Source: Actinoalloteichus caeruleus DSM 43889
Lineage (GTDB): Bacteria; Actinomycetota; Actinomycetes; Mycobacteriales; Pseudonocardiaceae
DNA: 64,000 nt
Direction of reading: 5' to 3'
Assembly (NCBI RefSeq): GCF_000429185.2
Contig: NZ_AUBJ02000001.1
Coordinates: 5,146,001 to 5,210,000 of the forward strand
Part shown: positions 1 to 64,000 of the stretch, piece by piece
Numbering within the stretch: position 1 is the first letter of the stretch
How the letters are laid out: each line of letters opens with the position of its first letter
Notes under the pieces: model-generated
What the model was told of the DNA's origin: nothing
Seen by the model: the letters and a program-made list of their open reading frames with translations, nothing else
Databases searched by the model: none
Program-made: the position numbers and the translations under genes

Positions 1-1
1 G

Positions 2-109
2 CTGCCCGTCGTCTTCCGGCGGATGGCCAGGGCCGAGGCCGTCGACCAGCGATGGCTCTACGAGTACCGGGTCGACTGGGAAGCCCCGATCACCGCCGCC
101 GTCGGCTGA
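2..109 (+). CDS. C-terminal end of an unidentified protein (partial)
   Basis: An open frame enters from the left edge and ends at TGA 107-109. It encodes 35 residues ending in a charged, aromatic stretch (LYEYRVDWEAP) and then a small hydrophobic tail. Third positions are mostly G/C, as in real genes here. No domain can be named from so short a piece. It converges on the ABC exporter gene that ends at 159. Confidence 0.5.
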   Translation: MPVVFRRMARAEAVDQRWLYEYRVDWEAPITAAVG

Positions 110-158
110 GCAGGCGGCGAGGGCGGCCAAGGGGAGGACGGGGGCGGCTGGGACGCGC

Positions 159-2015
159 TCAGCCCGGCAGCGGTTCGCGGTCCCTGCCCTCCCACGCCGC
201 CCACAGCCGCGCGTAGCGGCCACCGGCGGCCACCAGTTCCTCGTGCGAACCGACCTCCACGATGCGCCCGTGGTCCATCACCACCACGCGGTCGGCGGCC
301 ACCGCCTGGGGCAGGCGGTGCGCGACGACCAACGACGTCCGCCCCTCGGTGGCGGCGAGGGCGGCCTGTTCCAGGTCACGGGCCCCGGAACTGCCCGCCT
401 CGGCGCTGGCCTCGTCGAGGATCGCCACCGAGGGGTTGGCCAGCACCAGCCGGGCCAGGGCCAACTGCTGGGCCCGCGGCGCCGTCAGCGGGTGGCCCTC
501 CTCGCCCACCCGGGTCTCGATGCCCCCCGGCAGGCCCTCCGCCCAGCGGCGGGCGCCCACCGCCTCCAACGCGGTGAGCACCTCGGCCTCCGACGCGTCC
601 GGTGCGGTCAGGCGCACGTCGTCGACCAGCCGACCGGAGAAGACGTGCACGTCCTGACTGACGAGCATGACGTGGCGGCGCAGCTGGCGGAGTCCCAGCT
701 CGGCGAGCGGAACACCGCCCACCCGGACGGAGCCCTCCGCCGGGTCGAGGAGGCCGGCGACGATCGCGGCCAGGGTCGTCTTCCCGGCTCCGCTGGCGCC
801 GACGAGGGCGACCCGCTCACCCGGCTCCACCACCAGGGTCACGTCGTCCACCACCAGCGGACCGCCGTCGTAGCGGTGGCTCACCCCTTCGATCCGCAGG
901 CCCGCGTCGGCGGGGCGGGGCGGTGCCTCCGGTTCGGGGGTCGCCGGGAGGCGCGCGACGCCCACCAGGCGAGCGAGGCTCGCCCCCGCCGACTGCACCT
1001 CGTCGAAGGACAACAGCAACGCGCCGAGCGGGGAGAACAGCCGGTGGAAGTACAGGGCCGCCGCCGTGGTCGCGCCGACCGTCACGATGTCGGCCCTGAC
1101 GAGGAGGAACCCGGTGACGACGATCGCCACGAGTCCCACGCACTCCGCGCGGTTGGCGCCGGAGGCGAACCGGGTGAACAGCCGGAACACCCGGACCGAG
1201 ATGTCCCGGGACCGCGCGGAGCGGTCGGTGACCAACCCCATCCGGGCCTCGCCCAGCCGGTGCGCGTGCACCGCGTCCACCCCGTGCAGGGAACTGACCA
1301 GGGCCTGTGACCTCTCCCCGATGGCCACCCGTTCCGCCGCGTAACCGGGGCCGGAACGCGGCAGGTACCAGCGCAGTGACAACACGTACATCGGGAGGGT
1401 CACCATGCCGGCCAGCCCGAGCCGCCAGTCCAGGGTGAGCAGGCCACCCACCGTCAGGACGACCGTGAAGAACGCCGAGATCAGCACCGCCGCCTGGTTG
1501 GTCACGATCCGGCCGACGATCGACACGTCGTCGCCCACCCGGGAGAGCAGGTCCCCGCTGCCCACCCGTTCCAGGGTGGTGGTGGGCAGGTGCAGGGCGC
1601 GGTCCACGACACGTTCCCGCAGCCGGGCCAGCACCGTCTCGCCGGCACGGGCGATCAGCGCGGTGGCCACCCCGGTGAGCAGGCCACCCAGCAGCGCCGC
1701 ACCGGCGATGAGCGCGACCGTCCACAGCACGGCGGACCCGTCGGCGTCCGGACCGCCAGCCGCGATGGTGTCGACCAGGTCGCCGAGCACCCAGGGGGCC
1801 ACCAGACCGAAGGCGTTGCCGAGCAGGCAGGCGCCCAACGCGGCGCTCGTCGTCCACGGCTGGCGGGCCAGTTCGCCCCGCAGCACCCGCCAGACCTGGC
1901 GCGGTGTCGCGACCGGGAGGCGGTCGGCCGCCGAGGTCGCCGTGTCGAACTCGGCGGCCGCCGCCGCCGAACGCCTCCGCCGGCGGCGGCCGCCGGTCCC
2001 CGCCTCCGCGCTCAT
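159..2015 (-). CDS. ABC exporter half-transporter, subunit with intact Walker A and degenerate signature
   Basis: This 618-residue protein has a type-I exporter membrane domain (six helices, about residues 50-340) followed by a nucleotide-binding domain (about 370-610). Walker A is intact (GASGAGKTT, around residue 408) and Walker B is intact (AILDEAS), but the LSGGQ signature is replaced by LTAPRAQQ and the D-loop is also atypical. The start overlaps the stop of the upstream ABC gene (ATGA at 2012-2015), so the two are translationally coupled and very probably form a heterodimer. It is the last gene of an iron-regulated operon that includes a siderophore-interacting protein, so siderophore uptake or export is the likely job. 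The position next to a SIP gene resembles an unfused mycobacterial IrtA/IrtB; that parallel is inference. Confidence 0.9.
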   Translation of the reverse strand: MSAEAGTGGRRRRRRSAAAAAEFDTATSAADRLPVATPRQVWRVLRGELARQPWTTSAALGACLLGNAFGLVAPWVLGDLVDTIAAGGPDADGSAVLWTVALIAGAALLGGLLTGVATALIARAGETVLARLRERVVDRALHLPTTTLERVGSGDLLSRVGDDVSIVGRIVTNQAAVLISAFFTVVLTVGGLLTLDWRLGLAGMVTLPMYVLSLRWYLPRSGPGYAAERVAIGERSQALVSSLHGVDAVHAHRLGEARMGLVTDRSARSRDISVRVFRLFTRFASGANRAECVGLVAIVVTGFLLVRADIVTVGATTAAALYFHRLFSPLGALLLSFDEVQSAGASLARLVGVARLPATPEPEAPPRPADAGLRIEGVSHRYDGGPLVVDDVTLVVEPGERVALVGASGAGKTTLAAIVAGLLDPAEGSVRVGGVPLAELGLRQLRRHVMLVSQDVHVFSGRLVDDVRLTAPDASEAEVLTALEAVGARRWAEGLPGGIETRVGEEGHPLTAPRAQQLALARLVLANPSVAILDEASAEAGSSGARDLEQAALAATEGRTSLVVAHRLPQAVAADRVVVMDHGRIVEVGSHEELVAAGGRYARLWAAWEGRDREPLPG

Positions 2016-3859
2016 CGCAGTACTCCCCGCTGGTAGGTCTCGTCGGTGGCCGCCAGGTCGGCGTGGGTGCCCTCGGCGCGCACCACTCCGTCGGTGAGGA
2101 CCACCACCCGGTCGGCCCGGGCCAGCAGCGCCGGACTGCTGGTGATGAGCAGCGTCGTCCTCGGGCCGCCCGCTGGCGGGCCCTCCCCGTCACCGCCCGC
2201 CGGTCGTTCGTCCCGACCGCCCGCGTCGGGGTCGTCGGCACCGGGAGGGTGGGTGGCGGGGTGGCGCAGCTCGGCCACGCCGAGGGCGATGACCTCCTCG
2301 GTGACCGCGTCCACCGCAGTGGTGGGGTCGTGGAGCACCAGGACCGGCGGGTCCGCCAGCAGTGCCCTGGCCAGGGCGATCCGTTGCCGCTGCCCGCCGG
2401 ACAGCGAGGCCCCCCGGTCCAGGACCTCGGTGTCCAGCCCCTCGGCCTGGGTGGCCACCACCTCGTCGGCGGCCGCGGCCCGCAACGCGCGCTCCAGGCC
2501 GGTGGCGGAGACCTCGCGGCCGGAGGTGACCGCGTCCCGGAGGGTCCCCTCGAAGAGCGTGACGTGGTGGGTCTCCACCAGCACCGTCCGCCGCAGTTCG
2601 TCGATGTCCACCTCGGACACGGCGACGCCGTCGACCACCAGCTCCCCCTCGTGGTCGGCGGCCGGAACCCGCCCGGACAGCAGGGCCAGCAGCGCATCGG
2701 CGTCCCTCGGGTCGTCCACGACGACCCCGACGAACTCGCCGGCCCGCACGGTGAGGTCCAGTGACCGCAGCGAGCCGTGCGCGACGCCGTCGAACCGCAG
2801 CTCCCGGAACCCGTGGAGCCGGGCGGAGCCCGGCCGCACCACGGGCGGCGCGGTGAGGAGGGTGACCAGCCGGGCGGCGGAGGCCCTGGACACGGCGATG
2901 CCCTGCCCGCAGATCCCGAGCAGTTGCACCGGTTCGGCGATGAACTGGGCCAGCCCCACCACGGTGATCAGCTCGCCGATGGTGATCTGGCCGTCCACGG
3001 CGAGCCAACCGGCGAACCCGGCCACCACGGCCAGCAGCAGCCCGCTGGCCGCCGTGGTCGCGCCCCGGTGCGCCCCCAGCGGGGTGGCCGCCCGCAGCGT
3101 GCGGCGGAGCGCGTCGTCACTGGACTCGCGGTACCGGCGCACGGCGCTCGGTTCGCCGCCGATGCCCCGGAGGGCGCGCACGCCGCGCACCAGGTCGGTG
3201 GCGAGCGCGGCGGTTCGCGCCGTGGCCGCCTGCTTCTCCCCGGCCCTGCGGGTCAGCAGGGGGCCGAGCAGTTGGAGCAGGACGACCAGCACCGGCACCC
3301 CGACGAGCACGCCGAGCCCGAGCGGGACGTCGATCCGCAGCAGGACGAACGCCGAGATGCCCAGGGCCACCAGACCGGAGAAGAAGCTGGGCACGTCACG
3401 CAGGACGTCGGAGGTGCGTTCGGCGTCCGAGGTGGCGACGCTGAGCAGCTCCCCGGTGGCCAGCCCGGAGCGCTGCCCCCTGGGGTCGAGGGCACGTCCG
3501 GCGGTCTCCACGCGCAACAGGTGGTTCTCCTGCTGGATCGCGCCGAACAGCGACCGGGCGCCCAGCCGCCAGGACAGGGCGAGCACGGTGAACAAGGCGG
3601 CCAGCCCGAGCACGGACAGGCCCAGTGCCCCCGGGTCCCCGGTCGCCACCGACCGGTCGATGATGATCCCGATCGCGACGGGGACCAGCGTCTCGGCTGC
3701 CTGGTGGCCGGACAGCCCGAGGATGCCGCCGGTCAGGCGTAACCGGTGTCGTGCCAGGGCGCGCCACAACACCCGGTTCGCGGTGAGCGGACGACCACCG
3801 CCCCGGCGAGGCTCGGGCGCCGGGGGGACGGGGCCCGGCCCGTCACCGCTGCTGTCCAT
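2012..3859 (-). CDS. ABC exporter half-transporter, subunit with degenerate Walker A/B and intact signature
   Basis: This is the partner of the preceding subunit, 615 residues, with an N-terminal six-helix exporter domain and a C-terminal nucleotide-binding domain. The P-loop is lost (GVVVDDPRDAD in place of GxxGxGKS/T) and Walker B reads LVLHDPT instead of LLLDEPT, yet the signature LSGGQRQR is perfect. Together the two subunits make one canonical ATP site (Walker A of the 159-2015 protein with this signature) and one site lacking every key element. The start is ATG 3859, preceded by AAGGAGAAGAGGAAC; a longer frame up to 3985 lacks this support and adds a tail that looks non-coding. A 162-bp gap separates it from the SIP gene; I see no iron box there. 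Confidence 0.9.
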   Translation of the reverse strand: MDSSGDGPGPVPPAPEPRRGGGRPLTANRVLWRALARHRLRLTGGILGLSGHQAAETLVPVAIGIIIDRSVATGDPGALGLSVLGLAALFTVLALSWRLGARSLFGAIQQENHLLRVETAGRALDPRGQRSGLATGELLSVATSDAERTSDVLRDVPSFFSGLVALGISAFVLLRIDVPLGLGVLVGVPVLVVLLQLLGPLLTRRAGEKQAATARTAALATDLVRGVRALRGIGGEPSAVRRYRESSDDALRRTLRAATPLGAHRGATTAASGLLLAVVAGFAGWLAVDGQITIGELITVVGLAQFIAEPVQLLGICGQGIAVSRASAARLVTLLTAPPVVRPGSARLHGFRELRFDGVAHGSLRSLDLTVRAGEFVGVVVDDPRDADALLALLSGRVPAADHEGELVVDGVAVSEVDIDELRRTVLVETHHVTLFEGTLRDAVTSGREVSATGLERALRAAAADEVVATQAEGLDTEVLDRGASLSGGQRQRIALARALLADPPVLVLHDPTTAVDAVTEEVIALGVAELRHPATHPPGADDPDAGGRDERPAGGDGEGPPAGGPRTTLLITSSPALLARADRVVVLTDGVVRAEGTHADLAATDETYQRGVLR

Positions 3860-4021
3860 CGCTGTTCCTCTTCTCCTTGGAAGGTCGTCCCCTGATCGGG
3901 TGATCGCGCCGCCTCTCCCCGCCGGGCTCCGGGCCCGGGAACGCGGCGTGAGGAACGGTGTCACGCTTTCGTGGGTGATTGACACGGGGGCGGCACCACC
4001 GAAGGGGCCGCGATAGCCGGA

Positions 4022-4912
4022 TCACAGCCCCGCGTCGACGAGTCGCGCGTGGATGTCGTCCACGATCTCCTCCTGGGTGCGGCCGGCGCGCTGTCCCGCG
4101 TCCCAGATGGCGCCGATGTCGATGCCGGACGCCGCGAACCGGCGGTTCCACTCCTCCCCGTCCAGCCGCCAGTAGCCGACGGCGTGGTGCTGCCCGTCGG
4201 GCACGCGCAGCTCGTGGCGCAGGTGGTGCCGGACGAGCCGGGCCGCGGTGGCCTCGCCGGCCATCCAGTAGCGGCAGGACCTCGGATCGAATCCCGCCGG
4301 GAGGTGTTCCCGCAGCGCGGCGGGCAGCAGGCTCCCCGCGCGTCCGAAACGGGGGTTGCGCAGCCAGCGGACCTCCAGGTCGGCCGGCCCGTCGAGGGGC
4401 TGTTCGTCGGCGGCGCCACCCACCTCCACGACCACCCGCGTCGGGGTCGCCTCGGGCAGGGACGACACGATCCGGGTGAGGGCGGGCAGCGAGGTCAGGT
4501 CACCGGCGAGGACCACCGGCACCCCGGGCGGTGGCGGGACGTAGGAGCCTCGCGGCTGCCCGACCCACGCGACGTCGCCGACGGCGGCGGAGCCGGCCCA
4601 GGCAGCGGCGACTCCCCGTCCGTGCAGCACGAGGTCCACGGTCAGCAACGCGGTCTCGGCGTCCCACCGCCGCACCGTGTACCAGCGGCCGAACTCCTCG
4701 GCCCGGTAGGCGGGGGCACCGCCGGCCGGCTCCGGGTCCCCGCCGTGCGCGGCGGTCGAGGGCACCACGAGTCGGAACCATTCGTCAGGGGTTCCGACGC
4801 TGCCGAACCCGGCCAGCTCCGGTCCGCCGAAGGTGACCCGGACGACGCGGGGGCCGACGCGGTCCACCGCGACGACCTCGGCGCGGAGGTGGTCCCGGCC
4901 CACCTCAACCAC
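4022..4912 (-). CDS. Siderophore-interacting protein (FAD-dependent ferric-siderophore reductase family)
   Basis: This 296-residue cytoplasmic flavoprotein belongs to the SIP family. An N-terminal ferredoxin-reductase-like FAD-binding barrel carries the RWYTVR motif (the RxYT/S flavin-binding pattern), followed by a NAD(P)H-binding SIP domain. Family members reduce Fe(III)-siderophore complexes imported by the neighbouring transporter, releasing Fe(II). The GTG start at 4910-4912 overlaps the stop of the upstream ATPase by 8 bp, indicating coupled translation. It sits between a FecCDE-type importer and a pair of ABC half-transporters, so it may serve either. Confidence 0.92.
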   Translation of the reverse strand: MVEVGRDHLRAEVVAVDRVGPRVVRVTFGGPELAGFGSVGTPDEWFRLVVPSTAAHGGDPEPAGGAPAYRAEEFGRWYTVRRWDAETALLTVDLVLHGRGVAAAWAGSAAVGDVAWVGQPRGSYVPPPPGVPVVLAGDLTSLPALTRIVSSLPEATPTRVVVEVGGAADEQPLDGPADLEVRWLRNPRFGRAGSLLPAALREHLPAGFDPRSCRYWMAGEATAARLVRHHLRHELRVPDGQHHAVGYWRLDGEEWNRRFAASGIDIGAIWDAGQRAGRTQEEIVDDIHARLVDAGL

Positions 4913-5756
4913 CGTGCCCGGGATTCCCGCCGCCGGCCACCGGGACCGGGGGCGCGGCGGTGACGTGGTGCCGGCCGATGGGCACGATCATCGGTGTTCC
5001 CGACACCGGGTCGGGGACGACGCGGGAGGCCATCCCGAACACGTCCGCCACCACCTCCTCGGTGACCACCTCGCCCGGGGCCCCTTGGGTGACGATCAGC
5101 CCGTCCTTCATGGCGATGAGGTGGTCGGCGTAGCGGCAGGCCAGGTTCAGGTCGTGGAGCACCAGGACCACCGTGCTGCCCCGCCGCCGGTTGAGGTCGG
5201 TGAGCAGGTCCAGGACCTCCACCTGGTGGTTGACGTCGAGGTAGGTGGTGGGTTCGTCGAGCAACAGCAGGTCGGTCCGCTGGGCCAGGGCCATCGCGAT
5301 CCACACCCGTTGCCGCTGCCCACCGGAGAGCTCGTCGACCGGCCGGTTGGCGAGGTCGAGGGTCCCGGTGGCCAGCAACGCCTCCGCCACGGCTTCGTCG
5401 TCGCCCTGGCTCCACTGCCGGAACCAGCCCTGGTGCGGGTAGCGGCCCCGGCCCACCAGGTCGGCGACCCGGATGCCCTCGGGTGCGGTCGGCGTCTGGG
5501 GCAGCAGGCCGAGGACGGCGGCGACGGCCTTGGTGGGCATGCCGTTGATGTCCCTGCCGTCGAGGTGGATCGTTCCCCCGCTCGGCGCCAGCAGCCGGGC
5601 GAGCCCCCGCAACAGGGTGGACTTGCCGCAGGCGTTGGCGCCGACGATCACCGTCACCCGTCCCGGGGGGATGTCGACGGACAGCCCGCGCACCACCTCC
5701 CGGTTGCCGTAGCCGAGCCGCAGGTCCTCCGCCCGCAGGCTGTGGCGGTCAGTCAT
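4905..5756 (-). CDS. Iron-siderophore ABC importer ATPase (FecE/FepC type)
   Basis: This 283-residue ATPase energises the two adjacent FecCD permeases. It has Walker A GANACGKST near residue 33, signature LSGGQRQRVW, Walker B LLLLDEPTTYLD and an H-loop LHDLN, all characteristic of the FepC/FhuC family. I chose ATG 5756 because GAGGAG lies six bases upstream; the in-frame GTG at 5786 would overlap the upstream gene and has no ribosome-binding site. Only 10 bp separate it from the permease gene. No periplasmic-type binding protein is encoded in this operon. Confidence 0.93.
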   Translation of the reverse strand: MTDRHSLRAEDLRLGYGNREVVRGLSVDIPPGRVTVIVGANACGKSTLLRGLARLLAPSGGTIHLDGRDINGMPTKAVAAVLGLLPQTPTAPEGIRVADLVGRGRYPHQGWFRQWSQGDDEAVAEALLATGTLDLANRPVDELSGGQRQRVWIAMALAQRTDLLLLDEPTTYLDVNHQVEVLDLLTDLNRRRGSTVVLVLHDLNLACRYADHLIAMKDGLIVTQGAPGEVVTEEVVADVFGMASRVVPDPVSGTPMIVPIGRHHVTAAPPVPVAGGGNPGHGG

Positions 5757-5766
5757 CACGCACTCC

Positions 5767-6870
5767 TCATCCACCGCGCCCGACACGGTTCGACACGGCT
5801 AACAGCCACAACAGGTACGGGGCGCCCACCGCGCCGGTCACCACGCCCACGGGGAACTGCGCCCCGCTGACCAGGTGCTGACCCACCACATCGCCCAGGC
5901 CGACCACCAGCGCCCCGACCAGGGCGGCGGGCAGCAGCGCCAGGCCGGCGCCCCGGGTCAACCGGCGGGCGATCGGGGCGGACAGGAACGCCACGAAGGC
6001 CACCGGCCCGGCGGCGGCGGTGGCCACCCCCGCCAGGGCCACGGCGACGAGCACCAGCCCGAGCCGGGACCGTTCGACCCCCACCCCGAGGCTGGTGGCG
6101 GCGGCGTCGCCGAGCTGGAGGGCGCGCAGCGGGCGGGAGAGGGCCACCACGAGCGGCAGCAGCACCGCCATGCCGATCGTCAGCGGGACGACGTGGTCCC
6201 AGGTGCGGGCGTTGAGGCTGCCGGTCATCCAGGCCAGCGCCTGCTGCGCGGTGTCCACCCGCGACCGGGTCATCAGGTAGGACACCGCGCTGTTGAGGAT
6301 CGCGGCGGCGCCGATGCCGACCAGGACGAGCCGGTAGCCGCTGACACCGCGCCGCCAGGCCAACAGGTAGATGGCCAGCGCGGTGAGCATCGCGCCGGCC
6401 AACGCGCTGACGGACACGGCGACACCGCCCAACCCCAGCACGACGATGCCGAACACCGCCGCCGCCGACGCCCCGGAGGTGATGCCGATGATGTCCGGGC
6501 TCGCCAACGGGTTGCGCACCATGCTCTGGAACAGCGCGCCCGACAGCCCGAACGCCGCCCCGACCAGGATCCCGACCAGCGCTCGGGGCAGCCGCAGGTC
6601 ACGGACGACGAACTCGGTCGCGGGATCGGCCAGGCCCACCAGGGAGGCCGCGACGTCCCGGAGGGGGATCGGGAACTCGCCGAGGGACAGCGACACCCCG
6701 AAGACGAGGACGACGGCGACGGCGAGGACCAGGGTGACGGCGGTGGCGCGGCCACCGCGCCGGAGGCGGGCGGCGGACACCACCCGCCGGGCCCGGAGCA
6801 GGTCCGCGCCGTCTCCGGTGCCGACCAGGGCGTCGCGGTCCAGAGCGGGTGTCGGGAGGCTCTTCGTCAT
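5767..6870 (-). CDS. FecCD-family iron-siderophore ABC permease (second subunit)
   Basis: This 367-residue inner-membrane permease is of the BtuC/FecCD type. After about 45 polar residues it has roughly nine to ten hydrophobic segments and the family hallmarks SLGEFPIPLRDV, LRLPRALVGILVGAAFGLSGALFQSMVRNPLASPDIIG and, near the C-terminus, GPVAFVAFLSAPIARRL (each read as separate motifs along the protein). It starts 7 bp after the stop of the first permease gene and is followed by the ATPase gene. The two permeases presumably form a heterodimer for one siderophore. Confidence 0.93.
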   Translation of the reverse strand: MTKSLPTPALDRDALVGTGDGADLLRARRVVSAARLRRGGRATAVTLVLAVAVVLVFGVSLSLGEFPIPLRDVAASLVGLADPATEFVVRDLRLPRALVGILVGAAFGLSGALFQSMVRNPLASPDIIGITSGASAAAVFGIVVLGLGGVAVSVSALAGAMLTALAIYLLAWRRGVSGYRLVLVGIGAAAILNSAVSYLMTRSRVDTAQQALAWMTGSLNARTWDHVVPLTIGMAVLLPLVVALSRPLRALQLGDAAATSLGVGVERSRLGLVLVAVALAGVATAAAGPVAFVAFLSAPIARRLTRGAGLALLPAALVGALVVGLGDVVGQHLVSGAQFPVGVVTGAVGAPYLLWLLAVSNRVGRGG

Positions 6871-6877
6871 CCTCGGA

Positions 6878-8050
6878 TCAGAGCTCCGCGACTCGGCTGC
6901 GGCGGACGAGCGCGATGAAGAACGGCGCTCCGATCACGGCGGTGACGATGCCGACCTGGACTTCGCCGGGCCGGGCGATGACACGACCGAGGACGTCGGC
7001 GACCAGCAACAGCACCGGCGCCAACATCATCGAGTAGGGCAGCACCCACCGGTGGTCGGGGCCGGTGATCGCGCGGGCGATGTGCGGGATGGTCAGCCCG
7101 ATGAACGCGATGGGGCCGGCGGCGGCCGTCGCCGCCCCGCAGAGGACCACCACGGCGAGGCCGGCCAACCCCCGGGAGAGGGCCACCCGCTGCCCCAGGG
7201 CCCTGGCGACGTCGTCGCCGAGGGAGAGCGTGTTGAGCACTCGGCCGCAGCACAGGGCGAGGACCACTCCGACCAGGAGGAACGGCAGCACCTGCCAGAA
7301 GATCGTGAGATCCCGGCCGGCCAGCGAGCCCACCTGCCAGAAGCGGAACTGGTCGAAGGTGTCCACGTCGGTCAGCAGGACGGCGGTGGTCAGCGAGGTC
7401 AGGGCCGCGCTGACCGCCGCGCCGGCCAGCGCGAGCTTCACCGGGGTCGCGCCCTCCCGGCCGGCCGCCGCGATCCCGTACACCACGGCGGTGGCGAGCG
7501 CCGCCCCCAGGAAACCGAACCACACGTACCCCGTCAGGGTGGTCACGCCGAGCAGGCTGATCGCGACCACGACGAAGAAGGAGGCGCCGGCGTTGACACC
7601 CAGGATCCCGGGGTCGGCCAGCGGGTTCCTGGCGACGCCCTGCATGACGGCGCCGGCGAGGCCGAGCGCGCCGCCGACCAGGAGCCCCACCAGGGTCCGG
7701 GGCAGCCGCAGTTCCCAGATGACCAGGTGGTCCGGATTGGTGGGGTCGACGTCGCGGAGGGCGTCGAGCACGATCCCGAACGGGATGGGCCTGGTGCCGA
7801 CGACGAGGCTGGCCACGGCGGCCGCGACCAGCAGGACGGCCAGCACCACCAACCCGGCCGCGAGCCGTCGGCGCGGGGCGCGCCGCCCGGTGGTGGTTCG
7901 CGCGGCCGGGTCGGCGGTGCGGAGCGAGCCGGCGGGGCCGGCCGGCGCGAGGTCCTGGTCGGCGGGGTTCATCGGTGGCGTCCCGCCCCGCGACGCCACC
8001 GCGCTGGCGGCCGGGACCACCGGTCCGCCCTCGGCTCCTGCTGCCGCCAT
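6878..8050 (-). CDS. FecCD-family iron-siderophore ABC permease (first subunit)
   Basis: This 390-residue permease has a long polar, Ala/Gly/Pro-rich N-terminus (about 65 residues) followed by the multi-helix FecCD core. Its motifs match the neighbouring permease: LRLPRTLVGLLVGGALG, a VARNPLADPGILG stretch and GPIAFIGLTIPHIAR. ATG 8050 is chosen because GGAAGG lies about 12 bases upstream; ATG 7972 is an alternative that would trim 26 residues. This is the first large gene of the iron operon, about 300 bp downstream of the iron box. Confidence 0.92.
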   Translation of the reverse strand: MAAAGAEGGPVVPAASAVASRGGTPPMNPADQDLAPAGPAGSLRTADPAARTTTGRRAPRRRLAAGLVVLAVLLVAAAVASLVVGTRPIPFGIVLDALRDVDPTNPDHLVIWELRLPRTLVGLLVGGALGLAGAVMQGVARNPLADPGILGVNAGASFFVVVAISLLGVTTLTGYVWFGFLGAALATAVVYGIAAAGREGATPVKLALAGAAVSAALTSLTTAVLLTDVDTFDQFRFWQVGSLAGRDLTIFWQVLPFLLVGVVLALCCGRVLNTLSLGDDVARALGQRVALSRGLAGLAVVVLCGAATAAAGPIAFIGLTIPHIARAITGPDHRWVLPYSMMLAPVLLLVADVLGRVIARPGEVQVGIVTAVIGAPFFIALVRRSRVAEL

Positions 8051-8133
8051 GCTGGGGTGTTCCCTTCCGGAGAGGAGGCCGGCCGGGAGGCCCGCCTGAC
8101 GTGGGGGTGAGGGGCGCGGCCAGCCGGTGCTGG

Positions 8134-8331
8134 TCAGGCGTGCCGCGCCGCGTCGCGGTCAGCCGCGCCACCCAGGACGCGCGGCGGGCCGGGGTGCGCC
8201 GGTGCGGTGCCCGGGTGCCCGGTGCCGGTGCGGGGAACGTCGCCGTGCCGCCCTCGCCACGACCGACGAGCGGGACCCTCCCCGCCGGTCCCGCGAGGGG
8301 AGCGGCGGTGGGTGCGGTGCGGGGCAGGCAT
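8134..8331 (-). CDS. Candidate small iron-regulated leader ORF (65 residues)
   Basis: This short frame begins about 27 bp downstream of the iron box in the direction of the siderophore operon. It has GAAGGGAAACCC directly before its ATG and a G/C-rich third position in most codons. The product is rich in Arg, His, Pro and Gly and matches no family I know. It could be a translated leader or simply an open frame in GC-rich DNA; the ribosome-binding site and position are the only arguments for it. Confidence 0.3.
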   Translation of the reverse strand: MPAPHRTHRRSPRGTGGEGPARRSWRGRHGDVPRTGTGHPGTAPAHPGPPRVLGGAADRDAARHA

Positions 8332-8357
8332 GGGTTTCCCTTCGCCCTACGGGGACA

Positions 8358-8376
8358 TTAGGCGAGCCTATCCTAA
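8358..8376 (-). promoter_or_regulatory. Iron box (DtxR/IdeR/DmdR1-type operator)
   Basis: TTAGGCGAGCCTATCCTAA matches 15 of 19 positions of the actinobacterial iron box TTAGGTTAGGCTAACCTAA, with both outer arms (TTAGG and CCTAA) exact. It lies between the siderophore operon (minus strand) and the oxidoreductase gene (plus strand). On the minus strand a TAATGT -10-like hexamer overlaps its downstream end, so binding of the iron-loaded repressor would block the operon promoter. Confidence 0.85.
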
Positions 8377-8523
8377 AGGATTACCCTGTACGGGTGAAGG
8401 TGGACGTGGTGGGTACCGCGCGGTGCAACCCGTCCAAAGCGGCGCTTATGCCGGGCCTGGTCGTGGCCGCGTTCCCGGCCGTCCGGCCCGCGACGCGGGC
8501 ACCGACCTTCCTACGATCGGTGG

Positions 8524-9600
8524 ATGTCCGATGCCCATACGCTGATCATCGGTGGTGGACAGGCCGGCCTGGCCGGTGCCCAGGCCCTCCGCGCCAGGGG
8601 ACTCCGCCCCGTGGTGCTCGAGGCCGGCCCCGAAGCGGTTGGTTCCTGGCCGTCCTACTACGACAGCCTCACCCTGTTCACCCCCGCCCGGTACAGCTCC
8701 CTCCCCGGTCTCCCCTGCGGCGGCGACCCCGACCGGTACCCGACCCGGGAGGAACACGTCGCCTACCTCCGCCGGTACTCCCGCCTCCTCGACGTCGACA
8801 TCCGCACCGGCAACCGGGTGCTCGACGTGAGCGCCACCCCCGACGGTTTCGCCGCGCACCTGGCGGACGGCCAGGTGGTGCGCGCGCCCTCGGTGGTGGC
8901 CGCCACCGGCAGCTTCGGCCGCCCCCACCGGCCGGCCCTGCCCGGGTTGGACACCTTCACCGGCGTCCTCCGCCACAGCTCCGAGTACCGGCGTCCCGAC
9001 GACTGGGCGGGACTCCGGGTGGTGGTCGTCGGCGGCGGGAACTCGGCGGTGCAGATCGCCGTGGAACTCGCGGAGCACGCCGTCGTGACCCTCGCCAGCC
9101 GAGGGACGATCAAGTGGGCACCCCAGTTCGTCGCGGGCCGTGACCTGCACTTCTGGCTGCGCGTGCTCGGGATCGACACCGTGCCCCAGTTCCGGGTGAT
9201 CCGACGGGGAGGCCGAGCGCCCGTCCTCGACGTCGGCCGCTACCAGCAGGCGGTGGCAGCCGGTCGTCCCGACCACCGCCGGATGTTCGACCGGGTGGAG
9301 GGTGACGAGGTGGTGTGGCCCAACGGGCTGCGGGAACGCGTGGACGTGATCGTGTTGGCCACCGGGTTCCGGCCGGACTTCGGCTACCTGCGCGGCCTCG
9401 GCGCCCTGGACGGCGAGGGCCGTCCCCGGCAGGTCAACGGGTGGTCCACCACCCACCAGCGGCTGGCGTACCTGGGAGTGGAGGACCAGCGGACCCTGGG
9501 GTCGGACAGCATCGTGGGTGTCGGTTCCGACGCCAGGGTGATGGCCAGGCGGATGAGCACCACCCTCGGCCTCCGCCGCCCCACCCTCCTCGGGCGGTGA
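8524..9600 (+). CDS. FAD/NAD(P)-dependent oxidoreductase (flavin monooxygenase/CzcO-like)
   Basis: This 358-residue protein has two Rossmann motifs: IIGGGQAGLAGA at residues 7-18 for FAD, and VVVGGGNSAVQIA around residue 165 for NAD(P)H. The ATGFRPDFGYL motif near residue 280 is typical of the class-B flavin monooxygenase/CzcO-like group. The WPSYYDSLTLFTPARYSSLP segment is also characteristic of that group. Substrate unknown. It is divergent from the siderophore operon and shares its iron-box region, so iron control and a role in siderophore chemistry are possible but unproven. Confidence 0.85.
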   Translation: MSDAHTLIIGGGQAGLAGAQALRARGLRPVVLEAGPEAVGSWPSYYDSLTLFTPARYSSLPGLPCGGDPDRYPTREEHVAYLRRYSRLLDVDIRTGNRVLDVSATPDGFAAHLADGQVVRAPSVVAATGSFGRPHRPALPGLDTFTGVLRHSSEYRRPDDWAGLRVVVVGGGNSAVQIAVELAEHAVVTLASRGTIKWAPQFVAGRDLHFWLRVLGIDTVPQFRVIRRGGRAPVLDVGRYQQAVAAGRPDHRRMFDRVEGDEVVWPNGLRERVDVIVLATGFRPDFGYLRGLGALDGEGRPRQVNGWSTTHQRLAYLGVEDQRTLGSDSIVGVGSDARVMARRMSTTLGLRRPTLLGR

Positions 9601-9743
9601 TGGGGCCGCGCGCGGCTGGTCACTGAGCGCCCTCGCGGACGGCGGCGACCTCGGCCCCCGTTCCCCGCGTCGAACCCCGGAATGCCACCCCGGTCGGCCC
9701 CCGCCGGCCGATCGGCCGTCAGTGCCCACCCCCCTGCCCGTGC

Positions 9744-9781
9744 CCGAGTGCCGCCGGTGCCACTCCGCCGGCGGCACTCGG
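9744..9781. terminator. Bidirectional hairpin terminator
   Basis: Perfect 14-bp stem (CCGAGTGCCGCCGG with CCGGCGGCACTCGG) around a 10-base loop. It lies between the convergent oxidoreductase gene (ends 9600) and membrane-protein gene (ends 9833). There is no T-tract, as is common in actinomycetes. Confidence 0.7.
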
Positions 9782-9832
9782 CCGTCACCGGCGTGGGCCA
9801 GTCCTCCCCGGGGTCGGCCGCGCCCGGCCGGT

Positions 9833-10633
9833 TCAGAAGTCGACGGTGGGCTTCCGGGCGCGTACCACCAGGTGCCGGTCGTCCAGCCGCGCCGGCTCCT
9901 GGGGGTCGGGTGCCACGAGGACGGCGGCGGGCCGGTACCAGAGATCCAGCCGGTCGCCCACGCGCGGGGCCAGGCCGGGTCGCGGGTCGAGCCGGACCCG
10001 GGAGACGACCGCCCGGCTGCCGTCCCGGAAACCGATGTGGAGCAGCAGGCGTTCCCTGGCCGGTCCCGTCAGGCCCGACGCCGGTATCGCCTCCAGGTCG
10101 AGGACGGTCCCCACCGACCGCCGGCCGCTTTCCAGCAGCGCCAGCACGCGCCGGTCCTCGGCCACGGCGGCCCTCAGTGCCCGGACCGCGACCAGCGAGG
10201 ACGCCAACGCGACCACCAGCACGGCCCAGGGGAGCCAGGGCGGCGGACCGGGAGCCAGCCGCGCGGCTGGCTCGGTCGCGGATGCCGGCCACACCAGCCC
10301 ACCCCAGTAGCCCCAGGCCACCGTCGTCGCGCCTCCCCACCAGCACGGGCTGCCAACGGGGGAGAGGACCCGGTCGAGGGCGACCCCGACCAGGGCGGCG
10401 ATCACCACGGCACCCAGCACGGCCAACCCGGTGGCGGGGAACGCGGCGTGCGCCACGGGCAGGCCCGGAAGCCCCACACCGGTGGGCAGGACGGCGAGGC
10501 GCATCAACACCGCGCTGCCGAACACCCCGGCGAGTGCGATCCCGGTTCCCCACACCCAGCGGTACCGGGCTCGGGCCCGGGCCCGAGCCCGCCGGGCGAA
10601 CGGGTCCGAGCGGGCGGCGGCGTCGTACGGCAC
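9833..10633 (-). CDS. Membrane protein with DUF3592-like C-terminal domain
   Basis: This 266-residue protein has an Arg/Ala-rich cytoplasmic N-terminus and about four transmembrane segments in residues 25-155. Its soluble C-terminal region has the pattern of DUF3592-type proteins (GTVLDLE, then LLLHIGFRDGSRAVVSRVRLDPR and GDRLDLWYRP as separate stretches). No enzymatic residues are apparent. It stands alone and is convergent with the oxidoreductase gene. Function unknown. Confidence 0.75.
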   Translation of the reverse strand: MPYDAAARSDPFARRARARARARYRWVWGTGIALAGVFGSAVLMRLAVLPTGVGLPGLPVAHAAFPATGLAVLGAVVIAALVGVALDRVLSPVGSPCWWGGATTVAWGYWGGLVWPASATEPAARLAPGPPPWLPWAVLVVALASSLVAVRALRAAVAEDRRVLALLESGRRSVGTVLDLEAIPASGLTGPARERLLLHIGFRDGSRAVVSRVRLDPRPGLAPRVGDRLDLWYRPAAVLVAPDPQEPARLDDRHLVVRARKPTVDF

Positions 10634-11126
10634 TGTTGCCTCCCACCCGAGAACCGTCGCGTCGTGGCCGCGAACGCTAGTGCTGCCGGGTGAACGGGTG
10701 GTGACAGGGCGCGGTCACGGCCCGGGCGGTCACGTGGCCGGTCGTCGGCGGCCTGACCGGGCGGTTCGCGGGGTCGACCCAGTGTCCCGCGAGGCCACCG
10801 TCGACGGGACCGCCGGCCGGAGGAGGTGGTCGCCGCCCCCGCGGGGTGGCGACCACCAGTCCCGGTCTCCGCCACCGCCGCGGCCGATGCGGGGGGCCGC
10901 CCCGAGCGGGGACGGCACCTTGCGGCCCGGGCACCGGTCGAGGGCAGCACCGGCGGCCCCGCCCTGACGTCCTCGCACCGGCCGGGTCCCCGCCCACGCC
11001 ACCGCTGGCTCCGCGCCGCGACGAGGTCGCGCCACCGGTCCCTGCGCACCCCTGATGACCAGGGGAGGCATCCGGCCGATCCCACCCGGGGAGGGTGGTG
11101 AATCCCGTCGGCCGAAGCGGGGAGCG
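10634..11126. other. Long GC-rich intergenic region
   Basis: Nearly 500 bp between divergently transcribed genes. All frames are open by composition, but none has a convincing ribosome-binding site or recognisable protein. I see no repeat or RNA structure beyond short GC-rich hairpins. Confidence 0.4.
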
Positions 11127-11151
11127 GTTTCGGCGTCGACCTGTCGGGTAG
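11127..11151 (+). promoter_or_regulatory. Sigma-B/F-type general stress promoter
   Basis: GTTT at 11127-11130 and GGGTAG at 11146-11151 are separated by 15 bases, matching the actinobacterial stress sigma consensus GTTT-N14-16-GGGTAT in all but the last base. The predicted transcript would start about 30 bp before the ATG of the holin-like gene. Confidence 0.6.
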
Positions 11152-11191
11152 CCCGACGGCACGTGGTCCCAAGGAATCGGAGCGCGAGACG

Positions 11192-11620
11192 ATGGCTGAG
11201 CAATTCGACGTCCGGTCGATGGAGGACGAACGGCACCGGGAGCGCAACACCTCGCAGCTGGTGCACGACGCCTTCGAACAGACCCGGCACCTGATCCGCG
11301 GCGAGATGCGACTGGCGATGCGGGAGTTCTCCGGCAAACGCCGCCACGCCACCATGGGCGGCGGCATGTTCGGCGGAGCGGCGGTCTTCGCCCTCTACGG
11401 CGGGGGCGCGCTCGTGCTGTGCGTGGTCCTCGCGCTGGCGCTGGTGTGGCCGGGCTGGCTGGCGGCGCTGGTGACGGGTGCCGCGCTGCTCGCGGCCGCC
11501 GGCGTGATGTCGCTGGTCGGCCGTCGCGAGTTCCGCAAGGTGACCCCGGTCGTGCCCGAACAGACGGTCGCCAACATGCGGGACACGGTGGACACCATCA
11601 AGTCGCGGACGGGGCGGTGA
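11192..11620 (+). CDS. Holin-X-like (phage_holin_3_6 family) membrane protein
   Basis: This 142-residue protein has an amphipathic N-terminal region with the LVHDAFEQTRHLIRGEMRLA type of segment typical of actinobacterial holin superfamily III proteins. A Gly-rich hairpin of two transmembrane helices follows (about residues 50-105), then a polar tail. Despite the family name, chromosomal members occur widely outside prophages and have no shown lysis role. The gene follows a sigma-B-like promoter and is 4 bp upstream of a DUF3618 gene, its usual partner. Confidence 0.85.
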   Translation: MAEQFDVRSMEDERHRERNTSQLVHDAFEQTRHLIRGEMRLAMREFSGKRRHATMGGGMFGGAAVFALYGGGALVLCVVLALALVWPGWLAALVTGAALLAAAGVMSLVGRREFRKVTPVVPEQTVANMRDTVDTIKSRTGR

Positions 11621-11624
11621 GGAC

Positions 11625-12077
11625 ATGAGCCACCGGAACGGAGACAGGCAGCACGGCGGCCGGCACACCGCGACCCGTGGGAGCTGGGCCGACGAGGAAC
11701 TGCGGCGCGACATCGAGGCCACCGAGCACGAACTCGCCGACACCGTGGCCGACCTCGTGGACAAGTTCGACGTGCGGGGCAAGGTCTCGGACCTGACCGA
11801 GGAGAAGCTCCACTCGCTCGACCAGGCCGCCGCGCGACTCACCGAGAAGGCCCCGCCCCAGGTGGCCCGGCAGCTCGACCGGGGCCGGGAGGCGATCCGC
11901 AAGCGGCCAGGCGCCACCCTCGGGTGGACGGCCGCCGCGCTGCTCGTGCTGGTGGCGCTGGGTCGTCGACGCGCCCACCGGCACCACCACCGGGCACACC
12001 ACGGCCTCGGGCACTTCCGGCACCACGGGCCGGCGAGGGGACGCCAGCTGGACGGCTACGAGGTGTGGGAGATCTGA
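11625..12077 (+). CDS. DUF3618-containing protein
   Basis: This 150-residue protein carries the DUF3618 pattern near its N-terminus (ELRRDIEATEHELADTVADL), which is a predicted amphipathic helix. An Ala-rich helical middle and one transmembrane segment (about residues 100-115) follow, and then a His/Arg-rich cytoplasmic tail. It is co-transcribed with the holin-like gene; ATG 11625 lies 4 bp after that gene's stop. The pair is probably part of the envelope stress response; the exact function is unknown. Confidence 0.85.
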   Translation: MSHRNGDRQHGGRHTATRGSWADEELRRDIEATEHELADTVADLVDKFDVRGKVSDLTEEKLHSLDQAAARLTEKAPPQVARQLDRGREAIRKRPGATLGWTAAALLVLVALGRRRAHRHHHRAHHGLGHFRHHGPARGRQLDGYEVWEI

Positions 12078-12115
12078 CCCTGGCACCGGCCTCCCCGTTC
12101 CGCCACACTGGACGG

Positions 12116-12898
12116 ATGGCGCCGGCACCGCTGTCCGTCACGTCGTGGGGCACCGCCGGTCCGCGCGTCGTCCTGGTGCACGGCTCGGGGACCTGGGGCG
12201 CGGCCACGTTCGGGTTCGCCGCCCAACGGCCGTTGGCCGCCGACCACCAGCTGGTGGTGCCCGACCGGCGTGGCTACGGCGCGAGCCCCGACACGGCCCG
12301 CAGCGATCCGCATGAGGACGCCACCGACATCGGCGAGCTGCTCGACGACGGAGCCCACCTCGTGGGGCACTCCTCGGGCGCCGTCGTCGCGCTGCTGGTC
12401 ACGGCAGCCAGGCCGGACAGGGTCCGCAGCCTCACCCTCATCGAACCCGCGTGCTTCCAGCTCGCCCCGCGCGACCCCGTCGTCGCGGCTGCCATCGCAC
12501 GCAACCGGGCGGCCCTGGACGCGGTCCCGCCGACGATCGACGCCGAGGAACTGGTCCGCCTCAACTACCGGTCCGCCGGTCTCCCCGTTCCCGAGATCAC
12601 CGAGCGGCACGTCCGGGCGACCAGGACCGCGCTCGCCGAACGACCGGCCTGGGACACGCCGATCCCCTCCGAAGCCGTGGCGAACGCCCCGCGTCCCACG
12701 CTGGTGATCACCGGGACCTGGGAGAACGCCGCCGACGACTACCGGGAGCACGGGGGCCGCCCCATCATGGCCTGCGCGCGGGTGACCGCCGACCTGCTGG
12801 GCGCCGAGCTGCTGCGGGTGCCCGGCGCCAGCCACTGGCCGCACCAGGAGCGGCCGGACCTGGTGAACACCGCGTTGTCCCGGCTGTGGCGTGGCTGA
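12116..12898 (+). CDS. Alpha/beta hydrolase
   Basis: This 260-residue protein has an oxyanion-strand motif VLVHGSG, a nucleophile elbow GHSSGA with Ser as catalytic residue near position 85, and a terminal catalytic His in GASHWPHQERPD. The fold is a standard alpha/beta hydrolase without secretion signal. ATG 12116 is taken because the hydrolase fold begins immediately after it; the upstream in-frame extension overlaps the DUF3618 gene and is not credible. Substrate unknown. Confidence 0.88.
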   Translation: MAPAPLSVTSWGTAGPRVVLVHGSGTWGAATFGFAAQRPLAADHQLVVPDRRGYGASPDTARSDPHEDATDIGELLDDGAHLVGHSSGAVVALLVTAARPDRVRSLTLIEPACFQLAPRDPVVAAAIARNRAALDAVPPTIDAEELVRLNYRSAGLPVPEITERHVRATRTALAERPAWDTPIPSEAVANAPRPTLVITGTWENAADDYREHGGRPIMACARVTADLLGAELLRVPGASHWPHQERPDLVNTALSRLWRG

Positions 12899-13120
12899 TC
12901 CGCCGGGCCGCCCGCCCGGGCTCGTCGTCGCCGGAGACCAGGAGGCAGCGGTGGGGTGCCGGAGCCGGCACGGGGTGCCCGGTTCACCCCGGGGGAGCGG
13001 GACACCGGCTCCCGGGGGCACGTCGTCGCAGCGAGGTGACCGGGTACGCGCGTCTCCCGCTGCTCGCCACCTGCCCGGCGACCTCTCGCCGGGCGGGCGG
13101 ACCCGGGTGGGAGGCCTGGC

Positions 13121-13939
13121 GTGACGCCTCCCGTGGTGTGGATCGGCGGTCCGCCCGGAGCCGGGAAGAGCTCGGTGGCCCGGCTGCTCGCCCGCCGGCA
13201 CGGGCTCCGCGTGTACGCGAGTGACACCCGCACCTGGGAGCACCGCGACCGCGCCCTGCGTGCCGGCGTGCCCGCCGCGCTCGACTTCGAACGCCTCTCC
13301 GTCGAGCGCCGGTGGTCCGCGCCGCCCGAGGTGCTGGTGGCCCGGTCGCTGCACCACGAGCGGGGGCCGATGGTGGTCGAGGACGTGCGGTCCCTGCCCC
13401 CCGAACCACTCACCGTCGTCGAGGGCACCATCATCACCCCCGGGGTGGTCGGGCCGGACGCCACCGCGGTGTGGCTGCTGCCCGACGCGGCGGAACGGCG
13501 CCGGCGCCTCCGGGACCGGGACCTGAGCCGACCGGTGCTCAGGTTCTACGAACTGCTCGCGGAGCGGATCGAGGACGAGGTCCACGGGCGGGGCGCGCCG
13601 GTCGTCCACACCGGTCGGGGAGCGCCCCTCCGGCGGGTGGTCCCCGAAGTCGAGGAGCGGTTCGCCGCCGCCCTCGCCGCCGGGCCCGTCGTCCGGGACC
13701 GCGCCGGCCGGGTGTCCCTGCTCCGACTGGCCAACCTGGACGTCGTCCGCCAACACCTCGCCTACCTGGCACGGCCGTGGACCACCGGCGACGCCACCAC
13801 GATGGTGGCCCACTTCGACTGCGAGTGCGGGCGGCGGGACTGCGAGGCGCTGGTGGGACTGGCCGTCGCCGACTTCCCGACCGGGCCGGCCCACCTCGAC
13901 CCGGTCCTCGCGGCGGGGCACGCTCCCCGGCGGAGCTGA
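13121..13939 (+). CDS. P-loop kinase-like protein with C-terminal CECG cysteine motif
   Basis: This 272-residue protein opens with a Walker A loop (GGPPGAGKSS, residues 9-18) typical of small-molecule kinases of the AAA_33/zeta-like group. A Walker B-like hydrophobic strand before VEDVRS follows, then an Arg-rich lid (ERRRRLRDRDLSR). The C-terminal 60 residues hold the cluster DCECGRRDCEAL, a Cys pattern seen in other actinobacterial regulators and possibly metal-binding. The GTG start at 13121 has GGGAGG upstream. Substrate unknown. Confidence 0.8.
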   Translation: MTPPVVWIGGPPGAGKSSVARLLARRHGLRVYASDTRTWEHRDRALRAGVPAALDFERLSVERRWSAPPEVLVARSLHHERGPMVVEDVRSLPPEPLTVVEGTIITPGVVGPDATAVWLLPDAAERRRRLRDRDLSRPVLRFYELLAERIEDEVHGRGAPVVHTGRGAPLRRVVPEVEERFAAALAAGPVVRDRAGRVSLLRLANLDVVRQHLAYLARPWTTGDATTMVAHFDCECGRRDCEALVGLAVADFPTGPAHLDPVLAAGHAPRRS

Positions 13940-13976
13940 ACTCCCCGCGCCTCGGGGCGTGCGCCTCGGCGGGCCT

Positions 13977-14009
13977 CGTCGGGCCCGGACCGCGAGGCCG
14001 GGCCCGACG
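13977..14009. terminator. Bidirectional hairpin terminator
   Basis: Perfect 12-bp stem (CGTCGGGCCCGG with CCGGGCCCGACG) around a 9-base loop, sitting between the convergent P-loop gene and DUF418 gene. Confidence 0.75.
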
Positions 14010-14016
14010 TCGGGGC

Positions 14017-15309
14017 TCAGGTGGTCACGCGTGCCGCCGGCTCATCCTGGGAACGACTCGCGGCCGGCGAGGCCGTCGCTCCCCGCGACCGGTAGGTCAG
14101 GCCGCGCAACACCACCTCCGCCGGGCCGCGCCGGCCGGCGCGTTCCAGCAGGGCGCTGGTCACGACCGTCAGCAGCCAGACACCGATGGCGAACAGCGCC
14201 ATCTGAGCGCTGCCGAACGAGGCGCCCCAGCCGAGGCCCCAGGCGGCGAGCAGTGGGGCGCAGAGCACGGACTGCGCCAGGTACGCCGACAGGGACCTGC
14301 GTCCGGTGGCGACGATGGCTCCCCCGATCCGGCCCACCCCGCCCCGCCGGGAGATGCGGTGCGAGACCAGCGCGAACACGGCGACGTAACCAACCCCGCC
14401 GAACAGGCCACTGGTCATGTGCGTCAGGCTCAGCGCCTCCTTCATCAACGTGGAGACGGACAGCACGTCGACCCGCGCGAGCGCGTAGGGCAGGCCTCCC
14501 AGGAGCACACCGCCGCCGAGGCCGACCACCGCGGTCGCCCGCAGCAGGCGGAGGTGCTGGCCCGGCTCCTCCAGCACCCGGCGGCGGGCGGCCCAGAAGC
14601 CGAGCAACATCGACACGGGCAGGACGAGCAGGACGAAGCCCTGCACGACGACCAGGAACAGCCACGCCGGCAGCCGGCCCTGGATGCTGGCGAGGTAGCT
14701 CGTCTCACTGATGTTGCTCGTCAGGAACGGTACGTAGTCCAGGGGGGCTCCCCCGGCCGTGCCCTCGGGTGCGAGGGCCGCGAGGACGACGAGCGCCAAC
14801 GACAGCGTGAGGACCAGCCCGCTGAGCACGGCCGACCAGACCAGCAGCACCCGGTCGGACCGGCGGAGGAACAACCAGCAGAGGATCAGGCCCGTCATGC
14901 CGTAGGCGGCGAGGATGTCGCCCATCCACAGCAGGGCCGCGTGCGCCACGCCGAAGACCAGCAGCCACAGGTGCCGCCGCCGCAGCAGCGCCCGCGCGTC
15001 GCGTTCCTGCGTCCCGGTGGCCAGTTGGCGGCTCAGCAGCTGCACGATGCCGTAGCCGAAGAGGAACGCGAACATCGGGTAGGAGCGCATGTCGACCCCG
15101 GCGACGAGCACCACCTGGGTGATCTTGTCGGCGACGGAGCCGTCGACCGGATGCGCGCTGCCGGGGCTCCGCTCGGATCCCCACAGGTAGAAGACGGTGT
15201 TGGCGAGCACGATGAGCAGCAACATGCAGCCTCGGGCCAGATCAGGCGCGAGGACGCGTTCGCCGGCCTTCACCGGACCGCGTTCGGACGGAGTGGTGGT
15301 GGTTGTCAT
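14017..15309 (-). CDS. DUF418-family multi-pass membrane protein
   Basis: This 430-residue protein has about ten hydrophobic segments. Family hallmarks include the N-terminal RVLAPDLARGCMLLLIVLAN segment, MFAFLFGYG, and the C-terminal half with GRRSLSAYLAQS and LERAGRRGPAEVVLRGLTY. ATG 15309 is preceded by GGGGAGGA at good spacing; the frame extends further upstream but without a start signal. DUF418 proteins resemble acyltransferase-3 membrane proteins; no substrate is established. Confidence 0.88.
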   Translation of the reverse strand: MTTTTTPSERGPVKAGERVLAPDLARGCMLLLIVLANTVFYLWGSERSPGSAHPVDGSVADKITQVVLVAGVDMRSYPMFAFLFGYGIVQLLSRQLATGTQERDARALLRRRHLWLLVFGVAHAALLWMGDILAAYGMTGLILCWLFLRRSDRVLLVWSAVLSGLVLTLSLALVVLAALAPEGTAGGAPLDYVPFLTSNISETSYLASIQGRLPAWLFLVVVQGFVLLVLPVSMLLGFWAARRRVLEEPGQHLRLLRATAVVGLGGGVLLGGLPYALARVDVLSVSTLMKEALSLTHMTSGLFGGVGYVAVFALVSHRISRRGGVGRIGGAIVATGRRSLSAYLAQSVLCAPLLAAWGLGWGASFGSAQMALFAIGVWLLTVVTSALLERAGRRGPAEVVLRGLTYRSRGATASPAASRSQDEPAARVTT

Positions 15310-15855
15310 GGTGGTGTTCCTCCCCAGATCGTTCCAGCGCGCGCACCGGCTCGTGAGCCTTCCGCGCGCGTGGGTCGCGGCATGGTTGGAGTGAGCGGCG
15401 ATCGGTGGACTTCCTCCGGCGTGGTGCTCGCGGCCTCGGACCAGCGCGAGACGCTGATCCCCGCGCTCGCTGTCCGGTGTGGGCACCTCTCGCCGGAAGG
15501 CGCTCCAGCCCGCGTTCCTGAGAGTTCCGCGCCCGAGATGTCGTCGCGAGCGGCCCGACCGCCTACCCCGTCCGCCGCCGATCGGGGTCTGAATCGGTTC
15601 TCAACAGAATTCCACACAATTCCTCTGGCCTCGGCTGGGCTGGCGGAGTAACCTACGTCACCAGAAGCCCCGGCCTCGGCCGGGGTTTCGCCATGTCAGG
15701 GCCGGGTGGAGCGGTACGGGTCGTCTCCCGGCGGCCAGTGGGCAACGACTCTCGCGGGCGAGCGTGGCGGTGGTGCGCGTCGAGCTCGAGACCGCGACGG
15801 GCGGACGACGTCGCGGCCGTCGTCGGGCAGCGGACGCTCTGCCCGGAAAGGTCCC
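15310..15855. other. Intergenic region with one terminator-like hairpin
   Basis: About 545 bp between the DUF418 gene start and the GNAT gene end. It contains a hairpin at 15668-15685 and the promoter region of the DUF418 gene. The rest shows no gene or repeat I can support. An AT-richer patch lies at about 15596-15630. Confidence 0.4.
15668..15685. terminator. GC hairpin followed by TTT
   Basis: Stem CCCCGGC with GCCGGGG and a CTCG loop, followed by TTT on the plus strand. It is probably the terminator of the minus-strand GNAT gene, 170 bp away, or the end of a short unannotated transcript. Confidence 0.45.
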
Positions 15856-16515
15856 CTAGCCGCCGACCGGACGCCACATCGGACGCAGTCGCGGGCCCCC
15901 CTCGGGCAGGACGATCGGCTCGCCCAGCGCGCGGAAGCCGTACCGCTCGTAGAGGGCGGCGGCCCGGGGTGAACTCGCCTCCAGGTAGGCGGGCCGACCC
16001 GCCTCGTCGATCCTGGCGAGCTGGTGGCGCAGCAGCGCTCCGCCCACGCCCCGTCCCCGGTGATCCGGTCGCACCCCCATCTGCTGGAGGTACCAGTGCG
16101 GTTCTCCGGCGGGGTGCCGCTCCTCGGTCATCCGCCGCACCGTCGCCATCCGTGGCGCGTGGGGGCCGTAGACCGCTTCGAAGGCCGCCGCCACGGCCGC
16201 GTCCGCCTCGTCCTGGCTCGCGGCGGCCATCGACCGGTCACCGGTCGTCGAGGTGGGGTCGGTGTCCTCCCATAGGGAGACGCCGGTGACCTCGTCCGGT
16301 CCGGTTCCCGCCACGACGACCTCCCCCGTCGCGACGACGGCCCCGATCCACGGCTCGGCCGCCTCGGGGTCGCGCACGATGCGTTCCCGCCGCTCGTCCT
16401 GGTCGGGGATGACCCAGGTGATCACGGCCTCGCCCTCGCTGGCGGCGGCGAAGGCCGCCGCCGCTCCGGCGATGTCGTCCCGCCCGGCCCGCCACACGGT
16501 GATCGTCTCGGACAC
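15856..16515 (-). CDS. GNAT-family N-acetyltransferase
   Basis: This 219-residue protein has the acetyl-CoA binding motif in QMGVRPDHRGRGVGGALL (R/QxxGxG/A pattern near residue 150) followed by the classic C-terminal ALYERYGF motif. The start is GTG 16515, with GGGAGGG five bases upstream; an ATG further upstream lacks one. It is divergent from the TetR-HxlR fusion regulator with an 80-bp shared promoter, so it is a plausible regulatory target. Substrate unknown. Confidence 0.88.
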   Translation of the reverse strand: MSETITVWRAGRDDIAGAAAAFAAASEGEAVITWVIPDQDERRERIVRDPEAAEPWIGAVVATGEVVVAGTGPDEVTGVSLWEDTDPTSTTGDRSMAAASQDEADAAVAAAFEAVYGPHAPRMATVRRMTEERHPAGEPHWYLQQMGVRPDHRGRGVGGALLRHQLARIDEAGRPAYLEASSPRAAALYERYGFRALGEPIVLPEGGPRLRPMWRPVGG

Positions 16516-16529
16516 TGAACCCTCCCAGA

Positions 16530-16568
16530 TGCGTACGGTGTACTCATGGTCTTGGGTGAGGATACGCA
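16530..16568. promoter_or_regulatory. Candidate operator in divergent promoter
   Basis: Imperfect inverted repeat: TGCGTA (16530-16535) with TACGCA (16563-16568), and inside it GTACTCA (16540-16546) facing TGAGGATAC. It lies between the GNAT and TetR-HxlR genes, where a TetR-type dimer would be expected to bind. Confidence 0.4.
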
Positions 16569-16595
16569 CATCCGCGCGGCGGGCATGATGGCGGG

Positions 16596-17807
16596 GTGGC
16601 GGAGGACGACGACCGGGCGGCGGAGCGGTCCGGCAGGACCGGGCTCACCGTGGAGCGCATCGTGCGGGCCGCGATCGCGGTCGCCGACGAGGAGGGGCTG
16701 CCCGCGCTGTCCATGCGTCGCCTCGCCGTCGAGCTGGACGCCGGCGCGATGTCGCTCTACCGGCACGTCCCCGGCCGCGCCGCCCTGACCGCCCTGATGA
16801 CCGAGGAGGTCTTCGGTGAGATCCGCCACCCGGTGCCGGGCCCTTCGGGCTGGCGCGCCCGGCTTGAGCTCGCCGCGCGGCAGGAGCGGTCGATGTACCG
16901 GCGGCACCCGTGGGTGCTCGGGGTCGTGGCCATGACCGCCAGGCCGCCGTTGGGGCCGAAGGTGCTGGCCGCGGCGGAGTGGGTCGCCGCTTCGGCGGTC
17001 GCCGCCGGCCTGTCGCCCGTCGAGGCGCGCCGGGTGTACGTCACCCTCGGCGACTACGTGCAGGGCGCGGCGCTCTACGAGCTCGTCGAGGCCAGGGCGA
17101 GGGAGACGAGCGGGGTGGACGCCGCGACGTGGTGGGAGTCGCGACTGCCGGACCTGCGGGCGCTGTTCGAGGGGGGCGACCTGCCCACGCTGGCCGCGAG
17201 CGTGGTCGGGGTGGATCCCTCCGCCGCGGACAGGACCCTGGTGTCCGATGAGGGCTTCGAGTTCGGGCTGGCCCGGGTGCTCGACGGGATCGGGGTGTTG
17301 GTGGCCGACCGCGCTCGCGGGTCGGTGGCGGCGCGGCCCGGCGAGGACGCGGGCCAGACCATCCCAAGGGAGTATCAAAAAGTAACTTCGGTGTTGGCTG
17401 GTGCGGGAGCCCGCACCCCGGAGCCGGCTTCGGGCCCCGACCCGACCGAGGACCACCCGGCCGCGACCGAGGACAGCGGCCACCCCCTCGACGGACCCGT
17501 CGCCGCCGCGCTCGCGACCCTGGGCCGCCGCTGGGTGCCCGAGATCCTCTACGTGCTCCACCGGGGTGCGGCGAGGTTCGTCGACCTGCTCTCCGCCATC
17601 CCCGGACTGTCCCGGCGGGTGCTGTCCGAACGCCTCGTCCTCCTCACCGAGGAAGGGCTCGTGGAGCGGCGGGTGGCGGACGGCTCAGCTCCCAGGAACG
17701 ACTACCGGCTCACCGCGCGGGGCCGCGAACTGGACGCGGTGTTCCGCGCACTCGACGGATGGGCGGCGGGCGGGGACGCGCGGGAGCGGACGACGGCGTC
17801 GGAGTGA
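16596..17807 (+). CDS. TetR-HxlR fusion transcriptional regulator
   Basis: This 403-residue protein joins two usually separate regulators. Residues 1-60 form a TetR HTH (LTVERIVRAAIAVADEEG, then LSMRRLAVELDAGAMSLYRHV) with a TetR C-terminal ligand domain to about 245. Residues about 290-390 form an HxlR winged helix (LGRRWVPEILYVLHRGAARF, LSRRVLSERLVLLTEEGLVERR, YRLTARGREL). The linker near residues 256-266 is encoded by an unusually AT-rich patch (AGTATCAAAAAGTAACTTCG, 17371-17390), and an in-frame GTG follows at 17391. This suggests a former intergenic region. Starts at GTG 16596. Confidence 0.85.
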   Translation: MAEDDDRAAERSGRTGLTVERIVRAAIAVADEEGLPALSMRRLAVELDAGAMSLYRHVPGRAALTALMTEEVFGEIRHPVPGPSGWRARLELAARQERSMYRRHPWVLGVVAMTARPPLGPKVLAAAEWVAASAVAAGLSPVEARRVYVTLGDYVQGAALYELVEARARETSGVDAATWWESRLPDLRALFEGGDLPTLAASVVGVDPSAADRTLVSDEGFEFGLARVLDGIGVLVADRARGSVAARPGEDAGQTIPREYQKVTSVLAGAGARTPEPASGPDPTEDHPAATEDSGHPLDGPVAAALATLGRRWVPEILYVLHRGAARFVDLLSAIPGLSRRVLSERLVLLTEEGLVERRVADGSAPRNDYRLTARGRELDAVFRALDGWAAGGDARERTTASE

Positions 17808-18272
17808 TGGCCGCTGGCCGTCGACCCGCGTGGGGCGGCACGTCCGGCGCGGCGGGAGCCGGCCGCGCGGCGGCGGAGCTCGGATGGCTCTCCCGGCGCG
17901 TGCGACAGGCTGGTCAGTCGCCGGACGGGTGCTCGGAGCGCCGGCCCGGTGCCGTCGAATCCCGGTCGTGGCGCTCGACCGGGTCACGAGGAGGTCGGGA
18001 ACGCGAGGAGGTCGGGAACGGCACGCCGCCGTCGCGCGGCATGGTCTCCGACCCCGTTCGACCGCGTCCGAATCCGGGCGGGCCGCGGGCCCATCGGCCG
18101 GGAGGAGACACGTCGTCGGGCGTGCTGCCCGGCCGTCGATTCCGGACAGCAGGTCACCGGCCACGGTCCCCGGTGGACTCCTCCCGGTAGCGTCAGGGAT
18201 CCACGGGACCCCCGTCGCGGCGGTCCCGTGGCGAGGAAGGACAGCAGCCCGGAACAGCGTGAGGACGGACCC
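17808..18272. other. Intergenic region upstream of luciferase-like gene
   Basis: About 465 bp between the fusion regulator and the monooxygenase gene. Apart from a 2 x 17-bp tandem repeat at 17987-18020, I see no gene, operator or RNA structure. Confidence 0.4.
17987..18020. repeat. Tandem repeat, 2 x 17 bp
   Basis: CGAGGAGGTCGGGAACG occurs twice head to tail with no mismatch in an otherwise featureless intergenic region. Confidence 0.8.
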
Positions 18273-19325
18273 GTGCCCACTCCCGGAACGCCCACCCCCA
18301 CCGCCCCGGAATCGGGGCCCCGCCTGGGGTTCTTCGCGAGGCTGGAGGGCGAGGGCGACGCGGCCGCGGCCTACGCGGACGGCCTCCGGATCTTCGAGGC
18401 GGCTGAGGAGTTCGGCTACGCCACCGGTTGGGTGGCCCAGCACCACTTCGGGTCCCACCGGGGGAGCGTCCCGGCTCCGCTGGTGTTCCTGGCCGCGGCC
18501 GGCCAGCGGACCAGTCGGCTCCGACTGGGCACCGCCGTGATCACCCTGCCGACCGAGTCCCCGGTGCGGGTGGCTGAGGACGCCGCCGTCCTCGACGCCC
18601 TCACCGGCGGCCGGGTGGAACTCGGTGTGGGGTCCGGCTCCGAGCCGGAGACCTTCGAGGCGTTGGGCGCGGACTTCGCTGCTCGTCGGGAGGAGTTCGC
18701 CGAGCGGCTCGGGGAGCTGCGGTCGGCGCTGGCCGGTGAGCCATTGCCCGGCGGCGCCGTCCTGAGCCCACCTCGCCCCGAGCTGACCGGGCGCTTGTGG
18801 CAGGCGGCGATGAGCGTGTCCGGGGCGCGTCGGGCGGGCGCCCAGGGCACCGGCCTGCTCCTGGCCCGCAACGCACCGGACTCGGACCGCCCGCCGGGGG
18901 AGCGCCAACTGGACCTGGTCCGCGCCTACCGGGAGGCATGGCGACCGCTCGGCGGGGGCACGCCGAGGATCGGGGTGTCCCGGACGGTCCACGTCTCCTC
19001 CGACACGGCGACCGCGCGGGCTGAGCTGCTCGACGGGCTCCGCCCCTACCTGCGGCAGCGGCGAGCCGAGGACCCCGCCGCCGAGGAGATCCGCCCGGAA
19101 CGGGTGCTGGTCCAGGACGGCGTGGTGTACGGCGACGCCGAGCGGGTGGCGGAACTGCTCGCGGCGGACCCGACCGTGGGGCTGGCCGACGAACTGCTCG
19201 TCCAGGCGTTCCCGGCCAGGCTGGCGCCTGACCGCCTCATCGAGTCCCTGCGGCTCCTCGCCACCGAGGTGGCACCCGCCCTGGGATGGCGGCGGCCCGG
19301 GACGGCCGGGGCCACCACCCGCTGA
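18273..19325 (+). CDS. LLM-class flavin-dependent monooxygenase (luciferase-like)
   Basis: This 350-residue bacterial-luciferase-fold enzyme begins GFFARLEG. It carries the conserved AEEFGYATGWVAQHHFG segment, then LRLGTAVITLPTESPVRVAED and ALTGGRVELGVGSG. This pattern fits the subgroup of putative FMN-dependent luciferase-like monooxygenases. GTG 18273 follows GAGGA at eight bases. It lies downstream of the HxlR-containing regulator, a common arrangement for such enzymes. Substrate unknown. Confidence 0.87.
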   Translation: MPTPGTPTPTAPESGPRLGFFARLEGEGDAAAAYADGLRIFEAAEEFGYATGWVAQHHFGSHRGSVPAPLVFLAAAGQRTSRLRLGTAVITLPTESPVRVAEDAAVLDALTGGRVELGVGSGSEPETFEALGADFAARREEFAERLGELRSALAGEPLPGGAVLSPPRPELTGRLWQAAMSVSGARRAGAQGTGLLLARNAPDSDRPPGERQLDLVRAYREAWRPLGGGTPRIGVSRTVHVSSDTATARAELLDGLRPYLRQRRAEDPAAEEIRPERVLVQDGVVYGDAERVAELLAADPTVGLADELLVQAFPARLAPDRLIESLRLLATEVAPALGWRRPGTAGATTR

Positions 19326-19379
19326 TTCCCGCGCGCGGCTGTGCGGTGGCGTTGGACGTTCAGCGGGCCGTGGGTCCGC

Positions 19380-19414
19380 GACGATGGGGCTGGGGTTCTC
19401 CAAGCCCCGTCGTC
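19380..19414. terminator. Hairpin terminator after the luciferase-like gene
   Basis: GACGATGGGGCT pairs with AGCCCCGTCGTC (one T-G wobble) around an 11-base loop, 55 bp after the monooxygenase stop and before the convergent reductase fragment. Confidence 0.6.
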
Positions 19415-19445
19415 ACGTCATCGAAGCCCGTGCGTGTCGTCCTCG

Positions 19446-19638
19446 GGCCCCGCCCGGTCAGGAACGCGTGTAGGTCAGGAACAGCACGCCGCTGTCGTGC
19501 GCCTTCGTCTCGACCAGCCGGAACCCCGTGGGGTCGAACGCGCCACCGAACAGGGCGATGCCCGCGCCGGCGACGACGGGGTTCAGCTTGATCACGAGTC
19601 GGTCGATCTCCGGCAGCAGCGCACCGGCCAGCCGCCCG
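19446..19638. repeat. 193-bp direct repeat, left copy
   Basis: Identical to 22089-22281 at 192 of 193 positions. It comprises the last 60 codons of a dihydrofolate-reductase-like gene and about 12 bp beyond the stop. The two copies flank 2.45 kb of lower-GC DNA carrying the XRE/DUF397 pair. Confidence 0.95.
19458..19637 (-). pseudogene. 3' fragment of a dihydrofolate-reductase-like gene
   Basis: Encodes the C-terminal 59 residues (GRLAGALLPEIDRL through FLTYTRS) identical to the intact gene at 22101-22685. It then runs at its 5' side into unrelated sequence up to about 19934 that has no homology to the family. There is no start or ribosome-binding site of its own, so it is a duplicated remnant. 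Confidence 0.88.
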
Positions 19639-19876
19639 TCGCCGACCGCGTCGAACCGTAGACAGTCGGACCGGCTCTCTCGCGATGGTGAATCCACCAG
19701 TCGCCGATTGTCCCGGAAGGGCAGAAGCAGAGCGCTGTCAGCATGCCTCACCGACCACGCACCCGAGTGTCCGTCGTACCGGCGGTGTTCACAGAGCAGC
19801 GCGTACCCCCCGGCGCACGTTGGTTCCTGGCGCACGCGAGACCCGGCAGGAGCCTCACGGTGGAATCGTGCGGCCG

Positions 19877-20122
19877 CTACCCCTTGCCTACCGTCAGATC
19901 GTCGAACTCGCCTGTCTTGCAGCCCTTGATCCAAGCGTCCATCTCAGCAGGGGTGAAGAACACGACGCTTCCCCCGGGATGGTTGCTGTTGCGCACGGCG
20001 ATCCTGCCGTCGTGCAGCGGAGCGACCTCGACGCACGCCCCGCCCTGGTCGGAGCTGAAGCTGGACTTGCGCCACGCCGCGCCGTCGAGGCGGTCCCGGT
20101 GCGCCCGGTCAGGTCTGGTCAT
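19877..20122 (-). CDS. DUF397-family protein
   Basis: This 81-residue protein has the DUF397 signature: GAAWRKSSFSSDQGGACVEV, then VRNSNHPGG and VFFTPAEMDAWIKG. ATG 20122 has GAGGAG seven bases upstream and overlaps the end of the XRE gene by 14 bp, so the two are coupled. In streptomycetes such XRE/DUF397 pairs act in developmental control (for example the BldB/Scr1-related loci) or as toxin-antitoxin-like pairs; which applies here is not visible. Confidence 0.93.
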   Translation of the reverse strand: MTRPDRAHRDRLDGAAWRKSSFSSDQGGACVEVAPLHDGRIAVRNSNHPGGSVVFFTPAEMDAWIKGCKTGEFDDLTVGKG

Positions 20123-20987
20123 GATCGAACTCCTCTGCGATATCCCGAAGCATTCTCGCAGACTCGTCGGGAGTGAGAGCCAGCGCGCACAGGTGCTCGA
20201 AGGCAACGTTGTGCGCCTCGATCTCGTGCGGTTGTTCCAGGTAGAGCGCACCGGACCGGTGCTCGATGTAGGCGACGCCGGGATCTGTGAGCCAGGGGAA
20301 CCCGATGACGACGAAGGGTCCGGTCATGCCGGGATGGGCACCTCGTGTGAACGGAATGACCTGCACGGTGATCTTGGGCTGCTCCGCAGCTCCAGCGAGG
20401 TGGAGGAGCTGGTCTCTCATGACCTGCGGACTGCCGACAACCCGGCGCAGGGCAGCCTCGTCGATGACCGTCCACAACCGGAGAGGTTCGGGGCTGCGGG
20501 AGAGCACGCGTTGACGGTTGAGGCGCAACTGCACGGCGCGTTCGATCTCGTCCTCCGCGCGTTCCGCCGTGCTCCGACGAAGTAGCGCGCTGGCGTACTG
20601 CCTGGTTTGCAGCAGGCCGGGAATGAACTGTGCCTCGTATATCCGGGCCTGCGATGCGCCCTGCTCCAGGCCGATGAAGAGGGAGAACCAGCTCGGCAGC
20701 GTGTCGGAGCCGTGGCTCTCCCACCAACCTTTCTGACGTGAGTTCTTGGCGGCCTGAACGTAGTCCGGCCAACGTTCCATCGGCACGTTGAACAGCGGCA
20801 GTAAGACCTCGTCGAGGTCGCGGATCAATACAGGTCGTTCGGCGGTCTCGTAGTACGAGACCTTGCCGACCGTGCAGCGCAGGGCTTTCGCGACATCTTT
20901 CTGATCAAGTCCAGCTTCCTGGCGCAAGCGCGTGAGCTCCAGCGCCAGCCAGCGCCGCCATACCGTAGGACTTGATGTTTCGGGCAC
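20109..20987 (-). CDS. XRE-family regulator with DUF5753 domain
   Basis: This 292-residue protein has an N-terminal helix-turn-helix (about residues 12-65: LTRLRQEAGLDQKDVAKAL, then VGKVSYYE) and a DUF5753 domain (about 100-280) containing IPGLLQTRQYA and IDEAALRRVVG. GTG 20987 is chosen because AAGGAGGT lies five bases upstream; longer frames to 21119 have no such site. It is upstream of and overlaps the DUF397 gene. Its composition is lower in GC than its surroundings. Confidence 0.93.
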   Translation of the reverse strand: MPETSSPTVWRRWLALELTRLRQEAGLDQKDVAKALRCTVGKVSYYETAERPVLIRDLDEVLLPLFNVPMERWPDYVQAAKNSRQKGWWESHGSDTLPSWFSLFIGLEQGASQARIYEAQFIPGLLQTRQYASALLRRSTAERAEDEIERAVQLRLNRQRVLSRSPEPLRLWTVIDEAALRRVVGSPQVMRDQLLHLAGAAEQPKITVQVIPFTRGAHPGMTGPFVVIGFPWLTDPGVAYIEHRSGALYLEQPHEIEAHNVAFEHLCALALTPDESARMLRDIAEEFDHDQT

Positions 20988-21222
20988 CCCAACCTCCTTC
21001 GTCAGCGTCGAGGTCAGTGTGCCCGTCATCCATAACCGCCTTTCGAGGTGCCAGCTCGCGAGCGGTCGGTCAACACCAACAGACCACCCCATCGGAGGAC
21101 TCGCGTTCTGTTGAATCAAAATTTGAGATCTACAAGGTGAGTTTGAGTGCGGGGTGGCTCAAGCCACGCTCGGCCGGGTGTCCTGCGCGGCCGGGGTATC
21201 CGCTACAGGTGGGAGGGCGAAC

Positions 21223-21621
21223 ATGACCGCAGTGACCAGGGAGGACGAACTGTCCAGCGGGAAGTGGCGATGTGACGCCGACTACCGCAACCCGCTGGAC
21301 AGCACTGTGCCTAGTCCTGAGGATCGACCGCCGTTGTGCGGTGAGCGCGAGTTCGCCGCCCTGTTGGAGGGGATGGTTGCCGAGTTCGCGCCGCGCGTGT
21401 TCGCGGTGGTGCAGGAGTACGGCGATCGCGTGGACGGGCGAATCGCGGCGTGGGGAATCGCATTCGCCGACCACGTGGAGGTTGTCGACGTGGATGGCTG
21501 CTCTCGAATGCATTTGCGATCTCCGGAGAGCGCGCTACGCGGGTTCAGCTGGGGGCGCCACATCACTGCCCGGTTGGTCTGGGTCACGAGGGCCGCTGCG
21601 ACTCCGTGCGACGACGGCTGA
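21223..21621 (+). CDS. Hypothetical protein linked to XRE/DUF397 locus
   Basis: This 132-residue soluble protein with GGGAGGGCGAAC directly before its ATG. No domain recognised. It contains a Leu/Ala-rich helical centre (EFAALLEGMVAEFAPRVFAVVQE) and a C-terminal FSWGRHITARLVWV stretch. It is divergent from the XRE gene across a 235-bp region, as small hypothetical genes often are at such loci, and may be the pair's regulatory target. Confidence 0.7.
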   Translation: MTAVTREDELSSGKWRCDADYRNPLDSTVPSPEDRPPLCGEREFAALLEGMVAEFAPRVFAVVQEYGDRVDGRIAAWGIAFADHVEVVDVDGCSRMHLRSPESALRGFSWGRHITARLVWVTRAAATPCDDG

Positions 21622-22088
21622 CTTCACCGCGCTCCCTGCGGTTCGCAGGTCGAAGCCAGCGAGGCAGCTCGCCCCCTGAGGAGATCGGGGCAATCCCCAA
21701 CCGACTTCGTCTGAGGAACGCTGAGGGCTCCTGCGATGTGTCGAGGACGTGTTCGACACGGCTTCGGCCTCCGCCGTCAGCATCGTCGAGGGGAGTGGAC
21801 GTGGTGGTTCAGGCGATGGCCTCGCACCACATCCCGTGGTGAAAGGTATCGCGCCGGTCTCCTTCTCCCATGAGCGTTCATCGATCGTGGAGGCGGGCCG
21901 TGAGCTGGACGCGGCCTCCCGCGATTCGACGGCTGGGCGTCCAGCGGGTCGGGCGCGGGAGGAAGGCGTCAGCGGAGTGGGATGGTGCCGACATCCTCCC
22001 GAGGCGCGGGAAGCGGCACCGGGAGGACGACCTGACGGGGCGGGCGCCCGGGAGTCGGACCAACTGGGGGTGGTGCCGAACGCCGAGC
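21622..22088. other. Intergenic tail of the XRE/DUF397 island
   Basis: About 470 bp ending at the right copy of the direct repeat. No frame has both a start signal and family resemblance. GC content rises from roughly 60% to the local average across this stretch. Confidence 0.4.
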
Positions 22089-22281
22089 GGCCCCGCCCGG
22101 TCAGGAACGCGTGTAGGTCAGGAACAGCACGCCGCTGTCGTGCGCCTTCGTCTCGACCAGCCGGAACCCCGTGGGGTCGAACGCGCCACCGAACAGGGCG
22201 ATGCCCGCGCCGGCGACGACCGGGTTCAGCTTGATCACGAGTCGGTCGATCTCCGGCAGCAGCGCACCGGCCAGCCGCCCG
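22089..22281. repeat. 193-bp direct repeat, right copy
   Basis: Matches 19446-19638 with a single difference. This copy belongs to the intact dihydrofolate-reductase-like gene, so it is probably the parental one. Confidence 0.95.
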
Positions 22282-22685
22282 CCCCCGCAGAGCCAGATGC
22301 CCGCGCCAGGTTCGCGCTTGAGTTCGCGGACGACGGTCACCGGGTCGCCGGACACCAGCTCGACCGTGGGGTCAGGGCTCTCGGTCAGGCTCCGCGAGAA
22401 CACGAGGTGGCGCAGGTGCGGGTACGCGTTGGTGACGCCCACCCGGAGCCCCATGTCGTAGGAACCCCTGCCCTCCAGCACCGTGTCGAAGGTGCGGTTC
22501 GGCGGGTCGATGCCGAGGGCGCGCCGCGCCTGGACGGGCACCAACTCCGGGTACTCCTCGACGAGCGTGCCCAGGTGGTCGCCGTCGATGTCGAAGAGCC
22601 CGCCCGGGGCCGACGGGTCCGAGCCGTCCGGCGGTGCGATGACGCCGTCCAGGGTGCTGGCGACGATGTAGGTCAGTTCGCGCAT
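22101..22685 (-). CDS. Dihydrofolate reductase / RibD C-terminal-like protein
   Basis: This 194-residue protein is of the RibD-C/DHFR-like fold, starting with the characteristic ELTYIVASTLDGVIAPPDG strand. It contains TFDTVLEGRGSYD, FSRSL, the WLCGGGRLAGALLPE cofactor-binding segment and the terminal LTYTRS. Members reduce pyrimidine-like or unknown substrates with NADPH; few are true folate enzymes. ATG 22685 has GGAAGGA upstream. Its 3' end has been copied to 19446-19638. Confidence 0.9.
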   Translation of the reverse strand: MRELTYIVASTLDGVIAPPDGSDPSAPGGLFDIDGDHLGTLVEEYPELVPVQARRALGIDPPNRTFDTVLEGRGSYDMGLRVGVTNAYPHLRHLVFSRSLTESPDPTVELVSGDPVTVVRELKREPGAGIWLCGGGRLAGALLPEIDRLVIKLNPVVAGAGIALFGGAFDPTGFRLVETKAHDSGVLFLTYTRS

Positions 22686-22859
22686 CAGGTCGTCCTTCCC
22701 GAGGTTCCGCCCGGGAGGACCCCGGCCGTGGGCCGGTCGCACGCTACCCCGCCCCCCGAGTCCGGGCGTACCCGTTTTCCCGGGAGCGAGCCTGTCCGAC
22801 CCACCACCTGCTCTCCCCTCGCGGATCCCCGGCCGCCGCGCGGAAGTCGGGAAGCCGCT

Positions 22860-22889
22860 CGTCCCCGGGACGGGCGAGTCCCGGGGACG
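22860..22889. terminator. Hairpin terminator of the secreted-protein/ABC operon
   Basis: Perfect 12-bp stem (CGTCCCCGGGAC with GTCCCGGGGACG) and six-base loop, 78 bp downstream of the last gene of the ABC operon on the minus strand and upstream of the reductase gene. Confidence 0.7.
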
Positions 22890-22966
22890 GCGCCGGTAGG
22901 TCGTCCCAGGGCCGGGCCGGCCCGACCCACCGTCGGTGTCGGGGCCACCGGGGTCGGCTGGCGCCC

Positions 22967-23656
22967 CTACCAGCGGGCGGGGCGCGGGACGCCCCGGCGC
23001 GCGAAGCTGGCGGCGAGACCGGCGCCGAACAGGACGAGCGAGGTCAGCCAGGCGTGGCCCCAGGGGTCCTGGCCCACCAACCACCCGAGGAGCCCGTTCA
23101 CCAGCGCGGTGTCCCCGCCGGTGGCCGGTGTGTACAGGCCCACGAACCCGGGCACGGCGACCAGCATCACGGGCAGCACCGCGAGTGGAGCGGGCAGGAC
23201 CAGCTGGAGCACCCAGGCCAGGCCGGTCAACGCCAGCAGGACGGCCGCCGCGTCCCCGCCCCCGAAGTCCGCCACCACCTCCGGGGTGGACAACCACAGG
23301 GCGAGGGCGGCGAACCCCGAGCACCCGAGTCGGTGCGCGAGCGTCCACCAGGCCAGGCGACGCACGGCACCGCGATCGGTGGCCGGCACCCCGGAGGTGG
23401 CCCAGGTGGCCACCGCGCAGGCGAGCAGGGTGGGCATCACCACGGCGAACGGCAGCGGAACCGGCACCGAACCACCCACGGCGAAGGTCATCGCGCCGAT
23501 GGTGGCGCTGGCCAGCGCTCCGAGCAGGACGGTCCCGACGATCCACGCCGTGTTCCGCGCCATCAGGAACGACAGCAGGGGGTGGCGCGCGCGGGGGAGG
23601 CCGGGGTTCGGCTCCGCGAGACGGTCGGGGGCGCGGGAGGCGTCGGTGCCGTTCAT
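22967..23656 (-). CDS. Multi-pass membrane protein, fourth gene of secreted-protein/ABC operon
   Basis: This 229-residue protein has about six transmembrane helices after a 30-residue polar N-terminus. No family signature recognised. Its start ATG overlaps the stop of the preceding permease gene (ATGA at 23653-23656), so it is translated as part of the same operon and is probably an accessory or second membrane subunit of the ABC transporter encoded by the two genes before it. Confidence 0.8.
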   Translation of the reverse strand: MNGTDASRAPDRLAEPNPGLPRARHPLLSFLMARNTAWIVGTVLLGALASATIGAMTFAVGGSVPVPLPFAVVMPTLLACAVATWATSGVPATDRGAVRRLAWWTLAHRLGCSGFAALALWLSTPEVVADFGGGDAAAVLLALTGLAWVLQLVLPAPLAVLPVMLVAVPGFVGLYTPATGGDTALVNGLLGWLVGQDPWGHAWLTSLVLFGAGLAASFARRGVPRPARW

Positions 23657-25035
23657 CGCGAGAACGCCTCCTCGGTCAGGGCACACCCCTGGTAGGCCGC
23701 GCCGTGCCGGGACAGCCACTCCCGCCATTCCGGGACCGACAACCCGGCGAGGAAATCGGCGGCCTCCCGGTACACCCCACCAGCGTCCGCGACCGGGACC
23801 CCGGGTTGGGCGATCGCCGTCGACACCAGGGTGTTGTAGCCGGCGGCCGCGTCGGGGTCCTCGACGCCCTGCTCCACGCGTTCGTCGAAGGGGCGGAAGC
23901 ATTCGTCCAGGCCGGACAGGTTGAACGCGAGTTCCTGTACGGCGGCGACAAGGGTGCCCTCGGCGGTGTCGTCGAGGTGGACCGCGACGCCCTCCCCTAC
24001 CGGCGCCTCTCCCATTCCCCGTGGTCGGTGCTCCACCCGGTCGAAGGCCAACGGCGAGTCCCCGGCCATCTCGTGGAACACCGCGAGCCGGGCGCCGAGA
24101 TCGGCCGAGGCGTGGTCGAAGGCCGGGTGCAGGCACAGTTCCAGCTCCCCGTGCCAGGTGCACACCGGGGTGAAGGGCGGTTCGGCCGGGAGGGTGGTCC
24201 GCCCGCCCAGGGCGAGGACCGGGATGGCGGTGAGCGACGCCACGACGGCCGCCGCGCCGAGGACCGCCAGCCGCCACGGCCGCCGACGCCGGTGGCGGTC
24301 GCGTAGGCGGCACACCAGCACGAGGACGGCGAGCAACGCGAGCACGAGCCCCAGGAACCAGACCACCAACCGGAGGTGGAGGGTGGCCGGCACCGCCGTC
24401 CACACGTTGACCAGCTGCTGCCGAGCCGGGAGGAGCGCCTCCGCCGTCGGGGAGAGGGCGAAGCCGACCGCGTGGAGGGAGAAGGCGGCCAGCGCGACGA
24501 CGGGGACGGTCAGGACGTGGGGGAGGAGGACACCGACGAGATAACCGAACAGTGCGTAGGCCGACAGACCCAGCGGGGAGATCAGGAGCGCGAGTGGTTC
24601 CAGCTCGCCCCACGTGTTGCCGACGAGGATGCGGGTGGACACGGCGGCCAGGACCAGCCCCTGGCCGAGCCACGCCCAGAGCAGGGTGGCGAGGAGTCGC
24701 GCACCGTGGCGGAACCCCGGGCCCCGGACCGCCACCTCGTCCAGCCAACCGAGCCCCATCCGGTGGTCGCGGCTCGCGACGAGCGCGGCGACGCCGCTGA
24801 CCACCGGGCCGCTCGCGATGGTGGAGGCCTGCGAGGCGGCCATCGCGTTGCCCCAGTACGACACTCCCGGTGTCAGCTCGGCGAACGCCGCGAACAGCCC
24901 GAGCCCGACCACGGCGGGCACCAGCAGCCAGGCCGGGGACCGCCGGGACTCCAACAGGACGGCGTGCGCGAACGCCGTGCGCCGCGCGCGGGACGAACCA
25001 GCGGTGGACAGCGGGTGCTCCGTGCCCTCAGGCAT
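23653..25035 (-). CDS. ABC-2-like permease with large extracytoplasmic C-terminal domain
   Basis: This 460-residue protein has about six transmembrane helices in residues 30-245 and another at about 255-280. A soluble domain of some 175 residues follows, which should lie outside the membrane. That domain holds four cysteines: two ten residues apart in CTWHGELELC, one in ECFRPF and one in GCALTEE. They could form disulfides. Its start overlaps the ATPase gene by 8 bp. I recognise the layout from other actinomycete transporters but cannot name a function. Confidence 0.8.
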   Translation of the reverse strand: MPEGTEHPLSTAGSSRARRTAFAHAVLLESRRSPAWLLVPAVVGLGLFAAFAELTPGVSYWGNAMAASQASTIASGPVVSGVAALVASRDHRMGLGWLDEVAVRGPGFRHGARLLATLLWAWLGQGLVLAAVSTRILVGNTWGELEPLALLISPLGLSAYALFGYLVGVLLPHVLTVPVVALAAFSLHAVGFALSPTAEALLPARQQLVNVWTAVPATLHLRLVVWFLGLVLALLAVLVLVCRLRDRHRRRRPWRLAVLGAAAVVASLTAIPVLALGGRTTLPAEPPFTPVCTWHGELELCLHPAFDHASADLGARLAVFHEMAGDSPLAFDRVEHRPRGMGEAPVGEGVAVHLDDTAEGTLVAAVQELAFNLSGLDECFRPFDERVEQGVEDPDAAAGYNTLVSTAIAQPGVPVADAGGVYREAADFLAGLSVPEWREWLSRHGAAYQGCALTEEAFSR

Positions 25036-25807
25036 GTGCCGACCCCCCAGCGGGGATCGCGAGGCGGCGCAGGTAGGCGGCTTCGACGGCTTCCGAGCGC
25101 GAGCCGTCGGCTCCCTCGGGCGCGAGGAACTCCTCCAGCGTCCCCTGGAAGCGCACGTGACCCTCGGAGAGGAGCAGGACCGAGTCGGCCACCGCCGCGA
25201 CGTCGTCGGTGAGATGAGTGCTGAGCACGGTCGGGGTCTCCTTGCCCACCGCGCGGACCAGGGCGCGGAAGGAGGCTCGCTGCGCGGGGTCGAGACCGAC
25301 CGTCGGCTCGTCCAGGACGAGGAGCGCCGGCTCGTTCACCAGGGCGCAGGCGATGCCCAGCCGTTGCAGCATGCCGCCGGACAGTTTCCTGGTCCTGGTG
25401 CCCGAGCTGGCCGCGAGACCGACGGTGCCGAGCACCCGCGCCGCGTTCTCCCGCGCCCGTCGGGCGGAGAGCCCCTTGCTCCACGCGGTGTAGCTGACGA
25501 ACTCCAGGGTGGAGAAGGAGGGCAGCGCGGTGAACCGCTGGGGCAGGTATCCCGTGCTGGCCCGGATCGCCTCCACGCCCGAGGGGCGGCTCACGTCCTG
25601 ACCGCATACCAGGAGCGAGCCGCCCTGGGGGCTGAGCACGCCCACGATCGTCTCGAGCAACGTGGTCTTCCCCGCCCCGTTGGGGCCGAGGAGGCAGGTC
25701 ACGCCCTTGTCGACCGAGAAGTCGATGTCGTGGAGGACTGTCGTTCTGCCGCGTTGTTGCCGCAGCTCGTCAGCCTTCACGAGTGGGGTGCTCAGCACTG
25801 TTGTCAT
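25028..25807 (-). CDS. ABC transporter ATPase (CcmA/drug-exporter type)
   Basis: This 259-residue ATPase has Walker A GPNGAGKTT near residue 41, signature KLSGGMLQRLG, Walker B LLVLDEPTVGLD and an H-loop STHLTDD. The domain organisation is that of ABC-2 exporters. Its ATG overlaps the stop of the secreted-protein gene (ATGA at 25804-25807), so the ATPase depends on translation of that gene. GTG 25798 is an alternative start with better spacing from GGAGG. Confidence 0.92.
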   Translation of the reverse strand: MTTVLSTPLVKADELRQQRGRTTVLHDIDFSVDKGVTCLLGPNGAGKTTLLETIVGVLSPQGGSLLVCGQDVSRPSGVEAIRASTGYLPQRFTALPSFSTLEFVSYTAWSKGLSARRARENAARVLGTVGLAASSGTRTRKLSGGMLQRLGIACALVNEPALLVLDEPTVGLDPAQRASFRALVRAVGKETPTVLSTHLTDDVAAVADSVLLLSEGHVRFQGTLEEFLAPEGADGSRSEAVEAAYLRRLAIPAGGSAHA

Positions 25808-26196
25808 CCTCCGCAGGATCTGATCTCTCGAGGGGGCGTGTCGTGATACGTGGTGTTTTGGGTGAAGTACCCGCGAGCATAGTAGCCACGAGTATTGCCG
25901 TTGTCGCAGGCGCTGACTGTGGCCACGTAGCCGGTCTTGGTTCCGCTGTCAGCGTTTTTCGCTACGAGCGGGTCCGGTGAGAGCCAGCGGTTCCACTTGA
26001 TTTCAGCAGTCAACGTTCGAGTTGTGGAGCTGGAACAGGTGGAAGCTGCGCGGCCGATGAGAAGGCCGTTGTTGGTTGTGAGACTTACAGCAGGGTTGCT
26101 GCAGCCTGGGGGGGTTGCTTCGGCCGGTGCTGCTGCTATCAAGCCAGCAGCACCGCAGGCGGCGGTGAGAGTAAAGGCCGCAATCAATCGTCTCAT
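25804..26196 (-). CDS. Small secreted cysteine-containing protein, first gene of ABC operon
   Basis: This 130-residue precursor has a Sec signal peptide of about 28 residues (MRRLIAAFTLTAACGAAGLI and then an APAEA cleavage site). The mature part of about 100 residues carries four cysteines (GCSNP, STCSSS, SACDNG, RSCGG), consistent with two disulfides, and is rich in Thr, Ser, Asn and Tyr. ATG 26196 follows GGAGGA. Codon use is far less GC-biased than in its neighbours, suggesting recent acquisition. It is the first gene of a four-gene overlapping operon with an ABC transporter. The lactococcin-972-like WxxG/Y pattern is absent, so it is not obviously that bacteriocin family. Confidence 0.82.
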   Translation of the reverse strand: MRRLIAAFTLTAACGAAGLIAAAPAEATPPGCSNPAVSLTTNNGLLIGRAASTCSSSTTRTLTAEIKWNRWLSPDPLVAKNADSGTKTGYVATVSACDNGNTRGYYARGYFTQNTTYHDTPPREIRSCGG

Positions 26197-26284
26197 GTGG
26201 TCCTCCGGATGGTGGTCCTCCGAATGTTTCTTGGTTGCAGAAAGAACGTATAAGGCGCTGTTTGTTTTGCGCAAGCAGGAGATC

Positions 26285-26300
26285 TGTGATGGGCATCACA
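26285..26300 (-). promoter_or_regulatory. CRP-type operator upstream of the secreted-protein operon
   Basis: TGTGATGGGCATCACA matches the CRP consensus TGTGA-N6-TCACA exactly and is a perfect 7-bp inverted repeat. It is 89-104 bp upstream of the secreted-protein ATG. A possible -10 (TATACG) reads on the minus strand at 26247-26252, which would put the site roughly 50 bp before the transcript start, suggesting activation. Confidence 0.65.
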
Positions 26301-26815
26301 ACCTATTCGGTCTCTTGATGGTGGTCCTTTTGGGGTAGGCAATGTTCGTGCGCTGGGTTTTTGACTTGACTGAAAATTTCACACCTTATATTTCATGTGC
26401 GGCGGCAAGGGAGGCTGCTTGTTTGGTCAACGTCCTTGATGGAAGGTGCGAATGGTCAAGGGTTGGGTTGGGGTGTACGTTCGTTGCTGGCAGGCTGTGC
26501 CGTCTGGTCCCGAGTTGGATGCCACACATGATCGGCGTGTTCCCATCTCGAGGCAAGGTAGTGGAGTTGGTGCTGTGTTTCGTTGCCTGCGGTGTCCGTG
26601 AGGCGACGGCGGTGGCTTGACATTGGCTGATTCGGTCGGCTGGGCGATGGAATCTTTTAGGTTGGTGGGCAAGGGTGTCGTGCGCCCGCTGCGAGTACAG
26701 GCGTGTCGGAGGGGGCGGCGAAGGGGTGGCTGGCGTGCTTCCCATGGGCTGTCTTGTGGGGGCCGGGGTGACGTTCCTCCCCAGGTTTGCGGTGGGGCGG
26801 CGGCACGGGAGAGTA
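26301..26815. other. AT-rich intergenic region
   Basis: About 500 bp of distinctly lower GC than the rest of the window, upstream of the secreted-protein operon on one side and the LexA-box gene on the other. Several short frames exist but none has a ribosome-binding site and family resemblance. The composition matches the secreted-protein gene and suggests both came in together. Confidence 0.4.
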
Positions 26816-26831
26816 TCGAACGCGTGTTCGA
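26816..26831 (+). promoter_or_regulatory. LexA (SOS) box
   Basis: TCGAACGCGTGTTCGA is a perfect match to the actinobacterial/mycobacterial SOS box TCGAAC-N4-GTTCGA. It lies 50-65 bp upstream of the small gene at 26881. Confidence 0.75.
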
Positions 26832-26880
26832 ACGTGATGGCTCGCCGGTTCCCGGGTGGTCCCGGGACACCTACCGTGCC

Positions 26881-27150
26881 GTGCGGCCCGCCCAGCCGGT
26901 CTGGGTGTCCCTCGGCGCGGCCCTGAACCAGCCGACCTCCGGTCGTCCGCCCGTGCCCGAGGGGCTGGACCTGGCGTCGGAGGTGCCCGGGGAGCTGGTC
27001 GCCTGGGAGCGCACGACGACGGGGGAGTGGGCCGGGCTGGTCACCTTCGTGGTGCGACGCGCGCACGCCCGCGCCGGCGGGACCCGGCACACCATGTGGC
27101 TCTACGGCCGTGCCCTCCGGCGCCGGGAGGATGTCGGGCGGCGGAGGTGA
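26881..27150 (+). CDS. Small probable SOS-regulated protein
   Basis: This 89-residue protein with G/C-rich third positions throughout. It has an N-terminal PVWVSLG stretch, an ELVAWERTTTGEWAGLVTFV centre and an Arg-rich tail, a pattern I associate loosely with small actinobacterial proteins downstream of LexA sites; I cannot name a family. GTG 26881 is favoured because the LexA box sits just upstream; GTG 26824 would start inside the box. Ribosome-binding site is weak for either. Confidence 0.5.
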   Translation: MRPAQPVWVSLGAALNQPTSGRPPVPEGLDLASEVPGELVAWERTTTGEWAGLVTFVVRRAHARAGGTRHTMWLYGRALRRREDVGRRR

Positions 27151-27499
27151 GGACCGCGTTCCCGGTAGCCGCTCGCCGGCGGCTCGGACGCGGAGACGGA
27201 TCACGCTGGCCCGGGGGAGCGATGCCGGTTCGCCGAGCGCGGGTGCGCCGTTCGTGGCCCCCTGTCCGGGGCGGGTCCGGACTCGCGGTTCATCCGGTCG
27301 AGGGCCGGACGGCCCAGGAGGGCGCCTCCGCTCAGACGTCCGGTTGACACTCGTTCGCTCCATTGACTGGTTCAGACCAACCCGGTTCAGTGAGGGGCGA
27401 TCCCATCCGATCCCCCAAGCGAAGCGGCCGTTCCCTGCCCGCGTTCGTGCGCGTTCCCAGTTCCCCGGTGCGCTTCGCGCTGGACGAAGGAGCGATCAC
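27151..27499. other. Chitinase promoter region
   Basis: About 350 bp upstream of the GH19 chitinase gene. It contains the DasR-like site at 27366-27381 and no gene I can support. Confidence 0.5.
27366..27381 (+). promoter_or_regulatory. DasR-responsive element (dre-like site)
   Basis: ACTGGTTCAGACCAAC agrees with 12 of 16 positions of the dre consensus ACTGGTCTAGACCACT, including both ACTGGT and AGACCA halves. A second GGTTCAG half follows at 27384-27390. It is 119 bp upstream of the chitinase start, as expected for repression relieved by glucosamine-6-phosphate. Confidence 0.65.
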
Positions 27500-28231
27500 G
27501 TGTCCATCACACGCCTGGTGAAGGCAGTCGCCGCCGTGGCGGCGGTGAGTGCCCTGCTGGTGTCCGCACCGATGACGACGAGCACGGCGACGGCCGAACC
27601 GGCCGCGCCGCAGGGCTTCGTGGTGAGCGAGGCCCAGTTCAACCAGATGTTCCCCAACCGGAACCCCTTCTACACGTACCAGGGGCTGACCGCCGCGCTC
27701 AGCTCCTACCCCGGCTTCACGAACACCGGGGACGAGACGACCCGGCGGCGGGAGGCCGCCGCGTTCCTGGCCAACGCCAGCCACGAGACCGGTGGGCTCG
27801 TGCACATCGTCGAGCAGAACGAGGCGAACTACCCGCACTACTGCGACTGGAGCCAGCCCTACGGTTGCCCGGCCGGGCAGGCCGCCTACTACGGGCGGGG
27901 TCCGATCCAGCTGAGCTGGAACTTCAACTACAAGGCGGCCGGCGACGCCCTGGGGCTCGACCTGCTCGGTAACCCCTGGCTGGTGCAGAACGACGCGTCG
28001 GTGGCCTGGCGGACGGCGCTCTGGTACTGGAACACCCAGAGCGGTCCCGGCACGATGACCCCGCACCACGCCATCGTCAACGGCCACGGTTTCGGCGAGA
28101 CCATCCGCAGCATCAACGGGGCGCTGGAGTGCGACGGCGCCAACCCCGGCCAGGTGCAGAGCCGGGTCGACACCTACCAGCGCTTCACGCAGATCCTCGG
28201 CACCACGCCGGGCGGGAACCTGTACTGCTGA
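27500..28231 (+). CDS. Secreted GH19 chitinase (catalytic domain only)
   Basis: This 243-residue precursor has a signal peptide of about 33 residues ending TATA-EP. The GH19 catalytic core follows with first acid in SHETGG, second acid in EQNEANYPHYCDW and the family signature YGRGPIQLSWNFNY. It hydrolyses beta-1,4-linked GlcNAc in chitin. Unlike many streptomycete GH19 enzymes there is no chitin-binding module. GTG 27500 has AAGGAG seven bases upstream. A dre-like site upstream implies DasR control. Confidence 0.95.
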   Translation: MSITRLVKAVAAVAAVSALLVSAPMTTSTATAEPAAPQGFVVSEAQFNQMFPNRNPFYTYQGLTAALSSYPGFTNTGDETTRRREAAAFLANASHETGGLVHIVEQNEANYPHYCDWSQPYGCPAGQAAYYGRGPIQLSWNFNYKAAGDALGLDLLGNPWLVQNDASVAWRTALWYWNTQSGPGTMTPHHAIVNGHGFGETIRSINGALECDGANPGQVQSRVDTYQRFTQILGTTPGGNLYC

Positions 28232-28552
28232 TCCGGCGGCCGGCCGTTCCCGTGGAACGCGGATCGGTCAGCCCACCCACCACACGCACGTCGACGAGGT
28301 CCGTCCGGTGCTCCGGGCGGGCCTCGCCGCGTCGCCGTCCGGGGGAGGAGCTGCCTCGCCGTGCTGGGGGTCCGCCCCTCCGCCGGACGCGGAGCCCGGT
28401 GGGGACCGGTCGGACGTGCCGCGCCCACGCGCCGCCCGCCTCGCGTGACCGTCCACGGCATCCCTCGTGTCACTCGTTCGACGCGCCGCCGGCCTATAGT
28501 CCAGCAAGCGGTGCGGCTCGCCGCGCCCGGCCCGTCGACACGAGGAGCGTGA
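28232..28552. other. Intergenic region, nothing recognised
   Basis: 320 bp between the chitinase and amidohydrolase genes, GC-rich, with no clear terminator, operator or gene. Confidence 0.4.
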
Positions 28553-29518
28553 ATGTCCGGCGGCAGAATCGACCTGCACGCGCACTACCTGCCGGACTTC
28601 TACCGGGAGGCGCTCGCCGAGTCCGGTCATGGGCGGCGGGCCGCCATCTCCTCGCTCCCGGAGTGGGACGAACAGCTCGCGTTGCGCACGATGGACCGGC
28701 TGGGCGTGCGCACGGCGATGCTGTCCGTCTCCACCCCGGGAGTCCACTTCGGGGACGCCGACCGCGCGGTCGACCTCGCCCGCCGGGTCAACGAGGAGGG
28801 AGCCCGGCTGGTCCGCGAGCATCCGGGCAGGTTCGGGTTCTTCGCCTCCCTGCCGCTACCCGAGGTGGAGCCGGCGGTCGCCGAGCTGCGCCACGCGTTC
28901 GACGTCCTGGGTGCCGACGGGGTGATCCTCCAGAGCAACCACCACGGTCTCTACCTGGGGGACGAGCGGCTCGAACCCGTCTACGCCGAGGTGGCGGCCC
29001 GGGGCTCGGTCGTCTTCGTCCACCCGGCGATGCCCTTCGTCGCCGAGCACCTGGCGCTGGGGTACCCGCAACCCGCGCTGGAGTTCCCCTTCGACACCAC
29101 GAGATCGGTGGTGGACCTGGTGTTGTCCGGGGTGTTGGAGCGGCACCCCGACCTGCGGGTGGTCGTCTCCCACGCGGGTGCGGTGCTCCCGGTGCTGGCG
29201 AACCGGGTGGACCTGCTGGTCCCGATGTTGGCCGTGCCGAAGGGGCGCACCACGCCGAGCCTGCGGGCCGCGATGCGTCGACTGCACTTCGACCTCGCCG
29301 GCGCCCCGGTGCCCGAGCTGTTGGGTGCGCTGCTCTCGCTGGCCGACCCGGACCGGCTGCACTACGGGAGTGACTACCCGTTCTTCCCCGCCGCGTTGGG
29401 CCGGGAGCTCGCGGACCGCCTCGCCGAGACCCCGCTGCTCGACGGGGAACTGCGGCGGGCCGTCTTCGAGGACAACGCCGTGCGCCTCTTCCCCCGCCTG
29501 GCGTCTCCCACCAGCTGA
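28553..29518 (+). CDS. Amidohydrolase-2 family protein (ACMSD-like)
   Basis: This 321-residue TIM-barrel metal-dependent hydrolase or decarboxylase has the metal ligands in DLHAHY (residues 7-12), VFVHPAMPF, VVSHAG and the Asp of YGSDYPF. The pattern fits ACMSD-like decarboxylases acting on small aromatic acids. GAGGAG lies six bases before the ATG. No clear operon partner; substrate unknown. Confidence 0.9.
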   Translation: MSGGRIDLHAHYLPDFYREALAESGHGRRAAISSLPEWDEQLALRTMDRLGVRTAMLSVSTPGVHFGDADRAVDLARRVNEEGARLVREHPGRFGFFASLPLPEVEPAVAELRHAFDVLGADGVILQSNHHGLYLGDERLEPVYAEVAARGSVVFVHPAMPFVAEHLALGYPQPALEFPFDTTRSVVDLVLSGVLERHPDLRVVVSHAGAVLPVLANRVDLLVPMLAVPKGRTTPSLRAAMRRLHFDLAGAPVPELLGALLSLADPDRLHYGSDYPFFPAALGRELADRLAETPLLDGELRRAVFEDNAVRLFPRLASPTS

Positions 29519-29596
29519 ACCGGTAAGGCGTCCGGGCGCGGCTCGGGATGCCCGTGGCTGGCGCCCGTCTCCCCGTGCCGACACCTACTCGGCCGG

Positions 29597-30094
29597 TCAG
29601 CTCCGGTCCGCGCCGCTCCCCGGGTGGTGTGGCGCTTGCGGGAGGGCGTTGGCCCGCGACCGGTCGCGCACCGAGGAGGCGGTGACACCGCCGTCGGGGT
29701 GGCGCTCGAGTTTGCCCCGGTTCACCAGGTCGTGCACGCCCTGCCTGCTGATGCCGAGCATGGCGCCCGCGACGGGGTAGGAGAGGGCGTGGGCGCTGGG
29801 GTGTCCCACCCGGCGGGCGGTGATCGTCCCCAACGGGGTGCGCCACCAGTCCGCCGGTGGGTCGAAGGGGCCGTCGCCGGGGTACAGGGTGGCGATCACG
29901 CGGGTGATGGCGAGGGTGGCTTCCGCGTCGTCGCCAGCGACCATCGCCCGTGCCCAGGCCGGGGCCCGTTCCCGCACCCGGTGTCGCAGCGCGTCGGCGG
30001 TGTCCGCGTCCTCGAGGAGGATCTCCAGCGGATCCACGCACCGGGCGTCGACCAGCGCGACGAGCTGGTCCCGCAGCGCGTTCTCCAGGGTCAA
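29597..30094 (-). CDS. DNA-binding protein with C-terminal excisionase/MerR-like helix-turn-helix
   Basis: This 165-residue protein. The C-terminal third contains LSYPVAGAMLGISRQGVHDL followed by VNRGKLERHPDGGV, a helix-turn-helix of the kind found in small excisionase-like DNA-binding proteins. The N-terminal part is helical and acidic. TTG 30094 is chosen because GGAGG precedes it; the frame continues to a TTG at 30154 inside the palindromic operator. It is divergent from an alpha/beta hydrolase with the operator between, so it is very probably its regulator. Confidence 0.72.
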   Translation of the reverse strand: MTLENALRDQLVALVDARCVDPLEILLEDADTADALRHRVRERAPAWARAMVAGDDAEATLAITRVIATLYPGDGPFDPPADWWRTPLGTITARRVGHPSAHALSYPVAGAMLGISRQGVHDLVNRGKLERHPDGGVTASSVRDRSRANALPQAPHHPGSGADRS

Positions 30095-30151
30095 CCACGC
30101 CTCCGTCCACGATGGGATCCCGCCGCTCGCGCCGCGGCTGGGCCGCCAGCC

Positions 30152-30225
30152 CAACTACTTGACGGCCGGCGACAAGTATTCTACGTTCTCGTCAACTACT
30201 TGACGAGTTCCGTCAAGTAGTTGAC
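30152..30225. promoter_or_regulatory. Large palindromic operator with three CAACTACTTGACG sites
   Basis: GTCAACTACTTGACG (30191-30205) and its exact inverse CGTCAAGTAGTTGAC (30211-30225) flank a 5-bp spacer. A third direct copy CAACTACTTGACG lies at 30152-30164. Each site is itself nearly palindromic (TCAA-N4-TTGA). The cluster spans the promoters of the HTH gene and the hydrolase gene. Confidence 0.85.
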
Positions 30226-30244
30226 GAGGGTGGAGGAGCGGACG

Positions 30245-31144
30245 ATGGTCGAGGAACGACACGTCGAGGGATCACCGAGGCTCGTGGTGCGGGACCACGG
30301 CGGCCAGCGGACCGGCCGCGACATCGTGTTGCTGCACGGATTCGGCGGGAACGCGCTCAACTGGGAGGCGTTCGTCCCACTGTTGACCAGCCGCCACCGG
30401 GTCGTCGCCTGCGACCTGCGTTGCCACGGCCGTTCCGGTGACGGCGCCTGGGACTGGGAGGCCCTCGTGGACGACGTCGACCGGGTCGTGGCCGACCTCG
30501 GCGCCGAGCGCCCGGTCGTCGTGGGCCACTCGCTCGGCGGTGCCGTCGCCACGCTCTGGGCCGGCCACCACCCGGAGGCGGCCGGGGCGGTGAACATCGA
30601 CGGCTTCCGGGGGGTCGAGACCGAGGAACGGCACTACCTGGGGATCGACCCGGACGAGCTGGCGGCGCGCCTGGCCGAGCTCAGCGCCGACTTCGCGGCA
30701 CAGGCGGCGGCGCTCGCCGAGCCGCTCCAGCCGGAGGCGGTCGAGGCCGCCCGCGCCCAGCACCGGACCGCCGGCGGGGACAGGGCCGTCGAGGCCTTCG
30801 ACCGTGGCCTGGCCGTCCGGGACGGGCTGACAGTGGCACGCCCTGATCCCGGGACGGTGGCGGCCTTCCGCACGTGGATGGCCGCCCTCGACCTCACCGA
30901 GCCGCTCGCCGCCGCCCGGTGCCCGGTGCTGGTCCTCACGGCGACCCGCGACCTGCCCGAGGCCGACCGGTACGCCGACCTGCTCGCCGCGTGGCGGCGA
31001 GGTGTCGAACGGGACCTCGACTCCGTGGCGCGGACCAACCCCCGGGTGCGGGTCGAGCACGTCGCGGCCAGCCACGCCATGGTCCTGGAGGCTCCCGACA
31101 TCATCGCGGGCCACGTCCTCGACTTCCTCGACATCCTCGGCTGA
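30245..31144 (+). CDS. Alpha/beta hydrolase controlled by the adjacent operator
   Basis: This 299-residue enzyme has the oxyanion motif VLLHGFGGNALNW, nucleophile GHSLGG (Ser near residue 95) and catalytic His in ASHAMVLEAPD. The cap region (residues 120-215) is Ala/Glu-rich and helical. ATG 30245 follows GGAGGAG; its promoter lies in the palindromic operator. Substrate unknown; hydrolases beside such regulators often act on a xenobiotic or lactone inducer. Confidence 0.9.
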   Translation: MVEERHVEGSPRLVVRDHGGQRTGRDIVLLHGFGGNALNWEAFVPLLTSRHRVVACDLRCHGRSGDGAWDWEALVDDVDRVVADLGAERPVVVGHSLGGAVATLWAGHHPEAAGAVNIDGFRGVETEERHYLGIDPDELAARLAELSADFAAQAAALAEPLQPEAVEAARAQHRTAGGDRAVEAFDRGLAVRDGLTVARPDPGTVAAFRTWMAALDLTEPLAAARCPVLVLTATRDLPEADRYADLLAAWRRGVERDLDSVARTNPRVRVEHVAASHAMVLEAPDIIAGHVLDFLDILG

Positions 31145-31223
31145 CGCCGCGCTCCGCCGGGAGGGATCGCGACCAGCGCTCGCGCACCGAGAGGGAATCG
31201 CCTCCGCTGTCGGTGTTCGCGGT

Positions 31224-31661
31224 TCAGCCTGGTCCGATCCCCCTGGGCGGGGCCACCGGTCGTTCGTCGCTGGCGTCCTCGCTGGCGTCCTCGGTGGTGT
31301 CCTCGCCGGGTTCTCGCTGGCGTCCTCCGTGGCGGCGAGCGGGTCGGCGAGTGCGGTCCGCGCGTGTCGCGGGGTGGTGAGCCGGTCGTCGATGTCCCGG
31401 AGCCGTTCGCGCGACATCGGCGCCGCACAGCGCTCCAGTGCCGGGCCCGGCCCCGGCGCAGGGCAGCACCTCCCGGATGGCGCTCGTGGTCAGGCCAGCG
31501 CCGAGCAGCGCCCTGATGTCATGAACGACGATCGGGGCGTCGTCGGCGTACCACCGGTGTCCGTGCCCCACGCGGTGCGAGGTCAGGAGTCCACGTTCCT
31601 CGTAGTAGCGCAGCAGTCGTGGGCTCACTCCGCTCAGCCGCGCCAGGTCACCGATCCGCAC
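31224..31661 (-). pseudogene. MerR-family regulator, frameshifted
   Basis: The first 65 residues are a normal MerR helix-turn-helix (MRIGDLARLSGVSPRLLRYY, EERGLL, DIRALLGAGLTTSAIREVLPC). After GAGPGTGAL the frame runs into Arg/His-rich nonsense. The expected continuation (LERCAAPMSRERLRDIDDRL, then ARTALADPLAATE) is present in the next reading frame from about 31440 downwards. A 1-base indel in the GC run near 31440-31460 would explain it. It is divergent from the aminotransferase gene. A sequencing error is possible, so the gene may be intact in reality. Confidence 0.75.
31269..31330. repeat. Imperfect 12-bp tandem repeat
   Basis: CTGGCGTCCTCG and close variants are repeated about five times. 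In the minus-strand frame of the MerR remnant it encodes an acidic (ED-rich) stretch. It may have arisen by slippage and lies downstream of the frameshift. Confidence 0.75.
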
Positions 31662-31681
31662 GTGATCTCCCTCATACGCGC

Positions 31682-31713
31682 TTGAACCTCACGTGGACGG
31701 CAGATCCTACGGT
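31682..31713 (+). promoter_or_regulatory. MerR-type promoter with 20-bp spacer, leaderless start
   Basis: TTGAAC (31682-31687) and TACGGT (31708-31713) are 20 bp apart, the overlong spacing typical of MerR-activated promoters. The predicted transcript start coincides with the ATG at 31720, so the aminotransferase mRNA would be leaderless, consistent with the lack of a ribosome-binding site. Confidence 0.55.
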
Positions 31714-31719
31714 CCTCCC

Positions 31720-32523
31720 ATGTCCTTTCACGTCGTGCAGCGCGATGGTCGGACGGCCACCGCCGATGAGTTGGCCCCACTCGCTTTCTCCGGCTACGCC
31801 CATTTCACCGCCATGCAGGTACGTGGCGGTCGGGTGCGTGGTCTGGATCTGCACCTCGATCGGTTGCGCACCGCTTCGGAGGAGCTGTTCGGGCGGGCGC
31901 TGCCCGAGGAACGGGTGCGGTCCCTGCTGCGCGCCGCGCTCGCGGCGGGGCCTGATGACCTCTCGCTGACGGCCACGGTGTACTCGCCGGCGGGCGAGTT
32001 CACCGCCCGCGGTGCTGGTGCGGAGTTGGAGGTGCTGGTTCGGACCGCCCCACCCGCGACCGGCCCCATCGGGCCGCTGGCGCTGATGGCCGTCGATCAC
32101 GAACGGGTCCTTCCCGCCGTCAAGCACGTCGGTGAGGTCGCCAAGACGTACTTCCTCCGACAGGCCGTCGCGCGGGGTTTCGACGATGCCGTCTTCGTCG
32201 ACCGCCGGAGCCGGCTCAGCGAGGCCACGATCTGGAACGTGGCCTTCTGGGACGGTGAGGCGGTGGTGTGGCCGGAGGCCCACGTGCTGGGTGGGACCAC
32301 GATGGGGATCGTGCGCAGGGGCCTGGACCGGTTGGGCATCCCCCAGCGGAGCCAGCAGGTGCGGCTGGACGACCTGCCCGCGCTGTCCGGGGCCGTCGTG
32401 ATGAACTCGTGGACTCCGGGAGTGGCGGTGGACCGCATCGGAGAGGTGCCGCTCCCGTCAGCCCCGCGCCTCCTGGGGCTGCTGCACCGCGCCTACCAGG
32501 AGGAACCGCTACTCGCTCCGTGA
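31720..32523 (+). CDS. Aminotransferase class IV family protein
   Basis: This 267-residue PLP enzyme is of fold type IV (branched-chain aminotransferase/aminodeoxychorismate lyase group). The PLP lysine is expected in LPAVKHVGEVAKTYFLRQ, the conserved glutamate lies in LSEATIWNVAFWDG, and the C-terminal region reads AVVMNSWTPGVAV. ATG 31720 has no ribosome-binding site but fits a leaderless transcript. Divergent from the MerR remnant, probably its former activator. Substrate not predictable. Confidence 0.88.
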   Translation: MSFHVVQRDGRTATADELAPLAFSGYAHFTAMQVRGGRVRGLDLHLDRLRTASEELFGRALPEERVRSLLRAALAAGPDDLSLTATVYSPAGEFTARGAGAELEVLVRTAPPATGPIGPLALMAVDHERVLPAVKHVGEVAKTYFLRQAVARGFDDAVFVDRRSRLSEATIWNVAFWDGEAVVWPEAHVLGGTTMGIVRRGLDRLGIPQRSQQVRLDDLPALSGAVVMNSWTPGVAVDRIGEVPLPSAPRLLGLLHRAYQEEPLLAP

Positions 32524-32571
32524 ACCAGGGTCCCACGTCCCACTGACCGGATTCGGAGTTCGGGGTGTTTG

Positions 32572-32645
32572 TGGGGCCGGTGGGACTCGAACCCACACTG
32601 GCACGGACCTAAACCGTGTGCCTCTGCCTATTGGGCTACGGCCCC
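32572..32645 (-). tRNA. tRNA with anticodon UAG (tRNA-Leu by anticodon) but short variable loop
   Basis: A complete 74-nt cloverleaf. The acceptor stem is GGGGCCG/CGGCCCC with discriminator A; the D-arm is GCC/GGC; the anticodon stem CACGG/CCGUG encloses the loop UUUAGGU; the variable loop has five bases (CCAGU); the T-arm is GUGGG/CCCAC with loop UUCGAGU. CCA is not encoded. The anticodon UAG reads CUA (leucine), but bacterial leucine tRNAs normally have a long variable arm, which this lacks. Confidence 0.9.
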
Positions 32646-32917
32646 CGCGCGCCGTTCCGACGCGGACCACAGGGTAACGGAAAGATCACTCTCGTGAGAC
32701 GAGGGGGCGCGATTGTGTCAGCGAGACCACGTTCCCGTCGTCCCCGCCCGCGCGGGGTGCCCGTGACCGGCACCCGCCGCGCGTTCGCTCGCCCGACTGG
32801 CGTCCTCTACGGTGTCGGAAACAGGATCGCTGCTGGCCGCGTCGGGTGGTCGCCCGGCCGGTCCGGTCGTGCCGGTCGTGCACGAGTTCCTGGTCCGCAC
32901 TGCTGTGAGGAGGAAAC
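32646..32917. promoter_or_regulatory. Promoter region of DUF3618 gene with possible ECF-type promoter
   Basis: GGAAAC at 32817-32822 and CGTC at 32840-32843 are 17 bases apart, which resembles extracytoplasmic-function sigma promoters. The remaining sequence between the tRNA and the gene shows nothing else. Confidence 0.3.
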
Positions 32918-33139
32918 GTGGCTCGCGACCCCGACGAGATCGAGCGGGAGATCGAAGACGCTCGTACCGCGTTGGCCGGAACGCTCGACGAGCTGGGTAG
33001 CAAGGCGAACCCGCAGCGGTTCATCGAGTCCGGGAAGGCCAGTGCCCGGGAGAGGCTGGCGGACCCTCGGGTGAAGTACTCGTTGATGGCGATCGGTGCT
33101 CTGATCGCGTTCGCGTTGCTGCGCAGGCTGTTCCGCTGA
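32918..33139 (+). CDS. DUF3618 family small membrane protein
   Basis: This 73-residue protein with the full DUF3618 pattern (DPDEIEREIEDARTALAGTL, then DELGSKANPQRFIESGK) and one C-terminal transmembrane helix ending LLRRLFR. GTG 32918 follows GAGGAGG. Members of this family are widespread in actinobacteria and lack a known function. A second family member lies at 11625. Confidence 0.92.
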   Translation: MARDPDEIEREIEDARTALAGTLDELGSKANPQRFIESGKASARERLADPRVKYSLMAIGALIAFALLRRLFR

Positions 33140-33928
33140 GCGAGGTCGTCGGGGGCGGTGCCGGGTGCCGGCTCCGCCCCCGACCCGTGCCGGGGGTGGC
33201 TTCGGTCCGCACGTCGCGAACGGGTCCACTTCGGCTCGCTCCCGACGTTCCTCCTCCGAACGGCCGCGGTCCTCGCCCCCTCCGGCGGCGGTCCTGCCCA
33301 CTCCGGGATCCGCTCCGGGCCGCACCGACGATGCCCCGAACGCGCGAGGCTCCCGTTCCGGCGGGCAGCGTTCCCCGGCCCGGGCCTGCCAGGACTCGTC
33401 CCGTTCCCTTCCGCCGCCTGCGGCGCGTGGTCGCGTGCCGAGAGGCTGGTCCTCCTCGCCCGCGCGTGCCAGGCGGTGCCGATCGCCCGCTCCGCCGTGG
33501 GGCTCCTGGCGCCCGCCGGTTTCCGCCGCTGGTGCGTGGCGGCTGGAGTGGCTGGCGGCCCCTTGCCCGAGGTCCCCAGTACGCATTCGCCGGTGTGGTG
33601 GGGCGTCGCCGCTTCCTGGCGGTGGACGTCGAGGGGCCGGGGCCGGAACTCCGGGTCAGCCGCGCGTGGCCGGGCGGGCGTCGCCTGACCGGCAGCCGGC
33701 GGTGGGGAGGCGGGGAACCGCCGCGCGGTCATGCGTTCGCCTGGGGCGGTGGCGAATCCCCTGCGCTTTTCGTCTGATCGGCCGCCGCCGGTCACCGTCG
33801 TCCTGTTCTGCCGGAGCGACCACAGTTCTGTCTACTGTGGATGTTTCTGTTCCTCCCTCGAACAAGGGTGGAGGAGCGTTCCGCTGGTCCTCATCGGCCG
33901 GCGCGGCAACGACAGGAAGTGGGAGTTC
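33140..33928. other. Long intergenic region before the first S8 peptidase
   Basis: About 790 bp. All plus-strand frames are open from composition alone, but none has a start signal and a plausible protein. The only structure I can support is the inverted repeat at 33820-33840. Confidence 0.4.
33820..33840. promoter_or_regulatory. Inverted repeat upstream of S8 peptidase 1
   Basis: CCACAGT and ACTGTGG form a perfect 7-bp inverted repeat with a 7-base spacer, about 90 bp upstream of the peptidase ATG in a locally AT-richer stretch. A candidate operator; it is absent before peptidases 2 and 3. Confidence 0.4.
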
Positions 33929-36900
33929 ATGGGAGCACGACGACGAAGAGCGGCGGGGAGCGCCCTGCTGCTCACGGCGGGGCTGGCCCTGGGTGGTGCG
34001 ACCACCGCCACCGCCGGAACCCCGGACCTCGGCGTCCGGGCGGAGGCACCGGGAACCTTCGAGACGTTGACCCTCGTCACCGGGGACCACCTGCACGTCC
34101 GCCAGCTCGGCGGCGGACGGCTGGCGACGACGGTGCGACCAGCGCCGGGCCGCGAGCACGTCCAGTTCCTGCACCGCACCGTGGGCGGCCGGACGACGAT
34201 CGTGCCGTCCGACGCGGAGCGCCTGGTGCGGACCGGAGTGCTGGACCAGCGGTTGTTCGACGTCCACGGCCTGCTGGAACAGGGGTTCGGCGATGCCGGA
34301 CCGCTGCCACTGATCGTCGCCTACCAGCGGGGAAACGACCCGGGGGCGGGGGTGTCGGTGTTCTCGGGGGAGGCGAGCACCGGACGGGTGTTGACCAGCG
34401 TCAACGCGGTGGCGGTTCACCCCGGTGAGGACTCCGCCGACGTGGTGTGGGCCGAGCTCACCAACGACGCCACCGAACCGAGGGCGTTCTCCGGCGGCGT
34501 CGACCGGGTCTGGCTCAACGGTCGGGCGCGGGTGCTGGACGAGGAGAGCAACGCCCAGGTGGGGGCGCCGGAGGTGTGGGAGGCCGGCTACACCGGTGCC
34601 GGAGTGACGGTCGCCGTCCTCGACGGCGGGTACGACCCGGACCATCCCGACCTGGTCGACGCGGTGGTGGAGGCCGTGGACTTCACCGACCCGGCTGGCA
34701 CGGCGGCGGACGGCTTCGGGCACGGCACCCACGTCGCCGCCACCGTGGCTGGGCGGGGTGCCGCCTCGGACGGGGCGCACCGAGGTGTCGCGCCGGACGC
34801 GGACCTCGTCGTCGGCAAGGTCTGCGACGACTCCGGGTACTGCCCGGAGGACGCGATCATCGCGGGCATGGAGTGGGCGGCCGCCGGCGACGCGGTCGCG
34901 GTGAACCTGAGCCTGGGCATCGGGCCCACCGACGGCACCGACCCGATGTCGGTAGCGGTCGACACCCTCACCGAGGACACGGGCACCTTGTTCGTCGCCG
35001 CGGCCGGCAACGATGGCTGGGACATGACCGTCAGCTCGCCGGCGGCGGCGGACGCGGCGCTGGCCGTGGGCAGCGTGACGAAGTCCGACGAGCTCAGCGA
35101 CTTCTCCAGCCGGGGTCCTCGGGTCGGGGACTGGGCGGTGAAGCCGGAGATCGCGGCACCGGGTTCGGGGATCGTGTCCGCGCGGGCGGCGGGTACCGCG
35201 ATGGGGTCGCTGGTGGACGAGCACCACACCTCGGCGGACGGGACGTCGATGGCGTCTCCACACGTGGCCGGGGCGGTCGCGTTGTTGGCCGAGGCGAACC
35301 CCGAGTGGCGGGCCCGGGAGTTTCGCGCCGCGTTGATGGCCGCCGCCGAACCGCTGGCGGGGGTACCGGTGAGCGGTCAGGGCGCGGGCCGGCTGGATGT
35401 GGCCCGTGCGATGCGGCAGTCGGTGGTGGCGGAGCCGTCGTCGCTGTCCCTGGGGAACTTCACGTGGCCGAGGGACGGTGAGGAGCCGGCGGCCGGCACG
35501 GTCACCTACCGCAACACCGGGGAGGAGGACCTCATCCTCGACCTGGCTGTCGACCTGGTGACCGAGGACGGCGAGGCGGTACCCGCCGACCTCGTCGAGC
35601 TGTCGGTGAGCGACCTGCTGGTCCCGGCCGGCGGAGCCGCCGGAGCAACCGTGACGGTCGACGTCGCCCACGGCACCACCGGCTACCTCAGTGGGACGCT
35701 GCGCGCCACCGCCGAGGGCGGCGTGGCGGTCTCGACCCCGGTCGGCCTGCACCTCGAGCCGGAGAGCTACGACCTGGGGGTGGACGTCCTCGACCGGGAC
35801 GGGCGGTCCACGTCGCGGGCCGCGCTGCTGGTGGAGGACGCCGACACCGGGTACTCCTACTACCTGGAGGCGGACGGGAACGGGGACTACGCCGTCCGCC
35901 TGCCCGGCGGCACCTACAACCTCCTCGCCCGGATCGGTGACGACACCTCCGACGAATACACCTACGTCGTCGAGCGGGCGGTCCAGCTGACCTCGGATGC
36001 CCGGGTCACCGTCGACGCCACCCCGGCGGTCCCCATCGAGGTGCGCACGGAACGCCCCTCGGAGCTGCGGTACCACGACAGCGCCCTGCTCAGCGAGGAT
36101 CGGCAGTCCAGCCTGGGCGCCCTCGGGTTCGGCACCAAGCAGAAGTACGCGGTCCCGGCCCGTGGTTCGTTCGCCCTGAACTACAAGCCGACGCTGGTGT
36201 CCTCCTCCGAGGACGAGTACCGATACCACCTGGCCACCCAGTTCGTCGACGAGATCCCGGCCGAGCCCGTGCTGGCGCCTCGGGACGAGGAGCTGGCCGA
36301 GGTGACCTCGCGCTACCAGGCGCAGGGAGTGGCCGCCGCCGGGCTCAGGACGGTGGTGGGGCAGCTGGTGGACGACTGGTCCCTGTTCGGGTTCGGCCTT
36401 CCGGTCGACGTGCCCGGCTCGGGCACCGACTACCACTCGGTCACCGACGACGTCGAGTGGCGCGAATACCTTGGGTTCCAGGACGACCTCGGCGAGAACT
36501 ACGAGGAGACCGGTCGGGTCTCGGTGTATGCGGCGGGAGCGGCGTCGATCAGGTGGAACACCGCTCCGGTGACGATCCTCGGGGAGGGACGGCGCACCGG
36601 TGACGACCTGACGTTCTCGCCCCGGTACTTCGTCACCTCCGACACCGACCAGTACTACGGGTACGGCTCTGCCGACGTGTTCGCCGGTGAGCTGACCCTC
36701 TCCGACGAGCAGGGGGTGCTCGCCTCCAGCGACGAGTACGGCTTCCTGCGCGCTCCGGTCCCGAGCGAGCCCGGGATGTACACGCTGGAGGCCACGGCCA
36801 CGAGGAACGTGGAGTGGTCGATGCTGGGCACCTCGGCGCGGGCCCGGTGGACCTTCCGCAGTGAGAACCCGGGGACCGAGGGACCAACCGGTCTGCCCCT

Positions 36901-37207
36901 GATGGGGGTCCGGTTCACCTCGGTCGCGACCGTCGACGATCCGCTCGGGGTCCTGCCTGGGAACGGGGAGCACGCGTTTGCCGTGACGGTCGAGGACACC
37001 GCCGGTGGGATCGCCGAGCTGGCGGTCGAGTACTCGGTGGACGACGGGGAGACCTGGGAGCCGCTGGAGGTCGTCGACGGCGTGGTCTCGGTGGTGCACC
37101 CGGCGGAGGGCTTCGTGTCACTGCGGGCCAGGGCAGCGGACTCCGAGGGCAATTCCGTGGAGCAGGCGGTAATCCGCTCGTACCAGGTCGGTCCCTCGAC
37201 ACGGTGA
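33929..37207 (+). CDS. Secreted S8 serine peptidase 1 (subtilisin family)
   Basis: This 1092-residue precursor has a signal peptide of about 30 residues (MGARRRRAAGSALLLTAGLA start, ending TTATAG). A propeptide-like region precedes the catalytic domain at about 220-480. The triad is Asp232 (AVLDGG), His265 (GHGTHVA) and Ser440 (DGTSMASPHVAG), with oxyanion Asn361. The C-terminal 600 residues are beta-rich, with immunoglobulin-like repeats expected. GGGAG precedes ATG 33929. Related to the peptidases at 40089 and 44303 but more divergent. Likely an extracellular protease; substrate unknown. Confidence 0.95.
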   Translation: MGARRRRAAGSALLLTAGLALGGATTATAGTPDLGVRAEAPGTFETLTLVTGDHLHVRQLGGGRLATTVRPAPGREHVQFLHRTVGGRTTIVPSDAERLVRTGVLDQRLFDVHGLLEQGFGDAGPLPLIVAYQRGNDPGAGVSVFSGEASTGRVLTSVNAVAVHPGEDSADVVWAELTNDATEPRAFSGGVDRVWLNGRARVLDEESNAQVGAPEVWEAGYTGAGVTVAVLDGGYDPDHPDLVDAVVEAVDFTDPAGTAADGFGHGTHVAATVAGRGAASDGAHRGVAPDADLVVGKVCDDSGYCPEDAIIAGMEWAAAGDAVAVNLSLGIGPTDGTDPMSVAVDTLTEDTGTLFVAAAGNDGWDMTVSSPAAADAALAVGSVTKSDELSDFSSRGPRVGDWAVKPEIAAPGSGIVSARAAGTAMGSLVDEHHTSADGTSMASPHVAGAVALLAEANPEWRAREFRAALMAAAEPLAGVPVSGQGAGRLDVARAMRQSVVAEPSSLSLGNFTWPRDGEEPAAGTVTYRNTGEEDLILDLAVDLVTEDGEAVPADLVELSVSDLLVPAGGAAGATVTVDVAHGTTGYLSGTLRATAEGGVAVSTPVGLHLEPESYDLGVDVLDRDGRSTSRAALLVEDADTGYSYYLEADGNGDYAVRLPGGTYNLLARIGDDTSDEYTYVVERAVQLTSDARVTVDATPAVPIEVRTERPSELRYHDSALLSEDRQSSLGALGFGTKQKYAVPARGSFALNYKPTLVSSSEDEYRYHLATQFVDEIPAEPVLAPRDEELAEVTSRYQAQGVAAAGLRTVVGQLVDDWSLFGFGLPVDVPGSGTDYHSVTDDVEWREYLGFQDDLGENYEETGRVSVYAAGAASIRWNTAPVTILGEGRRTGDDLTFSPRYFVTSDTDQYYGYGSADVFAGELTLSDEQGVLASSDEYGFLRAPVPSEPGMYTLEATATRNVEWSMLGTSARARWTFRSENPGTEGPTGLPLMGVRFTSVATVDDPLGVLPGNGEHAFAVTVEDTAGGIAELAVEYSVDDGETWEPLEVVDGVVSVVHPAEGFVSLRARAADSEGNSVEQAVIRSYQVGPSTR

Positions 37208-37498
37208 GTCGGAGGGGCGGCACGGCTCCTGGCTTCCCGCTCCGCCCCTTCGCACTGGCCGACGACGGCGGACGTCCGCCACTCGCCCCGTCACCGCCCC
37301 GAGGCATGGCATGGCGGGCGCATGCTCGGGCGAGTGGTGACCAACGCGACGAGGGGTGGGTTGGAGAGGCCATGCGTCCCGGACCGGGTGGGTCGGCGGT
37401 CACGGCGGTCTCCGACTGATCCGCTGAGCCCGGTGTCGGCGGGCCTGGGTGCGGGGCGGGGCCGCTCGACCGGCCCCGCCCCGGCTCGGCCGCCGCTA
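37208..37498. other. Intergenic region between convergent genes
   Basis: 290 bp containing the terminator at 37453-37482; otherwise GC-rich and featureless. Confidence 0.4.
37453..37482. terminator. Bidirectional hairpin terminator
   Basis: Perfect 12-bp stem (GGGGCGGGGCCG with CGGCCCCGCCCC) and a six-base loop between peptidase 1 and the convergent low-complexity gene that ends at 37499. Confidence 0.75.
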
Positions 37499-38248
37499 CT
37501 AGCTCGCCCGCTTCCCGCGCCTCGTCGCGGAGTCGGAGCGGGACCGCTTCTTCCGCGTGGCCCCGCCCTCGCCCTCCGTCGGCTTCGTTCCCCCGCCACC
37601 GGTGCTCGTGTCGGCGGCCGGGGCGGAACGGTCGAACCCCGGCCCGGTCGACGATGCGGCCTGGTCGGGCTCGTCCTCCTCCTCGCCCGACTGGTCGGCC
37701 TCCCCGGCGGCCGGCGCCGACGGCGACTGGACGTCGGTCGTGGTCTCCTCCACCGCGCCCGTCGCCGGAGGAGGTACCTCGGTCCCCGCCTCGTCGGTCC
37801 CCGCCTCGTCGGTCGACGCGGTGCGCGCCGCCCCGGCCTCGGCGTCCACCGGCCGATCAGAGGTCTCCGCGGAAACATCAGTCCCACCAGTCACACCGGA
37901 CACAGTGGACTCCCCTTCGCCGACGGGGGCGGCTGGTTGCTGATCTTGATCGGCTACAGTGTCCGAACCGGACTGGGCGGCGGTCTTCCGCTCGGTGTCG
38001 CCGTGGTCCCGAGGTGCCACGTGCCTGGCGTACAGGTAGGCACGGGTGAAGGCAACGGCGTCACCGTCAAGCAGGTGCACTGCGACGGGATGTCCGCCGG
38101 AGAGTTCCTCGATCAGTTCGTCGGCGCGGGCCCGCGCCGCGAGCAGGCCGGACGCGTGGTCGGTCCGGGAACTCTCCTCGCCAACCACGGTGACCGTCCA
38201 GTCCTCCCCGTCCTGCACGTAGTTGACCGTGATGGGTGCAAGTTCCAT
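37499..38248 (-). CDS. Hypothetical protein with disordered acidic tail
   Basis: This 249-residue protein. Residues 1-80 form a small folded domain (MELAPITVNYVQDGEDWTVT, then HPVAVHLLDGDAVAF) of a type I cannot name. The remaining 170 residues are a low-complexity tail rich in Glu, Asp, Thr, Ser, Pro and Gly, ending in a Lys/Arg-rich patch (RKKRSRSDSATRRGKR) that could bind nucleic acid. ATG 38248 follows GGGAGGGGAG. It is divergent from the similarly built gene at 38440. Confidence 0.8.
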   Translation of the reverse strand: MELAPITVNYVQDGEDWTVTVVGEESSRTDHASGLLAARARADELIEELSGGHPVAVHLLDGDAVAFTRAYLYARHVAPRDHGDTERKTAAQSGSDTVADQDQQPAAPVGEGESTVSGVTGGTDVSAETSDRPVDAEAGAARTASTDEAGTDEAGTEVPPPATGAVEETTTDVQSPSAPAAGEADQSGEEEDEPDQAASSTGPGFDRSAPAADTSTGGGGTKPTEGEGGATRKKRSRSDSATRRGKRAS

Positions 38249-38383
38249 GGTGCTACTCCCCTCCCACATGGCCTCATCGTCCGTCCGGATGACGGGACCC
38301 GCATGGTGGGAGCGGAACGGCACGCTGTAAGGCCGTTACTGAGGGTGTCGGCCCCCTCTGACGGGTGAAAGTGGTGTGCGTGG

Positions 38384-38409
38384 AGGGTGTCGGTCCGGTG
38401 CGACACCCT
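38384..38409. promoter_or_regulatory. Inverted repeat AGGGTGTCG in the divergent promoter
   Basis: AGGGTGTCG (38384-38392) and CGACACCCT (38401-38409) are perfect inverted arms with an 8-bp spacer. A third copy of AGGGTGTCG stands at 38342-38350. They lie between the two low-complexity genes and may be an operator or an mRNA hairpin. Confidence 0.5.
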
Positions 38410-38439
38410 GGCAGCGCGCGCCGTGATCAAGGAGAAGCG

Positions 38440-39444
38440 ATGCCGAAAGTGCTGTCCCAGCAGGATCTTCAATACTTGACGGAGGAGCTCGCCGCCGGAC
38501 GCCAGCCCCCGGTCTGGTTCACGTCCCGTGCGGTGGGGGTCGAGGCGGGCAAGTCCGGCAAGGTCGTGGGCCTGGGCGACCCGGCGGACGGCGACTTCAT
38601 CCAGGTCACTCCCACCGGGTCCCAGGACACCCTGACCTTCTCCACCAGCGAGCTCACGCTCGAGAAGCCGGGGCGGAAGCGCAAGGACGGCAAGAACGCC
38701 GCGCCGGCGGCGAAGAAGCCGGCCAACCCCCCAAGCCCCACGTTCTCCGCCGCGCCCGGCGCGGCGTTGCCCAAGTCCCCATCCACGAGCGGAGGTTCCG
38801 TGTCCGAACAGTCATCGACGTCCCAGTCCGGGAGTTCGAAGGCGAAGGCGGGAAGCGCCAAGAAGGCCAAGGCGCCCACGGCCGCGGTACTCACCCTGAC
38901 GTCCACCCAGGACGGCCTCTGGACGGCCGAGGTCACGCTGGGCACCAAGAAGGCGGTCAAGCCGACGACCGTCAGCCCGGCCGCCGTGTCGCAGGCCGTC
39001 GCGCTGCTCCACGAGGACGTCGAGGCCGCGATCGAGCCAGTCCTGGAGGCGGCTCGCGAGCAGCACCGGGCGCGCGTCGAGCAGTTGCAGGCCGAGCTGG
39101 AGGAGGCGAGGCGCCTCCTCGGCGAGCTCACCCCGCAGCCGGCGGCCGCGGAGGAGTCCGAGCCGGCCGATGGGCCGTCGGACGTCGCCCCGGCCCCCGA
39201 GGTCGAGGCCGCGCCGGCCCCGGTCGCCGCGCCGGCCCCGGTCGCCGAGGTGGCCCCGCAGCCACCGGCCGAGGCACCGGAGGTGCCGGCGGGCACGCCC
39301 GCCGAGACCGCCGTGGCCGAATCCGCCCCCGAGGCGGCGGCGTCGGTCGTCGCGGCAGCTCCCACGCCGGAGGCGACGGCGGCCGAGGCGACGGGTGAGA
39401 CCGCCCCGGCGCCCACGCCGCAGCCCGTCGGCGCCAGCAGCTGA
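38440..39444 (+). CDS. Low-complexity protein with N-terminal DUF6319-like domain
   Basis: This 334-residue protein. The N-terminal 80 residues (LSQQDLQYLTEELAAGRQPP, then VWFTSRAVGVEAGKSGKV and GDPADGDFIQVTPTGS) look like the small DUF6319-type domain seen in Pseudonocardiaceae; that name is from memory and tentative. A Lys/Ala/Ser linker, a second small domain (AVLTLTSTQDGLWTAEVTLG), a coiled coil (about residues 200-235) and a 95-residue Ala/Pro/Glu-rich tail follow. AAGGAG precedes ATG 38440. Possible nucleoid-associated or scaffold protein. Confidence 0.75.
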   Translation: MPKVLSQQDLQYLTEELAAGRQPPVWFTSRAVGVEAGKSGKVVGLGDPADGDFIQVTPTGSQDTLTFSTSELTLEKPGRKRKDGKNAAPAAKKPANPPSPTFSAAPGAALPKSPSTSGGSVSEQSSTSQSGSSKAKAGSAKKAKAPTAAVLTLTSTQDGLWTAEVTLGTKKAVKPTTVSPAAVSQAVALLHEDVEAAIEPVLEAAREQHRARVEQLQAELEEARRLLGELTPQPAAAEESEPADGPSDVAPAPEVEAAPAPVAAPAPVAEVAPQPPAEAPEVPAGTPAETAVAESAPEAAASVVAAAPTPEATAAEATGETAPAPTPQPVGASS

Positions 39445-40088
39445 ACCACCGCGCCCACTCCCGGCCGGCTTCGCCCTCGCGGCGGGGCCGGCCGGTCCGC
39501 GTCGCCCAACCGCAGGCCGGGCGGCGTCCGCGTGGCGCTGCGGTCGGGAAGGGACGGCGACATGGGAGGTTCCGGCCCGCTGACCAGGCCCGCCCAACGT
39601 CCGTTTCGGTAGTATCGCGCGTCGCACGAGAAGGGGACGCGGCGCGAATGCGGTGATACGAACGCGGTCGTGTTCCACGTCAGTTCCACCATCGCGCAGA
39701 ATTCCTTTCCCTGATTCCGGGTGTTCCTTCGTCGTCGGTGGTGGTGCCTGCTGCACGGACCTCGCCCGCGATCCCTCCATCGGATCTCGACGCGACGGGG
39801 GACCGCCGCCGCGCCCTGGTGGAGGTGGTGGCGCAGGGCTCCCCGAGGTTCGGCCAGCTCGTTGCGTGGTCGGGCGGTCGGCCGGTCGCCACGTGTTTTG
39901 GTGGACGCCGTTCGGTCGGACCTCGGCAATGTGGTCACTGTTCCGCCGCAGCCGTTCGGAATGACGCCAAGATCGTCTTCCTGGACCGGTCAGTATGTGA
40001 ACGTACTCGCCGTCAGCAAATCCCGGGTGAGGTTCCGCGCGATGCCACGCGGGGTCTCACGAGGGCGACGCCAAGGAAGCGGGAGTTC
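39445..40088. other. Upstream region of S8 peptidase 2 (duplicated)
   Basis: About 640 bp. From 39621 onward it is homologous to the region before peptidase 3. The last 90 bp before the ATG are almost identical in both, including TATGTGAACGTACTCGCCGT, and probably contain the promoter and 5' leader. I see no separate gene. Confidence 0.6.
39461..39495. terminator. Candidate hairpin terminator
   Basis: CCGGCCGGC pairs with GCCGGCCGG across a 17-base loop, 17 bp after the stop of the low-complexity gene. Confidence 0.45.
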
Positions 40089-43000
40089 ATGCGACCACGA
40101 CGACTGACAGCGGCGGGGGGTGCGGTGTTGATGGGCCTGAGCCTGGCCCTGGCCGTGCCCTCCGCCGCCGCCGCCGAACAATCGAACAGGGATGCTCCGC
40201 TCTCGTCGAGCGCCTCCGGACGGGCGGAGGTGTTGACGCTGGTGACCGGTGACCGGTTGCACGTCCACCGCGAGGCCGGGGACGCGTTCGGCGTGCGGGT
40301 GGAACCGGCGGAGGGGCGTGAGCACGTGACCTTCGTCCGCTACGCCGACGGGGATCGTCTGGTGGTGATCCCGTCCGACGCGCTGGGCCTGGTGCGTTCG
40401 GGTCTGTTGGACGAGCGGTTGTTCGATGTGCGTGGGCTGTTGGAGCAGGGTTTCGCCGACGGCGGTCCGCTGCCGTTGATCGTCTCCTACGCCGAGGGCA
40501 GCGATCCGGGGGCGCGGGTGTCGGTGCTCTCCGAGGAGGCGAGCACCGGTCGGGTGTTGGAGAGCCTGAACGCGGTGGCGGTGCACCCGGACGAGGATTC
40601 CGGGGACGGTGTGTGGTCCGAGATCACCCAGGAGGACGCGGAGGCGCGTGTCTTCTCCGGTGGGGTGGAGCGGGTGTGGCTCAACGGCCGTGCCCAGCTC
40701 TTGGATGAGGAGAGCAACGCCCAGGTGGGCGCGCCGGAGGTGTGGGAGTCGGGGTACACCGGTGAGGGTGTGACCATCGCGGTGCTCGACAGTGGCTACG
40801 ACCCGGAGCACCCCGACTTCGCGGATGCCGTGACGGAGGCGGTGGATTTCGTCGACCCCGAGGGTTCGGCGTTGGACGAGGACGGTCACGGCACGCATGT
40901 GGCGGGTACGGTGGCGGGCCGGGGGACCGCCTCGGGCGGGGCGCATCGGGGGGTGGCGCCGGATGCTGACCTGCTGGTGGGCAAGGTGTGCGGCCCCTTC
41001 GATTGCCCGGAGGACGCGATCATCGCGGGCATGGAGTGGGCCGCAGCGAGTGACGCGGTCGCGGTCAACTTGAGCCTGGGCGGGTGGCACTCCGACGGGA
41101 CCGACCCGATGTCGCTGGCGGTGAACGCCCTCACCGAGGGCACCGGCACGCTGTTCGTCATCGCAGCCGGCAACGACGGTCCGGGCGAGCGCGTCAACAC
41201 ACCGGCGACGGCGGACGAGGCCTTGGCGGTGGGCAGCGTCACGAAGTCCGACGAGCTCAGCTACTTCTCCAGCCAGGGCCCTCGGGCAGGGGACCGCGCG
41301 GTGAAGCCGGAGATCGCGGCCCCGGGCTCGGCCATCATCTCCGCGCGCGCGGCGGGCACCTCGATGGGCTCCCCGGTGGACGAGCACCACACCTCGGCTG
41401 ATGGCACGTCGATGGCCTCGCCGCACGTGGCGGGCGCGGTGGCCCTGTTGGCGCAGGCGAACCCCGACTGGACGGCCCCCGACTTCCGGGCCGCGCTGAT
41501 GGCCTCCGCCCAGCCGTTGGAGGGCATCGGGGTCGCCGGGCAGGGTGCCGGTCGGCTGGACGTGGCACGGGCCGTCAACCAGACCGTGGTGACCGAACCC
41601 ACCGCCGTGTCCTTGGGCAACTTCTCCTGGCCGAGGGATGGGCTGGAGCCGGTGGTGGAGACCGTCACCTACCGCAACTCCGGTGACGAGGACGTGACCC
41701 TGGACCTGGCCTTCGACGTGGTCGGCTCGGAGGGCGAGGCGGCCCCGGACGGGCTGGTCGAGCTGTCGGCGAGCGAGGTGACGGTCCCGGCGGGTGGCAC
41801 CGCCGAGGTGGAGATCGTCGTCGACCCCACCGTCAACGAGGTGGCCGGGTACCTGGGTGGTCAGCTGCTCGCCACGGACGGCGAGGTGTCGGTGTCCACG
41901 CCGGCGGGGGTGTTCGTCGAGGAGGAGAGCTACGACCTCGACCTCACGATCCTGGACCGCGAGGGGGAGACGGCGCCGTGGGCGATGGTGTTCGCCGAGA
42001 ACACCGAGACGGGGGACGTCACCTTCCTCGTCACGGACGAGAACGACAACTACGGCACCCGCCTCGCGAAGGGCACCTACGACCTGTTCGCCCTCGTCGA
42101 CACTTCCCCGGCCGGGGAGGACAACGCGGAGATGTTCAGCGAATGGACCTACGTGTCCCAGGCCGGGGTTGACCTCACCTCGGGTAATGCCGAGGTAACG
42201 CTCGACGCGTCCCCGGCCGTTCCGGTCCGCGTCGAAACCGAGCGGCCGGCGGAGCTGACCGCGTGGGACAGCTCGCTGAACAGCGGGCATCGTCATGCCA
42301 ACGTGGGTGCCAGCGCGGATGCCGCGAGCCCGCTGTACGTGGTCCCGGGCGAGGGAAGTTTCGCCCTGGCGTACAAGCCGGTCCTGGAGTCCGCATCGGA
42401 GGAGGACTACACGTACCACCTCGCCTTCGAACTGGTGGACGAGATCCCGGAGGAGGTCCTCTTCGCCCCCTCGGACGAGGAGTTGGCCAAGGTCACCACG
42501 ACCTACCACGGCCAGGGCATCGAGGCTCGGGGGGAACGCACCGTGGCACCGCGGTTCGACTACGACGCCATGTGGGCGTACCAGGTGAGGGAGGTCGGGC
42601 TGCCCTCGGACGAGACCCTCTACTACTCGGTGGGACAGGGCTTCACCTACGAGGAGCTCCTCACGCTCAGCGATCCGGATGCTGAGATCCACGAGCAGTG
42701 GGAGCGGGTGAGCACGTACGAGACGGGTTCCTCAGAGAGCTCCTGGAACCTGGCCCCGGTGACGGTGAACGGATTCGCCGAGCGCATCTACGACCTGGCG
42801 ATGATCGCACCCCAGCTCTTCACGACTTCCGATGCCGACCGTTACGAGGCTTACAGCGGAACGGGCAACGGGGTCAACGGGCAGCTGACCCTCTCCCATG
42901 AGGGTGAGGTCATCGCCTCCACAGAGGATGCCGTCCTGCTCATGCTGCTGCCCAGCGGACCGGCCGAGTTCACGGTGGAGGCGAACGCGACGCGGGACGT

Positions 43001-43461
43001 GCCCTGGTCGTCCCTCGGTTCCTCGGCGGAGGCCCGGTGGACCTTCCACTCGGACACCGCCGGTGAGACCGAGGCCGAGGAGCAGCCGATGCTCGGTGTG
43101 CGGTTCTCCGGGGCCGCCGGCGATGCCGACCTGCTGGGTCGGCTGCCCGGTGGTGGTGAGCACGTCCTGAGCGTGGACGTGGAGCGGGCTGTGGGTGAGG
43201 TCGCCGAGTTGTCGGTGGAGGTGTCCACGGACGACGGGGAGACCTGGGAGGTCGTGGAGGTCGTGGACGGCACGGTGACCGTCGAGCACCCGGAGGAGGG
43301 TTTCGTGTCGCTGCGGGCCTCGGCCACCGACTCGGAGGGCAACAGCGTGGAGCAGACGGTGATCCGTTCCTACCAGGTCATCTCCGAGTAGTGAGCGCCG
43401 GTCGGGGTCCGGTCTGGTCCGGGCCCGCCGGGGCCGGGTGGGTGTGCCACGCCCCTCGTGA
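39621..43461 (+). repeat. Tandem duplication unit A (S8 peptidase 2)
   Basis: A 3.84-kb unit homologous to 43828-47697, running from GTCGCACGAG upstream of the promoter through the gene to the GTGCCACGCCCCTCGTGA sequence after the stop. Identity is very high over the promoter-proximal 90 bp, the protease domain and the C-terminus, and much lower in the middle of the C-terminal half. Confidence 0.9.
40089..43391 (+). CDS. Secreted S8 serine peptidase 2
   Basis: This 1100-residue precursor has a signal peptide of about 29 residues (MRPRRLTAAGGAVLMGLSLA start, ending AAAAE). The catalytic triad is Asp234, His267 (DGHGTHVAG) and Ser441 (DGTSMASPHVAG). A Cys pair in VCGPFDC may form a disulfide, and beta-rich C-terminal domains follow. 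GGGAG precedes ATG 40089. Peptidase 3 is its tandem copy. In the segment after the oxyanion Asn this protein differs (VNTPATADEALAVG) from both peptidases 1 and 3. Likely extracellular protease. Confidence 0.95.
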   Translation: MRPRRLTAAGGAVLMGLSLALAVPSAAAAEQSNRDAPLSSSASGRAEVLTLVTGDRLHVHREAGDAFGVRVEPAEGREHVTFVRYADGDRLVVIPSDALGLVRSGLLDERLFDVRGLLEQGFADGGPLPLIVSYAEGSDPGARVSVLSEEASTGRVLESLNAVAVHPDEDSGDGVWSEITQEDAEARVFSGGVERVWLNGRAQLLDEESNAQVGAPEVWESGYTGEGVTIAVLDSGYDPEHPDFADAVTEAVDFVDPEGSALDEDGHGTHVAGTVAGRGTASGGAHRGVAPDADLLVGKVCGPFDCPEDAIIAGMEWAAASDAVAVNLSLGGWHSDGTDPMSLAVNALTEGTGTLFVIAAGNDGPGERVNTPATADEALAVGSVTKSDELSYFSSQGPRAGDRAVKPEIAAPGSAIISARAAGTSMGSPVDEHHTSADGTSMASPHVAGAVALLAQANPDWTAPDFRAALMASAQPLEGIGVAGQGAGRLDVARAVNQTVVTEPTAVSLGNFSWPRDGLEPVVETVTYRNSGDEDVTLDLAFDVVGSEGEAAPDGLVELSASEVTVPAGGTAEVEIVVDPTVNEVAGYLGGQLLATDGEVSVSTPAGVFVEEESYDLDLTILDREGETAPWAMVFAENTETGDVTFLVTDENDNYGTRLAKGTYDLFALVDTSPAGEDNAEMFSEWTYVSQAGVDLTSGNAEVTLDASPAVPVRVETERPAELTAWDSSLNSGHRHANVGASADAASPLYVVPGEGSFALAYKPVLESASEEDYTYHLAFELVDEIPEEVLFAPSDEELAKVTTTYHGQGIEARGERTVAPRFDYDAMWAYQVREVGLPSDETLYYSVGQGFTYEELLTLSDPDAEIHEQWERVSTYETGSSESSWNLAPVTVNGFAERIYDLAMIAPQLFTTSDADRYEAYSGTGNGVNGQLTLSHEGEVIASTEDAVLLMLLPSGPAEFTVEANATRDVPWSSLGSSAEARWTFHSDTAGETEAEEQPMLGVRFSGAAGDADLLGRLPGGGEHVLSVDVERAVGEVAELSVEVSTDDGETWEVVEVVDGTVTVEHPEEGFVSLRASATDSEGNSVEQTVIRSYQVISE

Positions 43462-44302
43462 CCCGGGCTCGGCATCGCCCGCTCGGCATCGCCCGCGTTG
43501 GGGACGACGGGGTCGTTCCGTCCCCATGTGCCACGCCGTCCCCGGCTGCTGCCTGATCCCGCCACCACCGCGCCGCTGGCCCGACCTCGCGGGGGCGGGA
43601 CGTCGCACCAGCCGTCCCCCGCTCGGCCGCCCACCCGGTGCCACTCGGCCACGAGGGCGAGCCCGGTCCCCAGGCGCAGTTGACCGTCCGGGTGGCCGGT
43701 CTCGTGGCGCGGCGTCGTCGTGACGTGGTTGGCGAGGATCGTGGGTGCCCGTCCCGGCGCCATCGGCTTGGCGGTGAGCTGGCGATTCCACCGCCACCGT
43801 CGTCCCTGGTTCCCTTCGGGGGCGAGCGTCGCACGAGGAGAGAACGCACGGCGAATTCGGTGATACGAACGCGGTCATGTTCCGCGAGAGTTCCACCACC
43901 GCGCCGAATGCGTTTCCGCTGATTCCGGTAATCCTTCGTCGTCGCCGGTCAGCCCGCTGGACCGACCTCGACCACGGCTGCGGGCTCGGGACCGCGACGC
44001 GACGGGGACCGCCGCCGCGCCCTGGTGGAGGGGTGGTGTGCCAGCGCACGAGGCCCGGACCGCCTCATCGTGGGAGCGGGACCAGCCGGCCGGTTCGCCT
44101 CGTACTTTCGGTCGACGCCGTTCGGCGGAGCACTCTCGGCAATATGGCCACTGTTCCCGTTCCAGCTGTTCGGGAATGGCGCCGAGATCTGTTCGTGAAC
44201 TGGCCGATATGTGAACGTACTCGCCGTCAGCAAATCCCGAGTGAGGTTCCGCGCGATGCCACGCGGGGTCTCACGAGGGCGACGCCAAGGAAGCGGGAGT
44301 TC
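43392..44302. other. Region between S8 peptidases 2 and 3
   Basis: 910 bp. The first 70 bp are the duplicated 3' flank of unit A, and 43828-44302 is the duplicated promoter region of unit B. The part between (about 43462-43827) is unique and contains a 2 x 14-bp tandem repeat; it has no gene I can support. Confidence 0.6.
43467..43494. repeat. Tandem repeat, 2 x 14 bp
   Basis: GCTCGGCATCGCCC occurs twice head to tail directly after the end of duplication unit A. Confidence 0.8.
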
Positions 44303-47300
44303 ATGCGACCACGACGACTGACAGCGGCGGGGGGTGCGGTGTTGATGGGCCTGAGCCTGTCCCTGGCCGTGCCCTCCGCCACCGCCGCCGAACGTCCGAA
44401 CGGCGGGGATCAACCGCTCTCGTCGAGCGCCTCCGGACGGGCGGAGGTGTTGACGCTGGTGACCGGTGACCGGTTGCACGTCCACCGCGAGGCCGGGGAC
44501 GCGCTCGGCGTGCGGGTGGAACCGGCGGAGGGGCGCGAGCACGTGACCTTCGTCCGCTACGCCGACGGGGATCGCCTCACCGTGATCCCGTCCGACGCGC
44601 TGGGCCTGGTGCGTTCGGGTCTGTTGGACGAGCGGTTGTTCGATGTGCGTGGGCTGTTGGAGCAGGGTTTCGCCGACGGCGGTCCGCTGCCGTTGATCGT
44701 CTCCTACGCCGAGGGCAGCGATCCGGGGGCGCGGGTGTCGGTGCTCTCCGAGGAGGCGAGCACCGGTCGGGTGTTAGAGAGCCTGAACGCGGTGGCGGTG
44801 CACCCGGACGAGGACTCCGGGGACGGTGTGTGGTCCGAGATCACCCAGGACGACGCGGAGGTGCGTGTCTTCTCCGGTGGGGTGGAGCGGGTGTGGCTCA
44901 ACGGCCGTGCCCAGCTCTTGGACGAGGAGAGCAACGCCCAGGTGGGCGCGCCGGAGGTGTGGGAGTCGGGGTACACCGGTGAGGGTGTGACCATCGCGGT
45001 GCTCGACAGTGGCTACGACCCGGAGCACCCCGACTTCGCGGATGCCGTGACGGAGGCGGTGGATTTCGTCGACCCCGAGGGTTCGGCGTTGGACGAGGAC
45101 GGTCACGGCACGCATGTGGCGGGTACGGTGGCGGGCCGGGGGACCGCCTCGGGCGGGGCGCATCGGGGGGTGGCGCCGGATGCTGACCTGCTGGTGGGCA
45201 AGGTGTGCGGCCCCTTCGATTGCCCGGAGGACGCGATCATCGCGGGCATGGAGTGGGCCGCAGCGAGTGACGCGGTCGCGGTCAACTTGAGCCTGGGCGG
45301 GTGGCACTCCGACGGGACCGACCCGATGTCGCTGGCGGTGAACGCCCTCACCGAGGGCACCGGCACGCTGTTCGTCATCGCAGCCGGGAACTTCGGCGCG
45401 GACGAGAGCGTCAGCAGTCCAGCTGCGGCGGACGCGGCGCTGGCCGTGGGCAGCGTCACGAAGTCCGACGAGCTCAGCGACTTCTCCAGCCGGGGACCCC
45501 GGGTGGGCGACCGCGCGGTGAAGCCGGAGATCGCGGCCCCGGGAACGGCGATCGTCTCCGCGCGGGCGGCGGGCACCTCGATGGGGTCCCCGGTGGATGA
45601 GCACCACACCTCGGCCGACGGCACGTCGATGGCCTCGCCGCACGTGGCGGGCGCGGTGGCCCTGCTGGCGCAGGCGAACCCCGACTGGACGGCCCCCGAC
45701 TTCCGGGCCGCGTTGATGGCCTCCGCCCAGCCGTTGGAGGGCATCGGGATCGCTGGTCAGGGCGCCGGTCGGCTGGACGTGGCGCGGGCCATCGACCAAA
45801 CCGTGGTCAGCGAGCCCGCAGCGGTGTCGTTGGGCAACTTCCTGTGGCCCCAGGCCGATCTGGAGCCGGTGGTGGAGACCGTCACCTACCGCAACTCCGG
45901 TGACGAGGACGTGACCCTGGACCTGGCCTTCGACGTGGTCGGCTCGGAGGGCGAGGCTGCCCCGGACGGGCTGGTCGAGCTGTCGGCCAGCGAGGTGACG
46001 GTCCCGGCCGGCGGTACCGCCGAGGTGGAGATCACCGTCGACCCCACCGTCAACGAGGTGACCGGGTACCTCAGCGGTCAGCTGCTCGCCACCGACGGCG
46101 AGGTGTCGGTGTCCACGCCGGCGGGGGTGTTCGTCGAGGAGGAGAGCTACGACCTCGACCTCACGATCCTGGACCGCGAGGGGGAGACCCCGGAGTGGGC
46201 GCTGCTGGTCGCCGAGAACGCCGAGACGGGTGAGGACACCCAGATCCTGCCCGATGAGAACGGCGACTACGTCGGCCGGCTCACGAAGGGAACCTACAAC
46301 CTGCTCGGGATCATCACCACCACCTACCCGGGTGGTGAGGGCGACGAGGAGATCTCCGAGGACCACACCTACGTGATCGGGTCGGGGATCGACGTCACCT
46401 CGGGTGATGCCGAGGCCACGCTCGATGCGGCGCCCGGCGTTCGGGTGCGCGCCGACACCGAGCGGCCGGCTGAGCTCACCGCCTGGGACAGCTCCGTGGT
46501 CGGCGAGCACCGGCTGTTCGGGGTGGGAGTCGCCGGGATGGCCGGGGGCGGCTCCACTCCCCTGTACGCGGTACCGGGCGAGGGCTCCTTCGCCCTGACG
46601 TACCTGCCCATCCTGGAGTCCACCTCGGGTGACGAGGACTATGCCTACCACCTCGCCTTCGAGTTGGTGGACGAGATCCCGGAGGAGATCCTGTTCGCCC
46701 CGTCGGACGAGGAGTTGGCCGAGGTCACCGCGACCTACCACGGCCAGGGCGTCGAAGCCACCGGCAACCGGGCGGTCATCGCGCGCTTCGACTACGCCCA
46801 CATGTACATCCGCGTGCCCAGGACGGTGGAGGTGCCCTCGACGGAGACCCTGTACTACAGCGTCGAGGACAACCTCTCCTACATGGAGAGCTTCGACCAC
46901 AGCGACCCCGACGCGGGGATCTACGAGTACTGGGACCGGACCAGCACCTACGAGACGGGTTCCTCCGAGAGCTCCTGGAACCTGGCTCCGCTCACCGTGC
47001 GGGGACTCGCCCAGCGATTCGGCGACGAGGTCATGATCGGATCGAGCCTCTTCACGACCTCCGACGCCGACTTCTACGACGTCTACGGCGGCTCGGACGG
47101 GGGCGTGACCGGGGAGGTGACCCTTTCCCACGAGGGTGAGGTCATCGCCTCCAGTGAGGACGTCGCCTACCTGATCGCGCCGCTGCCCAGCGGACCGGCC
47201 GAGTTCACGGTGGAGGCGAACGCGACGCGGGACGTGCCCTGGTCGTCCCTCGGTTCCTCGGCGGAGGCCCGGTGGACCTTCCACTCGGACACCGCCGGTG

Positions 47301-47697
47301 AGACCGAGGCCGAGGAGCAGCCGATGCTCGGTGTGCGGTTCTCCGGGGCCGCCGGCGATGCCGACCTGCTGGGTCGGCTGCCCGGTGGTGGTGAGCACGT
47401 CCTGAGCGTGGACGTGGAGCGGGCCGTGGGTGAGGTCGCCGAGTTGTCGGTGGAGGTGTCCACGGACGACGGGGAGACCTGGGAGGTCGTGGAGGTCGTG
47501 GACGGCACGGTGACCGTCGAGCACCCGGAGGAGGGTTTCGTGTCGCTGCGGGCCTCGGCCACCGACTCGGAGGGCAACAGCGTGGAGCAGACGGTGATCC
47601 GTTCCTACCAGGTCATCTCCGAGTAGTGAGCGCCGGTCGGGGTCCGGTCTGGTCCGGGCCCCGCCGGGGCCGGGTGGGTGTGCCACGCCCCTCGTGA
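43828..47697 (+). repeat. Tandem duplication unit B (S8 peptidase 3)
   Basis: Homologous to 39621-43461 over its whole length, including promoter and 3' flank. Divergence is concentrated in residues about 685-970 of the encoded protein and in a short block after the oxyanion Asn. Confidence 0.9.
44303..47626 (+). CDS. Secreted S8 serine peptidase 3
   Basis: This 1107-residue precursor with a signal peptide of about 30 residues. The catalytic triad is Asp235, His268 and Ser442, and long stretches of the N-terminal half are identical to peptidase 2. The block VSSPAAADAALAVG followed by SRGPRVGD is identical to peptidase 1, not peptidase 2, implying gene conversion. The middle of the C-terminal half is strongly diverged from peptidase 2, while the last 150 residues are identical to it. 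Probably an extracellular protease of altered specificity. Confidence 0.95.
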   Translation: MRPRRLTAAGGAVLMGLSLSLAVPSATAAERPNGGDQPLSSSASGRAEVLTLVTGDRLHVHREAGDALGVRVEPAEGREHVTFVRYADGDRLTVIPSDALGLVRSGLLDERLFDVRGLLEQGFADGGPLPLIVSYAEGSDPGARVSVLSEEASTGRVLESLNAVAVHPDEDSGDGVWSEITQDDAEVRVFSGGVERVWLNGRAQLLDEESNAQVGAPEVWESGYTGEGVTIAVLDSGYDPEHPDFADAVTEAVDFVDPEGSALDEDGHGTHVAGTVAGRGTASGGAHRGVAPDADLLVGKVCGPFDCPEDAIIAGMEWAAASDAVAVNLSLGGWHSDGTDPMSLAVNALTEGTGTLFVIAAGNFGADESVSSPAAADAALAVGSVTKSDELSDFSSRGPRVGDRAVKPEIAAPGTAIVSARAAGTSMGSPVDEHHTSADGTSMASPHVAGAVALLAQANPDWTAPDFRAALMASAQPLEGIGIAGQGAGRLDVARAIDQTVVSEPAAVSLGNFLWPQADLEPVVETVTYRNSGDEDVTLDLAFDVVGSEGEAAPDGLVELSASEVTVPAGGTAEVEITVDPTVNEVTGYLSGQLLATDGEVSVSTPAGVFVEEESYDLDLTILDREGETPEWALLVAENAETGEDTQILPDENGDYVGRLTKGTYNLLGIITTTYPGGEGDEEISEDHTYVIGSGIDVTSGDAEATLDAAPGVRVRADTERPAELTAWDSSVVGEHRLFGVGVAGMAGGGSTPLYAVPGEGSFALTYLPILESTSGDEDYAYHLAFELVDEIPEEILFAPSDEELAEVTATYHGQGVEATGNRAVIARFDYAHMYIRVPRTVEVPSTETLYYSVEDNLSYMESFDHSDPDAGIYEYWDRTSTYETGSSESSWNLAPLTVRGLAQRFGDEVMIGSSLFTTSDADFYDVYGGSDGGVTGEVTLSHEGEVIASSEDVAYLIAPLPSGPAEFTVEANATRDVPWSSLGSSAEARWTFHSDTAGETEAEEQPMLGVRFSGAAGDADLLGRLPGGGEHVLSVDVERAVGEVAELSVEVSTDDGETWEVVEVVDGTVTVEHPEEGFVSLRASATDSEGNSVEQTVIRSYQVISE

Positions 47698-47712
47698 TCT
47701 CGGGCTCGTCGC

Positions 47713-47751
47713 CGTACGGCCGGTTCCGCCCCAGGCGGAGCCGGCCGTACG
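47713..47751 (+). terminator. Strong hairpin terminator after the S8 cluster
   Basis: An 18-bp stem: CGTACGGCCGG with CCGGCCGTACG, extended by TTCCGCC with GGCGGAG (one T-G pair), around a 3-base loop. It is 86 bp after the peptidase 3 stop. There is no equivalent after peptidase 2, so read-through from 2 into 3 is possible. Confidence 0.75.
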
Positions 47752-48183
47752 CGCGTGTACGCCAGGAGGCCCTGCCTCGCCGCCGTGCGGCCGTGCGCGC
47801 CCTCGACAGGGTGACCGGGGTGGGGCACGGCCCGCCCGCGCCTGGCGGGCGGGCGTGTCCGGGGGAACGGCCGGCTGTCCCCGCTTCCCGCTCAGGACGG
47901 GCCGAGTTCGGCGGTCCCGTCCGGCGCTCGACCAACCCCGGACGGGCCCGGCCCGGGATGGCCGACGGGCGCGGGAGGACGGGAGAGGCTCGGAGCGGAG
48001 CCACCGATAGGGGAGTACGGCACGGACGGGACAGGAGTGTTGCGGCGCGGTTCCTGTCCCGTCCCGGCGAGCCGACCGGCCACTGCGGATGCCGGCTCAG
48101 ACCCCGACAGGAGGTGAATCACTGTGGGCCCTCGCTAGGGAGGTGGCTTCACCGTACGTGGGGAGTAGTGGGAACTCTACGAG
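47752..48183. other. Intergenic region, no gene recognised
   Basis: About 430 bp between the peptidase 3 terminator and the P450 terminator. The long plus-strand frames here reflect GC content. A stretch around 48110-48240 has an irregular composition and might be a decayed mobile element end, but I cannot name one. Confidence 0.35.
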
Positions 48184-48213
48184 CGAAAGCAGCAACATCG
48201 GATGCTGCTTTCG
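48184..48213 (-). terminator. Hairpin terminator of the P450 gene
   Basis: Perfect 11-bp stem (CGAAAGCAGCA with TGCTGCTTTCG) and an 8-base loop, about 60 bp beyond the P450 stop on the minus strand. Confidence 0.65.
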
Positions 48214-48275
48214 GGCTAGGAAACGGGCATCCTGGCGGTGACCGGCGGTCAGGTTCAGCGCAGCGTTCTCCCTGG

Positions 48276-49535
48276 TCAACGGGCTGTGATCGCGGGAGGG
48301 GGTGTGGGCGGTCCGGTGCGCACGGGAAGCTCCGCGACGCCGCTGATGAGGACACGCCGCCAGCGGAGTTCCCCCACCGGGACCGCGAGCCGCAGGCGGG
48401 GGAACCTCGTCGTCAGGGTCCGCAGCGCCTCCCGGAGTTCCACCCTGGCCAGCGCGGCGCCCAGGCAGTGGTGGATGCCGTGCCCGAAGGCCAGGTGCGG
48501 GTTCCCGCCGCCCCGCCCGAAGTCGAGCGAGTCCGGCGAGTCGAACACCGCCTCGTCCCGGTTCGCCGAACCGATCGCGGCGATGACCCCGTCACCGGCC
48601 CGGATGCGCACGCCGGCCACTACCACGTCCTCCGCCGCCACCCGGTACTGCCCCGTCTCGCCGAGGCGGTTGAACCGCAGCAGCTCCTCCACGGCGTCGG
48701 GGATCAGGTCGGGCTCGGCCACCAGCCGTTCCCACCGGGTGGGATCGCGGAGCAGGGTGATCAGGAAGCTCCCGATCTGGTTCGCCGTGGTCTCGTGCCC
48801 GGCCACCAGCAGGGTGAGTACCAGGGAGACCAACTCGGCCTCGCTGAGCCGGTCCTGCTGGTCGCGGGCCAGCACGAGCTCGTCGAGGAGCGCGCCGGAG
48901 GGGGCCCGGCCCGCGAGCAGCGCGGAGCGCCGCTCGGCCACCAGCGCCGTCACGTAGGCGTCGAGCGCGTCGTAGGAGCGTTCGACCTCGTCCTTCTCCG
49001 CCATGTCCATGCTGTAGACGACCTCGGACCAGCGCGCGAAAAGCGGCTGGTCCTCGGCGGGCACGCCCAGCAGGTGGCAGATCACCGTGATGGGCAGGGG
49101 CAGCGCGAACAGCCGCCGCAGGTCGACGGGGCCCTCGACGGCGGCCACGTCGTCGGCGAGGCGGTGGGTCAGCGCGCCGATCCACGGCTGGAACTCCCGC
49201 ATCCTGCGCTGGGTGAAGGAACCAGCGACCAGGCGGCGCAGCCGGGTGTGCTCGGGCGGGTCGGCCGCCGTGATCGAGCCGGCCCTCGGGGCGGCGACGG
49301 CGGTGCGGGGGGCACCCGGTCGCACGACGAGGGCCCGGGAGAACCGGGCGTCGGCGAGGACGACGCGGACGTCGTCGTAGCGGGTGACCAGCCAGACCTC
49401 GTCGCCGGCGACGGTGCGGACCCGGCGCACCGGCGCGTCCCGCCGGAGCTCGGCCCAGGTCGGGGACGGGTCGACGGCGAAGGCGTCGGGGAAGGGCAGG
49501 CGCAGTTCGGGTTCGTCGCGGGCGGTTCCCGTCAC
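48276..49535 (-). CDS. Cytochrome P450 monooxygenase (CYP105/107-like bacterial type)
   Basis: This 419-residue soluble P450. The I-helix oxygen-activation motif is AGHETT (near residue 245), the K-helix ExxR is in EELLRF, and the haem-binding loop is FGHGIHHCLG with the axial Cys near residue 355. GTG 49535 is preceded by GGGAGG at six bases; the longer frame upstream is not supported. No ferredoxin or reductase gene is adjacent, so it must use partners encoded elsewhere. Substrate unknown. Confidence 0.95.
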   Translation of the reverse strand: MTGTARDEPELRLPFPDAFAVDPSPTWAELRRDAPVRRVRTVAGDEVWLVTRYDDVRVVLADARFSRALVVRPGAPRTAVAAPRAGSITAADPPEHTRLRRLVAGSFTQRRMREFQPWIGALTHRLADDVAAVEGPVDLRRLFALPLPITVICHLLGVPAEDQPLFARWSEVVYSMDMAEKDEVERSYDALDAYVTALVAERRSALLAGRAPSGALLDELVLARDQQDRLSEAELVSLVLTLLVAGHETTANQIGSFLITLLRDPTRWERLVAEPDLIPDAVEELLRFNRLGETGQYRVAAEDVVVAGVRIRAGDGVIAAIGSANRDEAVFDSPDSLDFGRGGGNPHLAFGHGIHHCLGAALARVELREALRTLTTRFPRLRLAVPVGELRWRRVLISGVAELPVRTGPPTPPPAITAR

Positions 49536-49773
49536 GTCCCACCTCCCGGTGGCCTTCCGGACACCGTCGTTCCCGGCTCCTCGAGCACCGAGGGTAGTAC
49601 CGCGGCGACACCGCGAACAGGGGGTCGCGCGGTTCGGCTCGCCCGGGCGGTACGGGTCCGATATGCCCGCCGGGTCCGGGCGGGCCGGGCTCCGAGCCGG
49701 GTGGGTCACGCCAGGTGGCGATCGGGCCCGGCGCGGTGGGTACCCGTTCGGCGCGCCGTTCCGGCACGTCGTC

Positions 49774-50391
49774 TCAGTCGATCGGGGGGCCGCCCCGCTC
49801 GTCGACGCCGAGGAGTTGGCGGGCCCTGGCGTTCGCCCACTTGTTCTCCGGGGCCTCGTACCGGACGAAGCGGTCGAGCAGCTCGGCCGGCTCGGACCCG
49901 ACGAGCAGCATGTCCCGGAACACCGGGGCGAGGAACTCCTCCGAGACCATGTGGTCCACGAAGCGGCGGAGCGGCTGGTAGAAGCCGCCGACGTCGAGGA
50001 GGCCGAGGGGCTTGGCGTGCAACCCGATCTGCGCCCAGGTCCACACCTCGAACAGTTCCTCCAGGGTGCCCGCGCCGCCGGGGAGTGCGATGAACCCGTC
50101 GGACAGCTCGGCCATCATGGCCTTGCGTTCGTGCATGTCGGAGACCACCCGGAGGTCCGTGAGGCCGGGGTGGGCGATCTCGCGGTCCACCAGCTGGGTG
50201 GGGATGACGCCGGTCACCGAACCGCCGGCCGCGATGGCCGCGTCGGCCACCGCTCCCATCGTGCCGACCGAGGCCCCGCCGTAGACGAGCCCGATGTCGC
50301 GGGCCGCGAGGAGCTCGCCGAGGGCCCTGGCCGCCTCGACGTACCGTTCGCCCCGACCACGGGAGGATCCACAGAACACACAGATGCGCAC
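49774..50391 (-). CDS. LOG-family protein (cytokinin riboside 5'-monophosphate phosphoribohydrolase-like)
   Basis: This 205-residue Rossmann-like protein of the TIGR00730/LOG family. It has ICVFCGSS at the start, [12 protein letters not shown], the ERKAMM segment and the catalytic PGGAGTLEE motif (PGGxGTxxE). Family members cleave the N-glycosidic bond of nucleoside monophosphates, releasing free bases such as cytokinins. No operon partner. The ribosome-binding site is weak. Confidence 0.92.
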
Positions 50392-50740
50392 GGGCCGACC
50401 CTATTCGGGGCGGTCCACGGGGGAGGAACGGCCCGGTGGACGCCGAGCGGCGGGCAGGGGACGACGGCGTCCCGGGGCCGCTGCCGGGCCCCAGGCGCGG
50501 ACGGTCCGAGCGCCGGGGTGACGACGGTGTGTGACGTTCCGCCCGCATCTCACCGGGGCCGTTGGTTCCCGGAGTGAGATCGCCTCGGCACCCTTGTTCC
50601 GGGACGGGCGACACCAAACGCTGGTGCGGGTTCGGGACGCTGTCGAACCCGACCGTGGACGCGGTGGACCGGTGCCGGGCGGCGGCCGGCGGGGCCACCC
50701 GCCCCGGTGTTCGACCGTTCCCTCGAGGACAGGAGGAGCG
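50392..50740. other. Region upstream of the PqqD-like gene
   Basis: About 350 bp. A 60-residue frame (50562-50744) ends in an ATGA overlap with the PqqD-like start, but it lacks a credible start signal and any lasso-leader pattern, so I do not call it a gene. Nothing else stands out. Confidence 0.35.
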
Positions 50741-51001
50741 ATGACCCCCCTGCGGCTGCGCGCGGACGTGGCGACGACCGAGACCGAGGACGGGATGGTC
50801 CTCCTCGACCGGCGCACCGGTCGTTACTGGGTGTTGAACAGGTCCGGTGCCCTGGTCGTCCGTGGCCTCACCGCCGGGCTCAGCCACGACGAGATCGCCG
50901 AGGAACTGGCCGGTGAGCAGCACCGCGACCCCGGGCAGGCCCTGGCGGAGGTGCGGGCACTGGCCGAGCAGCTCCGGAGCGCGGAGCTGGCCCACACCTG
51001 A
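50741..51001 (+). CDS. PqqD-family RiPP recognition protein (lasso-peptide B1-like)
   Basis: This 86-residue protein is built like the PqqD/RRE leader-binding domain of lasso-peptide biosynthesis. It has strands ADVATTETEDGMVLLD and GRYWVLNRSGALVVRGL and then a helix GLSHDEIAEELAGE with a terminal helix ALAEQLRSAEL. AGGAGGAG precedes the ATG. No cyclase (asparagine-synthetase-like), B2 protease, transporter or clear precursor gene lies nearby, so it is an orphan here. It may be a relic or act on a distant precursor. Confidence 0.85.
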   Translation: MTPLRLRADVATTETEDGMVLLDRRTGRYWVLNRSGALVVRGLTAGLSHDEIAEELAGEQHRDPGQALAEVRALAEQLRSAELAHT

Positions 51002-51051
51002 TCGGCCAGGGCACTCGCCGGCCGGCGGTTCGCCCCGCCGACGGCGAAGGC

Positions 51052-51117
51052 GCGCAGGACGACCTCGGCGCGACCGTCTCCGTCGAAGTCGTACACCAGG
51101 AACTGCGTGTAGTGGGC
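51052..51117 (-). pseudogene. Relic of a rhamnogalacturonan lyase gene
   Basis: The minus strand encodes AHYTQFLVYDFDGDGRAEVV directly after a stop codon, which closely resembles the AHYTQFMVYDLDGDGKAE segment of PL11 rhamnogalacturonan endolyases. No further homologous sequence is visible either side, so this is a short remnant. Confidence 0.4.
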
Positions 51118-51271
51118 TCAGGACGGCCTCGGGCAGGTCATCGGCGACCCAACGTCCCAGCCGACCGGACGACCTCCGACGCCGTCGCCGCGCGCACCAC
51201 CGCCGGTCCTCCGGCGGAACGCGGGAGGCGGCCGCCGGCTGGGCCCTGCTCCACCCGGGCATGTCGACCGG

Positions 51272-52258
51272 TCACGGCAGCAGGACCACCTTGCCCACGG
51301 TGCGTCGTTCCTCCAGCGCGCGGTGGCTGGCGGCGGCCTCCGCCAGGGGGTAGGTGGTCAGTTCCGGCCGGAGGCGGCCCGTCGCCGCCGCCCGCAACGC
51401 CCGTTCCTCCAGCTCCCGCAGCGCGCCGGGCCGGCGGAGCGCCCCGAGTCCCCAGCTCGCGGTGAGACCGCGCCCGACGAGGTCGGCGGTGGTGATCTCG
51501 GTGGGGCCGCCGCCGGAAGCCCAGCCGTACATCGCCAGCCGCCCGCCCGGCCCCAGCAGTTCCAGGGCTCGCCGGCCCAGCTGGCCACCCACCCCGTCCA
51601 GCACCACGGTCGGAGCCCGGTCCGGGCCGAGCGCGGCCGAGACGGCGGCCGGCCAGTCCTCCTTCCGGTAGTCGACGGCGACCTGGGCGCCGAGGGCGCG
51701 GACCCGATCGACCTTCTCCGGGCCACCGGCGAGGCCGACGACGGTGGCGCCCACGGCCAGCGCCTCCTGCGTGAACAGGGTGCCCAGGCCCCCCGCGGCG
51801 GCCAGGACGAGCACGACGTCGGCGGGGCCGGGGGTGACCGTGTCCAGCACGGCCAGGGCGGTGCGTCCGGTACCGATCATGGCGACCGCCGCCTCCGGGG
51901 TGAGTTCGTCCGGCACGGGGTGCAGGGATGCCGCCGGGGCCACCGCCAGCTCGGCGTAACCCCCTGCCGAGGCGACGGAGCCGAGGTGCGCCACCACGCG
52001 ACGTCCCAGCCAGCCACCGTCGACGCCGTCCCCGACCGCGTCCACGGTCCCGGCGACCTCCCGGCCGAGGACGGCCGGGAGGTCAGGCGCCTTCGCCGGG
52101 CCGGCCGGCTCACCGCGACGCAGTTGGGTGTCGACGAGGTGGACGCCGCTGGCGGCGACCCGGACCCGGACCTGGCCCGCCGCCGGCACGGGGTCGGGGA
52201 CCTCCGCCAGCACGAGGTGGTCGGCGGGGCCGAAGGAGGACAGCGTGATCGCGCGCAT
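51272..52258 (-). CDS. NADPH:quinone oxidoreductase (zinc-independent MDR family)
   Basis: This 328-residue medium-chain dehydrogenase/reductase of the quinone oxidoreductase branch. An N-terminal GroES-like domain lacks the zinc ligands (RAITLSSFGPADHLVLAEVP start, GREVAGTVDAVG) and a Rossmann domain has the nucleotide-binding AAAGGLGTLFTQ segment. ATG 52258 is chosen with GGGAGC upstream. The promoter region is MerR/SoxR-like with a 19-bp spacer, suggesting response to redox-active compounds. Its promoter and first codons are duplicated upstream of the next gene. Confidence 0.9.
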   Translation of the reverse strand: MRAITLSSFGPADHLVLAEVPDPVPAAGQVRVRVAASGVHLVDTQLRRGEPAGPAKAPDLPAVLGREVAGTVDAVGDGVDGGWLGRRVVAHLGSVASAGGYAELAVAPAASLHPVPDELTPEAAVAMIGTGRTALAVLDTVTPGPADVVLVLAAAGGLGTLFTQEALAVGATVVGLAGGPEKVDRVRALGAQVAVDYRKEDWPAAVSAALGPDRAPTVVLDGVGGQLGRRALELLGPGGRLAMYGWASGGGPTEITTADLVGRGLTASWGLGALRRPGALRELEERALRAAATGRLRPELTTYPLAEAAASHRALEERRTVGKVVLLP

Positions 52259-52290
52259 GGGTGTGCTCCCGGGTCTGGACGGATGCCCGC

Positions 52291-52321
52291 ACGGTATGAG
52301 CTCAAGCTCGCTCGAGCTCAA
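52291..52321 (-). promoter_or_regulatory. MerR/SoxR-type promoter of the quinone oxidoreductase
   Basis: On the minus strand, TTGAGC (52321-52316) and TACCGT (52296-52291) are separated by 19 bp containing the imperfect palindrome GCTCGAG-CGAG-CTTGAGC. It resembles the SoxR box CCTCAAG-N-CTTGAGG placed between an over-spaced -35 and -10. Confidence 0.6.
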
Positions 52322-52338
52322 GATCGTGGCGGGGGTCG

Positions 52339-52369
52339 TCGTCTGGCCGGGAGGCGCCCGGCCAGACGA
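52339..52369. terminator. Hairpin terminator after MFS copy 1
   Basis: TCGTCTGGCCGGG pairs perfectly with CCCGGCCAGACGA (13 bp) around a 5-base loop, just before the end of the first MFS gene on the minus strand and upstream of the oxidoreductase promoter. Confidence 0.8.
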
Positions 52370-52373
52370 GTGG

Positions 52374-53669
52374 TCAGGCGAGTGGTCGCCGGCCGCGTGT
52401 CAGGGTGAGGAACACCCCGAGGGCCGCCAGCGCGGTGAGCACCATCACCAGGGCCATCGGCACCGCGCTGCCGCTACCGCCGAGTCCGACCAGCGGGGCC
52501 GCCAGGCCACCGAGGGTGAACTGGAGCATCCCGAGCAGTGCCGAGGCGGAACCGGCCGCGTCGGGGTGGTCGGCCAGTGCCAGGGTCGTGCCGTTGGGCA
52601 TCACCAGACCGATGCTGGAGACCACCAGGAACAGGGCCGGGAGGACACCGGCGAGGCCGAGCACGTCGGTGGTGACGACCACCAGCAGCGCGATCGCTCC
52701 GAGCAGGGCGGAGCAGAGCCCGGTGATCAGCAGCGTGCGCTGGTCGAACCGGCTGACCAGCAGCCCGTTGACCTGACCGGCGACCACGATGCCGATGGAG
52801 TTCAGGCCGAACAGCAGGCCGAAGGTCTGGGGGGAGACCCCGTAGATGTCCTGGAGCACGAACGGCGACGCCGAGATGTAGCAGAAGACGGCGCTGAAGG
52901 CGAGACCGCTTGAGAGCGCGCAGCCGAGGAAGAAGCGGTTGGCCAACAGGCTCCGGTAGGTCCGGAGGGTGTCCCGGACGCCGCCGCTGCGGCGGCGTTC
53001 CGGTGGCAGGGTTTCGGGGAGTCGCAGGCCGGCGAGGAGCAGGAGGACGACGCCGTAGCCGGCGAGGACGACGAAGACGCCCTGCCAGGAGGTGATCAGC
53101 AGCAACTGGCTGCCGATGAGGGGGGCGAGCACGGGGGCCGCGCCGGTGACCAGCATCAGCATCGAGAAGAACTTGGCGGCGGCGATTCCGGAGTACCGGT
53201 CGCGGACGATGGCTCTGGCGATGACCAGGCTGGCGGCTCCGGACAGGCCCTGGACGAAGCGGGCGCCGGTGAGCATGGGGGCGGTCAGGGCGACCGCGCA
53301 GGCGGCGGAGGAGAGGACGTAGACGAACAGGCCGGTGAGCAGTGGTCGCCGTCGGCCGAGGGCGTCGCTCAGGGGGCCGGCCACGATCTGACCGAGTGCC
53401 AGGCCCAGCAGGCAGGCGGTGAGGCTCAGCTGGACCTGGGAGGTGGTGGTGTCGAAGTCGGAGGCGATCGCGGGGAAGGCCGGTAGATAGGTGTCGATGG
53501 ACAGTGGGCCCAGCGCGGACAGCGCTCCGAGGATCGCGGCCAGTCGCCACCGGGAGATCGGGAAGGGTTCCTCGGTCCGTTCCGTGGTCTGGTCTGGTCG
53601 GGTTTGGCGTTCCACGCTGGGTGCGTGGTCCCCCTCGGACGGCACGGAGGACGGCGTGATCGCGCGCAT
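52374..53669 (-). CDS. Bcr/CflA-type multidrug MFS efflux transporter, copy 1 (chimeric 5' end)
   Basis: This 431-residue, 12-helix drug/H+ antiporter of the Bcr/CflA subfamily (LSIDTYLPAFPAIASDF, GPLSDALGRRRPL motifs). It is near identical to the gene at 53861. Its first residues (MRAITPSS) are not shared with copy 2 but match the start of the quinone oxidoreductase (MRAITLSS), and the sequence before its ATG duplicates that gene's promoter. The copy therefore carries a captured promoter and start. Likely exports the compound that induces the MerR/SoxR-type regulator. Confidence 0.93.
   Translation of the reverse strand: MRAITPSSVPSEGDHAPSVERQTRPDQTTERTEEPFPISRWRLAAILGALSALGPLSIDTYLPAFPAIASDFDTTTSQVQLSLTACLLGLALGQIVAGPLSDALGRRRPLLTGLFVYVLSSAACAVALTAPMLTGARFVQGLSGAASLVIARAIVRDRYSGIAAAKFFSMLMLVTGAAPVLAPLIGSQLLLITSWQGVFVVLAGYGVVLLLLAGLRLPETLPPERRRSGGVRDTLRTYRSLLANRFFLGCALSSGLAFSAVFCYISASPFVLQDIYGVSPQTFGLLFGLNSIGIVVAGQVNGLLVSRFDQRTLLITGLCSALLGAIALLVVVTTDVLGLAGVLPALFLVVSSIGLVMPNGTTLALADHPDAAGSASALLGMLQFTLGGLAAPLVGLGGSGSAVPMALVMVLTALAALGVFLTLTRGRRPLA
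52401..53647 (-). repeat. Tandem MFS duplication, copy 1
   Basis: About 1.25 kb nearly identical to 53885-55131, covering almost the whole MFS coding region. The homology ends at GGACGGCACGG in both copies, after which copy 1 continues into the duplicated oxidoreductase start. Confidence 0.92.
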
Positions 53670-53702
53670 TGGGTGTGCTCCCGGGTCTGGATGGATGCCC
53701 GC

Positions 53703-53733
53703 ACGGTATGAGCTCAAGCTCGCTCGAGGTCAA
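53703..53733 (-). promoter_or_regulatory. Duplicated MerR/SoxR-type promoter of MFS copy 1
   Basis: TTGACC (53733-53728) and TACCGT (53708-53703) with 19 bp between them. It matches the promoter at 52291-52321 at nearly every position; the -35 here is closer to consensus (TTGACC against TTGAGC). Confidence 0.6.
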
Positions 53734-53797
53734 GATCGTGATATGGCGGGATTCCGCCACGCTCTGCCCCGGGCGGTGCGCGCGGGTGCCCGGACAG

Positions 53798-53846
53798 CCG
53801 ACCGCCCCCGACCCATCAGTGGGAACCGGCGGGTGGGGGCGGTCGG
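53798..53846. terminator. Hairpin terminator after MFS copy 2
   Basis: CCGACCGCCCCC pairs perfectly with GGGGGCGGTCGG (12 bp) and is extended by ACCC with GGGT after a one-base bulge; loop of 16 bases. It lies directly after the stop of copy 2. Confidence 0.7.
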
Positions 53847-53860
53847 TGGGAGGCGTCTCG

Positions 53861-55180
53861 TCAGGCCGGCTGCCGGCCCCGCGTCAGGGTGAGGAACACC
53901 CCGAGGGCCGCCAGCGCGGTGAGCACCATCACCAGGGCCATCGGCACCGCGCTCTCGCTGCCGCCGAGTCCGACCAGCGGGGCCGCCAGGCCACCGAGCG
54001 CGAACTGGAGCATCCCGAGCAGTGCCGAGGCGGAACCGGCCGCGTCCGGGTGGTCGGCCAGCGCGAGCGTGGTGGTGTTGGGCATCACCAGACCGATGCT
54101 GGAGACCACCAGGAACAGGGCCGGGAGGACACCGGCGAGGCCGAGCACGTCGGTGGTGACGACCACCAGCAGCGCGACCGCTCCGAACAGGGCCGAGCAG
54201 AGCCCGGTGATCAGCAGTTTGCGCTGGTCGAACCGGCTGACCAGCAGCCCGTTGACCTGACCGACGATCACGATGCCGATGGAGTTCAGGCCGAACAGCA
54301 GGCCGAAGGTCTGCGGGGAGACCCCGTAGATGTCCTGGAGCACGAACGGCGACGCCGAGATGTAGCAGAACACGGCGGTGAAGGCGAGACCGCCCGAGAG
54401 CGCGCAGCCGAGGAAGAAGCGGTCGGCCAACAGACTCCGGTAGGTCCGGAGGGTGTCCCGGACGCCGCCGCTGCGGCGGCGCTCCGGTGGCAGGGTCTCG
54501 GGGAGTCGCAGGCCGGCGAGCAGCAGCAGGACGACGCCGTAGCCGGCGAGGACGACGAAGACGCCCTGCCAGGAGGTGATCAGCAGCAACTGGCTGCCGA
54601 TGAGGGGGGCGAGCACGGGGGCCGCCCCGGTGACCAGCATCAGCATCGAGAAGAACTTGGCGGCGGCGACCCCGGAGTACCGGTCGCGGACGATGGCTCT
54701 GGCGATGACCAGGCTGGCGGCTCCGGACAGGCCCTGGACGAAGCGGGCGCCGGTGAGCATGGGGGCGGTCAGGGCGACCGCGCAGGCGGCGGAGGAGAGG
54801 ACGTAGACGAACAGGCCGACGAGGAGTGGCCGCCGTCGGCCGAGGGCGTCGCTCAGGGGGCCGGCCACGATCTGACCGAGTGCCAGACCCAGCAGGCAGG
54901 CGGTGAGGCTCAGCTGGACCTGGGAGGTGGTGGTGTCGAAGTCGGAGGCGATCGCGGGGAACGCTGGCAGGTAGGTGTCGATGGACAGCGGGCCCAGCGC
55001 GGACAGCGCTCCGAGGATCGCGGCCAGTCGCCACCGGGAGATCGGGAAGGGCTCGCCGGCCCGCTCCGATGCCTGGTCTTGTCGGGGTTGGCGTTCCACG
55101 CTGGGTGCGTGGTCCGCCTCGGACGGCACGGCGGGCTGACGCTGGTCCGCAGCGAGCCCATTGCGTGCTGAATTCACCAT
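53861..55180 (-). CDS. Bcr/CflA-type multidrug MFS efflux transporter, copy 2
   Basis: This 439-residue, 12-helix transporter almost identical to copy 1 from about residue 18 onwards. The amino-terminal MVNSARNGLAADQRQP is its own. ATG 55180 directly follows AGGGAGGA, an unusually short spacing; GTG 55177 is an alternative. The promoter is not of the MerR type seen at copy 1, so the two copies probably answer to different signals. Confidence 0.93.
   Translation of the reverse strand: MVNSARNGLAADQRQPAVPSEADHAPSVERQPRQDQASERAGEPFPISRWRLAAILGALSALGPLSIDTYLPAFPAIASDFDTTTSQVQLSLTACLLGLALGQIVAGPLSDALGRRRPLLVGLFVYVLSSAACAVALTAPMLTGARFVQGLSGAASLVIARAIVRDRYSGVAAAKFFSMLMLVTGAAPVLAPLIGSQLLLITSWQGVFVVLAGYGVVLLLLAGLRLPETLPPERRRSGGVRDTLRTYRSLLADRFFLGCALSGGLAFTAVFCYISASPFVLQDIYGVSPQTFGLLFGLNSIGIVIVGQVNGLLVSRFDQRKLLITGLCSALFGAVALLVVVTTDVLGLAGVLPALFLVVSSIGLVMPNTTTLALADHPDAAGSASALLGMLQFALGGLAAPLVGLGGSESAVPMALVMVLTALAALGVFLTLTRGRQPA
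53885..55131 (-). repeat. Tandem MFS duplication, copy 2
   Basis: Counterpart of 52401-53647, offset by 1484 bp. Confidence 0.92.
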
Positions 55181-55365
55181 TCCTCCCTGTGATCCGGGCC
55201 CGTGAACGGCGGCGCCAGGCGGCGCCGGTTGACCCGGCAGACAGTTTCATTAGACAACCTTCAGCGAACGTCCGACCACCGCGATTTCATCTCGGATGTG
55301 AGCCAGCTCATCCTCGCCGTGGTCGCGGGCTGGTCGTCGCCCACCTCTCCCGTGATCGCATACTT

Positions 55366-55377
55366 ATTGCATACAAT
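55366..55377 (+). promoter_or_regulatory. GntR-type operator before the TcuA-like gene
   Basis: ATTGCATACAAT, a short palindrome (ATTG/CAAT), about 80 bp upstream of the dehydrogenase ATG. The ATTGCATAC part recurs at 58871 before the isopropylmalate-dehydrogenase-like gene. Probable binding site for the GntR/FCD regulator at 60079. Confidence 0.55.
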
Positions 55378-55457
55378 GCGTGCGACTCCAGGTCCCTGGT
55401 GAACCCAGGTCGCATGGAATCAGACGCTTGTCAGACCGGAGAGTGAGGAGACAGCCG

Positions 55458-57005
55458 ATGCGGTCCACCCCAGTCAGTGGTTCCACCGCCATCCCGGCAC
55501 CAGACGCGGCCGAGCGGGTCGACGTCGTCGTCGTGGGCGGCGGCAACGCCGCGTTCTCCGCCGCCCACGCGGCCCGCGAGCGCGGTGCCAGCGTGTTGTT
55601 GCTGGAGAAGGGCGTGCGGGAGGCGGCCGGCGGCAACTCCTACTACACGGCGGGAGCCTTCCGCTTCGCCCACGGCGGCGGGCGGGCCCTGGCCCCGATC
55701 CTCGACGAGGGCAGCGTCGAGCGGCTGCCCAGGACCGAGCTGCCCGCCTACTCCGCCGACGACTTCGCCTCGGACATAGCGCGGGTGACGGAGGGCCGCA
55801 ACGACCCGGTCCTGACCCGTACCCTCGTCGACCACAGCGCCGACACCGTCGACTGGCTGACCGGGAAGGGCCTCCGCTGGCAGCTGCTGTACGAGCGCCA
55901 GACCTACGTCGAGGACGGCCGGTGGGTCTTCTTCGGCGGGCTCGCCGTCGGCACGGTCGACGGGGGCAAGGGCCTGATCGCCCAGCACACCGCCGCCGCC
56001 GAGAGCGCGGGCGTGGAGATCCGCTACGAGGCCGAGGTCCGCGAGCTGGTGCGGGGGGACGACGGAGCCGTCCGTGGCGTGGTCTACCAGGACGGATCCG
56101 GTGCCCACCACGAGGTCGCGGCCGGGGCCGTGGTGTTGGCGGCGGGTGGCTTCGAGGCGAACCCGGACCTGCGGGAACGGCACCTCGGGCCGGGGTGGTC
56201 GCGGGCGTTGGTCCGGGGCAACCCGCTCAACACCGGCGAGGTGCTGGAGATGGCGTTGGCCGCCGGCGCCGCGCCGCACGGCGACTGGGGCTCCTGCCAC
56301 AGCGTGCAGTGGGACGCCGGCGCCTCGCCCGACGGTGGTAACCGGGAGCTGACCAACCAGCTGACCCGGCAGAGCTACCCGGTGGGCATCGTGGTCAACC
56401 GGGACGGGCGGCGCTTCATCGACGAGGGCGCGGACTACCGCAACTTCACCTACGCCAAGTACGGGCGCGAGGTGCTCGCCCAGCCGGAGGGCGTCGCCTA
56501 CCAGCTCTTCGACGCCAAGACCCGGCCGATCCTGCGGACCCTGGAGTACGACAGCGAGCCCATCACGAGCGCGGTGGCGGACAGCCTGGAGGAACTGGCC
56601 GACAAGCTCGGCGTCGACCGCGACGGCCTGATGGGCACCGTGCGGGAGTTCAACGAGTCGATCGTCGACGTGGAGTTCACCCCCGCCGTCAAGGACGGTC
56701 GCGCCGCGCGGGTGGACCCGCCCAAGTCGAACTGGGCGCAGGCGTTGGACACCGCGCCGTTCTACGGCTACCCGGTCGCCTGCGGAATCACCTTCACCTT
56801 CGGCGGCGTGCGCGTGCACCACGAGACCGCCCAGGTGCTGACGGCGGCCGGCGAGGGCATCGGTGGCCTCTACGCCGCGGGGGAGCTCGTCGGAGGGCTG
56901 TTCTCCGGCAACTACCCGGGCGGTTCCGGCCTGACCGCGGGCGCGGTCTTCGGTCGGCTGGCCGGGTACGCGGCGGCCGGGGAGAGCGCCCAGCTCCGCG
57001 CCTGA
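55458..57005 (+). CDS. tcuA: FAD-dependent tricarballylate dehydrogenase-like protein
   Basis: This 515-residue flavoprotein of the fumarate reductase/succinate dehydrogenase-type family, closest in pattern to TcuA, which oxidises tricarballylate to cis-aconitate. It has the FAD-binding VVVVGGGNAAFSAAHAARER near residue 22, GGNSYYTAGAFRF, and a C-terminal GGLYAAGELVGGLFSGNYPGGSGL. GAGGAG precedes ATG 55458. Context (PrpF-like isomerase, TctABC) supports tricarboxylate catabolism, but the exact substrate could differ. Confidence 0.85.
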   Translation: MRSTPVSGSTAIPAPDAAERVDVVVVGGGNAAFSAAHAARERGASVLLLEKGVREAAGGNSYYTAGAFRFAHGGGRALAPILDEGSVERLPRTELPAYSADDFASDIARVTEGRNDPVLTRTLVDHSADTVDWLTGKGLRWQLLYERQTYVEDGRWVFFGGLAVGTVDGGKGLIAQHTAAAESAGVEIRYEAEVRELVRGDDGAVRGVVYQDGSGAHHEVAAGAVVLAAGGFEANPDLRERHLGPGWSRALVRGNPLNTGEVLEMALAAGAAPHGDWGSCHSVQWDAGASPDGGNRELTNQLTRQSYPVGIVVNRDGRRFIDEGADYRNFTYAKYGREVLAQPEGVAYQLFDAKTRPILRTLEYDSEPITSAVADSLEELADKLGVDRDGLMGTVREFNESIVDVEFTPAVKDGRAARVDPPKSNWAQALDTAPFYGYPVACGITFTFGGVRVHHETAQVLTAAGEGIGGLYAAGELVGGLFSGNYPGGSGLTAGAVFGRLAGYAAAGESAQLRA

Positions 57006-57595
57006 GGGGCGGCACGGTTCCGGTCGGTGGGAGCAGCGCCCCCGGCCGGGACGGAGCCCGGGAGGCTCCCCCGTCGGGAGAGGTACCCAGCTCGGCGGGG
57101 CCGCGCGGTCCTCTCGTGAACCGCTTCCCCCGCCGGTACCCGCCCCCGGGTCCTTCCCGTGGACCGGTCTCGTCGTGCCTCCGGTGCTGCCGCGGGTGTG
57201 GGGTGCTGGTGGGGCTGCCCGCCGGCAGTCGACGCGCCGCCGGGTGGTGGTGCGGTCAGCGGGTGGCGGGGGTCCCCCGGTTCGGGGGCCGGGGCGCGGA
57301 GGCCGTCGCGGACCCGCGATCGGCGCGGATCGTCGGCGCCTTCCGAGGGGCGGCCGCGCGTCCCCCGGGTGGTGGGGTGCCCCGAGGGCGCTCGCCCGTG
57401 GCTGGTCGAGTGGCCAGCGGGTCGGCCCGTCGACAGGTCGGGTGGGGACCGCCCGGGGCGCGCGGGCGGTCCCGAGGACGCGCCGCCCCGCCGCCACTGC
57501 CCTTCGTGGCGAGGCGGCGCTGCCGTTCCGGGTGCCGGCCCCCGGAGGAGGCCCCGGGGGCCGGCGGAGATCGGGGAGGGCCCACCCGGCCAGGG
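57006..57595. other. Intergenic region between convergent genes, nothing recognised
   Basis: 590 bp between the TcuA-like gene and the PrpF-like gene. Several overlapping frames are open on the plus strand but read into the PrpF-like gene antisense and have no family resemblance. No strong terminator hairpin seen. Confidence 0.4.
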
Positions 57596-58723
57596 TCAGC
57601 CGAGGGCCGCCGACGTGGGGACGTCCAGGGTCGCCGTGGCGAGCCGGCGGGCGTTCCGCAGCACGAACACGGTGTCCAGCTCGCCGTCCTCGCTGCTGGT
57701 CCACAGCGGGAGGACGCCGGAGGGCGTGCTCAGGCGCAGCGGGTCGCGGTGCCGCGCGCTCTCCGGGACGACGGTCCCCGGCGTCGCGGCCGCGGCGGCG
57801 ACAGCGACGCTGACCGTCACCGCCAGCGCCGGGTGGGTCCGCCCCATCGACAACATGCGCGCGGAGACGTCCGCCTCGTCGGCGCGGACCGCCTCCCCGG
57901 ACAGCGTGCGCTGGTCGGTGCTCGGGGCCAGCCAGGCGAGTTTGGGGATGGCCCTGGACACCTCGGCGGCACGGGCCCGGTCGGGGGCGATGCCCATGAG
58001 TTCGGAGGCGTGCGCCCTGGCCTGGTCCAACACCCGGAGCAGGTCGGTGTCCCCGTCCACTCGCGCGGGGAGTTCGGTGCCGTCGAGACCCAGGTCGGGG
58101 CCCCACAGCAGGGCCGAGGGGTTGCCGGCGTCGACCAGCGTCGCCCGGACCGGGCCCCGCTCGGTGTCGAGGTGGTCGACCGCGCGCCCGGTCGGGAGCA
58201 GACGACCCGTGACGGCCCCCTGCGGTCGGACGAAGCCCATCCGGATACCGGGGCCGGGGAAGGGCACACCGTCGATGCGCACCTCGCCCTCGTTGGTGGG
58301 GTGCCCGCCGGGGGTGGGCACGTCCTGGGCGATCAGCTTGCCGGTGTTGGTGTTGAGCACCATGACCCTGGTGAGGTCGCCGGTCGGGGCGACCCACCCC
58401 TGCTGGACGGCGTAGAGGCCGACGACGGTGGCGCAGTTCCCGCAGTTGTTGCTCCAGTCCACCTTCGCCTCGGCGATACCAATCTGCGCGAACGTGTATT
58501 CGACGTGCACTCCATCGCGCTGGGATGGGGCCAGCAGGGCCGCCTTGCTCGTGGTGGAGGTGGCGCCGCCGACCCCGTCCACCTGGCGCAGGTCGGGACT
58601 GCCGTACGCGCGGAGGAGCAGCCCGTCCCGGTCGTCGGTCAGGCCGTCGAGTTCCCGCAGGTCGAAGGTCCAGCACTTGCTGGTACCCCCGCGCATCAGC
58701 ACCGCTGGTACCGCAATCGACAT
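57596..58723 (-). CDS. PrpF-family isomerase (aconitate/oxalomesaconate isomerase-like)
   Basis: This 375-residue protein of the PrpF/diaminopimelate-epimerase-like fold. The two active-site cysteines are expected in MRGGTSKCWTFD (near residue 17) and NNCGNCATVVG (near residue 95), and GVGGATSTTSKAALL is typical. Members isomerise double bonds in tricarboxylates such as cis/trans-aconitate or methylaconitate. GGGAGG precedes ATG 58723. It is divergent from the dehydrogenase gene at 58887. Confidence 0.88.
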   Translation of the reverse strand: MSIAVPAVLMRGGTSKCWTFDLRELDGLTDDRDGLLLRAYGSPDLRQVDGVGGATSTTSKAALLAPSQRDGVHVEYTFAQIGIAEAKVDWSNNCGNCATVVGLYAVQQGWVAPTGDLTRVMVLNTNTGKLIAQDVPTPGGHPTNEGEVRIDGVPFPGPGIRMGFVRPQGAVTGRLLPTGRAVDHLDTERGPVRATLVDAGNPSALLWGPDLGLDGTELPARVDGDTDLLRVLDQARAHASELMGIAPDRARAAEVSRAIPKLAWLAPSTDQRTLSGEAVRADEADVSARMLSMGRTHPALAVTVSVAVAAAAATPGTVVPESARHRDPLRLSTPSGVLPLWTSSEDGELDTVFVLRNARRLATATLDVPTSAALG

Positions 58724-58870
58724 GCTGCCTCCCGCCGTCTCGCAGGTTGGTCCGATTCGTGACCAGGCGCCTCCGCCGGCCGGGAGGGGTCGTCCCCTGG
58801 CGGCTGGGGCGGGGTTCTCGCGCCAACCTCAACCCCGGTCGTCGCGACGCTGGCCCTCAGTGGGGCGAGT

Positions 58871-58892
58871 ATTGCATACTCATTGAATGCAA
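58871..58892 (+). promoter_or_regulatory. GntR-type operator overlapping the leaderless start
   Basis: TTGCAT (58872-58877) and ATGCAA (58887-58892) are inverted arms around 9 bp. ATTGCATAC is shared with 55366. A CATACT -10-like hexamer (58875-58880) places the transcript start at the ATG, so the operator spans promoter and start codon. Confidence 0.55.
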
Positions 58893-59975
58893 AGTAGGGA
58901 CGAGGTTGCGCGGACGCTGACGATCGGCGTGATCGAGGGCGACGGGATCGGACCCGAACTGGTGGCCTCCGCCGTCGAGGTGCTCGACGCCGCCGTGGCC
59001 GGAGTCGGCCACCGGCTGGAGCTGGTCCGCGAGGACGGCGGCGCCGACACCTACCGGCGCACCGGGGAGGCGCTGGCCCCCGGGGTCCTCGACCGGGCGC
59101 GGGGGTACGACGGGTTGCTCAAGGGACCCGTGGGCCTGCCCGACGTGCGGCGCCCCGACGGCACGGAGGCCGGGCTGTTGGGCGGCCTGCTGCGGGGCGG
59201 CCTGGACACCTACGCCAACGTGCGGCCCATGCGCCTGCTGCCGGGCGTCGCCACGCCGACCAGGTACGCGCCGGGGGACATCGACTACGTCATCGTCCGG
59301 GAGAACACCGAGGGCCTCTACCTGTCCCGGGGTGTCGGGGTGCGCAACGACCGCGCCGCCGTCGACCAGCTGATGATGACCCGGCACGGCGTCGAACGGG
59401 TCGTCCGCCACGCCTTCGACCTGGCCCGCACCCGGCGAGGTGCGCCAGTCGACGGTGTGAGCCGCGTAACCTGCGTCGACAAGAGCAACGTGCTGCGCAG
59501 CTTCGCGTTCTTCCGGGAGATCTTCGAGGAGGTCGCCGCCGACTACCCGGACGTCGAGCACGACTTCCGGTACGCCGACGCCGCCGCCCACGACCTGGTG
59601 GCGAGCCCGGGGCACTTCGACGTGCTGGTCATGGAGAACTTCCTCGGCGACATCCTCAGCGACCTGGGGGCGGCCACCGTCGGGGGACTCGGGATGTGCC
59701 CCTCGGCCAACGTCGGGGCGGATGCCGCCTACTTCGAGCCGATCCACGGCAGCGCGCCCAGCCTGGCCGGCCGCGACCTCGCCAACCCGGTCTCCCAGGT
59801 CCTGGCCGGCGCGCTGCTGCTCGACCACGCGGGCCTGCCGGCCGCCGGGGACGCGGTGCGGGCCGCCGTGCACGGCGCCTTCGCCGACGGTGCGGTGCGG
59901 CTCGCCGACGGGCGACCGGAGGGCGGGACCCGCGCGGTGACCGCCGCCGTGGTCGAGCGCCTGGCGGCCGGGTGA
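58887..59975 (+). CDS. Isopropylmalate/isocitrate dehydrogenase family protein
   Basis: This 362-residue NAD(P)-dependent decarboxylating dehydrogenase. Family motifs: IEGDGIGPEL near residue 15, substrate-binding arginines in YANVRPMR, IVRENTEGLY with Arg and Tyr, CVDKSNVL with the catalytic Lys, and NFLGDILSDLGA followed by GGLGMCPSANVG. Possible activities include isocitrate-, homoisocitrate-, tartrate- or isopropylmalate-type oxidation; in this cluster a tricarboxylate is likely. The ATG has no ribosome-binding site, consistent with leaderless translation. Confidence 0.9.
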   Translation: MQSRDEVARTLTIGVIEGDGIGPELVASAVEVLDAAVAGVGHRLELVREDGGADTYRRTGEALAPGVLDRARGYDGLLKGPVGLPDVRRPDGTEAGLLGGLLRGGLDTYANVRPMRLLPGVATPTRYAPGDIDYVIVRENTEGLYLSRGVGVRNDRAAVDQLMMTRHGVERVVRHAFDLARTRRGAPVDGVSRVTCVDKSNVLRSFAFFREIFEEVAADYPDVEHDFRYADAAAHDLVASPGHFDVLVMENFLGDILSDLGAATVGGLGMCPSANVGADAAYFEPIHGSAPSLAGRDLANPVSQVLAGALLLDHAGLPAAGDAVRAAVHGAFADGAVRLADGRPEGGTRAVTAAVVERLAAG

Positions 59976-60066
59976 CCACTCCACCGCTGGCCGGCCGGGG
60001 GGTCGCCGGCGGGAGAACCAGGTTTCGCTCTGGCCACCACCATGGGACTTCACCCCGTCCGCGAAG

Positions 60067-60081
60067 TAACGTTCTGTTGTG
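60067..60081 (+). promoter_or_regulatory. Leaderless promoter of the GntR gene
   Basis: TAACGT (60067-60072) lies six bases before GTG 60079, matching the TANNNT-N6-start arrangement of actinobacterial leaderless genes. There is no ribosome-binding site. Confidence 0.5.
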
Positions 60082-60858
60082 GCCTCAGAAAGTAACCGCA
60101 GCCGTCCGCCCTCCAAGCGTGGCTCCGGTAGCCCCGGCTCGCCGGCCTCGGCCGTGACGGGACCGGCCCACGACTCGCCGGTGGCCGCCCTGCCGCGCTA
60201 CCTCGACGGCAAGCCGACCTGGGGACGGACGACCGACGCCGTGTCGGACGCGCTGCGGGAGGCGATCCTCGACGGTGCGTTGCCCCCGTCCACGTGGCTG
60301 CGCGAGGACGAGATCGCCGCCGCGCTCCAGGTGAGCCGAACACCCGTCAGGGAGGCGTTGCGCAGGCTGTCCGACGAGGGCCTGACGGTGAAGACGGCCC
60401 ACCAGGGCACCGTCGTCGCGCCGATGTCCCTGGAGGACATCCTCGCGCTCTACGTCATCCGGGAGAACCTCGAGGGGCTCGCCGCGCGGCTGGCCGCGCT
60501 GAGGCCCACCCCGGAGTTGATCGGCAGGCTGGACGCGGTCCAGGCGGAGATGGCCAAGGCCGCCAAGCGGCCCAACGTCGAGCGGCTCGCGAAGCAGAAC
60601 ATCGAGTTCCACCGGCTCATCAGGGAGGCGGCGGGCAACCACTACCTGGACCGCTTCCTGGCCCAGGCCGAACAGGCGGTGCGCCGCCTCCCGCCGACGA
60701 CCTTCGCCCGTCCTGGCCGTCCGGCCTCCGCCATCGAGGAGCACGACGCGATCGTGCGGGCCATCCAGCAGGGTGACCCGGACGCCGCCGAGGCCGCCGC
60801 CAAGCAGCACATGCGCAGCGCCAGGGAGATCCGGCTGGCCGTGCTGCTCAACACCTGA
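60079..60858 (+). CDS. GntR-family regulator with FCD domain
   Basis: This 259-residue regulator with a 40-residue disordered N-terminus. The GntR winged helix (about residues 50-115) contains LREDEIAAALQVSRTPVREA and LRRLSDEGLTVK; the all-helical FCD ligand domain (about 125-245) contains the metal/acid-binding ENLEG, EFHRLI and HDAIVRAI segments. It sits inside the tricarboxylate cluster and probably binds the ATTGCATAC operators, sensing the pathway substrate. GTG 60079, leaderless. Confidence 0.92.
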   Translation: MASESNRSRPPSKRGSGSPGSPASAVTGPAHDSPVAALPRYLDGKPTWGRTTDAVSDALREAILDGALPPSTWLREDEIAAALQVSRTPVREALRRLSDEGLTVKTAHQGTVVAPMSLEDILALYVIRENLEGLAARLAALRPTPELIGRLDAVQAEMAKAAKRPNVERLAKQNIEFHRLIREAAGNHYLDRFLAQAEQAVRRLPPTTFARPGRPASAIEEHDAIVRAIQQGDPDAAEAAAKQHMRSAREIRLAVLLNT

Positions 60859-60876
60859 GGCGGTTCGCGCCGCCTC
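60857..60876. terminator. Hairpin terminator overlapping the GntR stop codon
   Basis: GAGGCGG pairs with CCGCCTC around TTCGCG; the stem begins within the TGA. Confidence 0.6.
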
Positions 60877-61166
60877 CCTCCCGCGCTGCCGTGCGGGGCT
60901 TGGCCGGTGCCGCGCCCCCGCCCCCCGGGAACCCGCTTCGGGGCAGCAGGTGCCCTTGGAGGCCCGCCCCGATCCGGCGAGCGCGGTCCCGCCCCGAGGG
61001 CCCCGCGTCGCCTCGTGCCCCGGTCCGCCGCGTGCGCGCGCCGGGAGCGTGAGCACGTCGTCCCCCTTCGCTGTCGTGGGGCTGGCCTCCCCGCCTCCCG
61101 AGTGGTCCACGGCGGAGACGCCGAGGCGGCGGGCCGGCGCGTACCGACCCGCCGCCCAGGACGGTG
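60877..61166. other. Intergenic region, nothing recognised
   Basis: About 290 bp between the convergent GntR and TctAB genes, GC-rich with no structure beyond the terminator. Confidence 0.4.
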
Positions 61167-63263
61167 TCAGGCCAGGAAGGCCGGGGTGAACCAGCCCATC
61201 GGCATGCTGATGTCCGCGAGGACCTGGAGCAGGACGAGCGCGGCGACCACCACCGACGTGTAGATCGCGATCGGGACGGGCCGCATCGACGCGACCCTCC
61301 ACAGGAACAGGGGCACGAACACGGCGGCCGCGAGCACCGCACCGATCACCCAGGTGATGGCGAGGAACAGGCACAGCCAGCCGAGGGCGTGCGCGGTCCA
61401 CTTCACCTCGGTGCGCCACTCCGAGTCGCGCCCACGTTCCTCCCGCCACCGCCGGTACTCCTGGACGCCGACGATGAGGGTCAGCAGGACCCCGATGCCG
61501 GCGACCAGCTGGGGAACCAGCCTGGCGTCCTCGCCGAAGCCCTGGCTCATCACCCAGGCCCCGCCGAAGACCACGAGGAAGACCCCGGCGAGGGACATCG
61601 GCCAGTAGGTGCCGGTGAACGTCGGTCCGGGTTCGCTGATGACCGGTTCGGCGGCCGCACCGTCGCCGCCGGTGGTGGCGTCGTTCGAGCGCTCGCCCTG
61701 GTCGTCGGTGTCGGTTCCCGAGCCCGCGGCGCCCGGGGACGTGCCCTCGGAGGTGGCGCCGGCGCCGACCGAGGCGGGGGCCGCGTTCCGCTGCCGCCGG
61801 GCGCGCAGCAGCGCCTTGACGAGCTTGAAGAGCAGCGGAGCCAGCAGGATGGCGATCATGACCACGACGCCCGGCCTGGTGAGCCACTCGGTCGGCTCGT
61901 AGAGGCTCTCCGTGAGGAAGTAGTACCGCTCCAGCGGGATGCTCAGGACGAATCCGATGAGGAAGGGCGCCCTCGGGTAGTCGCACATCTTCATCAGCCA
62001 GCCGAACACGCCGAGCAGCAGCATCACCTGCATGACGCCGAACTCCTGCGAGGCCTGGAAGGCGGCGACGAACATGATGACGACCAGGCCGCCGGCCAGG
62101 ACGGGGAAGCGGATGAAGCTCAGCCGGGCCAGCGGTGCCGCGAGCAGGAAGCACAGCGCCGCGCCGAGCACGGCGGCCAGGGCGAAGGACCAGATGATGG
62201 TGTAGACGAGGTCCAGGTCCTGGGTGATCAGCCGTGGTCCCGGTTCGATGCCGAAGACCAGCAGCGCTCCCAGCAGCAGGGCGGCGGCGGCGCTCCCCGG
62301 GATCCCGAAGAGGAGGGTGGGGATCAGGTCACCGGCGGCGATCGAGGTGTTCGCGCCCTCCGGCGCGGCGATGCCACGCGGGTCGCCCTTGCCGAACCTC
62401 CGCTTGTCCTTCGAGGTGGCGATGGCCTGGCCGTAGGCGATCCAGCTGCCGGCGGTCGCCCCGATGCCGGGGAGCACGCCGGCCCAGACGCCGACGAGCG
62501 CTCCGCGCAGCACCTGCCCCCAGTGGGTCAGGACGTCGCGGAACCCGCGACCCCAGCCGCCGCCGATCCCCGTCTTGGAGGCGACGCTGGTCTTCCTGGC
62601 GATGAGCGCGATGATCTCGGCGATGCCGAAGGTGCCCAGGGCGACCGCGACCAGGTCGAGCCCCTCGGTCAGGAACAACGAGCCGAAGGTGAAGCGGTAC
62701 TCGGCCGCCGCGGGGGCGGCGCCGATCTGGCCGATCAGCAGTCCGAAGGCGCCGGCCAGCAGGCCCTTGGCGACGTTGCCCCTGGAGAGCAGGGCGGCGA
62801 GGCTGATGCCGAGCACGGTGAGCATGAACAGCTCCGGTGAGCCGAACATCAGCACCAGCGGGCGGGCCAGCGGGATGGCCAGGGTCAGGCCGATCGCACC
62901 GACGAGACCGCCGACCATCGAGGAGATGAAGGCGATCGACAGCGCCCGGGCCGCCTGCCCCTGTTTGGCCATCGCGTGACCGTCGAGGGTCGTCACGGTC
63001 GCCGAGGCCGAACCGGGGACCCCGATCAGCACGGCGGTGATCGTGTCCGAGGTGTGGATCACGGCGGTCGCGCCGATGATGAGGGCGAGGGCCTGCTGCG
63101 GTTCGAGGACGAACACGAACGGCAACAGGATGGCGACCGCTCCGGTGCCCCCGAGCCCCGGGATGATGCCCATGACCAGACCGGCGAGGACGCCGGAGAT
63201 CAGCATGAGGATCATCTGCGGATCGAGGAAGCCCCCCAGCGCGGAGGCCGCTGCGTCGAGCAT
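61167..63263 (-). CDS. TctA-TctB fusion: tripartite tricarboxylate transporter permease
   Basis: This 698-residue membrane protein joins the two membrane subunits of a TTT transporter. Residues 1-500 are TctA, about 12 helices with the duplicated IIPGLGGTGAVAILLPF and VLPGIGATAGSWIAYG motifs. A disordered Gly/Ser/Glu linker (about 505-555) leads to a TctB-like four-helix unit (about 560-698). Normally tctA and tctB are separate genes. ATG 63263 has only a weak ribosome-binding site. It works with the TctC binding protein encoded just upstream. Confidence 0.9.
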   Translation of the reverse strand: MLDAAASALGGFLDPQMILMLISGVLAGLVMGIIPGLGGTGAVAILLPFVFVLEPQQALALIIGATAVIHTSDTITAVLIGVPGSASATVTTLDGHAMAKQGQAARALSIAFISSMVGGLVGAIGLTLAIPLARPLVLMFGSPELFMLTVLGISLAALLSRGNVAKGLLAGAFGLLIGQIGAAPAAAEYRFTFGSLFLTEGLDLVAVALGTFGIAEIIALIARKTSVASKTGIGGGWGRGFRDVLTHWGQVLRGALVGVWAGVLPGIGATAGSWIAYGQAIATSKDKRRFGKGDPRGIAAPEGANTSIAAGDLIPTLLFGIPGSAAAALLLGALLVFGIEPGPRLITQDLDLVYTIIWSFALAAVLGAALCFLLAAPLARLSFIRFPVLAGGLVVIMFVAAFQASQEFGVMQVMLLLGVFGWLMKMCDYPRAPFLIGFVLSIPLERYYFLTESLYEPTEWLTRPGVVVMIAILLAPLLFKLVKALLRARRQRNAAPASVGAGATSEGTSPGAAGSGTDTDDQGERSNDATTGGDGAAAEPVISEPGPTFTGTYWPMSLAGVFLVVFGGAWVMSQGFGEDARLVPQLVAGIGVLLTLIVGVQEYRRWREERGRDSEWRTEVKWTAHALGWLCLFLAITWVIGAVLAAAVFVPLFLWRVASMRPVPIAIYTSVVVAALVLLQVLADISMPMGWFTPAFLA

Positions 63264-63323
63264 GGTGGAACCGCCTGTCTGTGTGTTCCGTGGAGACGGT
63301 GTCGGGTTCGGGAGGGAGGCCGG

Positions 63324-64000
63324 TCAGGAGCCGGCGATGACCGTGCCGTAGTTCTCGGCGAGCAGGTCGAGGACGTACTCGCGCACGGAGTCGTCGAGGC
63401 GCAGCGCGTCGCGCACCGACTCCTCCACCTCGTCGCCGGGGTAGATGGGGTAGCCGCCGAGGACCTCGCGGCCCTGTTCGAGGAAGGCCTCGTCCCGCTG
63501 GAGTTCGCGCACGGCGTCGAAGACCGGCTGGACGACGGAGTCCGGGGTGTCCTCGCGGACCCACAGCCCCTTCTGGTACGAGAAGCCGGCCGCGAGGAAG
63601 GTCTTGTAGGCGTCCCAGCCGGGACCGGAGGGGGGCTCGCCGTAGTGCTCCTCGTACACCTCGGGCACGGTTGGCAGGTCCGGCACGTTCGGGTCCCGCA
63701 CGACCTCGCCGGCGTCGTCGAGCTGCCCCAGCGACATCAGGGGGACCGCGCGGCCCTCGTCGATGAGCGGCTGCACCTGGGTGAGGAAGCCGGACGTCGT
63801 CTGGTAGTCGACGTTGAGCTCGCCGCGTTCGATCGCCAGCCGCGCCGGCCCCCGCCCCTCGAAGCCGAAGGTGGAGGTGACGTCGAGCCCCAACACCTCG
63901 AAGGCGAGGACGGCGCTGAGGTCGAGGCCGGTGATGCTGATCCCGCCGTACTGGAGGGGCGTCGAGGGGGTGAAGAGGTCGTCCACCGACGTCACGCCAC
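63324..64000 (-). CDS. TctC-family tricarboxylate-binding protein (5' end outside window)
   Basis: The C-terminal 224 residues of a tripartite tricarboxylate receptor. It contains GFEGRGPARLAIERGELNVD, a segment typical of TctC/BugT-like receptors, and VPDLPTVPEVYEE (the PTxxE pattern). The protein binds a carboxylic acid outside the membrane and passes it to TctAB. The signal peptide lies beyond the right edge. It is upstream of and in the same orientation as the TctA-TctB gene, 60 bp apart. Confidence 0.85.
   Translation of the reverse strand, partial: GVTSVDDLFTPSTPLQYGGISITGLDLSAVLAFEVLGLDVTSTFGFEGRGPARLAIERGELNVDYQTTSGFLTQVQPLIDEGRAVPLMSLGQLDDAGEVVRDPNVPDLPTVPEVYEEHYGEPPSGPGWDAYKTFLAAGFSYQKGLWVREDTPDSVVQPVFDAVRELQRDEAFLEQGREVLGGYPIYPGDEVEESVRDALRLDDSVREYVLDLLAENYGTVIAGS

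What the first reader, a model, noticed from the sequence alone, without database searches (positions are those of the whole stretch)
22967..26300. Four-gene operon coupling a small secreted disulfide-type protein to an unusual ABC transporter
The genes for a secreted 100-residue protein with four cysteines, an ABC ATPase, a permease with a 175-residue extracytoplasmic domain (also four cysteines) and a further membrane protein overlap at every junction (ATGA, 8 bp, ATGA). They are preceded by a perfect CRP consensus site. The first gene is much less GC-rich than its neighbours. I do not recognise the secreted protein as any bacteriocin or lipoprotein family. It could be a secreted toxin/signal with its dedicated exporter or immunity machinery, or a substrate-sensing partner of the permease ectodomain. 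Families like this are known as unnamed domains in other actinomycetes; the function is open.
Basis: partly seen in the sequence, partly recalled or inferred. Interest (0 to 1): 0.72.

Follow-up and report, generated by a model that had tools for sequence, protein, structure and literature searches.

The report
Secreted Ig-fold protein with ABC transporter
The window holds a real four-gene unit, also found in other actinomycetes and once inside a transposon, that pairs an undescribed small secreted protein with its own ABC transporter; it looks like a self-protection or bacteriocin-type system, but its function is untested.

Summary
On the minus strand, 22967-26196, four overlapping genes encode a Sec-type secreted protein (mature 103 aa, four Cys), an ABC ATPase, a permease with a four-Cys C-terminal ectodomain and a second membrane protein. 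None except the ATPase matches Pfam, NCBIfam or PHROGs.

It is a conserved unit. Within the family (Pseudonocardiaceae), 23 of 29 strong homologues of the secreted gene lie beside the permease, nearly always in the same gene order. In three genomes of another family the unit is the only shared DNA; in one it lies inside a Tn3-type transposon.

AlphaFold predicts an immunoglobulin-like sandwich for the secreted protein, and an ectodomain resembling the M1 aminopeptidase catalytic domain but lacking HExxH. The secreted gene decays repeatedly while the ABC genes stay intact, as toxins do before their immunity genes. But it is under purifying selection and sometimes lacks the transporter.

Best reading: a bacteriocin-like effector with an ABC self-protection system (confidence about 0.38). 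A LanI-LanFEG-like resistance module is the close rival. The ABC genes are probably not its exporter. The CRP site exists but is not conserved. New variant of a known kind; function untested.

The parts
25804..26196 (-). Gene 1: secreted protein P0001, 130 aa; signal peptide about residues 1-27, mature 28-130 with Cys 32, 54, 97, 128
   Evidence: homologous to the family by mature-only profile comparison (hhalign 96%, shuffled maximum 1.9%); AF2 model pLDDT 87.7
26116..26196 (-). Signal peptide of gene 1 (MRRLIAAFTLTAACGAAGLIAAAPAEA), type I by inspection; no conserved lipobox in the family
   Evidence: sequence; alignments
26201..26206 (-). Shine-Dalgarno GGAGGA of gene 1
   Evidence: sequence
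26285..26300 (.). Perfect CRP-like palindrome TGTGATGGGCATCACA, about 90-105 bp upstream of the start codon
   Evidence: not conserved in relatives
25028..25807 (-). Gene 2: ABC ATPase, 259 aa; start codon overlaps the stop of gene 1 (ATGA)
   Evidence: PF00005 E 1.2e-28
23653..25035 (-). Gene 3: permease, 460 aa, about 7 hydrophobic segments then a C-terminal ectodomain; overlaps gene 2 by 8 bp
23656..24189 (-). Ectodomain of gene 3, residues 283-460, four conserved Cys (292, 301, 379, 451) and the C[VL]H motif; M1-peptidase-like fold predicted, no HExxH
22967..23656 (-). Gene 4: second membrane protein, 229 aa, about 6 hydrophobic segments; start codon overlaps the stop of gene 3 (ATGA)
25874..26738 (.). 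AT-richer segment with gene 1 and its upstream region; no counterpart in the congeneric genome G023, whose permease is 98% identical

Best explanation
A two-part competition/self-protection module. Gene 1 is secreted through the Sec pathway and folds as a disulfide-locked immunoglobulin-like sandwich that acts outside the cell as a bacteriocin-like effector (inferred). Genes 2-4 form one ABC-2-type transporter (ATPase dimer, permease with ectodomain, second permease half). Its ectodomain, an inactive M1-peptidase-like domain (fold predicted, capture role inferred), recognises the effector or its target complex at the producer's surface, and the transporter removes it, giving immunity (inferred). 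Shown here: the conserved four-gene unit, the signal peptide, the predicted folds, the absence of the zinc motif, the asymmetric decay of gene 1, and the mobility of the whole unit. Toxicity, binding and immunity are inferred. It works like the lactococcin 972 type of system but is not a member of that family.
For: Conserved unit: 23 of 29 strong homologues in the family adjacent to the permease; all three homologues in another family sit in the same four-gene order. The unit is the only DNA those three loci share; one lies with resolvase and transposase genes between 39-bp inverted repeats matching at 34 of 39. Gene 1 is lost or broken next to intact ABC genes in several lineages: G023; stops, frameshift or fragments in L117, L118, L132/L157 and L153. 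Gene 1 homologues are duplicated around one ABC set in L109 and two divergent modules lie back to back in L023. Sec-type signal peptide plus beta sandwich match what is reported for lactococcin 972-like bacteriocins, which form a beta sandwich, are thought to use Sec, and are followed by presumed immunity and transporter genes; strains lacking the bacteriocin peptide occur (PMC11796350). In many loci a strong stem-loop follows gene 1 (z about -3 to -8.5), a layout that by general knowledge favours an excess of the first product. Modules with gene 1 lack the ECF sigma/zf-HC2 genes found with many transporters without it (23 against 35 loci, no overlap), as expected if no inducer has to be sensed.
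Against: No activity data. Six strong gene-1 homologues lie away from any permease, and two of those genomes (G071, G164) show no permease at the cut-off used. Gene 1 is under purifying selection (dN/dS 0.10-0.26) and not hypervariable. Its net charge varies from -5 to +6. The transporter is broader than gene 1 (126 against 36 of 297 family genomes) and often linked to ECF sigma factors, so it has a function without gene 1. In L098 and L107 the gene stands beside the permease only, without an adjacent ATPase. The stem-loop is absent in the window itself.
Confidence: 0.38

Rival explanations
1. Resistance module working like LanI-LanFEG or CprABC: gene 1 is a secreted scavenger or adaptor that binds a foreign antimicrobial (or its target) and genes 2-4 expel it; gene 1 is an optional helper.
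For: Gene order small secreted protein - ATPase - permease - permease parallels LanI plus LanF, LanE and LanG, where LanI binds the lantibiotic and LanFEG effluxes it (PMC5786555). The ATPase matches the lantibiotic-protection ATPase model TIGR03740 (E 9.7e-36). The transporter exists without gene 1 in most genomes and is often preceded by ECF sigma and zf-HC2 anti-sigma-like genes, as an inducible resistance pump would be. Purifying selection and stand-alone gene-1 homologues fit. Cargo of a Tn3-type element fits a resistance trait.
Against: The TIGR03740 score is far below the curated cut-off (123.5 against 309.75 bits) and many other ABC ATPase models score alike. Gene 1 has no lipobox anchor. 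Modules with gene 1 have no linked sigma/anti-sigma genes, odd for an inducible resistance pump. No antimicrobial biosynthesis gene was noted next to the window operon.
Confidence: 0.28
2. Signal or sensor: gene 1 is a secreted signal or ligand-bound co-receptor that docks on the ectodomain and the transporter transmits the state of the envelope to the cell, as BceAB does to its kinase.
For: Homologues of the transporter without gene 1 sit with ECF sigma/anti-sigma genes; the ectodomain is large, disulfide-rich and lacks the peptidase motif; L107 has a gene fragment resembling a histidine kinase just downstream (by eye).
Against: Modules with gene 1 have no linked sigma/anti-sigma genes; gene 1 is lost while the transporter stays.
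Confidence: 0.14
3. Uptake or envelope-maintenance system in which gene 1 is a soluble binding protein for a nutrient or envelope component.
For: First gene followed by a stem-loop, as in many binding-protein operons; purifying selection.
Against: Some permease-family members resemble ABC-2 transporters (PF12698 weakly), an exporter/extractor type; a domain of about 100 residues with an Ig-like fold and no anchor; sporadic distribution and mobility.
Confidence: 0.1
4. Genes 2-4 are the dedicated exporter of gene 1.
For: Co-localisation only.
Against: Gene 1 and its homologues carry a Sec-type signal peptide; homologues occur in genomes without a detected transporter.
Confidence: 0.04

Closest known systems
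Lactococcin 972-like bacteriocin loci (lclAB plus ABC ATPase; scbABC)
   Same: Small secreted beta-sandwich protein, a multi-pass membrane protein and an ABC ATPase in one locus; natural loss of the secreted gene with partners kept
   Different: No profile match; four conserved cysteines (lactococcin 972 has none, from memory); ATPase before permease; an extra permease gene; M1-like ectodomain; actinomycete hosts
LanI plus LanFEG lantibiotic immunity and CprABC resistance transporters
   Same: Small exported protein with one ATPase and two permease genes, order I-F-E-G
   Different: [quoted passage not shown] the permease carries a large ectodomain; no lantibiotic genes noted nearby; ATPase far below the family cut-off
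BceAB-type transporters
   Same: Permease with a large extracellular domain
   Different: BceB has about ten helices with the domain between helices VII and VIII; here about seven segments and a C-terminal domain, plus a second permease gene and no two-component system noted
M1 family aminopeptidases (catalytic domain)
   Same: Predicted fold of the ectodomain: nearly all of the 50 best structural matches, Z 5.5-7.6 over about 150 residues
   Different: No HExxH in any of 70 ectodomains; no support from profile-profile alignment; Z below 8

Membership tests
Lactococcin 972 family | Sequence profile match of the bacteriocin | tested here: not met
   No Pfam or NCBIfam match for P0001; only chance-level matches to unrelated models among relatives
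Lactococcin 972 family | Partner membrane protein of the lactococcin 972 immunity type | tested here: not met
   P0003 and P0004 match no Pfam or NCBIfam model
Lactococcin 972 family | Sec-exported beta-sandwich protein | tested here: met
   Signal peptide by inspection; predicted all-beta sandwich; a common fold, so weak evidence
Lactococcin 972 family | Antibacterial activity | not testable with these tools
   needs experiment
LanI/LanFEG immunity | One ATPase and two separate permease genes after a small exported protein | tested here: met
   that gene 4 is the second permease half is inferred from its hydrophobic segments
LanI/LanFEG immunity | Small protein is a lipoprotein | tested here: not met
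   No conserved lipobox; mature part starts after AxA-type sites in the family
LanI/LanFEG immunity | ATPase reaches the lantibiotic-protection model TIGR03740 | tested here: not met
   123.5 bits against a cut-off of 309.75
BceAB | Ten-helix permease with the ectodomain between helices VII and VIII | tested here: not met
   About seven hydrophobic segments, ectodomain C-terminal; definition from PMC5786555
M1 peptidases | HExxH zinc motif | tested here: not met
   0 of 70 ectodomains
M1 peptidases | M1 catalytic-domain fold | tested here: inconclusive
   Consistent structural matches, Z up to 7.6, but Foldseek best E 0.49 and no profile support
Tn3-type transposon cargo (L243 only) | Transposase, resolvase and terminal inverted repeats around the unit | tested here: met
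   PF01526, PF00239; inverted repeats 34 of 39; no clear 5-bp target duplication seen

The most novel reading that the evidence does not exclude
Gene 1 founds a new class of disulfide-locked immunoglobulin-fold bacteriocins of actinomycetes whose immunity is an ABC-2 transporter using a dead aminopeptidase-like domain as effector receptor, and the whole unit moves between families as transposon cargo.
Probability: 0.25. Interest if true: 0.75.

Novelty: new variant of a known kind. Interest (0 to 1): 0.55.

Why it matters
If true, it would add a recognisable, undescribed type of secreted effector and protection system in antibiotic-producing actinomycetes, absent from Pfam, NCBIfam and PHROGs, with a simple genetic test. 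It would also give a role to a broad group of ABC transporters with a cysteine-rich, apparently inactive peptidase-like ectodomain, many of them linked to ECF sigma factors.

Tried and rejected
Pfam, NCBIfam, PHROGs and PADLOC searches found no model for proteins 1, 3 and 4. PDB sequence searches gave nothing convincing for the secreted or ectodomain profiles. Structural search of the secreted protein gave only generic Ig-like matches (best Z 8.8, transglutaminase domain). I considered neocarzinostatin-type carrier proteins (similar size, fold and two disulfides, from memory): they were not among the rows shown, which does not exclude them. Profile-profile comparison of the ectodomain with M1 peptidases of relatives failed, so the M1 resemblance rests on predicted structure alone. 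Co-divergence: gene-1 distances follow all ABC genes (r 0.77-0.81); the extra correlation with the ectodomain (partial r 0.42) fell to 0.22 and 0.11 after removing near-duplicates and then the window subgroup, so I do not claim it. The CRP site as a conserved regulator was rejected. Recent import judged by GC was rejected. No match of gene 1 on sequenced plasmids, or of a relative on plasmids or phages. A first genome-contig scan with gene 1 found nothing; an alignment of the family was too divergent to scan with.

Full report
What is in the window. Four genes on the minus strand overlap at every junction: secreted protein (26196-25804), ABC ATPase (25807-25028), permease with ectodomain (25035-23653) and second membrane protein (23656-22967), with overlaps ATGA, 8 bp and ATGA. 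The window lies at 5146001-5210000 of a 6.04-Mb single-contig genome. Only the ATPase matches any curated family. A second, diverged copy of the ABC genes without an evident secreted gene lies outside the window at 5485895-5487160.

The gene set is a conserved unit. Relatives fetched by a permease alignment are named Saccharothrix, Actinokineospora, Saccharomonospora, Prauserella, Amycolatopsis and Actinosynnema, that is Pseudonocardiaceae (family name from general knowledge). In 297 genomes of the family, homologues of the secreted protein occur in 36 and of the permease in 126. Of 29 secreted-protein hits with E below 1e-10, 23 lie within 3 kb of a permease on the same strand and 6 do not. 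The order secreted protein - ATPase - permease - second membrane protein recurs. In an alignment of 18 members, four cysteines, an arginine, an aspartate, a tyrosine and a glycine are invariant. The window protein is a divergent member: mature-only profile comparison gives 96% probability against at most 1.9% for shuffled controls that keep the cysteine columns.

It moves. A search of the order found three more homologues in another family. All three sit in the same four-gene order. The 3.1-kb unit is the only sequence the three loci share, at 82-84% identity. In L243 it is enclosed with a resolvase and a Tn3 transposase by 39-bp inverted repeats matching at 34 of 39 positions; no clear target duplication was seen. 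L245 also has a Tn3 transposase next to it and L244 an IS21 element. Among the three relatives compared the secreted protein of L243 is closest to the window's, at 40% identity. No homologue was found in a sample of 395 other genomes drawn from the phylum, nor on plasmids or phages.

Predicted structures. The mature secreted protein is predicted as an all-beta, Ig-like sandwich (pLDDT 87.7, pTM 0.78, seven-sequence alignment); matches are generic. The ectodomain (residues 283-460; pLDDT 81, pTM 0.77) gives nearly only M1 aminopeptidase catalytic domains among the 50 best structural matches, Z 5.5-7.6. This lies under the level at which a match is safe, and profile-profile alignment does not support it. 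None of 70 ectodomains carries HExxH, so if the fold is right it is an inactive relative. Its four cysteines recur (C292 and C301 invariant, C379 and C451 nearly so) together with a C[VL]H motif.

Evolutionary behaviour. The secreted gene is under purifying selection, dN/dS 0.10-0.26. It is absent or broken beside intact ABC genes in several lineages: the congener G023, whose permease is 98% identical but whose corresponding 741 bp is unrelated, and remnants with stops, frameshifts or fragments in L117, L118, L132/L157 and L153. The ABC genes of L031 are themselves damaged. The reverse (secreted gene intact, ABC incomplete) is seen in L098 and L107, which have only the permease next to it, and possibly in L034 (frame break in a draft genome).

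Regulation. In most loci with a gap between genes 1 and 2, a strong stem-loop follows gene 1 (for example L099 z -8.5, L103 -6.4, L130 -6.4, L114 -6.1). The window and its nearest subtype lack it and use tight overlap or short spacing. Of 80 permease loci scanned, 23 have the secreted gene, 35 have an ECF sigma factor and/or zf-HC2 gene upstream, none has both, and 22 have neither (one example confirmed by Pfam). The sigma and zinc-finger calls rest on sequence patterns, and the loci were not chosen at random. The perfect CRP-like palindrome upstream of the window operon was not found upstream of relatives with the secreted gene.

Interpretation. The signal peptide makes export by genes 2-4 unnecessary. 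A secreted sandwich protein, a dedicated ABC system with a surface domain, loss of the secreted gene before its partners, and mobility of the complete unit all fit a bacteriocin-like effector with self-protection, as in lactococcin 972-type loci (PMC11796350). They fit almost as well a LanI-LanFEG-like resistance module (PMC5786555), which explains better the purifying selection, the transporter's wider distribution and the stand-alone secreted genes. The absence of linked regulators in the units with gene 1 tilts me slightly to the first. Every functional step is inference.

Verdict. A real, conserved and, as far as the searched libraries and papers show, undescribed gene unit; new variant of a known kind; moderate interest until an activity is shown.

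Noticed in passing
L028, L032, L136, L137, L163-L201 (several): Transporters of the same permease family without the secreted gene are often preceded by an ECF sigma factor and/or a zf-HC2 zinc-finger membrane protein: a separate ECF-linked ABC system with the same cysteine-rich ectodomain.
   Followed up: partly
L111:5358-5747 (G143:C26): A stand-alone homologue of the secreted protein lies among genes that look by eye like an ESX (type VII secretion) locus in the genus identified as Saccharomonospora.
   Followed up: no
L100:5767-6234, L101:6282-6692, L102 (stop codon inside): Stand-alone homologues at one conserved position that looks by eye like the recA-recX region in three genomes of one genus, one of them broken.
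   Followed up: partly
L115:5036-5437, L116:5162-5563: Stand-alone homologues next to genes that look by eye like htpG, with a polyketide synthase nearby, in two genomes with no permease detected at the cut-off used.
   Followed up: partly
L243:4641-12409: A Tn3-type element of about 7.8 kb carrying the four-gene unit between resolvase and transposase; no clear 5-bp target duplication.
   Followed up: partly
L023:2545-9702: Two divergent copies of the whole four-gene unit lie back to back in one genome (G020), with only distantly similar secreted proteins.
   Followed up: partly
L109:4640-8180: Two copies of the secreted gene flank one ABC set in G268; the first reading frame departs from the family near its C-terminus.
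   Followed up: no
window:23653-24189: The helix QELAFNLSG in the ectodomain resembles the M1 active-site helix HELAHQWFG with both zinc-binding histidines replaced; by eye only.
   Followed up: partly

Follow-up and report, generated by a model that had tools for sequence, protein, structure and literature searches.

A class I tRNA-Leu(UAG) in Actinoalloteichus caeruleus and the short leucine tRNAs to which it belongs

The window analysed here, a 64-kb stretch of the Actinoalloteichus caeruleus genome, contains a lone tRNA gene that ARAGORN places at 32571-32645 on the minus strand and assigns to leucine. The Rfam tRNA model (RF00005) matches 32572-32645 with 56.8 bits (E 1.3e-9), a cloverleaf score above the curated gathering score of 29 that marks membership of the family. 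The gene (32572..32645, minus strand, as are all its parts) specifies a 74-nt tRNA-Leu(UAG) of class I shape with no encoded CCA. Its minus-strand reading gives an acceptor stem GGGGCCG/CGGCCCC, a D arm GCC CAATAGGCAGA GGC, an anticodon arm CACGG TTTAGGT CCGTG and a T arm GTGGG TTCGAGT CCCAC, with all 7+3+5+5 stem pairs formed. The D arm (32620..32636) is of the leucine type, with a 3-bp stem GCC/GGC and an 11-base loop, CAAUAGGCAGA, and carries the residues C13, A14, A15, G18, G19 and A20a. The anticodon UAG (32609..32611), called by ARAGORN and read from the sequence, is part of the loop UUUAGGU (32607-32613), and the discriminator is A73 (32572..32572). The variable loop, CCAGU (32597..32601), ends in U48; its five bases fall within the 4-5 bases of a class I tRNA and short of the 10 or more of a class II arm. 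An earlier note, silent on the strand, had described this complete, well-paired cloverleaf, its UAG anticodon and its five-base variable loop correctly. It had also named a canonical long arm as the structure that would speak against its reading; no such form is obtained on re-folding by energy, which yields -35.4 kcal/mol and a z of -2.71 relative to shuffles.

An aminotransferase class IV gene (31693-32523) is convergent with the tRNA gene and ends 48 bases from its 3′ end. Just beyond the tRNA lies a cluster of three plus-strand genes (33731-37207, 39738-43391 and 43877-47626) for subtilase (Peptidase_S8) proteins of 1158 to 1249 residues. A weak candidate for a -10 element, recognised by consensus match, is the hexamer TACCCT 26-31 bases upstream of the tRNA (32671..32676, minus strand), which is identical in the same-genus genome G001. 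In many relatives (L042-L045, L047, L049, L050, L058 and others) a hexamer resembling TAGGCT precedes the tRNA by about 15-18 bases and is likely to be the -10 element. A TANNNT motif starting at -15 to -18 was counted 18 times over 31 rows, a suggestive outcome from rows that include the window gene twice; the window gene's own motif stands at -31.

The complete genome context is provided by a single contig of 6.04 Mb (99.84% complete), where the Rfam tRNA model finds 48 tRNA genes at E <= 0.001 and, with the limit relaxed to E 10, one further weak match (19 bits). ARAGORN, applied to the stretches holding Rfam matches, assigns five of them to leucine. tRNA-Leu(CAG) and tRNA-Leu(GAG) are class II molecules with 15-base variable regions; tRNA-Leu(UAG), (UAA) and (CAA) are class I, all with the loop CCAGU. 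The search for a normal class II tRNA-Leu(UAG) elsewhere, suggested in the earlier note, came back empty: the Rfam model, ARAGORN and a pattern search find no class II gene for UAG, UAA or CAA in this genome, and the class II pattern with YAR anticodons matches CAG only. The window gene is the sole UAG isoacceptor as far as these searches see. Since no class II form was found for the three anticodons, every CUA, UUA and UUG codon in A. caeruleus would, within the same reach, be read by a class I tRNA. It is therefore very probable that the window gene is a working leucine tRNA of an under-described class I form, and that it belongs to a three-member short set replacing class II molecules. The tRNA, having lost the long variable arm or never had it, would read CUA and could help with CUG by wobble, and the short UAG, UAA and CAA forms would stand in for their class II counterparts in its own family.

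The class I shape with a five-base loop is typical of most other isotypes, and the bodies of lysine, methionine, threonine and arginine tRNAs score near class I Leu(CAA) in A. caeruleus. These likenesses speak for the suggestion that the window tRNA receives a different amino acid and that CUA consequently differs in meaning in this lineage. The use of the codon argues strongly against it. Leucine codons were placed on protein alignment columns for 17 genes from 21 genomes (20 relatives and A. caeruleus), with UUG, UUA and CUA masked, a column conservation of at least 80% and a minimum of six other rows. CUA falls on leucine columns in 29/29 cases (24 columns in 11 relatives, none in A. caeruleus itself), with five further CUA codons in unconserved columns. 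UUG does so in 282/292 cases (174 columns), with 95 more unconserved; A. caeruleus itself contributes 18 on leucine and one on valine. The controls behave similarly (CUG 4508/4562, CUC 2500/2537, CUU 179/183). UUG misses leucine in ten cases (Val 5, Phe 3, Met 1, Ile 1), somewhat more often than CUG (3.4% versus 1.2%), though with residues that usually replace leucine; UUA is too rare to reach any conserved column. By the sum of printed counts, CUA, UUA and UUG make up 422 of the 9115 leucine codons in these genes and genomes. In the LeuRS genes of 30 genomes of the own family (f1), UUG stands on leucine in all 51 conserved cases, with 35 more unconserved. Three f1 genomes that have a class II form (G027, G030 and G032) lie outside the 21-genome set. 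The columns of the relatives thus indicate that leucine codons are read as leucine, as they must be for a tRNA-Leu. Together with the near invariance of A73 and U48 among class I leucine tRNAs, they leave a change of amino acid or of CUA decoding, both raised in the earlier note, exceedingly improbable and, for the conserved genes of relatives, largely refuted.

Two other codon counts were set aside. A comparison of window ORFs with six relatives (UUG 71/110, CUA 9/12) was spoiled by high-GC shadow frames and few orthologues. A count over 26 genes (conservation cut-off 70%, minimum eight other rows) put CUA on leucine 52 times, on valine 23 times and on histidine once; the valine cases inspected (o23, o28) are stretches before the rpsG start and a non-gene frame. 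The genes dropped from the 26 are o28 and o318 (shadow frames), o170 and o31 (start not located) and o34, o112, o113, o47 and o192 (unclear start); secY (o114) is counted from residue 110 onward.

How a leucine tRNA could dispense with its long arm is suggested by work on E. coli, where, in the available text of PMC9976931, the leucine determinants are A73, A15-U48, G18G19 and A20a. The long arm there correlates with charging neither in sequence nor in fold and is not an identity element, and arm-less tRNA-Leu variants are still active; the premise that bacterial leucine identity requires the arm, from which the earlier note had argued, is not supported there (PMC9976931, same text). The residues of the E. 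coli elements A73, A14, A15-U48, G18G19 and A20a all occur in the sequence of the window tRNA. When charging it, the single LeuRS of the cell would be expected to rely on A73 together with the tertiary core that the D and T loops form (A14, A15-U48, G18G19 and A20a). Because A73 and the core are all kept, the long arm would not be needed. The A. caeruleus genome encodes one bacterial LeuRS, with a summed score of 871.8 bits; the weaker matches look like other class I synthetases. The nearest solved structures to this LeuRS are bacterial LeuRS entries. From the sequence, we infer that the window tRNA is expressed and charged by this enzyme.

Related tRNAs were collected with a class I pattern that fixes the leucine-type D loop, a YAR anticodon and the five-base variable loop. 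Because the pattern itself requires A14, A15, G18, G19 and A20a, finding these residues throughout the collections adds no independent evidence; A73 and U48 were left free. Among matches with at least 18 pairs, A73 is found in 153/153 bacterial and 90/90 viral class I leucine tRNAs and U48 in 152/153 and 89/90 (241/243), where the 243 count related sequences repeatedly and comprise 128 + 87 rows once identical trimmed rows are removed. For comparison, A73 occurs in 28 of the 48 tRNA genes of A. caeruleus and U48 in 10 of its 43 non-leucine genes. The window tRNA shares with the class II tRNA-Leu(CAG) and (GAG) of the same genome U8, A14, A15, U48, G18G19, C20, A20a, a 3-bp D stem with AGA, A73 and the use of leucine codons. 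It differs from them in its variable region (5 versus 15 bases) and in having A9 and C13 where class II has G9 and a purine at 13. These differences extend to the collections: C13 is present in 228/243 class I versus 0/38 class II leucine tRNAs, and A9 in 195/243 versus 0/38, all 38 class II sequences having G9. We propose that C13 and the G of AGA form a pair, with one A bulged; this fourth D-stem pair may substitute for the absent arm. A FastTree analysis of 252 sequences in a trimmed alignment was rejected as a means of separating class I from class II, the best split being wrong for 17.

The origin of the gene is a separate matter. Outside the anticodon and variable region, its top match in the genome is the class II tRNA-Leu(CAG), with a score of 52, and the other two class I leucine tRNAs follow just behind at 51. 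The five anticodon-stem pairs are identical to those of tRNA-Leu(CAG), in keeping with the remark in the earlier note that the anticodon arm resembles that of an ordinary tRNA-Leu. A class I body could thus have received its anticodon arm from tRNA-Leu(CAG) by recombination, a history that concerns origin and is compatible with a working leucine tRNA. Yet the short UAA and CAA forms have the same body with a different anticodon stem, other stems are found on this body in many relatives and in other phyla, and the shared stem may reflect tuning of the arm to a UAG or CAG anticodon. The chimera put forward in the earlier note is accordingly possible but rather unlikely; a one-off hybrid is contradicted, since the body is common to three short leucine tRNAs.

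Stems are complete at all 30 loci compared, the window gene among them, and the acceptor and T stems covary (GGGCCCG/CGGGCCC, GGGTCCG/CGGACCC and GGATCCG/CGGATCC). As judged from sequence, this completeness and the paired changes mean that the window tRNA is under selection. The tRNA is matched in 93/100 relatives at E <= 0.001, the weaker of these matches being other tRNAs, mostly the sister short leucine tRNAs. The class I pattern matches 55 of 60 relatives (A. caeruleus counted among the 60), including all 36 genomes of family f1, 31 of which have the UAG, UAA and CAA short forms together; read backwards as a control, the pattern gives zero matches in any row. Scored per anticodon over the 60 genomes and three anticodons, class I only occurs 137 times, class II only 12 times, both 4 times and neither 27 times. 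Outside f1 (24 genomes x 3) the respective counts are 37, 12, 1 and 22. The class II pattern misses some forms, with one match in many genomes of family f18, so that "neither found" does not mean absent. Outside f1 the single case of both forms compares with 6.9 expected by chance (Fisher p 0.0004, from rows related by descent and hence not independent), and class I and class II forms of one anticodon appear to tend to exclude each other there. One genome (G069) has class II forms only, four in number, and two (G063 and G079) mix the classes without overlap. In three of the 36 f1 genomes (G027, G030 and G032) the class I forms are accompanied by a single class II form, of CAA or UAG. An extra class I tRNA-Leu with a CAG anticodon accompanies the class II CAG gene in G008, G017, G022, G027, G030 and G034. 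With a stricter pattern, 74 of 396 genomes drawn from the phylum match; one of the 74 (G344) is plainly no tRNA, and where a match came without a locus, inspection by eye was the sole check.

The UAG class I form is also matched in at least 119 stretches of named genomes from a wider range of bacteria. Among the 80 stretches listed, 79 are cloverleaves with at least 18/20 pairs and one (Dyella) is a chance match. The listed carriers include many Pseudonocardiaceae, Nocardioides and its relatives, Ilumatobacteraceae, Cyanobacteria (Nostoc, Moorena, Microcoleus), Chryseobacterium, Flavobacterium, Planctomycetes, Acidobacteria, Melainabacteria and Variovorax. These names make it most likely that f1 is the Pseudonocardiaceae. 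In 20 of the listed genomes a search was made for a class II UAG gene, and the matches were judged by eye. A tRNA-like match is present in eight (Mycolicibacterium, Kribbella, Flavobacterium, Moorena, Nostoc, Adonisia, a Planctomycetaceae MAG and Variovorax), matches in three others are chance-like, and none is found in nine, among them two Nocardioides, Marmoricola, Acrocarpospora and three of five Chryseobacterium, the remaining two of which have chance-like matches only. The short UAG form thus seems to be an extra gene in some bacteria and the sole one in others. In Chryseobacterium the class I tRNA-Leu(UAG) (L266, L270, L275, L314, L329, L330 and L334) combines G13 with a D arm resembling that of class II, as if the long arm had been lost separately there. 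At one of these loci (L329) a class I UAA gene lies 79 bases from the UAG gene.

Phage contigs carry the class I form as well. The 80 loci listed contain 93 pattern matches, and 91 of these form cloverleaves with 17/20 pairs or more; their anticodons are UAA (33), UAG (32), CAA (23) and CAG (3), and A73 is present in 91/91. Actinobacteriophage genomes in GenBank contain similar genes annotated as tRNA-Leu, with matches in 117 records, of which 20 were listed and two regions were inspected. These genes, for example in Mycobacterium phage Finemlucis and Gordonia phage GodonK, have a similar class I body (at most 86% identity in the listed matches) and differ from the window gene in being phage-borne and adjoining many other tRNA genes. 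On the Tsukamurella plasmid NZ_LR134447.1, an 84% match to the window tRNA lies at 160920-160984, where no gene is listed. The occurrence of class I tRNA-Leu genes in phage tRNA arrays, and of extra copies beside class II UAG in the eight listed genomes (Nostoc, Moorena, Kribbella and others), would suit an accessory or non-ribosomal tRNA, for example one serving peptide or lipid aminoacylation, or a decayed remnant from a phage or other element. Against this, the window gene is the only UAG isoacceptor found, its stems covary across the family and no integrase was found among the 10 neighbouring ORFs scanned. We regard such a status as very unlikely; the non-ribosomal role considered in the earlier note is improbable as a sole job because no other UAG-anticodon tRNA was found in the genome. 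With the window gene taken as a working leucine tRNA, the abundance of phage cloverleaves among the listed loci, and the presence of the form beside class II in some genomes and instead of it in others, hint at a broader history. Tentatively, class I tRNA-Leu may be a mobile, phage-spread lineage that took over class II work in several bacterial groups and has a core of its own (C13, often A9, and a bulged A in the D stem), a joint reading that we hold possible but less than probable. Loss of the arm may have been favoured by a lesser likeness to tRNA-Ser for SerRS and to the targets of tRNA toxins that grip long arms.

Short leucine tRNAs have been noticed before in single cases. According to the available text of PMC6582537, a tRNA cluster in Mycobacterium mucogenicum and M. 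phocaicum includes a tRNA-Leu(TAG) with a short loop in addition to the normal gene with its long arm. Compared by description, it is likewise a Leu(UAG) with a short variable loop from a related actinomycete; unlike this extra cluster gene, the window tRNA is the sole UAG form found and one of three. For M. tuberculosis, the part of PMC11541572 at hand gives long variable loops to tRNA-Leu-2, -3 and -5, and its silence on the others suggests that these have none. The accessible portion of PMC2265525 notes short arms in some Sec, Ser, Tyr and Leu tRNAs; it also speaks of class II functions being assumed by class I structures. Animal mitochondrial tRNA-Leu also has no long variable arm and is charged via A73 and A14, but it is an organelle tRNA whose unmodified transcript has a partly unfolded anticodon branch, in contrast to the fully paired window tRNA (PMC9976931, text as available). 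The same 2023 review, in that text, has tRNA-Leu long-armed everywhere but in animal mitochondria. Taking the predicted tRNAs as they stand, this rule is contradicted by sequences from a bacterial family, from other Actinomycetota, from Chryseobacterium and from many phage contigs. Class I tRNA-Leu is absent from the available text of a review of non-canonical tRNAs (PMC7609411), and likewise from that of PMC8450103 and PMC6297222. No account of it as a general bacterial feature was found in the open-access literature; subscription papers are mostly uncovered, and an earlier description is possible. The surprise is the generality of the short shape, not the window locus itself.

In most genomes of the family the long-arm rule does not hold for three of five leucine tRNAs, nor does it for many phage tRNAs. 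Isotype models used in annotation may flag short tRNA-Leu genes as mismatched, and the short shape is relevant to tRNA-targeting toxins that recognise long arms. It also provides a natural experiment on arm function: both shapes should be accepted by the LeuRS of such bacteria, and with native pairs one can test what the arm does in charging, in editing and in excluding SerRS. A tie between LeuRS type and short tRNAs was considered and discarded: each of the two lengths (about 960 and about 830 residues) is found both in genomes with class I tRNA-Leu and in genomes lacking it. Both LeuRS lengths are found in Actinomycetota, and one genome, G027, carries the two together.
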